DNA of 23,361 nucleotides, taken from a virus. The first letter of the stretch is position 1, and each line of letters opens with the position of its first letter. The DNA lies in the IMG/VR virus record IMGVR_UViG_3300027513_000048, positions 1-23,361 of that record; one strand, 5' to 3'. The position numbers and the translations under genes are program-made. The notes beneath the pieces are model-generated. The model was given only the letters and a program-made list of their open reading frames with translations, ran no database searches and was not told where the DNA came from. This document shows, piece after piece, positions 1 to 23,361 of the stretch.

Positions 1-42
1 GTCTTCCGCGAATTTCGGCCCGATCTTGCCGATGGCCGGTAA
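1..42 (+). CDS. possible 3' end of an upstream gene (partial)
   Basis: An open frame enters from the left edge and ends at TAA (40-42), reading ...FREFRPDLADGR. It overlaps the terminase start in the stop/start style seen throughout this genome, and a terminase small subunit or another gene would be expected here. Only 13 codons are visible, so chance is a real alternative and no function is assigned. Confidence 0.2.
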   Translation, partial: VFREFRPDLADGR

Positions 43-1702
43 ACCTGGGCGTTCTGGACCCCACGCGAAACCCGTTGCGTACCATGTCGCACGGGGGACG
101 TACCGCCCCGATCGCATGGGGCCACTCCCCGACGATCTGACGCCGACCGCGCTCTTACCCCCGACGATTCATCCGCGCCAGGCCGACCGCGCGATTGCGT
201 ACATCAACGCGCTCACGCATACAAAAGGGCCGCACGCGCGGCAAACATTTCAGCTGCGACGGTGGCAGACGCGGATTGTGCGGCGGCTGTTCAAGCAGCG
301 CCGGGACCGGACGCGGCAATACCGGACGTGCCTGCTGATGCTGCCGCGGAAGAACGGGAAGACGGAGCTGGCGGCGGCGCTGGCCGTCTACTTCCTGCTG
401 CACGATGGGGAAGTCGGCGGCGAGGTGTACAGCGCGGCGGCCGACCGCGACCAGGCCGCGCTGGTGTTCCATGTCGCGGCGCAGATGATCCGCAACGATC
501 CGAAATTGGAGTCCCAAGTCCAGATCGTGGATTCCCAGAAACGCATCGTCCATCCGGCCAGCGGGAGCATCTACCGGGCCATCAGTGCGGAGGCGTACTC
601 GAAACACGGCTTTAACGCGAGTGTGGTGATTTACGACGAGTTGCATGCGGCACCGACGCGGGAGTTGTGGGACGTGCTCGCGACGAGTCAGAGCACGCGG
701 GCGCAGCCGTTGATGATGGCCATTTCGACGGCGGGGTTCGACCGGCAGTCGATTCTCTACGAGCTGTATGCGCATGGGAAGCGCGTCCTGGCCGACCCGT
801 CGATCGACCCGACGTTTCTGCCGGTGATTTACGAGGCGCCGGCCGAGGCCGACTGGCGCAAGGAGAAGACCTGGCGCGTCGCGAATCCCGCGCTCGGAGA
901 TTTCCGTTCGCTCGAAGAGATGCGCATCATGTGCCAGCGGGCGCAGGAAATCCCCGCGCAGGAAAACAGCTTTCGACGGCTGTATCTGAATCAGTGGACG
1001 GAGCAAGCCTCGCGGTGGATTGCGCTGGCGGCGTGGGAAGCGTGCGTCGGCCCGACGCCGGTTTACACCGGGCGCCCGTGTTATGTCGGGCTCGACTTGT
1101 CGTCGACCACCGATACGACGGCGCTGGTGGGCGTCTATCCCGATGCCGACGGGCTGGGGTTCGATGTGCGGGTCGCGTGCTTCGTGCCGGAGGCCAAGCT
1201 GCGCGATCGGGTGACGCGGGAGCGGTTGCCGTATGACGAATGGCAGCGCCGCGGCTGGATTCACGTCACGCCGGGGAACGTGATCGACTACGAGCGCGTG
1301 CGGGCGGAGTTGCGCGCGTGGTCGGTCGACAGCGAGGTACGCGAAGTCGCCTATGACCCCTGGAATGCGACCGACTTGATCCAGCGGCTCTCGACCCAGG
1401 ACGGCTTCGTGTGCGTGCCGATTCGGCAGGGGTTCGCGGCGTTGTCGGCGCCGACCAAGTCGCTGGAGACGGCGGTGCTCTCGCGCACGCTGCGGCATGA
1501 CGGCCATCCGGTACTGCGGGAACATGTCAACCGGGTCGCGGTGGAGACCGATGCGGCGGGGAACCTGAAGCCGTCGAAGGCGCTGTCGACGGATCGGATC
1601 GATCTGGTGGTTGCGCTCATCCTGGCGATCGACCGGCGCGATCGGCAGGCGCCGACGCCGCCGACCCCGACGTTTGAGGTGATGTGGCTGGGGGCGCCGT
1701 GA
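32..1702 (+). CDS. terL: phage terminase large subunit (HK97-like, Terminase_1 type)
   Basis: This is the ATPase/nuclease motor that packages DNA into the prohead and cuts it. The ATPase has Walker A PRKNGKTE at about residues 105-112, Walker B VVIYDE at about 198-203, and the coupling motif AISTAG at about 230. The nuclease has a first aspartate in YVGLDLSS (about D355) and a late acidic motif STDRIDLVVAL (about 528). The segment RAIAYINALTHTKG...RRWQ is the usual start of the family. About 50 residues precede it, and they resemble the N-terminus of P27-type small terminase subunits (GRSGPHAKP...GTYRPDR). I chose ATG 32 because MAGKPGRSG looks like a natural start; TTG 26 is in frame and the frame is open to the window edge. 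The stop overlaps the next start (GTGA). Confidence 0.93.
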   Translation: MAGKPGRSGPHAKPVAYHVARGTYRPDRMGPLPDDLTPTALLPPTIHPRQADRAIAYINALTHTKGPHARQTFQLRRWQTRIVRRLFKQRRDRTRQYRTCLLMLPRKNGKTELAAALAVYFLLHDGEVGGEVYSAAADRDQAALVFHVAAQMIRNDPKLESQVQIVDSQKRIVHPASGSIYRAISAEAYSKHGFNASVVIYDELHAAPTRELWDVLATSQSTRAQPLMMAISTAGFDRQSILYELYAHGKRVLADPSIDPTFLPVIYEAPAEADWRKEKTWRVANPALGDFRSLEEMRIMCQRAQEIPAQENSFRRLYLNQWTEQASRWIALAAWEACVGPTPVYTGRPCYVGLDLSSTTDTTALVGVYPDADGLGFDVRVACFVPEAKLRDRVTRERLPYDEWQRRGWIHVTPGNVIDYERVRAELRAWSVDSEVREVAYDPWNATDLIQRLSTQDGFVCVPIRQGFAALSAPTKSLETAVLSRTLRHDGHPVLREHVNRVAVETDAAGNLKPSKALSTDRIDLVVALILAIDRRDRQAPTPPTPTFEVMWLGAP

Positions 1703-1881
1703 AACCGCCGAAGCCCGGCGGGCGTCGGCCCCTGGAACCCGGCCGGGCGTCGGTGTCGGTGACGATCCGGCTGCCGGCAACGCAGTACGATCGGCTCTAC
1801 AAACAAGCCACGATGGCACGCTGCACGGTGCCGGAACATGTGCGCCGGCTGGTGATCCGTCGGGCCTTCATCGACTCCTGA
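1699..1881 (+). CDS. small ribbon-helix-helix-like protein
   Basis: A 60-residue basic protein whose GTG start overlaps the terminase stop (GTGA). An earlier in-frame GTG lies at 1684. The core SVSVTIRLPATQYDRLYKQA followed by VPEHVRRLVIRR has the pattern of a CopG/Arc ribbon-helix-helix: an alternating hydrophobic strand, then two helices. Such proteins bind DNA as dimers. Sitting between terminase and capsid genes it could regulate late genes or assist packaging, but that is inference. The N-terminus is rich in Pro, Gly and Arg. Confidence 0.6.
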   Translation: MKPPKPGGRRPLEPGRASVSVTIRLPATQYDRLYKQATMARCTVPEHVRRLVIRRAFIDS

Positions 1882-1936
1882 AAAAAACTCTTTTCTCACG
1901 GATTCCCCAAAGTGTGCTGCATCCTACGCGGCACTC
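1882..1936 (+). promoter_or_regulatory. AT-rich spacer before the capsid gene, possible promoter
   Basis: This 55-bp gap is the first real break in the late operon. It begins with an A run and a TCTTTTCTC stretch, which stands out in GC-rich surroundings. No clear -35/-10 pair or strong ribosome binding site is visible. It may hold a promoter or processing site feeding the highly expressed capsid gene. Confidence 0.2.
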
Positions 1937-3796
1937 ATGGATCGGGCCTGCGCGCTGCTCGAAATCAAGTCCGTCGATGCGGAGGCTCGCATCATCGAAG
2001 GCTTCGCCACGACGCCGGCCGCCGACCGATCCGGGGACATCGTCGAGCCGGCCGGCGCCGTGTTTGCGCTGCCGATGCCGCTGCTGTGGCAACACGACCA
2101 GGGGCGCCCGGTGGGCGAAGTCACCGCGGCGCGCGTCATGCCCGACGGGATTCACATCACCGCAAAATTTGCCCAGGTGACCGAGGCGGGCACGCTGCGC
2201 GATCGGTTGGATGAAGCGTGGCAGTCCGTCAAGGCGCGGCTGGTGCGCGGGCTCTCGATTGGGTTCCGGCCGCTCGAAGCGGTGCCGCTCAAGTCGGGCG
2301 GCGCGCATATCAAGCGGTGGATGTGGGCCGAATGCAGCGCCGTCACGATCCCCATGAACGTCGCCGCCACGATCACGAACATCAAATCGGCCGCGATCGG
2401 CCACACCCTGCCCGGCGATGCGGGCGTACTTCCGAGACGCATCATGCAGCAGACCTATTCCGAACAGATTGCCGCGCACGAAGCCACGAAACAGACCGCG
2501 CTCGCCACGATGGCCGACCTGATGGCCGCGCCCGCCGATGGCAGCACGCTCGACGCCGACCAGTCCGCGAAGTACGACAGCCATGCCGCCAAGGTCAAGG
2601 CGCTGGACACGCACCTGGCACGGCTGCGCGAAATGGACGCGTTGAATCTGACGCAGGCGACCCCGATCGCCGCGCCCGTGCGGCCGTTCGTGCAAGTCCG
2701 GCCGACCGTCCCCAAGGGGACCGCGTTCGTGCGGCTCGCCTGCGCCAAGTTGATCTGCAAGGGGAACAACTACGAGGCCGCGGAGTACGCGAAGCGGTGG
2801 GATGACAGCACGCCCGAAGTGGCGCTGGCGCTCAAGGCCGCGGTCGCGCCGGGCACGGTGACCGATGCGACGTGGGCCGCCCCGCTGGTCAATCAAAACA
2901 TTTCCAGCGAATTTATCGAGCTGTTGCGGGCGGCCACGGTGATCGACAAGATTCCCGGCCTCCGGCAAGTCCCGTTCAATACGAAAGTGCCGACCCAGAC
3001 CGCTGGTGGTACCTACGGGTGGGTCGGCGAGAGCAAGCCGAAGCCGGTGACGAAGCTCGCGTTCAGTTCGCAGAGCCTGGGGATCACCAAGGTCGCCGGG
3101 ATCGTGGTGCTGACGCAGGAGTTGATCCGGCTGTCGAATCCGAAGGCCGAGGATCTCGTCCGGCGCGATATGGTCGCGGGCATCGCCGCGTTTCTCGATT
3201 CGCAATTTCTCGATCCCGCGGTCGCCGCGGTCGCGGGCGTGAACCCGGCCAGCATCACCAACGGCGCGGCGACGGCCGCCGCGACCACGAACCCGATGGC
3301 CGACATCATGGGGCTGATCAATCACTTCGTCGCCGCGGGGATTTCGCCGGCCGGCGTCACGTTCGTGATGTCCCCAAGTAACGCGCTCTCGCTGTCGTTC
3401 CGGACGAACCTCGACGGCTCGCCGGAATTCCCCGGCGTCGGGATCAGCGGCGGCAGCTATCGCGGGCTCACGTTCATCACCAGCACCGTCGCCGGGACGA
3501 ACGTCGTGGCGCTGCAGCCGGATCTGATTCTCTACGCGGATGACGGCGGCGTGACCATTGACGCGAGCACCGAGGCGTCGCTGCAGATGGACAGCGCGCC
3601 GGCCTCGCCCGCCGATGCGACGACCGTGTACGTCTCGCTGTGGCAGACCAACACGGTCGGCCTGCGCGCGGAGCGGTTCGCGAACTGGCTCCGTGTGGGG
3701 ACGAACGCGGTGAAGTACCTGACGGCGACCGCCTGGCCGGCGCCGACCGGCGGCGTGATGGCCGCGGACTCGCCGACCCGCGGCGCGAAGGCGTAA
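1937..3796 (+). CDS. fused HK97-type prohead protease and major capsid protein
   Basis: One 619-residue frame carries two functions that are separate genes in HK97. Residues 1-150 match the S78 prohead protease: IIEGFATTPAADRSGD, catalytic His in LLWQHD (about 53), Ser in VRGLSIGF (about 107) and Glu in WAECSAV (about 132). Residues about 155-230 are a helical scaffold (delta-like) region. From about 250 the sequence is an HK97-fold major capsid protein, with FIELLRAATVIDKIPG, the E-loop-like GGTYGWVGESKPKP, KVAGIVVLTQELIRLS and LFADDGG-type LILYADDGGVTID near the end. In this family the protease releases itself and trims the scaffold during maturation. Protease-capsid fusions are known in other phages. 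ATG 1937 is the first good start; it lacks a strong Shine-Dalgarno. Confidence 0.93.
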   Translation: MDRACALLEIKSVDAEARIIEGFATTPAADRSGDIVEPAGAVFALPMPLLWQHDQGRPVGEVTAARVMPDGIHITAKFAQVTEAGTLRDRLDEAWQSVKARLVRGLSIGFRPLEAVPLKSGGAHIKRWMWAECSAVTIPMNVAATITNIKSAAIGHTLPGDAGVLPRRIMQQTYSEQIAAHEATKQTALATMADLMAAPADGSTLDADQSAKYDSHAAKVKALDTHLARLREMDALNLTQATPIAAPVRPFVQVRPTVPKGTAFVRLACAKLICKGNNYEAAEYAKRWDDSTPEVALALKAAVAPGTVTDATWAAPLVNQNISSEFIELLRAATVIDKIPGLRQVPFNTKVPTQTAGGTYGWVGESKPKPVTKLAFSSQSLGITKVAGIVVLTQELIRLSNPKAEDLVRRDMVAGIAAFLDSQFLDPAVAAVAGVNPASITNGAATAAATTNPMADIMGLINHFVAAGISPAGVTFVMSPSNALSLSFRTNLDGSPEFPGVGISGGSYRGLTFITSTVAGTNVVALQPDLILYADDGGVTIDASTEASLQMDSAPASPADATTVYVSLWQTNTVGLRAERFANWLRVGTNAVKYLTATAWPAPTGGVMAADSPTRGAKA

Positions 3797-3799
3797 CGG

Positions 3800-5182
3800 A
3801 TGCGGTTGTTTGGCTACGAGCTGACGCGACGCCCGGCGGGATCCTCCACGGTCCCGGCGGGCGTCGCCGTGGGCGGGCCGAACAGCTGGTTCAGCGTGGT
3901 CCGCGAACCGTTCACGGGCGCCTGGCAGCAGAATGCGGAAATCCTGGCGCCGCGGGTCGCGATCACCAATCCCACCGTCTACAGCTGCGTGACGCTGATC
4001 GCGCAATCGCTCGGCAAGATGCGGCTCCGGCTGGTGCAGTTGACCGACCAGGGGATCTGGGTGGAGGCGTCGAGCCCGGCGTTTTCCCCGGTGTTGCGGC
4101 GGCCGAATCGCTACCAGCTCAGTAACGAATTCATTGAGTATTGGGTCGCGTCGAAGTTGCAGTGGGGCAACACCTACGTGCTCAAGTCGCGCGATGCGCG
4201 CGGCGTCGTGGTGGCGCTGGATATTCTCGACCCCCAGCATGTGACGGTGCTGGTCGCGCCGGATGGCGCCGTCTACTACCAGCTGCGCCCCAATGACCTG
4301 GCGGGCATTCCGTCCGAGGGCGTTGCGGTCCCCGCGTCCGAGATCATCCACGACAAGCTGACCCCGTTGGCGCATCCGCTGGTGGGCCTCAGTCCGATCG
4401 CCGCGGCGGCGCTGGCGGCGACGCAGGGACTCAAGATTCTCGACACCAGCGCGACGTTCTTTGCGAATCGCTCGTCCCCAGGTGGCGTGATCACGGTGCC
4501 GGCCGCCATCACCAAGGAGGCCGCGGATCGCATCAAAGCGCAGTGGCAGGAGAACTTTGCCGGCGCCAATTCCGGCTCGGTGGGCCTGCTGACCGACGGC
4601 ATGACGTATCAGCCGACGACCGTCAACGCGGTCGATGCGCAGCTGATCGAACAGCTCAAGATGACCACGGAAACGATCTGCAGTTGTTTCCATGTGCCGG
4701 TGTCGCTGGTCAATTCGGCGCCCGTGCCGTACGCGAACAACGAGCCGCTGGTGCAGCAGTTCTACAGCCAGTGCTTGCAGTCGCACATCGTGTCGCTCGA
4801 GTTGGCGCTCGACGACGGGCTCGGGCTCACGTCGGTCCCCGGCGTCACCTACGGGACGGAATTCGATGTGGACGATCTGCTGTGGATGGACACGGCGACG
4901 CGCACCAAAGCCGCGACCGACGCCGTGACCGGCGGCGTGCTCTCCCCGGATGAAGCGCGGTTCAAGTACTTCGGGCTCGGCGGGGTGCCGGGTGGGAACC
5001 ACGTGTACATGCAGCAGCAGAACTGGCCGCTGGCCCAATTGAGCGGCCCGCGCGAGCTGCCCGCCGTGCCGCCGGCCGCGGCGCCCGCCGATGACGCCGA
5101 TGACGACGACGACCTGGAACTGGACGCGTTCACCGGGATCCTGGCGAAGGCACTTGAGGAAGGCGGGGTCTTGCATGGCTAA
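3800..5182 (+). CDS. phage portal protein (HK97 family)
   Basis: The portal is the dodecameric ring at one capsid vertex through which DNA enters and leaves. The 460-residue protein has the family pattern: NPTVYSCVTLIAQSLGKMRLRL near the N-terminus, VASKLQWGNTYVLKSRDARG, EIIHDKLTPL with PLVGLSPIAAAALA, NRSSPGGVITVP, and the stem/clip segment ending VPVSLVNSAPVPYANNEPLVQQFY. The C-terminal tail is acidic (DDADDDDDLELD), as is common. It starts 3 nt after the capsid stop. Its place after the capsid gene is unusual, since portal normally precedes protease and capsid. Confidence 0.92.
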   Translation: MRLFGYELTRRPAGSSTVPAGVAVGGPNSWFSVVREPFTGAWQQNAEILAPRVAITNPTVYSCVTLIAQSLGKMRLRLVQLTDQGIWVEASSPAFSPVLRRPNRYQLSNEFIEYWVASKLQWGNTYVLKSRDARGVVVALDILDPQHVTVLVAPDGAVYYQLRPNDLAGIPSEGVAVPASEIIHDKLTPLAHPLVGLSPIAAAALAATQGLKILDTSATFFANRSSPGGVITVPAAITKEAADRIKAQWQENFAGANSGSVGLLTDGMTYQPTTVNAVDAQLIEQLKMTTETICSCFHVPVSLVNSAPVPYANNEPLVQQFYSQCLQSHIVSLELALDDGLGLTSVPGVTYGTEFDVDDLLWMDTATRTKAATDAVTGGVLSPDEARFKYFGLGGVPGGNHVYMQQQNWPLAQLSGPRELPAVPPAAAPADDADDDDDLELDAFTGILAKALEEGGVLHG

Positions 5183-5606
5183 CACCGCGGCCGTGGCTGA
5201 CATCGTGGCGCTCACCGTCAAAGCGGCCTTGGCCCCGCTGCGCGAGCGGATCGCCGTGTTGGAGACCCGCGCCGCGGTGCCCGGCCCGCCGGGGCCGGCC
5301 GGCGCTGACGGGGCGAACGGCACCAACGGCGCGGATGGGCTCGGGCTCGACCAGTTGCGCGCCGTGCAAGACCCGGCCGATCCCCGCGTCGTCACGCTGC
5401 AAGCGGTGCGCGGCGACGAAGTCAAGACCCTGTCCACCTTGCGGTTTGCCATCCCGCAGTTCTGCGGCGCCTACAAGGCCGACCGCACCTACCAGCCCGG
5501 CGACCAGGTGCAGCAGAACGGGCTGTGGGTGTGCGAGACGGCCGCACCCGGGCGCCCAGGCGCCCCGGAGAGCGGCTGGCGACTCCAGGTGAAGGGAACC
5601 CTGTGA
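5175..5606 (+). CDS. small protein with collagen-like Gly-X-Y repeat and C-terminal carbohydrate-binding-like motif
   Basis: A 143-residue protein starting at ATG 5175, 8 nt inside the portal gene. After a helical N-terminus (VKAALAPLRERIAVLETR) comes a Gly-X-Y run of about seven triplets (GPPGPAGADGANGTNGADG), which in phage proteins often drives trimerisation. The C-terminal part has AYKADRTYQPGDQVQQNGLWVCE, like the aromatic YxxGDxVxxxGxxW motif of small chitin/carbohydrate-binding modules. It may be a trimeric head fibre or decoration protein, given its place between portal and head-tail connector; this is inferred, not shown. Confidence 0.75.
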   Translation: MANTAAVADIVALTVKAALAPLRERIAVLETRAAVPGPPGPAGADGANGTNGADGLGLDQLRAVQDPADPRVVTLQAVRGDEVKTLSTLRFAIPQFCGAYKADRTYQPGDQVQQNGLWVCETAAPGRPGAPESGWRLQVKGTL

Positions 5607-5947
5607 GCCTCGTCGATCGCGCCGTGGCGAAGCTCCACATCGGTTTAACGGTGCCTGACGGGCACCCCATGGAGCGGGCCTTCGATCAGTACCTTGCCGC
5701 GGCGGAGGATCACGTCCTGGACTACGTCAGCCGGAACGAACCCGGCAAGACGGCAGCGCTCGGCTGGACGACGCCGGACGACACGCCAGCCCGGGCGCAG
5801 CAAGCGGTCTTGGTCGTGCTGGCCGAGTTGTGGCGGTTCCACGGCGATGACGCCGACGACACCAGTCCCGTCCGTGACGACGGCGCCGACCTGCCGCGGC
5901 TGGCGCTGGGGCTACTGCGGCGGTTTACCGATCCGGTGCTCGCATGA
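5603..5947 (+). CDS. head-tail connector (gp6-like, Phage_connect type)
   Basis: A 114-residue mainly helical protein starting at GTG 5603 in a GTGA overlap, with GAAGGGA upstream as ribosome binding site. Features fitting the gp6/gp15 connector family are an early AEDHVLDYVSR helix, a Pro-rich loop, AQQAVLVVLAELWRFHGD and a final helix LPRLALGLLRRFTDPV. These proteins form the ring added below the portal after packaging. Length and position (portal side, just before a closure protein) agree. Confidence 0.78.
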   Translation: MSLVDRAVAKLHIGLTVPDGHPMERAFDQYLAAAEDHVLDYVSRNEPGKTAALGWTTPDDTPARAQQAVLVVLAELWRFHGDDADDTSPVRDDGADLPRLALGLLRRFTDPVLA

Positions 5948-6294
5948 TGGCCGTCGGCCGCATGGACAAGCTCGTCACGCTGGAGAACCCCGGCGCTCCG
6001 GTGCCCGACGGCGCGGGCGGGTTCACGGAGACCTGGGCGGCGCTCGACCCGCCCACGATGTGGGTGCATCTCGACGCGCTCGCCAGTGCCGATATGGAAC
6101 GGCTCACGGCCGATACCCTCGTCGCCAGCGGCACGCATGCCGTCACGCTGCCGTATCACCCCGGCGTCACGGTACAGACGCGGCTGACCTACACCGACCC
6201 CGACCGCGGGGCGCGGGTGTTCCAGGTGCTCGGGCTGCGCGACCCGGAGGAAGCGCGGCGCGAACTGGTGCTGGTGGTCGCGGAGGCGCTGTGA
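5944..6294 (+). CDS. head closure / head-tail joining protein (SPP1 gp16-like)
   Basis: A 116-residue protein with the signature of the Phage_H_T_join family: GRMDKLVTLENPGAPVPDGAGGFTETWAAL at the start, VWVHLDAL-like MWVHLDALASADMERL, then HAVTLPYHPGVTVQTRLTYTD and the end FQVLGLRDPEEARRELVLVVAEAL. These beta-barrel proteins plug the connector and dock the tail. The start overlaps the connector stop (ATGA at 5944); ATG 5947 is an in-frame alternative. Confidence 0.88.
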   Translation: MMAVGRMDKLVTLENPGAPVPDGAGGFTETWAALDPPTMWVHLDALASADMERLTADTLVASGTHAVTLPYHPGVTVQTRLTYTDPDRGARVFQVLGLRDPEEARRELVLVVAEAL

Positions 6295-6698
6295 TCAAGT
6301 TCACGCTCGGCGGCGTCACGGTGCAGCAGAGCAAGTTCAAGCAGCTGCCATCGTTTCTCGCCGCGCAGGCGCAGGCCGCGCTGGTGTCGCTGGGCACGAC
6401 CGTCGCGGCCGAGATTGGCGCGTCGTACCGGCAACGGAGCGGCTATCTGGCAAGCCGCATGGTCGTGAAATCACAGCCGCGCAAGCATGCCGCACGTGTC
6501 GTGATTGCCAATACGGCGAAGTACGCGCTGGCCTATGAATTCGGGTCGAAGCCGCGGACCACGAAGAAACGCGGGCGGCGTGGCCGGATGCCGGCGGCGC
6601 ACAACTTTGTCCCGCGCGTGATGAAAGCCCGCGAACAGATGATCCCGCGGATTGCCGCCATCATGCGCGCGGAAGGACTGACGGTGTCCGGTGGCTGA
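6291..6698 (+). CDS. HK97 gp10-like head-tail/tail completion protein
   Basis: A 135-residue basic protein beginning at GTG 6291 in a GTGA overlap. It shows the gp10 family pattern: an amphipathic N-terminal helix, TSYRQRSGYLASRMVVKSQ-like GASYRQRSGYLASRM, VVIANTAKYALAYEFGSKPR, a basic KKRGRRGRMPA loop, and PRVMKAREQMIPRIAAIM. Proteins of this family sit between closure and tail terminator genes in most siphoviruses, exactly as here. Their precise structural role is not settled. Confidence 0.85.
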   Translation: MIKFTLGGVTVQQSKFKQLPSFLAAQAQAALVSLGTTVAAEIGASYRQRSGYLASRMVVKSQPRKHAARVVIANTAKYALAYEFGSKPRTTKKRGRRGRMPAAHNFVPRVMKAREQMIPRIAAIMRAEGLTVSGG

Positions 6699-7131
6699 TT
6701 CCAGCGCGGTCGATACGGCGGTGATCACGCACCTGGCCGGCGATGCGACGCTCGCGACGCTGCTGCCGGGCGGCGTGCATTTCGGCCTGGCGCCGCAAGG
6801 CAAGACCGCGTTTGCGCTGGTGACGATTGACGAAACCGCCGACGTGGCGGTCTTTGCGGAGACCGCGGCGGCGCGGCGCGCGATCGAAGTCATCACGTAT
6901 GCCGTGGCGGCCGTGGTGCAGACGAGCGCGATGGGGCCGGCGACGCAGGCCGCCGCGCGGATTGACGCGCTGCTCGCGGATCAGCCGCTCACCGTGCCGG
7001 GGTACGGGTGGCTCTCGACGGTGCGTGTCGATCGCATCCGCGACCCCGGCGAACTCGATCCCTCTGACAAGTCGATCCGATGGCAGCATCACGGCGGGCG
7101 CTATCGGGTGCAAGTCACGCCGAGTGTCTAA
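6691..7131 (+). CDS. tail terminator (DUF3168 / gp17-like)
   Basis: A 146-residue protein starting at GTG 6691, overlapping the previous gene by 8 nt. The layout fits the tail-terminator family that caps the tail tube and joins it to the head: N-terminal VITHLAGDATLATLLPGGVHFGLAPQG, central FALVTIDETADVAVFAETAAARRAIEVITYAV strand-helix, the helix ATQAAARIDALLADQPL, and a C-terminal RVDRIRDPGELDPSDKSIRWQHHGGRYRVQV strand pair. It lies directly before the tube gene, as expected. Confidence 0.82.
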   Translation: MADSSAVDTAVITHLAGDATLATLLPGGVHFGLAPQGKTAFALVTIDETADVAVFAETAAARRAIEVITYAVAAVVQTSAMGPATQAAARIDALLADQPLTVPGYGWLSTVRVDRIRDPGELDPSDKSIRWQHHGGRYRVQVTPSV

Positions 7132-7146
7132 GGAAGGACACACATC

Positions 7147-7617
7147 ATGATTCGCGCAGGACGTGACGGCCTCGTGAAATGGGATCCCACGGGTGGAGCG
7201 ACCGGGACCGCCCTGGTCTCGATCAAGTCGTGGACGCTCTCGCTCGCGACCGAAAAAATCAACGTGACGTGTTTCCAAGACACGAATCGCGTGTACATCC
7301 CAGGCATGCGTGATGTCAGCGGTAGCCTGACGGGCTTCTGGAACAGCGACGACATGTCGCTGATCGAAGCGACGGCGCTGACCTCGCCGGGGACGCTCGA
7401 CCTGATTCCCCACAGCAACGACCCCAGCGCGGCGACCCCGCACAAGTTCAGCGGCTTGGCCTACATGGACGCCGAACTCGACACGGATGTCGAAGGCGCA
7501 CCGGCCCTGTCGGGCACGTTCATGGCGGCCGGGCCGTGGACGCTGCCCGCGGCGGCGATGGCTCGTCTGGAAACGCTCCAGGCTGACCGCGACCGCGATC
7601 GCGCCCGCGCGGCGTAA
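7147..7617 (+). CDS. major tail tube protein
   Basis: A 156-residue protein with ATG 7147 behind a clear AAGGA ribosome binding site in the 15-nt gap, one of the strongest in the late operon and fitting high expression. It reads as a tail-tube beta-sandwich: GRDGLVKWDP start, ALVSIKSWTLSLATEKINVTCFQDTNRVYIPGMRDVSGSLTGFWN, and a closing ALSGTFMAAGPWTL. Hexamers of such proteins stack to make the non-contractile tail tube. The last 20 residues are a charged helix. Confidence 0.85.
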   Translation: MIRAGRDGLVKWDPTGGATGTALVSIKSWTLSLATEKINVTCFQDTNRVYIPGMRDVSGSLTGFWNSDDMSLIEATALTSPGTLDLIPHSNDPSAATPHKFSGLAYMDAELDTDVEGAPALSGTFMAAGPWTLPAAAMARLETLQADRDRDRARAA

Positions 7618-7626
7618 CGGGCACCC

Positions 7627-7926
7627 GTGCCGGGGCTGTTCCATTCCGTCACGTTTGGCGGGCAGCGCGGCGCGATTGTCTGGGGCGCGGGCGAGGCGGC
7701 GGTCTTAGGCCGCTGGTCGGTCAGCCGGGATGAGCACTTCCACTGGACGCTGTCGGCGCGCGTGACGCGGGTCGACACGCTGCGCATTCGCCAGCTGCCG
7801 CTCATCTTCCAGGCGCCGCGCCTCGCCAAGCCCGCCGGGCTGTGGTGCTTTCCCGTGTTGCCCAAAACGCTGCAGGTGAACGGTGACGCCTTGACCGCGA
7901 GTCTCGGCCCGCCGGAGGGACGCTGA
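7627..7926 (+). CDS. conserved hypothetical tail-region protein
   Basis: A 99-residue protein with GTG 7627 as start; its stop abuts the next ATG. I do not recognise a named family. Visible features are a strand-rich N-terminus (FHSVTFGGQRGAIVWGAGEAAVLGRWSVSRD) and a middle WTLSARVTRVDTLRIRQLPLIFQAPRL. Its fixed place between tail tube and tail assembly chaperone suggests a tail part or assembly factor. High GC3 and tight packing support it being real. Confidence 0.65.
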   Translation: MPGLFHSVTFGGQRGAIVWGAGEAAVLGRWSVSRDEHFHWTLSARVTRVDTLRIRQLPLIFQAPRLAKPAGLWCFPVLPKTLQVNGDALTASLGPPEGR

Positions 7927-8349
7927 ATGTCGGACATCGTAATTCCGCGCGAAGTGACGTTGCCCTTGTCGAATGGGCGCAGCCTGACCGTCTGGGCCGA
8001 ACTGAACCACGGCCAGTACATCGCGATGCTCTCGCGCATGTACACCGAGTCGAAGGGCGGCGAACTCAAGCGCGACGTGCTCAAGACGACGGACGCGACG
8101 GTGATCGCGTATCTGATCGACTGGACGCTGACCGACCCGGGCGGGGCGCGGATTCCGGTGCGTGGCCTGCCGCCCGACGAGGTGCAAGACGCGCTGAACA
8201 ACTTGCGCCAGGCGACGGCGCTGGAGGTGAAGCGCGCGATCGAAGCGCATCACGCGACGGTCGAGGCCGCGGGCGAGGCGCTAAAAAAAACCGAGTCTTC
8301 CGACGCCTCGTCGGCACCACCCTTGCCATCTGCCAACGTAGCGGCCTGA
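7927..8349 (+). CDS. tail assembly chaperone, short form (gpG-like)
   Basis: A 140-residue protein that, in the lambda G/GT scheme, coats the tape measure during tail assembly. It begins IVIPREVTLPLSNGRSLTVWAELNHGQYIAML, followed by a helical body (DEVQDALNNLRQATALEVKRAIEAHH) as in gpG-like proteins. Its last 20 codons after an A8 run (8283-8290) are low-complexity Ser/Ala/Pro, while the -1 frame there encodes a sensible helical domain (see the separate long-form entry). It lies between tube and tape measure genes as expected. Confidence 0.85.
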   Translation: MSDIVIPREVTLPLSNGRSLTVWAELNHGQYIAMLSRMYTESKGGELKRDVLKTTDATVIAYLIDWTLTDPGGARIPVRGLPPDEVQDALNNLRQATALEVKRAIEAHHATVEAAGEALKKTESSDASSAPPLPSANVAA

Positions 8350-8420
8350 GTTGGGACACGGTGTTGAGCATGCCTGAAACCACGTTCGCCATCCTGGCCG
8401 ACGACCTCGCGAGGAAATAG
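7927..8420 (+). CDS. tail assembly chaperone, -1 frameshift product (gpGT-like)
   Basis: Codons up to 8289 are read in frame 0 (CTA AAA AAA). The ribosome then slips back one base on the A8 run and continues from 8289 in the -1 frame to TAG 8418-8420, giving about 164 residues. The 43-residue extension reads as a real domain, for example FRRLVGTTLAICQRSGL and then WDTVLSMPETTFAILADDLARK, and ends just before the tape measure ATG (8423). This matches the programmed frameshift known for tail assembly chaperones of many siphoviruses. The slip itself is inferred from sequence. Confidence 0.85.
8283..8290 (+). promoter_or_regulatory. slippery A8 run for programmed -1 frameshift
   Basis: Eight consecutive A's include the heptamer A AAA AAA in the frame-0 phase, so both P- and A-site AAA codons can re-pair after a -1 slip. 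Both reading frames downstream end within about 130 nt. No strong downstream pseudoknot was worked out. Confidence 0.8.
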
Positions 8421-8422
8421 CG

Positions 8423-9883
8423 ATGGCCTTGACTGGTGCGCTCCAAGCCGACTTCTCCGACTTCGTCACCGAGGCGAATAAGGCCAGCGCCGCGCTCGGC
8501 GTGATGGAAGGCGAAGCGAAAAAGACCGGCGTCACGCTCGCCAAAACGGGTCAGGTGGTGGATGGGTTCGGCAAAGAGGCCAGCCTGTCGCAGCTCACGA
8601 CTGGCTTAAAGGCTGTCGATGCGACCGCGAATGCGATGGGCGTCAGCATGTCCAAGCCGATTGCGGCGATCGAAGAATTGGGCAAAGTCTCAGGGATGAC
8701 CTACGCGCAGCTCGGTCTGCTGGGCACGGCCGGCGTGGCGGTGGGCGTGACGCTCACGGGGATCGAGCTGGGGAAGGCGATGGCGGATTGGCTGGGCTGG
8801 ACCAAGAATGTCCAAACCGCGATCCAGGCGGCGGATGTCGCGGCGAACCAGCAAGCCATCCTCGATCTGGCGCTGCAGCGCACCGGGCAGACCTTTACCG
8901 ATGTGACCGAGGCGGTCGCGGCCAATATGAAATGGGTCAAAGACCACCAGAAAACGATCACGACGGCGGCAGAACGTCAAGCGTACTGGGAGGGGCAGTT
9001 GCGGCTATTCGGCGCCGCGCTGCCGAAGATGGAAGCGGCGCTGGCGAACCACACGACGACGGTGAAGCAACTGGGCATCGAGTACGGCATTAATACCGAC
9101 GCGTTGACCTACTACCTCGCCAGAAAGAAGGACGAAGCCGCGGTACTGGCAAAGTCCACCGCAGAAGCGGACGCCGCCGCGGCGGCGCAGGAGAAGCTGC
9201 GCGCGTCGATGTTCGGGACCGACAGCATCACCAAAGTGCAGGAGATGCAAGCGGCGCTGGGCGGTCTCAGCAACCTGACGAAGATGACGCAGGACGAACA
9301 GACCAAGCTGAACACCGCCGTGGGCGACGCCATCGAGACGTATGGGCGGCTGGGGCAGACGGCGCCGCCCGCACTCAACGAGCTGTATAACGCGACGGTC
9401 TCGATTGGGAAGATCACGACCGGCCTGGGGTCGGAGTTTGCGAGTCTGGGGACCAAGTTCACGCCGACCGCGGAGGCCATCATCGCCGACACCAAGCGCA
9501 TGGCGGCCGAAACGGCGGCGTACGAGGCCGAGACACAGCAGATGGCGCAAGCCTGGCAGACCGTGCCGCCGCCCGTGGAGGCCGCCAAGGCGTCCGTGGA
9601 GCGCCTGTCGGTGGCGATGTCCAGCGCCGTCCACCAGACCGACAGCCTCTTTGAGAAGTTGCAAGCGGGGAAGGCGCTGTTCGAGTCCTACCAGGCGGCC
9701 GGGGTCGCGACCGGGAGTCAGATCGGCCTCGACCCGTACAACTTCCGCAACCAGCAAAAGACGTTGCTGCCGACCATGAGCAGCACCGGCAGCACCCTAA
9801 ACGTCACCGTCAATAGCACCGAGGCCGGCAACATCGCGAACTCGCTGGTGACCGAGATGCGGCGGCAGGGGGTGCGGTTCTAG
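8423..9883 (+). CDS. tail tape measure protein
   Basis: A 486-residue, mostly helical protein directly after the frameshifted chaperone. GAGGAAA lies upstream of ATG 8423. It has long Ala-rich amphipathic helices, a hydrophobic segment at about residues 92-118 (AQLGLLGTAGVAVGVTLTGIELG) that could interact with host membranes, and a repetitive Ala/Glu/Lys coiled-coil-like middle. Tape measure length sets tail length. By the lambda ratio of about 0.15 nm per residue this predicts a rather short tail near 70 nm. No lysozyme or peptidase domain is visible. Confidence 0.85.
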   Translation: MALTGALQADFSDFVTEANKASAALGVMEGEAKKTGVTLAKTGQVVDGFGKEASLSQLTTGLKAVDATANAMGVSMSKPIAAIEELGKVSGMTYAQLGLLGTAGVAVGVTLTGIELGKAMADWLGWTKNVQTAIQAADVAANQQAILDLALQRTGQTFTDVTEAVAANMKWVKDHQKTITTAAERQAYWEGQLRLFGAALPKMEAALANHTTTVKQLGIEYGINTDALTYYLARKKDEAAVLAKSTAEADAAAAAQEKLRASMFGTDSITKVQEMQAALGGLSNLTKMTQDEQTKLNTAVGDAIETYGRLGQTAPPALNELYNATVSIGKITTGLGSEFASLGTKFTPTAEAIIADTKRMAAETAAYEAETQQMAQAWQTVPPPVEAAKASVERLSVAMSSAVHQTDSLFEKLQAGKALFESYQAAGVATGSQIGLDPYNFRNQQKTLLPTMSSTGSTLNVTVNSTEAGNIANSLVTEMRRQGVRF

Positions 9884-11970
9884 TGCCGTCGCATCCGCAC
9901 GTCGACGGCTGCGCCCGGCTGAACGTGATGCGGCTGAATGCCGCACGGCTGAACTACTACGAACCGCTGACCTCCGTGATCATCGGCGGCGTCGACCGCT
10001 CCCGCAACGTCCGCATTGAAGGCGCCGCGGTCGAGCACGTCCTGAACGACCAGCCCGACACGGCGCACGTGCGGGTGCACAACTTCGTGCCGGTCGCCGG
10101 CCATTCGTTCGCGCTCTACCACGGCGACCAGAGCACGGACCTGCAACTCTTTGGCGGGCACATTCTCGAAACCACCGTCCTGTATGAGTCGCTCAAGCAG
10201 AACGTCGCCTATGACCTGCAGTGCATCGACCCGACCTGGCTCCTGAACCGGCGCCGGGTGCTGGCGTCGTATACCCACCAGAGCGCGTCCAGCATCGTGC
10301 TCGACCTCGTCGCGCGGTTCTGCCCGGGCGTGACGACGCGCGCGGTGGTGCCCGGCCTGCCGATCGTCGATGCGATCGTGCTCACCAACGAGGTGCCGGC
10401 GACGTGCCTGACGGCGGTGTGCGAGCGCATCGGCGCCTACTGGTATCTCGACTACGGCGGCGACCTGCACGTCTTTCTCAGCGAGTCGCCGGATGCGGCG
10501 CCGATCACCGATGCCAGTCCGCAGGGCGCGAGTGATCTGTCGCTCTCGGAGGATCTCTCGCAAGTCGTGACGCGGGTGATTGCGCGGGGTGGGGGCGGCC
10601 AGGCGGTAGTCGACGTGGCGCCCGGGGCCACCGAACTCCCCGTGATCGACGACGGCTGGTACAGCACGGAGGGTGGCATCGTCGAAAGCGGGACGCAGCG
10701 GTTTCCGTATACCGGCGTCAAGGGGCGCGGCGGGAAGGGCAGCATTGTTGGCGTGTCGATCAGCCCGACGAGCCCGCCGTTCGTGACGGCGGCGAGCGGC
10801 CCCGGGATGGCGGCGGGGACCTACCAGTACGCGATCACGTTTGCGAATGCCGCGGGGGAAACGCTGCCGAGTGCCACGGCCAGCGTGGCGATCGGGGGCA
10901 CGGCGCCAGCGCTGCTGGCGACGAGCGTGCGGCCCGGGTATTACGCCGACTACCAGGGCAAGACAACGGGTGGGAATTATTCCTGGGCGATTCAGCTCGG
11001 GTATGGCTATGGGGGCTTGGCCCTCGGCCCGGGCACGCCGCATGTCGTCGTGAATGATCGGCGGTACGAAATCTATGTCGGGCCCGCGGTGCGCGATCCC
11101 GTGAGCGGGTACTACTACTACGCGGGGCTGATGTCTGGTACGCCCGCGCGCATTGACTTTACGGACATTTTCCGCACCGTGGACGGTGGGAGCACGTGGT
11201 ATCGCGAGACGTTCTTTTCCGGCGTGGTGTCGACGGCCGGCGGCTGGCTCGATACGTCGGCGCAAATGACCGATGCGGATCTGCTGGCCGAGAATCGGCC
11301 GTATCAGATGGGGCCGGTGGCCAGTTTTAATCAGGCGTGGATCTCGAATCTGCAAACTCTGCCGGCGGGCTTTACGACGCGCAAGCTCTATCGGACCGCC
11401 GCGAATGGATCGCAGCTCAAACTGCTCGCGACGAATCCCGCCGATCCCTATGTGGACACGGCGACGGATGCGAGCCTGGGCGCGAATGCGCCCACGATCG
11501 ATACCAGCGGCGTCGTCGCCAGCGGATCGCAGACCGTGGTGGCGGGCGCGACCACGATCCCGGTGACGGATACGACGGCGTTTCTCGCGGACGGGGGCAG
11601 CGCGGGCGGCTGGGCGCGGATCGGCAATCTCGCGATCCGCTACGGCAGCATCAGTGGCGCGACGTTGACCGGCATTCCGGCGGCGGGTGTGGGCGCCTTG
11701 ACGAGCGAGGTCCGGCATGGGGCGGCGATTCTGGTGCAGCCACGGCTGACCGGGATCAGCGGCCTCACCTGGCCGATCACGGCCGGCGATCCCATCATCA
11801 TCCGCGTCGAACAGGACGACCCCGCGGCGCAGGCGGCGCTGGGCGCTCGGCTCGGGGGCGCGGCGTCGGAGGGCATCGTTGAGGAGGTCTTCAGCGATTC
11901 CCGCATGACGATCGCCGAACTGACCAACTATGCGAAGGCGCTGCTGTCGAGCGGAAAGATCCGCGGCTGA
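9883..11970 (+). CDS. tail hub / tail-associated tip protein (gp27-like), C-terminus displaced
   Basis: A 695-residue tip protein with GTG 9883 just inside the tape measure end. Residues about 25-245 show the hub fold pattern: SVIIGGVDRSRNVRIEG, LQLFGGHILETTVLYE, YDLQCIDPTWLLNRRRVLASYT, SIVLDLVARFCPGV and YWYLDYGGDLHVFL. A Gly-rich link follows, then Fn3/Ig-like segments (GTYQYAITFANAAGETLPS and TTRKLYRTAANGSQLKLLA...YVDTATDASLGANAPT) common in phage tip proteins. The end, DSRMTIAELTNYAKALLSSGK, is where relatives run on into a further strand-rich domain. Here the frame stops at TGA 11968 and that domain continues in another frame at 11982-12209. It probably contributes to host recognition or baseplate assembly. 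Confidence 0.8.
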   Translation: MPSHPHVDGCARLNVMRLNAARLNYYEPLTSVIIGGVDRSRNVRIEGAAVEHVLNDQPDTAHVRVHNFVPVAGHSFALYHGDQSTDLQLFGGHILETTVLYESLKQNVAYDLQCIDPTWLLNRRRVLASYTHQSASSIVLDLVARFCPGVTTRAVVPGLPIVDAIVLTNEVPATCLTAVCERIGAYWYLDYGGDLHVFLSESPDAAPITDASPQGASDLSLSEDLSQVVTRVIARGGGGQAVVDVAPGATELPVIDDGWYSTEGGIVESGTQRFPYTGVKGRGGKGSIVGVSISPTSPPFVTAASGPGMAAGTYQYAITFANAAGETLPSATASVAIGGTAPALLATSVRPGYYADYQGKTTGGNYSWAIQLGYGYGGLALGPGTPHVVVNDRRYEIYVGPAVRDPVSGYYYYAGLMSGTPARIDFTDIFRTVDGGSTWYRETFFSGVVSTAGGWLDTSAQMTDADLLAENRPYQMGPVASFNQAWISNLQTLPAGFTTRKLYRTAANGSQLKLLATNPADPYVDTATDASLGANAPTIDTSGVVASGSQTVVAGATTIPVTDTTAFLADGGSAGGWARIGNLAIRYGSISGATLTGIPAAGVGALTSEVRHGAAILVQPRLTGISGLTWPITAGDPIIIRVEQDDPAAQAALGARLGGAASEGIVEEVFSDSRMTIAELTNYAKALLSSGKIRG

Positions 11971-11981
11971 CGCTGCGCTTC

Positions 11982-12209
11982 GTGACGCGGGACACCAGCG
12001 TGCATGTCGGGCGGCTGATCACGGTCAGCACCACGCAACCGCCGATCAGCGGGACGTTCCGGGTGCAGCGCATCGGCTTCGATGAGATTGCGATCAGCGG
12101 CGGCCTGGCGCGCACGCAGCCGCGGCGCACCGTCGAGGCGTCCAACAAGCTCTACACGTTTGCGGACCTGCTGCGCCGGCTGCGCGGCCGGGAAAGCGGA
12201 GCGCAATAA
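11982..12209 (+). CDS. C-terminal domain of the tail hub protein, in the -1 frame
   Basis: Starting at GTG 11982, 12 nt after the hub stop, this 75-residue frame reads FVTRDTSVHVGRLITVSTTQ, then a PPISGTFRVQRIGFDEIAI segment, then TVEASNKLYTFADLLRRLRG. In related tip proteins this kind of segment is the normal C-terminal domain. The open frame extends upstream without a stop through DPRLTLRF, so a -1 shift near GGAAAGA (11953-11959) would fuse both parts seamlessly. It may be a real split gene with coupled restart, an unusual ribosomal frameshift, a mutation or a sequencing error. Its stop directly abuts the next ATG. Confidence 0.65.
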   Translation: MTRDTSVHVGRLITVSTTQPPISGTFRVQRIGFDEIAISGGLARTQPRRTVEASNKLYTFADLLRRLRGRESGAQ

Positions 12210-12692
12210 ATGCCCTTGAATCGCACGTGGTTCAACGCCCTGGTTGACGATGACGGCTCGAACACGATCGGCACGGTGTGGAACAAGACGCAGATCGACG
12301 CGCTGCTCGATTCGGTCGATGCGCTGGTCGGGCCGAAAACGGCGTGGACGACCTCGATGCAGACCTCCGACGGCATCACGATCAGCGTCGGCTCCCAGAC
12401 GTGCCACTACAGCGTGATCGGCGATGTGTTGTTCTACCGGATGTTCATCTCGCAAATTAACGTGCCGGCGGTGACGCCGTTCTTGCGGGGGATCCTCCCG
12501 GCCGGGCTCCCGCCCGTGTCGTCGGGCACCGACGAGGGCAGTTGTCGCATGAGCGGGCCGGGATTCACGTCCCAGTGGGGGTGGACGACGCCGGAATCGA
12601 CGCTGCTCATGCTGTTTCTGAAAGCCGGCGACGTGGCCTTTCAGCCCGGCCTGCACTACATCCGCGCCAGCGGGTTCTATTTCATTCGGTAG
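12210..12692 (+). CDS. tail fibre / receptor-binding-like protein
   Basis: A 160-residue protein starting immediately after the previous stop. The opening NRTWFNALVDDDGSNTIGTVWNKTQIDALLDSVD is a helical adaptor often seen at the N-terminus of small phage tip proteins. The rest is strand-rich and Gly-rich (YSVIGDVLFYRMFISQINVP, PGFTSQWGWTTPESTLLMLFLK, HYIRASGFYFIR), suggesting a beta-sandwich that could contact the cell surface. The assignment rests on composition and on its position after the tail hub. Confidence 0.6.
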   Translation: MPLNRTWFNALVDDDGSNTIGTVWNKTQIDALLDSVDALVGPKTAWTTSMQTSDGITISVGSQTCHYSVIGDVLFYRMFISQINVPAVTPFLRGILPAGLPPVSSGTDEGSCRMSGPGFTSQWGWTTPESTLLMLFLKAGDVAFQPGLHYIRASGFYFIR

Positions 12693-12706
12693 CGAGGAGC
12701 GACACC

Positions 12707-12979
12707 ATGGCATTGACACAAGCGGGCCGTCCGTTCACGGCCGACGACATTCAGAACACGGCCGGATCGCTGGCGACGTTGCTGCGTGATGCGGTGGCGC
12801 GGGGCGGGCACTTCCGGGTGCAGCTCGAGTCGTGGCCGGATGGCGACCTGATCACGCTGGGGCTGACCCAGGAGGAGATCAACGCCATCAAGGGGTTCTT
12901 CGTCGGGGATCTCCCGGCGATGACGGCGCTGGTGCAGCAGTCGGTGTGGATCAAGCAACTGCTCGGGACCGGGGTGTAG
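12707..12979 (+). CDS. small conserved phage protein at end of tail module
   Basis: A 90-residue protein at ATG 12707 with GAGGAG (12695-12700) at good spacing. It is mostly helical (ADDIQNTAGSLATLLRDAVARGGHFRVQ, TQEEINAIKGFFVGDLPAMTALVQQSV). I do not recognise a named function. It closes the late operon: its TAG overlaps a 7-bp-stem hairpin. It does not look like a holin, since no membrane segment is present. Confidence 0.65.
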   Translation: MALTQAGRPFTADDIQNTAGSLATLLRDAVARGGHFRVQLESWPDGDLITLGLTQEEINAIKGFFVGDLPAMTALVQQSVWIKQLLGTGV

Positions 12980-12997
12980 GCGGTTTCCATAACCGCC
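12979..12997. terminator. hairpin after the tail operon
   Basis: GGCGGTT and AACCGCC form a 7-bp inverted repeat around TCCAT, starting in the stop codon of the last tail gene. No T-run follows, so it is not a classical intrinsic terminator. It could be a weak or factor-dependent terminator or an mRNA end-protecting hairpin. Confidence 0.35.
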
Positions 12998-13010
12998 GTT
13001 ATCAGACCCT
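12992..13010 (+). repeat. repeat module B, truncated copy
   Basis: ACCGCCGTTATCAGACCCT is shared with three other copies (13403, 14468, 15057). Here the rest of the module is missing and TGA follows at once (codons ACC GCC GTT ATC AGA CCC TGA), 3 nt before the next ATG. The stop-then-start arrangement of the full copies is therefore kept even in this diverged one. Confidence 0.8.
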
Positions 13011-13015
13011 GAGCC

Positions 13016-13432
13016 ATGGACAATCAAGCATTGAGCGCGCTGCGAACACTCGTGAAGCAGTGGCGGGAATCCGCTGAGACTCACGCGAACTACGCCGGAA
13101 ATAATCCGAGCGTGGCGCACACCCACGCAGCGAAGGGGCATCGGTTGCTGAAGTGTGCCGATGAACTGGACGCGATTCTCGCTGTAGCGGCGCAGACACC
13201 AACGGGGCAACTGACACGGCCGAAGTCGTCGGCAGAAAAAGACCGCGACCTAGCCATGGAACAGCGGGACTGTCTGCTTGCGGCCCTACAGGCGATCGTC
13301 ACGACCGGCGACGATTGTCCAGCGTGCGACCGTGGCGTGCTTCGGCATCCCGAGAATGGGCACTGGCCGACATGTCCCTTCGGCCACGCGGAAGTAGTGA
13401 TTGCCGCCGTTATCAGACCCTCTACCGTTTGA
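13016..13432 (+). CDS. hypothetical protein with C-terminal Cys/His cluster
   Basis: A 138-residue protein at ATG 13016. The N-terminal half is helical (LRTLVKQWRESAETHANYAG, AHTHAAKGHRLLKCADELDAIL). The C-terminal half has CPACDRGVLRHPENGHWPTCPFGH, which could bind one zinc ion. I do not know a function. Its last residues (IAAVIRPSTV) are encoded by repeat module B, so its natural end was probably replaced when the repeat arrived. It is the first of the accessory genes after the tail operon. Confidence 0.6.
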   Translation: MDNQALSALRTLVKQWRESAETHANYAGNNPSVAHTHAAKGHRLLKCADELDAILAVAAQTPTGQLTRPKSSAEKDRDLAMEQRDCLLAALQAIVTTGDDCPACDRGVLRHPENGHWPTCPFGHAEVVIAAVIRPSTV

Positions 13433-13437
13433 TCGCC
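13403..13437 (+). repeat. repeat module B
   Basis: This 35-bp copy (GCCGCCGTTATCAGACCC... ending GATCGCC) lies directly before the methyltransferase ATG (13438). Its TGA (13430-13432) ends the upstream gene, leaving TCGCC between stop and start, as at 14498 and 15087. No Shine-Dalgarno precedes the methyltransferase start, so expression may depend on coupling through this repeat. Confidence 0.9.
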
Positions 13438-14421
13438 ATGCTGCAAGCGCCCTTTCCGTGGTTCGGCGGCAAGTCTCGCGCGGCACATCTCATCTGGCCG
13501 CGGTTCGGGGACGTGCCGAATTACGTCGAACCGTTCGCGGGTTCGCTTGCGGTGCTCTGGTCCCGGCCGCACGTGCCCAAAACGGAAACCGTCAACGACC
13601 TCGACTGCTACGTGGCGAACTTTTGGCGCGCGGTCAAGTTCATGCCGCGGGCGGTCGCGGAACATGCCGACTGGCCGGTGAACGAGGCTGACCTGCTCGC
13701 GCGTCACGAGTGGCTATTACAGCAGACCGATTTCCGGCAACGCATGCGGACGCATCCGGGGTACTTCGACCTGCAGATCGCGGGCTGGTGGGTGTGGGGC
13801 GCGTGCTGCTGGATCGGTTCCGGCTGGTGCGCGGAACGCGGGGATGGGCATCCACCGGAGCAGCTGCCGCACCTTGGGGACGCGGGGATGGGCATCCACC
13901 GGAGCAAGCTGCCGCACCTTGGGGACGCGGGGATGGGCATCCACCGGAGCAAGCTGCCGCACCTTGGGGACGCGGGGAGGGGCAGCGCCATCCGGGACTG
14001 GCTGACCGCCCTGTCCGAACGGCTCCGCACGGTGCGCGTGGCCTGTGGTGAATGGGATCGCGTGCTCGGGCCGTCAGTGCTCGACCGGCACGGCGTGACC
14101 GCGGTGCTCCTAGACCCGCCCTATTCCGCTCTAGAACACTCGGTGGAATATTCCGGGGCTCAGGCCGACGTGGCTGCGGATGTGCGCGTGTGGGCCGAGC
14201 AGAACGGCGACAACCCGAATCTGAGAATTGCCCTATGCGGCTACGACGGGGAACACGAACTGCCGGAGGGGTGGACGTGCGTTGATTGGAAGGCGCGCGG
14301 TGGGTACGGTTCGCAGAGTGACGGGCGCGGGCGAGACAACGCCGACCGGGAACGGATCTGGTTTTCGCCGCATTGCCTGCGGGTGCCGCATGCGAAGCAG
14401 CGGGAGCTGCTGTGGGCGTGA
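13438..14421 (+). CDS. DNA N6-adenine methyltransferase (Dam / D12 class)
   Basis: A 327-residue methyltransferase that would transfer a methyl group from S-adenosylmethionine to adenine in DNA, for example to protect phage DNA or regulate genes. Motifs: WFGGKSR (residues 8-14), EPFAGS (31-36, cofactor binding), VNDLD (52-56) and catalytic DPPY (226-229), in D12-class order. Residues about 135-181 hold a 15-residue repeat, LPHLGDAGMGIHRSK, in three copies, coded by a 44/45-bp DNA tandem repeat. This forms an insert between the target-recognition region and DPPY. ATG 13438 is chosen because MLQAPFPWFGGK is the usual start. No matching restriction enzyme is next to it, so it looks like an orphan enzyme. 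Target site unknown. Confidence 0.9.
   Translation: MLQAPFPWFGGKSRAAHLIWPRFGDVPNYVEPFAGSLAVLWSRPHVPKTETVNDLDCYVANFWRAVKFMPRAVAEHADWPVNEADLLARHEWLLQQTDFRQRMRTHPGYFDLQIAGWWVWGACCWIGSGWCAERGDGHPPEQLPHLGDAGMGIHRSKLPHLGDAGMGIHRSKLPHLGDAGRGSAIRDWLTALSERLRTVRVACGEWDRVLGPSVLDRHGVTAVLLDPPYSALEHSVEYSGAQADVAADVRVWAEQNGDNPNLRIALCGYDGEHELPEGWTCVDWKARGGYGSQSDGRGRDNADRERIWFSPHCLRVPHAKQRELLWA
13840..13973 (+). repeat. triple tandem repeat (44, 45, 45 bp) inside the methyltransferase gene
   Basis: Three head-to-tail copies begin GGGGATGGGCATCCACCGG at 13840, 13884 and 13929. Copy 1 lacks one A in the GAGCAAGCTG part, so the first half of copy 1 is read in a different frame (GDGHPPEQ) from copies 2 and 3 (GMGIHRSK). 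The second half (LPHLGDAG) is in the same frame in all three. The gene stays open throughout. Confidence 0.95.
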
Positions 14422-14502
14422 CGGCGACCAGTCCGGCGACCAGTGCCACGTTGGCGGGGCTAGAATGACCGCCGTTATCAGACCCTCTACCGTTTGATCG
14501 CC
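14419..14502 (+). repeat. composite spacer module A + B
   Basis: It begins at the methyltransferase TGA. GGCGACCAGT occurs at 14423-14432 and 14435-14444, two nt apart, followed by GCCACGTTGGCGGGGCT. Then comes a ten-codon ORF MTAVIRPSTV (14465-14497, module B), then TCGCC and the next gene's ATG. The module-A pair has the same architecture as the paired 10-mers that flank attP. Confidence 0.9.
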
Positions 14503-14769
14503 ATGCCACAAGAACCGCGACCCGTGCCGACCGATCAGCGCAGGCCCGATCCGCCACCGGCCCCGCCGCGCCGAGGACGTATCGAACGCGAAGCACACGC
14601 CTATTTGTCGCGGCTGCTGACGCACTACGCGCCCGACTGCGAACCCCTGCCGGATCTGCTCGGGCTGTGTTCGCAGATCGACAATCTGCTCACCGGCGGG
14701 GCTTGTGTTGATGAGGAAAGGCTCAACTATGGATGCTCTACGACATCGCGCTCGACGCGCCGTTCGTAA
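14503..14769 (+). CDS. small hypothetical protein
   Basis: An 88-residue basic protein at ATG 14503, immediately after module B and with no Shine-Dalgarno of its own. The N-terminus is rich in Pro and Arg. The middle has a helix REAHAYLSRLLTHYAP and CEPLPDLLGLCSQIDNLL. The last 13 residues overlap the next gene in another frame and look non-conserved. Function unknown. Confidence 0.45.
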   Translation: MPQEPRPVPTDQRRPDPPPAPPRRGRIEREAHAYLSRLLTHYAPDCEPLPDLLGLCSQIDNLLTGGACVDEERLNYGCSTTSRSTRRS

Positions 14770-15013
14770 TCTCCGTGCTGGGAACCCGAGCCGGGAAGCA
14801 CTGAACGCGGCGGCGAACATCATCGAGGCGTTATTGGACGAGCGTTACCCGCTGCCGCCCGTGACGGGTGTGAGTCGGACAGAGCCTCTGGGACCAGACG
14901 ACGAACGTGTCGAAGAGCGTGCTGACCGCACAATCGAATCAGAGAATGAGGATGTGTGTTGCTGTGTGTTCGCGGTACATGACAAGTGCCCAGTGCATGG
15001 GGCGCAGGGCTGA
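14729..15013 (+). CDS. small hypothetical protein with C-terminal Cys cluster
   Basis: A 94-residue protein. ATG 14729 is favoured because GAGGAAAGG sits at good spacing upstream (14713-14721). The N-terminus is a basic helix (DALRHRARRAVRNLRAGN), followed by REALNAAANIIEALLDERYP. The C-terminus has VCCCVFAVHDKCPVHG, a possible metal site. The TGA is also the first three bases of the next spacer module. Function unknown. Confidence 0.5.
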   Translation: MDALRHRARRAVRNLRAGNPSREALNAAANIIEALLDERYPLPPVTGVSRTEPLGPDDERVEERADRTIESENEDVCCCVFAVHDKCPVHGAQG

Positions 15014-15091
15014 CGGCTCCCCGTCCGGCGACCAGTGCCACGGGGGCGGGGCTATGACCGCCGTTATCAGACCCTCTACCGTTTGATCGCC
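15011..15091 (+). repeat. composite spacer module A + B
   Basis: Same order as at 14419: upstream TGA, a paired 10-mer (diverged GGCTCCCCGT at 15015-15024 and exact GGCGACCAGT at 15027-15036), GCCACGGGGGCGGGGCT, the ten-codon MTAVIRPSTV ORF (15054-15086), then TCGCC. Here the codon that should start the next gene is GTG followed by TGA, so the gene once attached has been lost or replaced. Confidence 0.9.
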
Positions 15092-15117
15092 GTGTGATTC
15101 ACAGAGGGAGTATGCCG

Positions 15118-15303
15118 ATGGGGCTGCCTGCGATTGAGGGCGTTTTCATGAACCGTAGCATCGCGGACTTCCAGCGGGCCTGTCAGGTGCACATCGCCGA
15201 AGAACAGCGGCGACCGAACCCAGACACTGCTTTAATCGCGCTGCTCTGTGATGCTGTGCGGTGCTCTCGTGAACTGGCGCTCAAAGGCGAAGTCGTCCGT
15301 TGA
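15118..15303 (+). CDS. small hypothetical protein
   Basis: A 61-residue protein. ATG 15118 has GAGGGAG (15103-15109) at good spacing; ATG 15112 and GTG 15094 are in-frame alternatives. It is helical (SIADFQRACQVHIAEEQRR, DTALIALLCDAVRCSRELALKGE). The pattern resembles small phage proteins of unknown role. Its TGA is followed by the next spacer module. Confidence 0.5.
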   Translation: MGLPAIEGVFMNRSIADFQRACQVHIAEEQRRPNPDTALIALLCDAVRCSRELALKGEVVR

Positions 15304-15365
15304 CGGCTCCCAAGCGACCTGTCGATGGCTCCCAGTCCGGCGACCAGTGCCACGGGGGCGGGGCT
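15301..15365 (+). repeat. spacer module A (no module B)
   Basis: After the upstream TGA comes a partial GGCTCCCAAG, then GGCTCCCAGT (15327-15336) and GGCGACCAGT (15339-15348), two nt apart, and GCCACGGGGGCGGGGCT. The following gene has its own strong GGAGGAGGA ribosome binding site instead of module B. Confidence 0.85.
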
Positions 15366-15383
15366 GTTTGGAGGAGGAGATCA

Positions 15384-15590
15384 GTGAGTGCGATCACGGT
15401 ATTGCGCGACGGCGACGACTGGGATGTGTGGATGAATCTCGACGATGGGACGACGGCCCCTGGCGGTCTGTCGTTCGTCATCGGCAGCGGGGCGACCCGT
15501 GACGAAGCCGTCGCGGACGCCGTGAAGGACTTGGAAGCGGCGCTCGACCAGCTCCAGCAGCCGATGCCGGTGGCCTCCTCAAAGGGCTGA
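15384..15590 (+). CDS. small DUF1902/HicB-antitoxin-like or hypothetical protein
   Basis: A 68-residue acidic protein at GTG 15384 behind GGAGGAGGA (15370-15378). The layout, strand ITVLRDGDDWDVWMNL, then GGLSFVIGSGATRDEAVADAVKDLEAALDQL, is strand-strand-helix. It loosely recalls the small HicB-type fold with its Thr-x-Asp/Glu-Ala helix start. No HicA-like toxin lies beside it, so a toxin-antitoxin role is not claimed. Function unknown. Confidence 0.55.
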   Translation: MSAITVLRDGDDWDVWMNLDDGTTAPGGLSFVIGSGATRDEAVADAVKDLEAALDQLQQPMPVASSKG

Positions 15591-15645
15591 CGGTTCTATC
15601 GGTGACGGCGACCAGTCCGGCGACCAGTGCCACGTTGGCGGGGCG
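15588..15645 (+). repeat. spacer module A
   Basis: It starts at the upstream TGA. GGCGACCAGT lies at 15607-15616 and 15619-15628, two nt apart, followed by GCCACGTTGGCGGGGC and then the next ATG (15646). This copy is almost identical to the one at 14423, which points to recent duplication or exchange. Confidence 0.9.
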
Positions 15646-15897
15646 ATGACCATGCGAGAGACTGAACAGGACCGACTCCAGCGGCGCGGCTTCGACGGGC
15701 TGTACCACCCCGACCCGGCGATGCAGTGCGGCTGCTTTCTGCACGACCTGCGCCCCTGCGGGGAAGTCGGCACCGGGTGCCGTGGGGGGCACGCCAACGC
15801 GGAGGGGACCGGGGTGTTCCGGCCTTCTGTACGGCGAGATTCAGTGACGACGGCTACCAGTCAGGCTACCAGTGGCCGTTTTATTGGGCTTTTTTGA
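15646..15897 (+). CDS. small Cys-rich hypothetical protein, C-terminus runs into att arm
   Basis: An 83-residue protein at ATG 15646 (ATG 15652 also possible). The core FDGLYHPDPAMQCGCFLHDLRPCGEVGTGCRGG resembles small Cys-rich phage proteins that probably bind zinc. The last 17 residues (VTTATSQATSGRFIGLF) are encoded by the paired 10-mers and T-rich DNA left of attP, so the original stop has probably been lost. Function unknown. Confidence 0.55.
   Translation: MTMRETEQDRLQRRGFDGLYHPDPAMQCGCFLHDLRPCGEVGTGCRGGHANAEGTGVFRPSVRRDSVTTATSQATSGRFIGLF
15852..15873 (+). other. putative left arm-type sites of attP
   Basis: GGCTACCAGT occurs twice (15852-15861 and 15864-15873), two nt apart, 30 bp left of the tRNA-identity core. 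The same pair recurs right of the core at 16081-16102 in the same orientation. Paired short repeats flanking an att core are typical of integrase arm-binding sites. Confidence 0.65.
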
Positions 15898-15903
15898 TGT
15901 TCC

Positions 15904-15954
15904 TTTGGGCTCATAACCCAAAGGTCGCGGGTTCAAATCCCGCCCCCGCAACCA
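15904..15954 (+). other. attP: attP core: 3' part of an initiator tRNA-fMet gene
   Basis: The sequence matches the 3' part of an initiator tRNA from the anticodon stem on. It has stem TTGGG/CCCAA around loop CTCATAA with anticodon CAT, variable AAGGTC, T-arm GCGGG-TTCAAAT-CCCGC, acceptor strand CCCCGCA and encoded ACCA. Three G-C pairs in the anticodon stem and A at position 72 are initiator hallmarks. The 5' half is absent, so this is not a working tRNA gene. It is the phage copy that restores the host gene after integration. It lies 28 bp from the integrase stop. Confidence 0.88.
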
Positions 15955-15982
15955 CTTCCAACCAATAGAAACGGGCCTGATT

Positions 15983-17149
15983 TCACGGTTTCTGCCCGGA
16001 AACCTTCGCCGTAGGCCTGTTTTCGGCCTGTGACAAATTAGGCCTAGTTTTGACTAATCGGGACCCGTCGGGACGCTGAAGGCTACCAGTCAGGCTACTA
16101 GTCCAGCCGATGCGGCCCTCGAGGTGCTTCGCGGTCGCGCGGGTCTTGGCCAGGATGTGGCCGGCATAGATGCGGGTCGACTTCACATCCTTGTGCCCGA
16201 ACCAATCCTTCATTTCTTCCCAGCCGACGCCGGCCTCGCCCAGGGTGATCGCGACGGTGTGCTTGGCGTTATACGGCCGAATCGATGTGGGCCAGCCGGC
16301 GGCGTACAGATCCTTGGCGTAGTCGCTGCCGTCAAAGTCGCCCCACGCCTGGGCGGCGTCGAGCGCCGCGAACGCGACCCGCAGATCGCGGGTCAGGATG
16401 ACCGGAATCGGTGTGCCGCCCTTCGCCGGGCGCACCAGCCAGACCCCGCGCTTCAGGTCGACATCCTCCGGCGTCGCGCGCTTGAGTTGCGCCGGCCGTT
16501 GGCCGCTCGCGGTCAGCACCATATAGCGGGCGAGCGTTTTCGGATCGGTCAGTTTCCGCGCGACCCGGCGCACGGTGGCGACGGGGACAAACTTCGGATC
16601 GGCGGCGGGTTCTTCGAGCTTCGGGATGTCGTCACACGGTGTCGCGGCTCTGGGGCCGTCGATGAAATGGTAGAGCGCCCGCAGTGCCCGGATGCGGTGG
16701 TTGCACGTCTTGGGGCCGATCGGTTGGGTGACGCGGGCGGTGGTGCCCTTGCCCCCGCGGGGCGTCGTGCGCCAGCGCAGCCGGATGTCGAGAATCGTCT
16801 CGCGCGTAATCTGGTGGCGCGGGATCTCGCCCAGGTCGGGCAACCAGGCGTTGATTTCGCAGCAGAGCGCCGCATAGCCCGCGGGGACCTTCCCATCCGG
16901 TCCCGGCATTTTCGCGTGCTCGAGGTAGCGCGCGGCATCGACGATGAGGCGATCCTTTGAGACCGGCGCCTGGCCGTCGCTCAGGGCGATCCGCGTGCGG
17001 TTCTGCCAGTCGAGGATCTGTTTCAGGGGCGTGCCGCGCTTGAACCGCTGCGTCGCCTGGCGCTTGTTGGGTTTGGTGCCGACCGCGACATAGGCGCGGA
17101 CGCCGTACTGGTCTTCCGTGATGCCTCTGTGTCCGTCATAGGCGCTCAC
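15983..17149 (-). CDS. int: phage tyrosine recombinase / integrase
   Basis: A 388-residue integrase that would recombine attP with the host fMet tRNA gene. It has an N-terminal arm-binding part (about 1-60), a SAM-like core-binding domain (about 65-165), then the catalytic domain: Arg in TASGQRPAQL (R218), Lys in PAKGGTPIPV (K243), box II RPYNAKHT (K296, H297), WFGHK (H319) and nucleophile Tyr in STRIYAG (Y328). Box II has Lys where most members have Arg, and the usual first His is replaced. The last 40 residues run past the normal end, and codons 349-357 coincide with the right arm sites. The GTG start overlaps the upstream gene's stop (GTGA). Confidence 0.92.
   Translation of the reverse strand: MSAYDGHRGITEDQYGVRAYVAVGTKPNKRQATQRFKRGTPLKQILDWQNRTRIALSDGQAPVSKDRLIVDAARYLEHAKMPGPDGKVPAGYAALCCEINAWLPDLGEIPRHQITRETILDIRLRWRTTPRGGKGTTARVTQPIGPKTCNHRIRALRALYHFIDGPRAATPCDDIPKLEEPAADPKFVPVATVRRVARKLTDPKTLARYMVLTASGQRPAQLKRATPEDVDLKRGVWLVRPAKGGTPIPVILTRDLRVAFAALDAAQAWGDFDGSDYAKDLYAAGWPTSIRPYNAKHTVAITLGEAGVGWEEMKDWFGHKDVKSTRIYAGHILAKTRATAKHLEGRIGWTSSLTGSLQRPDGSRLVKTRPNLSQAENRPTAKVSGQKP
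16081..16102 (+). other. putative right arm-type sites of attP
   Basis: GGCTACCAGT (16081-16090) and GGCTACTAGT (16093-16102), two nt apart, lie inside the 3' end of the integrase gene. They match the pair at 15852-15873. They are about 127 bp from the core, far enough for DNA bending between arm and core. Confidence 0.6.
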
Positions 17150-17370
17150 GATTCCGCCCTGTCGGTGTGCTCAATCGCCGTCACTTCAAAGGTCGATTCG
17201 TCATAGCCACCCCAGACGGGATCCGGCCATTCGACATCGCCCTCTGCTCGGGAGATGTCGTAGGACTCTGCGAAAACCTGATGTCGGGCCTCATGGATCG
17301 TCGGCGCCTCAACGAGTCGCGCCACACGTCGAACCAGCGTTTCCTGAATCACAATCCGAAATTTACTCAT
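17146..17370 (-). CDS. small protein co-transcribed with integrase
   Basis: A 74-residue acidic protein with AAGGA before its ATG and a 4-nt overlap with the integrase start. It reads FRIVIQETLVRRVARLVEAPTIHEARHQVFAESYDISRAEGDVEW, a strand followed by a helix, then an acidic tail. No helix-turn-helix is evident, so I do not call it an excisionase. Its coupling to int suggests a role in integration control or simple co-transcription. The 115-bp gap upstream contains one CGGGAA on the minus strand (17430-17425), the motif repeated in the immunity region. Confidence 0.65.
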   Translation of the reverse strand: MSKFRIVIQETLVRRVARLVEAPTIHEARHQVFAESYDISRAEGDVEWPDPVWGGYDESTFEVTAIEHTDRAES

Positions 17371-17485
17371 CGCTGCATATCCTTAATGCTTCAGGTGGAA
17401 GAATTTTTCTCGCGAACCGTACATTTCCCGTCTTGCATCGCTACGCCCTAGGTCGTACCGTTGCGGTTTCGCTGGAGGGTGGCGC

Positions 17486-17776
17486 ATGACGTTGGCGGCG
17501 TGGCAGCTTGAACTCCTGGCGGCGGCGGCGACGTGGTCGGTAAGCGATCGGGCGCGCCTGATACGACTGGTCGCCCGCTACCCGTCCTGGCCGGCGGTCG
17601 TGCAAGAGGCATTCAACGCCCAGGTCACAGTGCTCGACGATGTGTCGTATGTGTTAGCGCCAGCCGCCGACGCCGACCCGCCAGATCGAGTACTCGCGCC
17701 ATCTCGCGCAGCGCCTTCTGGCCGCTCGGCCCGGCCTGGTCAAAAATCCGCGCTACTTCGCTGGCGTCACGGCTGA
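17486..17776 (+). CDS. doubtful small ORF opposite the repressor end
   Basis: A 96-residue frame at ATG 17486 with a good GGAGGG ribosome binding site (17474-17479). The first 50 residues (AAWQLELLAAAATWSVSDRARLIRLVARYPSWPAVVQEAF) look like a plausible helical protein. The last half is antisense to the 3' end of the repressor gene and has shadow-like composition. It may be a real small gene converging on the repressor, or only its start may be meaningful. Function unknown. Confidence 0.35.
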   Translation: MTLAAWQLELLAAAATWSVSDRARLIRLVARYPSWPAVVQEAFNAQVTVLDDVSYVLAPAADADPPDRVLAPSRAAPSGRSARPGQKSALLRWRHG

Positions 17777-18038
17777 ACAGCGGGGGCTCGTGCCCGGGTG
17801 GCGCGACCGCGGCGGCCAACACGTAGTGCAGCGACAAGCCCAGCGCCGCCGCGTGGCGGTCCAGGAGCGCCATCTTCGGCAGTTGGCCGGCTTCCGTTTT
17901 GAGGACCGTGTGATAGGTCGGGCCGCCGTGCTCTTGCACGTCGGTCGCGCTCCATTCCATCTCGTCGCGGCGCGCTTTCAGGCAGTCGCCGATCGCCCGG
18001 GCGATGGTTTCAGCAGTCAAATCCGGCGGTTTCGGCAT
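17625..18038 (-). CDS. short XRE-type phage repressor (CI-like)
   Basis: A 137-residue helix-turn-helix protein transcribed leftward, divergent from a Cro-like gene. The N-terminal half is an Xre-type DNA-binding domain (IGDCLKARRDEMEWSATDVQEHGG, then YHTVLKTEAGQLPKMALLDRHAAALGLSLHYVL). The C-terminal part is helical (ASEVARIFDQAGPSGQKALREMARVLDLAGRR). There is no S24/LexA-type peptidase domain, so RecA-driven self-cleavage is not expected. It would maintain lysogeny by binding the operators in the divergent region. It might instead be an activator; context favours repressor. Confidence 0.75.
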   Translation of the reverse strand: MPKPPDLTAETIARAIGDCLKARRDEMEWSATDVQEHGGPTYHTVLKTEAGQLPKMALLDRHAAALGLSLHYVLAAAVAPPGHEPPLFSRDASEVARIFDQAGPSGQKALREMARVLDLAGRRRRLALTHTTHRRAL

Positions 18039-18064
18039 CGCGGTCGGCAGTACTCGTGTCCTGA

Positions 18065-18078
18065 ATCGTTAGAACGAT
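18065..18078. promoter_or_regulatory. palindrome near the repressor promoter
   Basis: ATCGTT-AG-AACGAT is a perfect 6-bp inverted repeat with a 2-bp centre, 27 bp upstream of the repressor start. A possible minus-strand -10 (TAGAAT, 18085-18080) lies beside it, so a protein bound here would cover the leftward start site. It does not share the CGGGAA motif and may be the target of the other regulator. Confidence 0.45.
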
Positions 18079-18094
18079 AATTCTACGACAGAAT

Positions 18095-18167
18095 CGGGAA
18101 ATAAATCCTATCGGCGTCGGGAATGGAATCCCGCGGCGTCGGGAAGGCTACTGCTTGACACCGGGAA
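18095..18167 (+). promoter_or_regulatory. operator array: four CGGGAA motifs spaced 22-23 bp
   Basis: CGGGAA occurs at 18095, 18118, 18140 and 18162, all in the same orientation, spaced 23, 22 and 22 bp (about two DNA turns). Copies 1 and 2 share CGGGAAnnnAATCC, and copies 2 and 3 share CGGCGTCGGGAA. Copy 4 lies between the -35 and -10 of the rightward promoter. The spacing suggests proteins stacked on one face of the helix. Confidence 0.6.
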
Positions 18168-18182
18168 CGAAATTTCTATAGA
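18155..18182 (+). promoter_or_regulatory. rightward early promoter (PR-like)
   Basis: A consensus TTGACA (18155-18160) and TATAGA (18177-18182) are 16 bp apart, 23 bp before the Cro-like ATG. This is the best sigma70-type promoter in the window and would drive the long early operon. One CGGGAA operator motif sits in its spacer, so repressor binding would block it. Confidence 0.75.
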
Positions 18183-18203
18183 GTCCTCGCTTTGAGCGAG
18201 GAC
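18183..18203. promoter_or_regulatory. 8-bp inverted repeat at the start of the early transcript
   Basis: GTCCTCGC and GCGAGGAC surround TTTGA and directly follow the -10 box. The right arm contains the GAGG Shine-Dalgarno of the Cro-like gene (ATG 18205). The transcript should begin within the left arm, so this is more likely a DNA operator than a full RNA hairpin. RBS hiding remains possible if transcription starts earlier. Confidence 0.55.
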
Positions 18204-18204
18204 G

Positions 18205-18456
18205 ATGACCTTTCGCACCCTTCGCCGCCGCGCCGGATTCCCCACCCAGAAGGCGCTTGCCGCCCAAGCCCGTCGGGGCCGCAGCCGGCTCACCCAGCGG
18301 GCCATCAGCATGATCGAGTGCGGCATCGTGCGCGATCCGCAGTACTCGACCGTGGTCGCGCTGGCTGAAGCGTTGCGCACCACGCCAGATGTGGTCGCCG
18401 CCGCCATCCGTGAGACCCCCCGCCAGAAGATCGGAGACCCCCATGTCGCCGACTGA
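18205..18456 (+). CDS. Cro-like helix-turn-helix regulator
   Basis: An 83-residue basic protein, first gene of the rightward early operon. It has an Xre-like pattern: FRTLRRRAGFPTQKALAAQA, a loop RRGRSRLTQ, recognition-helix segment RAISMIECGIVRDPQ, and STVVALAEALRTTPDVVAAAI. A Cro-type protein would shut off repressor and early transcription after induction. The loop between the first helices is longer than usual, so exact helix limits are uncertain. It overlaps the next gene by 14 nt. Confidence 0.7.
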   Translation: MTFRTLRRRAGFPTQKALAAQARRGRSRLTQRAISMIECGIVRDPQYSTVVALAEALRTTPDVVAAAIRETPRQKIGDPHVAD

Positions 18457-18655
18457 TGTCCCTGACGTGTGCTTCCTGGAGGACGTGGCCCGGGCGCTGC
18501 GCTGCTCGACCAAGACGATCCGGCGGCGCCTCGCCGTCGGCACGTTCCCGATTCCCTCGCTGCCATCCATCGACAGCCGGCGCCGCTGGGCCGGCGAGGA
18601 CGTGCGGCAGTTCATCGCCCGGGCGCCGGCCGGGCGGCTGCGGCGGGTCGGATGA
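18443..18655 (+). CDS. HTH_17/excisionase-like DNA-binding protein
   Basis: A 70-residue protein at ATG 18443. FLEDVARALRCSTKTIRRRLAVGTFP followed by DSRRRWAGEDVRQFIAR is the MerR-like winged-helix layout of the HTH_17 family, which includes phage excisionases and small regulators. Given an integrase in this phage and no other clear excisionase, it is a fair candidate for Xis, though a transcription factor is equally possible. Confidence 0.7.
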   Translation: MSPTDVPDVCFLEDVARALRCSTKTIRRRLAVGTFPIPSLPSIDSRRRWAGEDVRQFIARAPAGRLRRVG

Positions 18656-18795
18656 CCCTCGCGATCGCGGTCGCCGTGGTGCTGGGGCTCGGGGCCGGCG
18701 TGGCCTGGGCGCTCGCCAGGTTCGCGCGCGAGCTGGCCCGCTACGACGAGTGGGACATGCCGGTCGCGAAGCAGAAACGGGAGTCGTGGAAATGA
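18652..18795 (+). CDS. small single-pass membrane protein
   Basis: A 47-residue protein joined by ATGA overlaps to both neighbours. Residues 1-21 (MTLAIAVAVVLGLGAGVAWAL) are a membrane segment, followed by a basic-acidic tail (RFARELARYDEWDMPVAKQKRES). Inner-membrane phage proteins of this size can act in exclusion or lysis control, but no function can be assigned. Confidence 0.6.
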   Translation: MTLAIAVAVVLGLGAGVAWALARFARELARYDEWDMPVAKQKRESWK

Positions 18796-19496
18796 CGCTC
18801 GACGAATTCGCGCTCACCGACCCGCCGACCTCGAGCGGCGTCCGCATGTCGCCGACGATCGGCAAGCTCGCCGACGCGCTGGCGAAGGCGCAGGCCGAGA
18901 TGGAAGGCGCCGTCAAGGACGCGACGAACCCCCACTTCCGGTCGAAGTACGCCGACCTCGCGTCCATCCGCGACGCCTGCCGGCCGCTGGCGAAGTACGG
19001 CATTGCGCATCTGCAGCCGACCCGCGCCGAGGGGCCGCACGTCACCGTGACGACGCTGCTGCTCCACAGCTCGGGCGAGTGGATCGCCGAAGACCTGACG
19101 CTGACCGCCGGCCAGAACACCCCGCAGGCCGTCGGCTCGGCAATCACCTACGGCCGAAGATACGGCCTCGCGGCGATGGTGGGCATCGCGCCGGAGGACG
19201 ACGACGGCGAAGCGGCCGAACCGCGCAACGCGCCGGCGCCCGGGACCTACCCTGTCACCCCGCCGAAGGCCGCCAAGCCGCCCAAGTCGACCGCCCCGGT
19301 CAAGTTCGATTCGTGGTGGGCCGGGCTCGCGCTGGTCGCCGAGGACGGGATTGACGCGCTGCTTGAGGCGTGGCAGAAATCAGGCCGCGACTTGAAGGAA
19401 CACGCCCACGCCAAGTACCGGGACGAATTTGACGCGCTCAAGGAACGGGCGCGGGCCGTCGGCAAGCCGGCGCCGCCGGAGGAGATGCCGTTCTGA
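18792..19496 (+). CDS. erf: ERF-family single-strand DNA annealing protein
   Basis: A 234-residue recombinase of the ERF type (as in phage P22), which anneals single strands and can help circularise phage DNA. Residues about 20-140 hold the ERF core: LADALAKAQAEM, NPHFRSKYADLASIRDACRPLAKYGI, VTTLLLHSSGEWIAEDLTL, PQAVGSAITYGRRYGLAAMVGIAPEDDDGE. A Pro/Lys-rich linker leads to a helical end. The final residues EEMPF resemble the acidic tip of single-strand binding proteins. The start overlaps the membrane-protein stop (ATGA). Confidence 0.88.
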   Translation: MTLDEFALTDPPTSSGVRMSPTIGKLADALAKAQAEMEGAVKDATNPHFRSKYADLASIRDACRPLAKYGIAHLQPTRAEGPHVTVTTLLLHSSGEWIAEDLTLTAGQNTPQAVGSAITYGRRYGLAAMVGIAPEDDDGEAAEPRNAPAPGTYPVTPPKAAKPPKSTAPVKFDSWWAGLALVAEDGIDALLEAWQKSGRDLKEHAHAKYRDEFDALKERARAVGKPAPPEEMPF

Positions 19497-19819
19497 TGCG
19501 CACCAAGACGCGCAGCGCGGCGATGAATCGGTATCTCTTTGGTGTCGTCTACAAGGAGATCGCGAAGGCCACCGGGCGCAACGTCACCGACGTGCATGAC
19601 CTGATGACGCAATGGTTTCTGCCGAAGCCGCGACTCCGCAAGCTCTCGAATTGGCCGGACGGCGACGTGCGCACGGTCGTGCGCGAGGTGCAGCACACGT
19701 CTAGGCTCACGCCCGACGAGTTTGAGCAGTTCGTCACGGCCGTGCGCACGTTCGCGAAGTCGTGCTTAGGCGTGACGACGACCGATCCGGGGTTCCTGCG
19801 CTACGGAGAGCCTGAATGA
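19496..19819 (+). CDS. NinB-like recombination-associated protein
   Basis: A 107-residue protein. The order RSAAMNRYLFGVVYKEIAKATGRNVTDVHDLMTQWFLPKP, then TSRLTPDEFEQFVTAVRTFAKSCLGVTTTDPG, follows the pattern of NinB/Orf-like recombination mediators found next to annealing proteins in many phages (helical, a conserved N-x-Y near the start, FLP, TS-L, EF). Position directly after ERF agrees. Function is inferred from family resemblance. Confidence 0.6.
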   Translation: MRTKTRSAAMNRYLFGVVYKEIAKATGRNVTDVHDLMTQWFLPKPRLRKLSNWPDGDVRTVVREVQHTSRLTPDEFEQFVTAVRTFAKSCLGVTTTDPGFLRYGEPE

Positions 19820-20193
19820 ACCGCTGTCTTTTTTGCGGCGGCGACGATACCGGGCCGAACCATCAATGGGTGTGCGATGGGCGCCAGGGCCGCGTCGAGG
19901 CCGCGCTCTATGGCTCACAAGGGGACGTGCCCTTCGAGCGGCAGTCGGCGACCAGTGCGGCCGCGGCGGCGACCATCTGCGATACGGAACTCAGTCGCCT
20001 CGAGGCGCTGGTGCTGTCCGTCGTCACGAAGCGCCCGCGGAGCTGCGATGCGATCGAGGTGGCGACGGGGCTCTCGCATCAGACCGTGAGTGCGCGACTG
20101 CGCGGGCTGGTGTTGCGCGAGCAGATTGAGGATAGCGGGCAGAAAGTCCGAACCAGATCAGGGCGATTGGCTGTTGTGTGGAGGCCCAAGTAA
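19816..20193 (+). CDS. zinc-ribbon plus winged-helix phage protein
   Basis: A 125-residue protein with two parts. Residues 1-30 have CLFCGGDDTGPNHQWVCDGRQG, a possible C2-HC zinc site. Residues 55-122 are a winged helix: LEALVLSVVTKRPRSCDAIEVATGLSHQTVSARLRGLVLREQI then TRSGRLAVVWRPK. Such proteins are frequent in phage early operons and probably bind DNA; whether it acts in regulation or replication is unknown. ATGA-type overlap with the gene before. Confidence 0.65.
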   Translation: MNRCLFCGGDDTGPNHQWVCDGRQGRVEAALYGSQGDVPFERQSATSAAAAATICDTELSRLEALVLSVVTKRPRSCDAIEVATGLSHQTVSARLRGLVLREQIEDSGQKVRTRSGRLAVVWRPK

Positions 20194-20194
20194 C

Positions 20195-20941
20195 GTGACC
20201 GAGATTCACATTGAGAGCCGATTATTGACCCATCCCAAGATCCTCGTTGCCGGCGGGTTACTCCCTGGCGAATTCGGCGCGCTGCGGGCGTTCTGGTTGT
20301 ATGTCGCGGGCCTTGGATTTGCGCGGGAGCACCTGACCGACGGCTTTATTCCCGACGAGTTCGTGCAGACTTGTGGCCTCGTTTTGACACCACAAGCGGT
20401 TGCGAACGTGCTGTGTTCGCGTCGGGTAGGACTCTGGCGAAAGGTCCGGGGCGGCTATCAGATTCACGACTACTTCCACTACAACAAGAAAGCCTCCGCG
20501 GTCAAAGAGATCCGGGCGAAATGGCGTGAGAAGAAAGCCGAGCAACGGGCGTCCGCCAATGGGCGAAGCTCGCATCTGTCCCGCGGAGACTCCCCAGTGG
20601 ACTCCACTAGAGCCCCCGTGCGCGCGCGCGGTACGTACCAGGTACCAGGTACAGGGACACTTCGTGTCCCTTTGAAGAGTACAAGCACCGACGCTCCGCG
20701 CCGGCTCGCGTTCGCGAGACCCCAAATGCCAGAGCCCGAACCCCCGTCGTTTGCCTTGGCCTGCGTCGTCATGCGGGAAGCGTTCGGGTACGCGGCGATC
20801 GTCGACCGCGACCTGAGCGTGAGCACCGTCGGCGAACACTTCAAGCTGCTGTGTGCGCAGCGTGGCTTGGCCTACGACGCCGATCTCGTACGGAAGGCGT
20901 ACGACGCGGTTCATCTCGCGGATATTCGGAGGCGCGCATGA
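20195..20941 (+). CDS. putative phage replication initiator-like protein
   Basis: A 248-residue protein starting at GTG 20195, 1 nt after the previous stop. Residues 1-115 form a winged-helix-like N-terminus (SRLLTHPKILVAGGLLPGEFGALRAFWLYVAGL, DGFIPDEFVQTCGL, LWRKVRGGYQIHDYFHYN), then a basic helix KEIRAKWREKKAEQ. This layout recurs in phage replication-initiator proteins. A low-complexity linker (about 130-185) is coded by palindrome-rich DNA, and the C-terminal helical domain may bind a helicase or loader. In lambda the origin lies inside the comparable gene O. No helicase gene is recognisable, so the host helicase is probably used. Confidence 0.6.
   Translation: MTEIHIESRLLTHPKILVAGGLLPGEFGALRAFWLYVAGLGFAREHLTDGFIPDEFVQTCGLVLTPQAVANVLCSRRVGLWRKVRGGYQIHDYFHYNKKASAVKEIRAKWREKKAEQRASANGRSSHLSRGDSPVDSTRAPVRARGTYQVPGTGTLRVPLKSTSTDAPRRLAFARPQMPEPEPPSFALACVVMREAFGYAAIVDRDLSVSTVGEHFKLLCAQRGLAYDADLVRKAYDAVHLADIRRRA
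20596..20670. other. palindrome cluster, candidate replication origin
   Basis: Perfect palindromes follow one another: AGTGGA-C-TCCACT (20596-20608), GGTACGTACC (20630-20639), GGTACC (20641-20646), a further GGTAC, and the hairpin GGGACAC-TTC-GTGTCCC (20654-20670). An alternating CG stretch lies before them. They lie in the linker-coding part of the replication-like gene, the position of the lambda origin inside O. No long AT-rich melting region is evident. Confidence 0.45.
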
Positions 20942-21129
20942 CCGCACTGGAGAAGCTCACCCTGAGCCGGTTGGAAGATCGCGTCAACCTGCTCGAGGCG
21001 CAAGTGGACAACCTCGCTGGCCGCGTCGACCTATTGGAACAGGTCGGCTGGGCGACCGCCGATGCGTGTGGGGCGATGCTGGTGCGGATCGAGGAGTTGG
21101 AACGCAAGCACGCAAGCGTGACGAGGTAG
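20938..21129 (+). CDS. small coiled-coil protein
   Basis: A 63-residue protein with ATGA overlap to the replication-like gene. Heptad-like runs (LEKLTLSRLEDRVNLLEAQVDNLAGRVDLLEQ) predict a coiled coil that would dimerise or trimerise. The end is a short helix IEELERKHASV. No function recognised. Confidence 0.6.
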   Translation: MTALEKLTLSRLEDRVNLLEAQVDNLAGRVDLLEQVGWATADACGAMLVRIEELERKHASVTR

Positions 21130-21135
21130 GTCACT

Positions 21136-21405
21136 ATGTCGCAGAAATGGGAATCGCTCTCGGTCATCCGCTCCAGCCCGCCGGCCTACGGCACCTGTCG
21201 GGCGCCGACGTGCAAGGCGCCGATCGAATGGGTGACGACCACGGGCAAGGGCGCGAAGATTCCCGTCGACCTGCCGCTGGCGATCGACCGGGTGTATGAG
21301 CGCCAGGACGGGACGTTCGTGACGGTGATTGACCAGCGCGCGGTGCACTGGACGACGTGCACGGAAAGCCGCGAACGGGTCGAGGCCGCGCGAGGGAAAC
21401 GGTGA
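21136..21405 (+). CDS. small Cys-containing conserved phage protein
   Basis: An 89-residue protein at ATG 21136. The order CRAPTCKAPIEWVTTTGKGAKIPVDL, a variable strand part DRVYERQDGTFVTVIDQ, and HWTTC is a pattern seen in many phage early regions: a split zinc ribbon C-x4-C ... H-x3-C around a GKxxPVD strand. Function unknown. Confidence 0.65.
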   Translation: MSQKWESLSVIRSSPPAYGTCRAPTCKAPIEWVTTTGKGAKIPVDLPLAIDRVYERQDGTFVTVIDQRAVHWTTCTESRERVEAARGKR

Positions 21406-21599
21406 TCAAGTGGTTTGTCATCTGGTCGATTGAGCACAACGCGTGGTGGGCGCCAGACCATCGCGGGTATGTGCGCGACGTGTTGCGCGCGGGTCGGTAT
21501 GCGCGAAGTGAAGCGTTGGAGATTGTGAAGAACGCCAACGTCGTGAATTTCGAGGAGTGCATGATTCCGGTCGAGTGCATCGAGCCGGAGGTAGAGTGA
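21402..21599 (+). CDS. small conserved phage protein
   Basis: A 65-residue protein at GTG 21402 in a GTGA overlap. It reads FVIWSIEHNAWWAPDHRGYVRDVLRAGRYARSEALEIVKNAN and ends with an acidic PVECIEPEVE. Small early phage proteins with the WSxEHxxWWxPxxxGY pattern are common, but their role is not known to me. Confidence 0.65.
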   Translation: MIKWFVIWSIEHNAWWAPDHRGYVRDVLRAGRYARSEALEIVKNANVVNFEECMIPVECIEPEVE

Positions 21600-22369
21600 G
21601 AATCCATATGGCCTACGACCTGACCCGCTGCCCGCAGACCGAGGAAGAATTTCAAGAGTACTTCTACACCCTGATCGGCCGCACGTACGGCGACCCGGCG
21701 ACGGACTGGGAGGCCGTGATGGAGCGCGCCTATCCCTGGCAAGGGCACCAGCTCGTGATTCCGCCCGGCGTCGGCCCCGGCGAGCGCCAATACCCCGATG
21801 CGCCGTTCTGGGGCTTGACGCAGCAGTATTCATCCGGGCCGAAGGGGCGGATCTTCCTGCCGACGGACGTGCCCGATGATCTCGGCTACTACACCCGCTG
21901 CTTGCAGTATCTCGACGATGCGGCGCTGACCTACAGCACCAGCAAGAAAACCGTCACGCCGCAGAGTAGCGGCCTGGTGTGGAGCTGGTACTGGGTGGCC
22001 GGCCACGAATACGCCCCCGTCACCAGTGCCGATGGCGAGGCGCCGCCCCCCGAGAGCGGCGACGTGGACGCGCTCAAGGCGTGGATGACCGCGACCGATG
22101 CCCGCCTGGCGGCGCTTGAGGAAGTCAGTGCGGACATGGGCCAAGAGATGGACGACTTCGTGGCGAACGGGCTCCATGCGCACGGACCGATCAACCTGCC
22201 GATCGTGGTCGTGGAAGGGCCGTCGTTGCGCTGTAAGGGCGACATCGACGTGGCGGTGAAGCCTGGGCACGCGACGCCGCCCGACATGTCGAGCAATCCG
22301 CCCGACCCGAAAAAGCTCGCGCTCATTTGGCGGCGCTTATTCGGAGATGGTGATGAGGCCGAGTCATGA
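21596..22369 (+). CDS. hypothetical protein with C-terminal coiled coil and strand domain
   Basis: A 257-residue protein. GTG 21596 forms a GTGA overlap with a GGAGG upstream; ATG 21608 (253 residues) is the alternative. The N-terminal part (YDLTRCPQTEEEFQEYFYTLIGRTYGDP...WEAVMERAYPWQG) is acidic and aromatic. A middle part has WSWYWVAGHEYAPV. A coiled coil follows (DVDALKAWMTATDARLAALEEVS), then VHGPI-type HAHGPINLPIVVVEGPSLRCKGDIDVAVKPG, a small strand-rich unit. I do not recognise the family. The coiled coil plus strand unit could point to a trimeric surface protein, which would be odd in an early operon. Confidence 0.6.
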   Translation: MRIHMAYDLTRCPQTEEEFQEYFYTLIGRTYGDPATDWEAVMERAYPWQGHQLVIPPGVGPGERQYPDAPFWGLTQQYSSGPKGRIFLPTDVPDDLGYYTRCLQYLDDAALTYSTSKKTVTPQSSGLVWSWYWVAGHEYAPVTSADGEAPPPESGDVDALKAWMTATDARLAALEEVSADMGQEMDDFVANGLHAHGPINLPIVVVEGPSLRCKGDIDVAVKPGHATPPDMSSNPPDPKKLALIWRRLFGDGDEAES

Positions 22370-22527
22370 TCCCGTTTCTCGTGTCGATCCTGCTGGTGGT
22401 GCTGATTTGGTACATCGTGCGGACCATGCTGGCCTCGCATCCGGCGCCGGTCGTGCGCATCGTCGACCTCGTCGCCGTGGTGTTCGTGGTGCTGCTGGCC
22501 CTGCGCTACTTCGGGCTGCTGGTGTGA
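22366..22527 (+). CDS. small two-TM membrane protein, holin-like candidate
   Basis: A 53-residue protein tied by ATGA and GTGA overlaps to both neighbours. It has two membrane segments, IPFLVSILLVVLIWYIV (about 2-18) and LVAVVFVVLLALRYFGLLV (about 35-53), joined by a short basic loop with SHPAPVVR. Size and two-helix hairpin fit small class II/III-type holins and also other small phage membrane proteins. No endolysin gene is beside it, so the lysis role is only a candidate. Confidence 0.6.
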   Translation: MIPFLVSILLVVLIWYIVRTMLASHPAPVVRIVDLVAVVFVVLLALRYFGLLV

Positions 22528-22631
22528 GGTGCTACTACTGCGGCCTGGTGTTGCGCCTGCCAGCGAAGCATCGGGCCACGTGTGTGCTGCAGTGTGGCGA
22601 GGACGTGCGCCCGCTGCTGGAGCTGTGCTAA
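22524..22631 (+). CDS. very small zinc-ribbon protein
   Basis: A 35-residue protein starting at GTG 22524 in a GTGA overlap and ending in a TAATG overlap with the endonuclease gene. The sequence starts MRCYYCGLVLRLPAKH and continues RATCVLQCGEDVRPLL, giving C-x2-C and C-x3-C pairs that could hold one zinc. The perfect overlap at both ends argues it is real despite its size. Function unknown. Confidence 0.6.
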   Translation: MRCYYCGLVLRLPAKHRATCVLQCGEDVRPLLELC

Positions 22632-22984
22632 TGCCGATGGCCCCAGCGTACCCGTGCTCACAGCCCGGCTGCCCTGAGCGTGTGCCCTGTCCCATCCATG
22701 CCCGCGGCAAGGCGCTCGAGAAGGAACACCGACGCACGAATCGGGAGGTGCGCAAGTGGTACCACCTGACCAAGTGGGTGCACCCGGAGTGGGGCTTACG
22801 TGCGCAAGTGTTGCGTGAGAATCCGTGGTGCGTGCAGTGTCAGCAGCGTGGGCAGTTGGTCGAGGCGATCGACATCGACCATGTCATCCCGCATCAGGGC
22901 GACCCGGAGTGGTTCTGGAATCCAGGAAATCTTCAGGGGTTATGTCGGGGGTGCCATACCCGCAAGACGCGGGCGGGGGCATAG
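22631..22984 (+). CDS. HNH endonuclease
   Basis: A 117-residue protein (ATG 22631; ATG 22637 also possible). The HNH motif is complete: NPWCVQC, IDIDHVIPHQGDPEWFWNPGNLQGLCRGCHTRKT, with catalytic His in DHV, the central Asn in NPGNL and metal-binding Cys pairs. An N-terminal CPERVPCPIH may add a zinc site. HNH proteins beside terminase genes take part in cos cleavage and packaging in many HK97-like phages. This gene lies near the right window end and terminase near the left, consistent with closure of the genome there. Confidence 0.9.
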   Translation: MPMAPAYPCSQPGCPERVPCPIHARGKALEKEHRRTNREVRKWYHLTKWVHPEWGLRAQVLRENPWCVQCQQRGQLVEAIDIDHVIPHQGDPEWFWNPGNLQGLCRGCHTRKTRAGA

Positions 22985-23004
22985 GCGCCGGAAGAGGGGG
23001 GGGG

Positions 23005-23331
23005 ATGCCGCCCACCTGGCGGGCCAAGCTGTCGCAACGGCAGGGGGCACGGGCGGCGCTCAATCGCCCGCGGCTCGTGGTCGATGAAGTCGCGGCCGTT
23101 CGTCCGAAACCGGACGATCCCTTCGTGGACTATCCGCCATTGCCTGGCGTCACGCGTCCGACGTGGTGGCACGTCTACCGGATCGAGTCGCCGCGCGATG
23201 TGTTGATCGCGGAGTGTCGATACGAAACGACTGCGCATTTTGTGATGGCGCGCGAACGCTGGCGCACGCGAATGATGAAATGGAAACACGAATCGTTCGA
23301 GTCGTATCATCCGCTCAAACCGGGGGCATGA
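23005..23331 (+). CDS. hypothetical protein between HNH and terminase region
   Basis: A 108-residue basic protein at ATG 23005, directly after a run of nine G's (22996-23004) that may serve as, or hide, its ribosome binding site. It reads MPPTWRAKLSQRQGARAALN, a middle VDYPPLPGVTRPTWWHVYRIESPRDVLIAECRYETTAHFVMARERWRTR and a basic end. I do not recognise it. Its place is where a small terminase subunit or packaging accessory often sits, but it lacks the small-subunit helix-turn-helix pattern. ATGA follows at its stop but opens only a few codons. Confidence 0.6.
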   Translation: MPPTWRAKLSQRQGARAALNRPRLVVDEVAAVRPKPDDPFVDYPPLPGVTRPTWWHVYRIESPRDVLIAECRYETTAHFVMARERWRTRMMKWKHESFESYHPLKPGA

Positions 23332-23361
23332 CCGATGTATAGGCACGATCGATGCCCAAAC

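Follow-up and report, generated by a model that had tools for sequence, protein, structure and literature searches.

We analysed a 23,361-base IMG/VR record of an uncultured temperate phage, hereafter the window, in which two short repeats, termed modules A and B, recur among the small genes ahead of the phage attachment site attP. We hold with moderate confidence that both modules are cassette-junction repeats, and that B is in addition a start-associated leader acting at the level of nucleic acid. In the putative model, the region from the last tail gene to attP would consist of exchangeable cassettes of one gene each, arranged as an array. Module A would mark the 3′ end of many cassettes and supply their stop codon (TGACGG...), and module B would mark the 5′ edge of other cassettes, with its last base abutting the start codon. 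The two modules would provide short homologies at which cassettes get joined and swapped between phages, the genes being moved most likely by homologous recombination. Furthermore, B may affect translation and help initiation: it would stand in for the Shine-Dalgarno (SD) region of the gene behind, and would place a stop codon only a few nucleotides ahead of the start. Ribosomes arriving from upstream would then be let go next to the following start.

Modules A and B mark the edges of small genes

In the window, terminase, capsid, portal and tail genes are followed by small genes at 12.98–15.90 kb, the attP core and a tyrosine integrase gene. The attP core (about 15904..15954, plus strand) corresponds to the 3′ part of a tRNA-Met gene from the anticodon arm to CCA, with about 90% identity to phage tRNA-Met genes, and the integrase gene lies on the minus strand at 15983..17149 (Phage_integrase PF00589, E 2e-8). 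The modules and the small genes described below are all on the plus strand. A preliminary description had interpreted B as a portable translation-coupling leader built on a ten-codon minicistron, and had counted four copies. This count is borne out: the B core GCCGTTATCAGACCCT occurs exactly four times in the window, at 12995, 13406, 14471 and 15060, against 0.10 expected in shuffled sequences even with three mismatches allowed, and none of the shuffles reached four.

The four copies differ in form and in what follows them. Copy 1 (12989..13012) is a short form (ATAACCGCCGTTATCAGACCCTGA, then GCC and the ATG at 13016) with ATA at the position of the mini-ORF start codon; it reads CCC TGA GCC ATG, which places TGA 3 nt before the ATG, as had been described. 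Copy 2 (13400..13437), a long form with ATT in place of the mini-ORF start, adjoins the methylase start at 13438, and its frame ends the ORF 13016-13432 (...VVIAAVIRPSTV*), in agreement with the earlier claim that this copy closes the upstream gene. Copies 3 (14465..14502, right behind module A) and 4 (15054..15091, also behind module A) are long forms, and both contain the complete ten-codon ORF that had been reported, reading ATG ACC GCC GTT ATC AGA CCC TCT ACC GTT TGA (MTAVIRPSTV*). The further claim that a start codon follows both complete copies is right for copy 3, whose TGA lies 5 nt before the ATG at 14503, and wrong for copy 4, which continues as TCGCC GTG TGA. Given this GTG TGA, copy 4 is probably vestigial; the most likely start of the gene behind it is the ATG at 15118, which is preceded by AGAGGGAG. 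That merely two of the four window copies have the mini-ORF ATG is accounted for by the partner module A, which was absent from the preliminary description.

Module A, TGACGGC(T/G)(A/C)CCAGTCCGGCGACCAGTGCCACG..GGCGGGGC, also has four copies in the small-gene stretch. In copy 1 (14419..14460) the first TGA is the stop codon of the methylase gene, and GGCGACCAGT occurs twice, 12 nt apart; in copy 2 (15011..15052) the TGA is the stop of gene 14729-15013. The initial bases of copy 3 (15322..15364) are altered to TCGATGG, and copy 4 (15602..15644) leads straight into the start of gene 15646 (GATGACCATG), with no B. With A and B read together over 14419-14505, a TGA ends an incoming gene in each of the three frames: the first opens A, the second overlaps the ATG of the mini-ORF and the third closes B.

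The genes between these modules begin or end at module edges. A gene with no assigned function (13016..13432) starts right behind B copy 1. It is followed by a D12-class adenine DNA methylase gene (13438..14421; PF02086, E 8e-9), which starts right behind B copy 2 and has its stop inside A copy 1. Two more genes with no assigned function lie at 14503..14769, starting right behind B copy 3, and at 14729..15013, the latter common to two other records, G004 and G006. Within the methylase gene, 45-nt direct repeats at 13833-13984 encode repeated LPHLGDAGMGIHRSK, and methylase homologues in other phages have similar repeats at the same place in varying number. In gene 13016, a 46-bp stretch (13204-13249) gives an 89% match to G006 sequence directly behind B, so that this gene looks like a mosaic of two cassettes.

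A search with the 18-mer CCGCCGTTATCAGACCCT matched six IMG/VR records, which at three or fewer mismatches hold 12 B copies, two of them duplicates (G005 closely matches G001). Including the window, there are 14 distinct B copies and about 16 A copies, all in the accessory region; the copies of each module are related to each other, and such counts overstate the number of independent events. The portability proposed for B is thus confirmed, with 14 distinct copies before unrelated genes across six phage records. According to tblastn of the window proteins, structural genes are common to the window, G001, G003 and G006 and are not shared by G002 and G004, which indicates that the modules cross phage types. 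Scanning IMG/VR with the A pattern returned five records only, all of them B carriers, and one more record, L195, in which A occurs solely at attP, came up with a broader A pattern.

Homology blocks between records, as obtained by pairwise blastn, break at the module edges. In G001 and G002, a 617-bp block at 96% runs to the final base of B, beyond which the two records diverge; a block common to G006 and the window stops at the base after B; and G004 shares gene 14729 with the window up to the first base of A. Moreover, a G002 gene that exactly fills the interval between B and A has its match in the G004 gene at 34541, which has neither module. Altogether, 9 of 22 block ends fall within 4 nt of a module edge, against 0.4 for random positions, a descriptive figure given that homology naturally ends where genes end, that each block contributed both its sides to the count and that the choice of edges came after the blocks had been seen. 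That homology stops at B's 3′ edge and at A's 5′ edge suggests that genes are exchanged as ORF-precise cassettes.

Exact 18-mer matches in bacterial genomes (L011-L016) have unrelated flanks and are at chance level. A loose B pattern gave 109 stretches in IMG/VR, mostly chance hits among the matches listed, and narrower patterns were then run. Relatives of the methylase (L017-L030) contain neither A nor B, and among 30 loci with relatives of the last tail gene, B was found in none except G001 and G005; a 13/16 match at L191:3706 was rejected, as such matches are expected by chance among these 30 loci.

Start codons behind module B

In all 14 copies B is oriented as the gene behind it, with the start codon 0–9 nt behind the module in 11/14 and farther away in 3/14. 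An in-frame stop lies 3–7 nt before the start in 11/14 copies, and 0–7 nt before it in 13/14, counting two altered G001 copies and setting aside window 15060 and G003:15052. What is constant in B is its nucleotide core and its position immediately ahead of a start codon, together with, in most cases, a stop 3–7 nt upstream of that start.

The starts behind intact B have no SD. At 13016, 13438 and 14503 the pairing energies are −1.9, +0.6 and +0.6 kcal/mol, whereas many other window genes have an SD of about −5 to −12 kcal/mol, and across the records 11 of 11 starts behind intact B are without SD (+0.6 to −2.2 kcal/mol). For the module itself, the pairing energy with 16S rRNA is +0.6 (long form) or about −2 kcal/mol (short form), as calculated with the anti-SD of a generic bacterium, which may not be that of the host. 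In contrast, all three genes behind a degenerate B have an SD (G001:14002, −9.3; G001:14951, −7.0; window 15118, −8.5 kcal/mol). The earlier statement that the following genes lack an SD applies to 13016, 13438 and 14503 and would fail for the gene behind the copy at 15054, whose most likely start is 15118. Since an intact B leaves an SD no room, its lack there is automatic; the presence of an SD behind degenerate B does not follow from B's own sequence.

A native methylase homologue in L024 seems to start at an ATGA overlap with an upstream 158-codon ORF, and in G004 the counterpart of the G002 cassette gene has its start immediately behind a TAG. Both suggest stop-start coupling in places that have no B; a stop shortly before the start may be what such genes need, and B may supply it.

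Minicistron, scar or regulator site

The coupling leader originally envisaged, in which B is a minicistron where the ribosome ends at TGA and restarts at the next gene, is in our judgement unlikely. Its portability, the SD-less starts and the stop just before the start all stand; the minicistron itself does not. When the B frame was followed in every copy, a start codon was found in 6/14 (two of the four in the window), all directly behind A (ATG five times, TTG once), and the remaining 8/14 have ATA (five), ATT, GGA or GTC at that position. At window 13406 and G006:15320 the upstream gene reads through B in frame, and the G004 copy and G006:14595 have an in-frame GTG upstream of B; in 5 of the 8 start-less copies, no upstream ORF started by ATG, GTG or TTG enters the B frame. 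Rather than the conserved start, short ORF and stop of a translational-coupling minicistron, B thus has an optional ten-codon ORF, found only where the module directly follows A. Nor is it intact in homologues: G003:15052 carries a 1-nt insertion (an extra C), and its ORF stops 17 nt beyond the next ATG, a frameshift of the kind that had been named beforehand as refuting. The mini-ORF has no good SD ahead of it (GGCGGGGCT lies 0–4 nt from its ATG). At G001:13951, where B's TGA is lost, a stop stands beside an ATG though no start can open that frame, which implies that such coincidences arise without translation. On the other side, the ORF is complete with a start in 6/6 copies behind A, the start survives both an insertion of 3 nt at 14461, ahead of the ATG, and the ATG-to-TTG change, and short stop-start gaps persist where the 3′ half differs (G001:14916, TAA 2 nt before ATG); the ATGA overlap of the L024 methylase and the TAG-adjacent G004 start agree with such coupling as well. 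By eye, the copies differ by three synonymous changes, three non-synonymous changes and one indel, too few for a selection test. The ten-codon mini-gene is probably not what makes the start module work.

B could instead be a pure recombination scar, with A and B merely homology carried along with cassettes and having no role in expression. The strong coincidence of homology breaks with module edges fits this reading, as does the persistence of B copy 4 and G001:13951, which serve no start. A scan of 12900-16000 for sigma-70-like sites found none, and B was rejected as a sigma-70 promoter; the lack of a promoter-like site in the region also accords with scars. We nevertheless think it improbable, for a neutral scar would be expected neither to lie 0–2 nt from a start codon in most copies nor to go with an SD that is absent behind intact B and present behind 3/3 degenerate copies. 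It is far less probable still that a regulator, of phage or host origin, recognises B as a binding site or RNA hairpin. Long-form B can form a 7-pair hairpin (AUCAGAC-loop-GUUUGAU, −7.0 kcal/mol) just before CGCC-AUG, ending 4 nt before the start, and this hairpin is broken in G001:13951, where no start directly follows B; in addition, three of the short-form copies contain ATAACcgccGTTAT as a perfect inverted repeat. However, the energy is just 1.7–2.0 standard deviations below shuffles (z −1.7 to −2.0), a modest signal that is suggestive only and also fits the scar reading. The short form is without the hairpin and the long form without the perfect palindrome, and no co-occurring regulator gene was identified in this analysis. 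B was also rejected as a tRNA fragment, ARAGORN finding none in the window and the likeness being by eye only.

Related systems and the link to attP

Among known systems, junction repeats with a start-associated B come nearest to the Start-Associated Sequences (SAS) of cluster K mycobacteriophages, whose function is unknown and for which a role in initiation was proposed (Pope et al. 2011, PMC3203893). SAS and B are both short asymmetric repeats in one orientation, a few nucleotides before the starts of unrelated genes (non-structural ones for SAS), and in both the upstream stop codon can fall inside the repeat. The 13-bp SAS are scattered over half a genome, contain AGGAG and can pair with 16S rRNA (PMC3203893), whereas B is 22–38 bp long, is restricted to the stretch before attP, is paired with the stop-side module A, and has neither an SD nor AGGAG in any intact copy. 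The B consensus GCCGTTATCAGACC... does not match the SAS sequence GGGATAGGAGCCC at two or fewer mismatches, and, with a generic anti-SD that may not be the host's, B lacks the pairing of SAS with the 3′ end of 16S rRNA.

As for the joints, lambdoid and other phages carry morons, single accessory genes between modules with short shared boundary sequences at the joints, which typically have their own promoter and terminator (PMC3029335). Single accessory genes are likewise added here with short shared sequence at the joints, but two defined repeats form the joints: B stands at starts, and A, which matches attP-adjacent sequence, stands at stops. Another parallel for joint-mediated shuffling is offered by a repeated composite at gene junctions in T4-like phages, the PeSL promoter-terminator cassettes, intergenic repeats that were reportedly proposed by Comeau et al. 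in 2014, a study cited in PMC5931544, to mediate modular shuffling. PeSLs contain an early promoter and a terminator stem-loop; in contrast, no promoter-like site was found here, and array copies of A, rejected as intrinsic terminators within the array, lack a T run and are no more stably folded than shuffles. The attP-adjacent A copies do end in a T run. Integron cassettes are defined by an integron integrase and attC sites; the only integrase seen here is a phage tyrosine integrase.

If A and B are cassette joints with a start leader, they would provide a testable account of how single foreign genes are gained beside attP and how the added genes are translated with no SD. They would also serve as search tags for moron genes in uncultured phages, here a DNA methylase, a PAPS-reductase-like protein and an unassigned gene common to two phages, and B would be a second, SD-free example alongside the still unexplained SAS of cluster K phages.

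The 5′ half of A recurs at attP. GGC(T/G)ACCAGT occurs twice with a 12-nt period upstream of the attP core in the window, G001, G004, L165, L191 and L195; in the window this pair (GGCTACCAGT twice, 12 nt apart, 15852..15873, plus strand) constitutes candidate P-arm integrase sites. In the window and L191, the integrase gene contains a similar decamer pair within its 3′ end, downstream of the core, which in the window gives candidate P′-arm sites (GGCTACCAGT / GGCTACTAGT, 12 nt apart, 16081..16102, plus strand). By analogy, these pairs have the layout of integrase arm-type sites. It is conceivable, though we consider it quite doubtful, that A is a duplicated attP arm, that new genes are gained singly beside attP through the integrase or through recombination at copies of the arm, and that B is an SD-independent initiation leader making any captured ORF expressible immediately. 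The arrangement in L195 fits A having started as an attP-side boundary that was copied with each added gene, an order of events that we infer from sequence comparison. At about 640-780 of the reverse strand of L195, module A and attP come immediately after the last tail gene and no accessory gene intervenes, an apparently empty form of the region. On its integrase side, L195 has GGCTGTCAGT repeats in place of the decamer pair.
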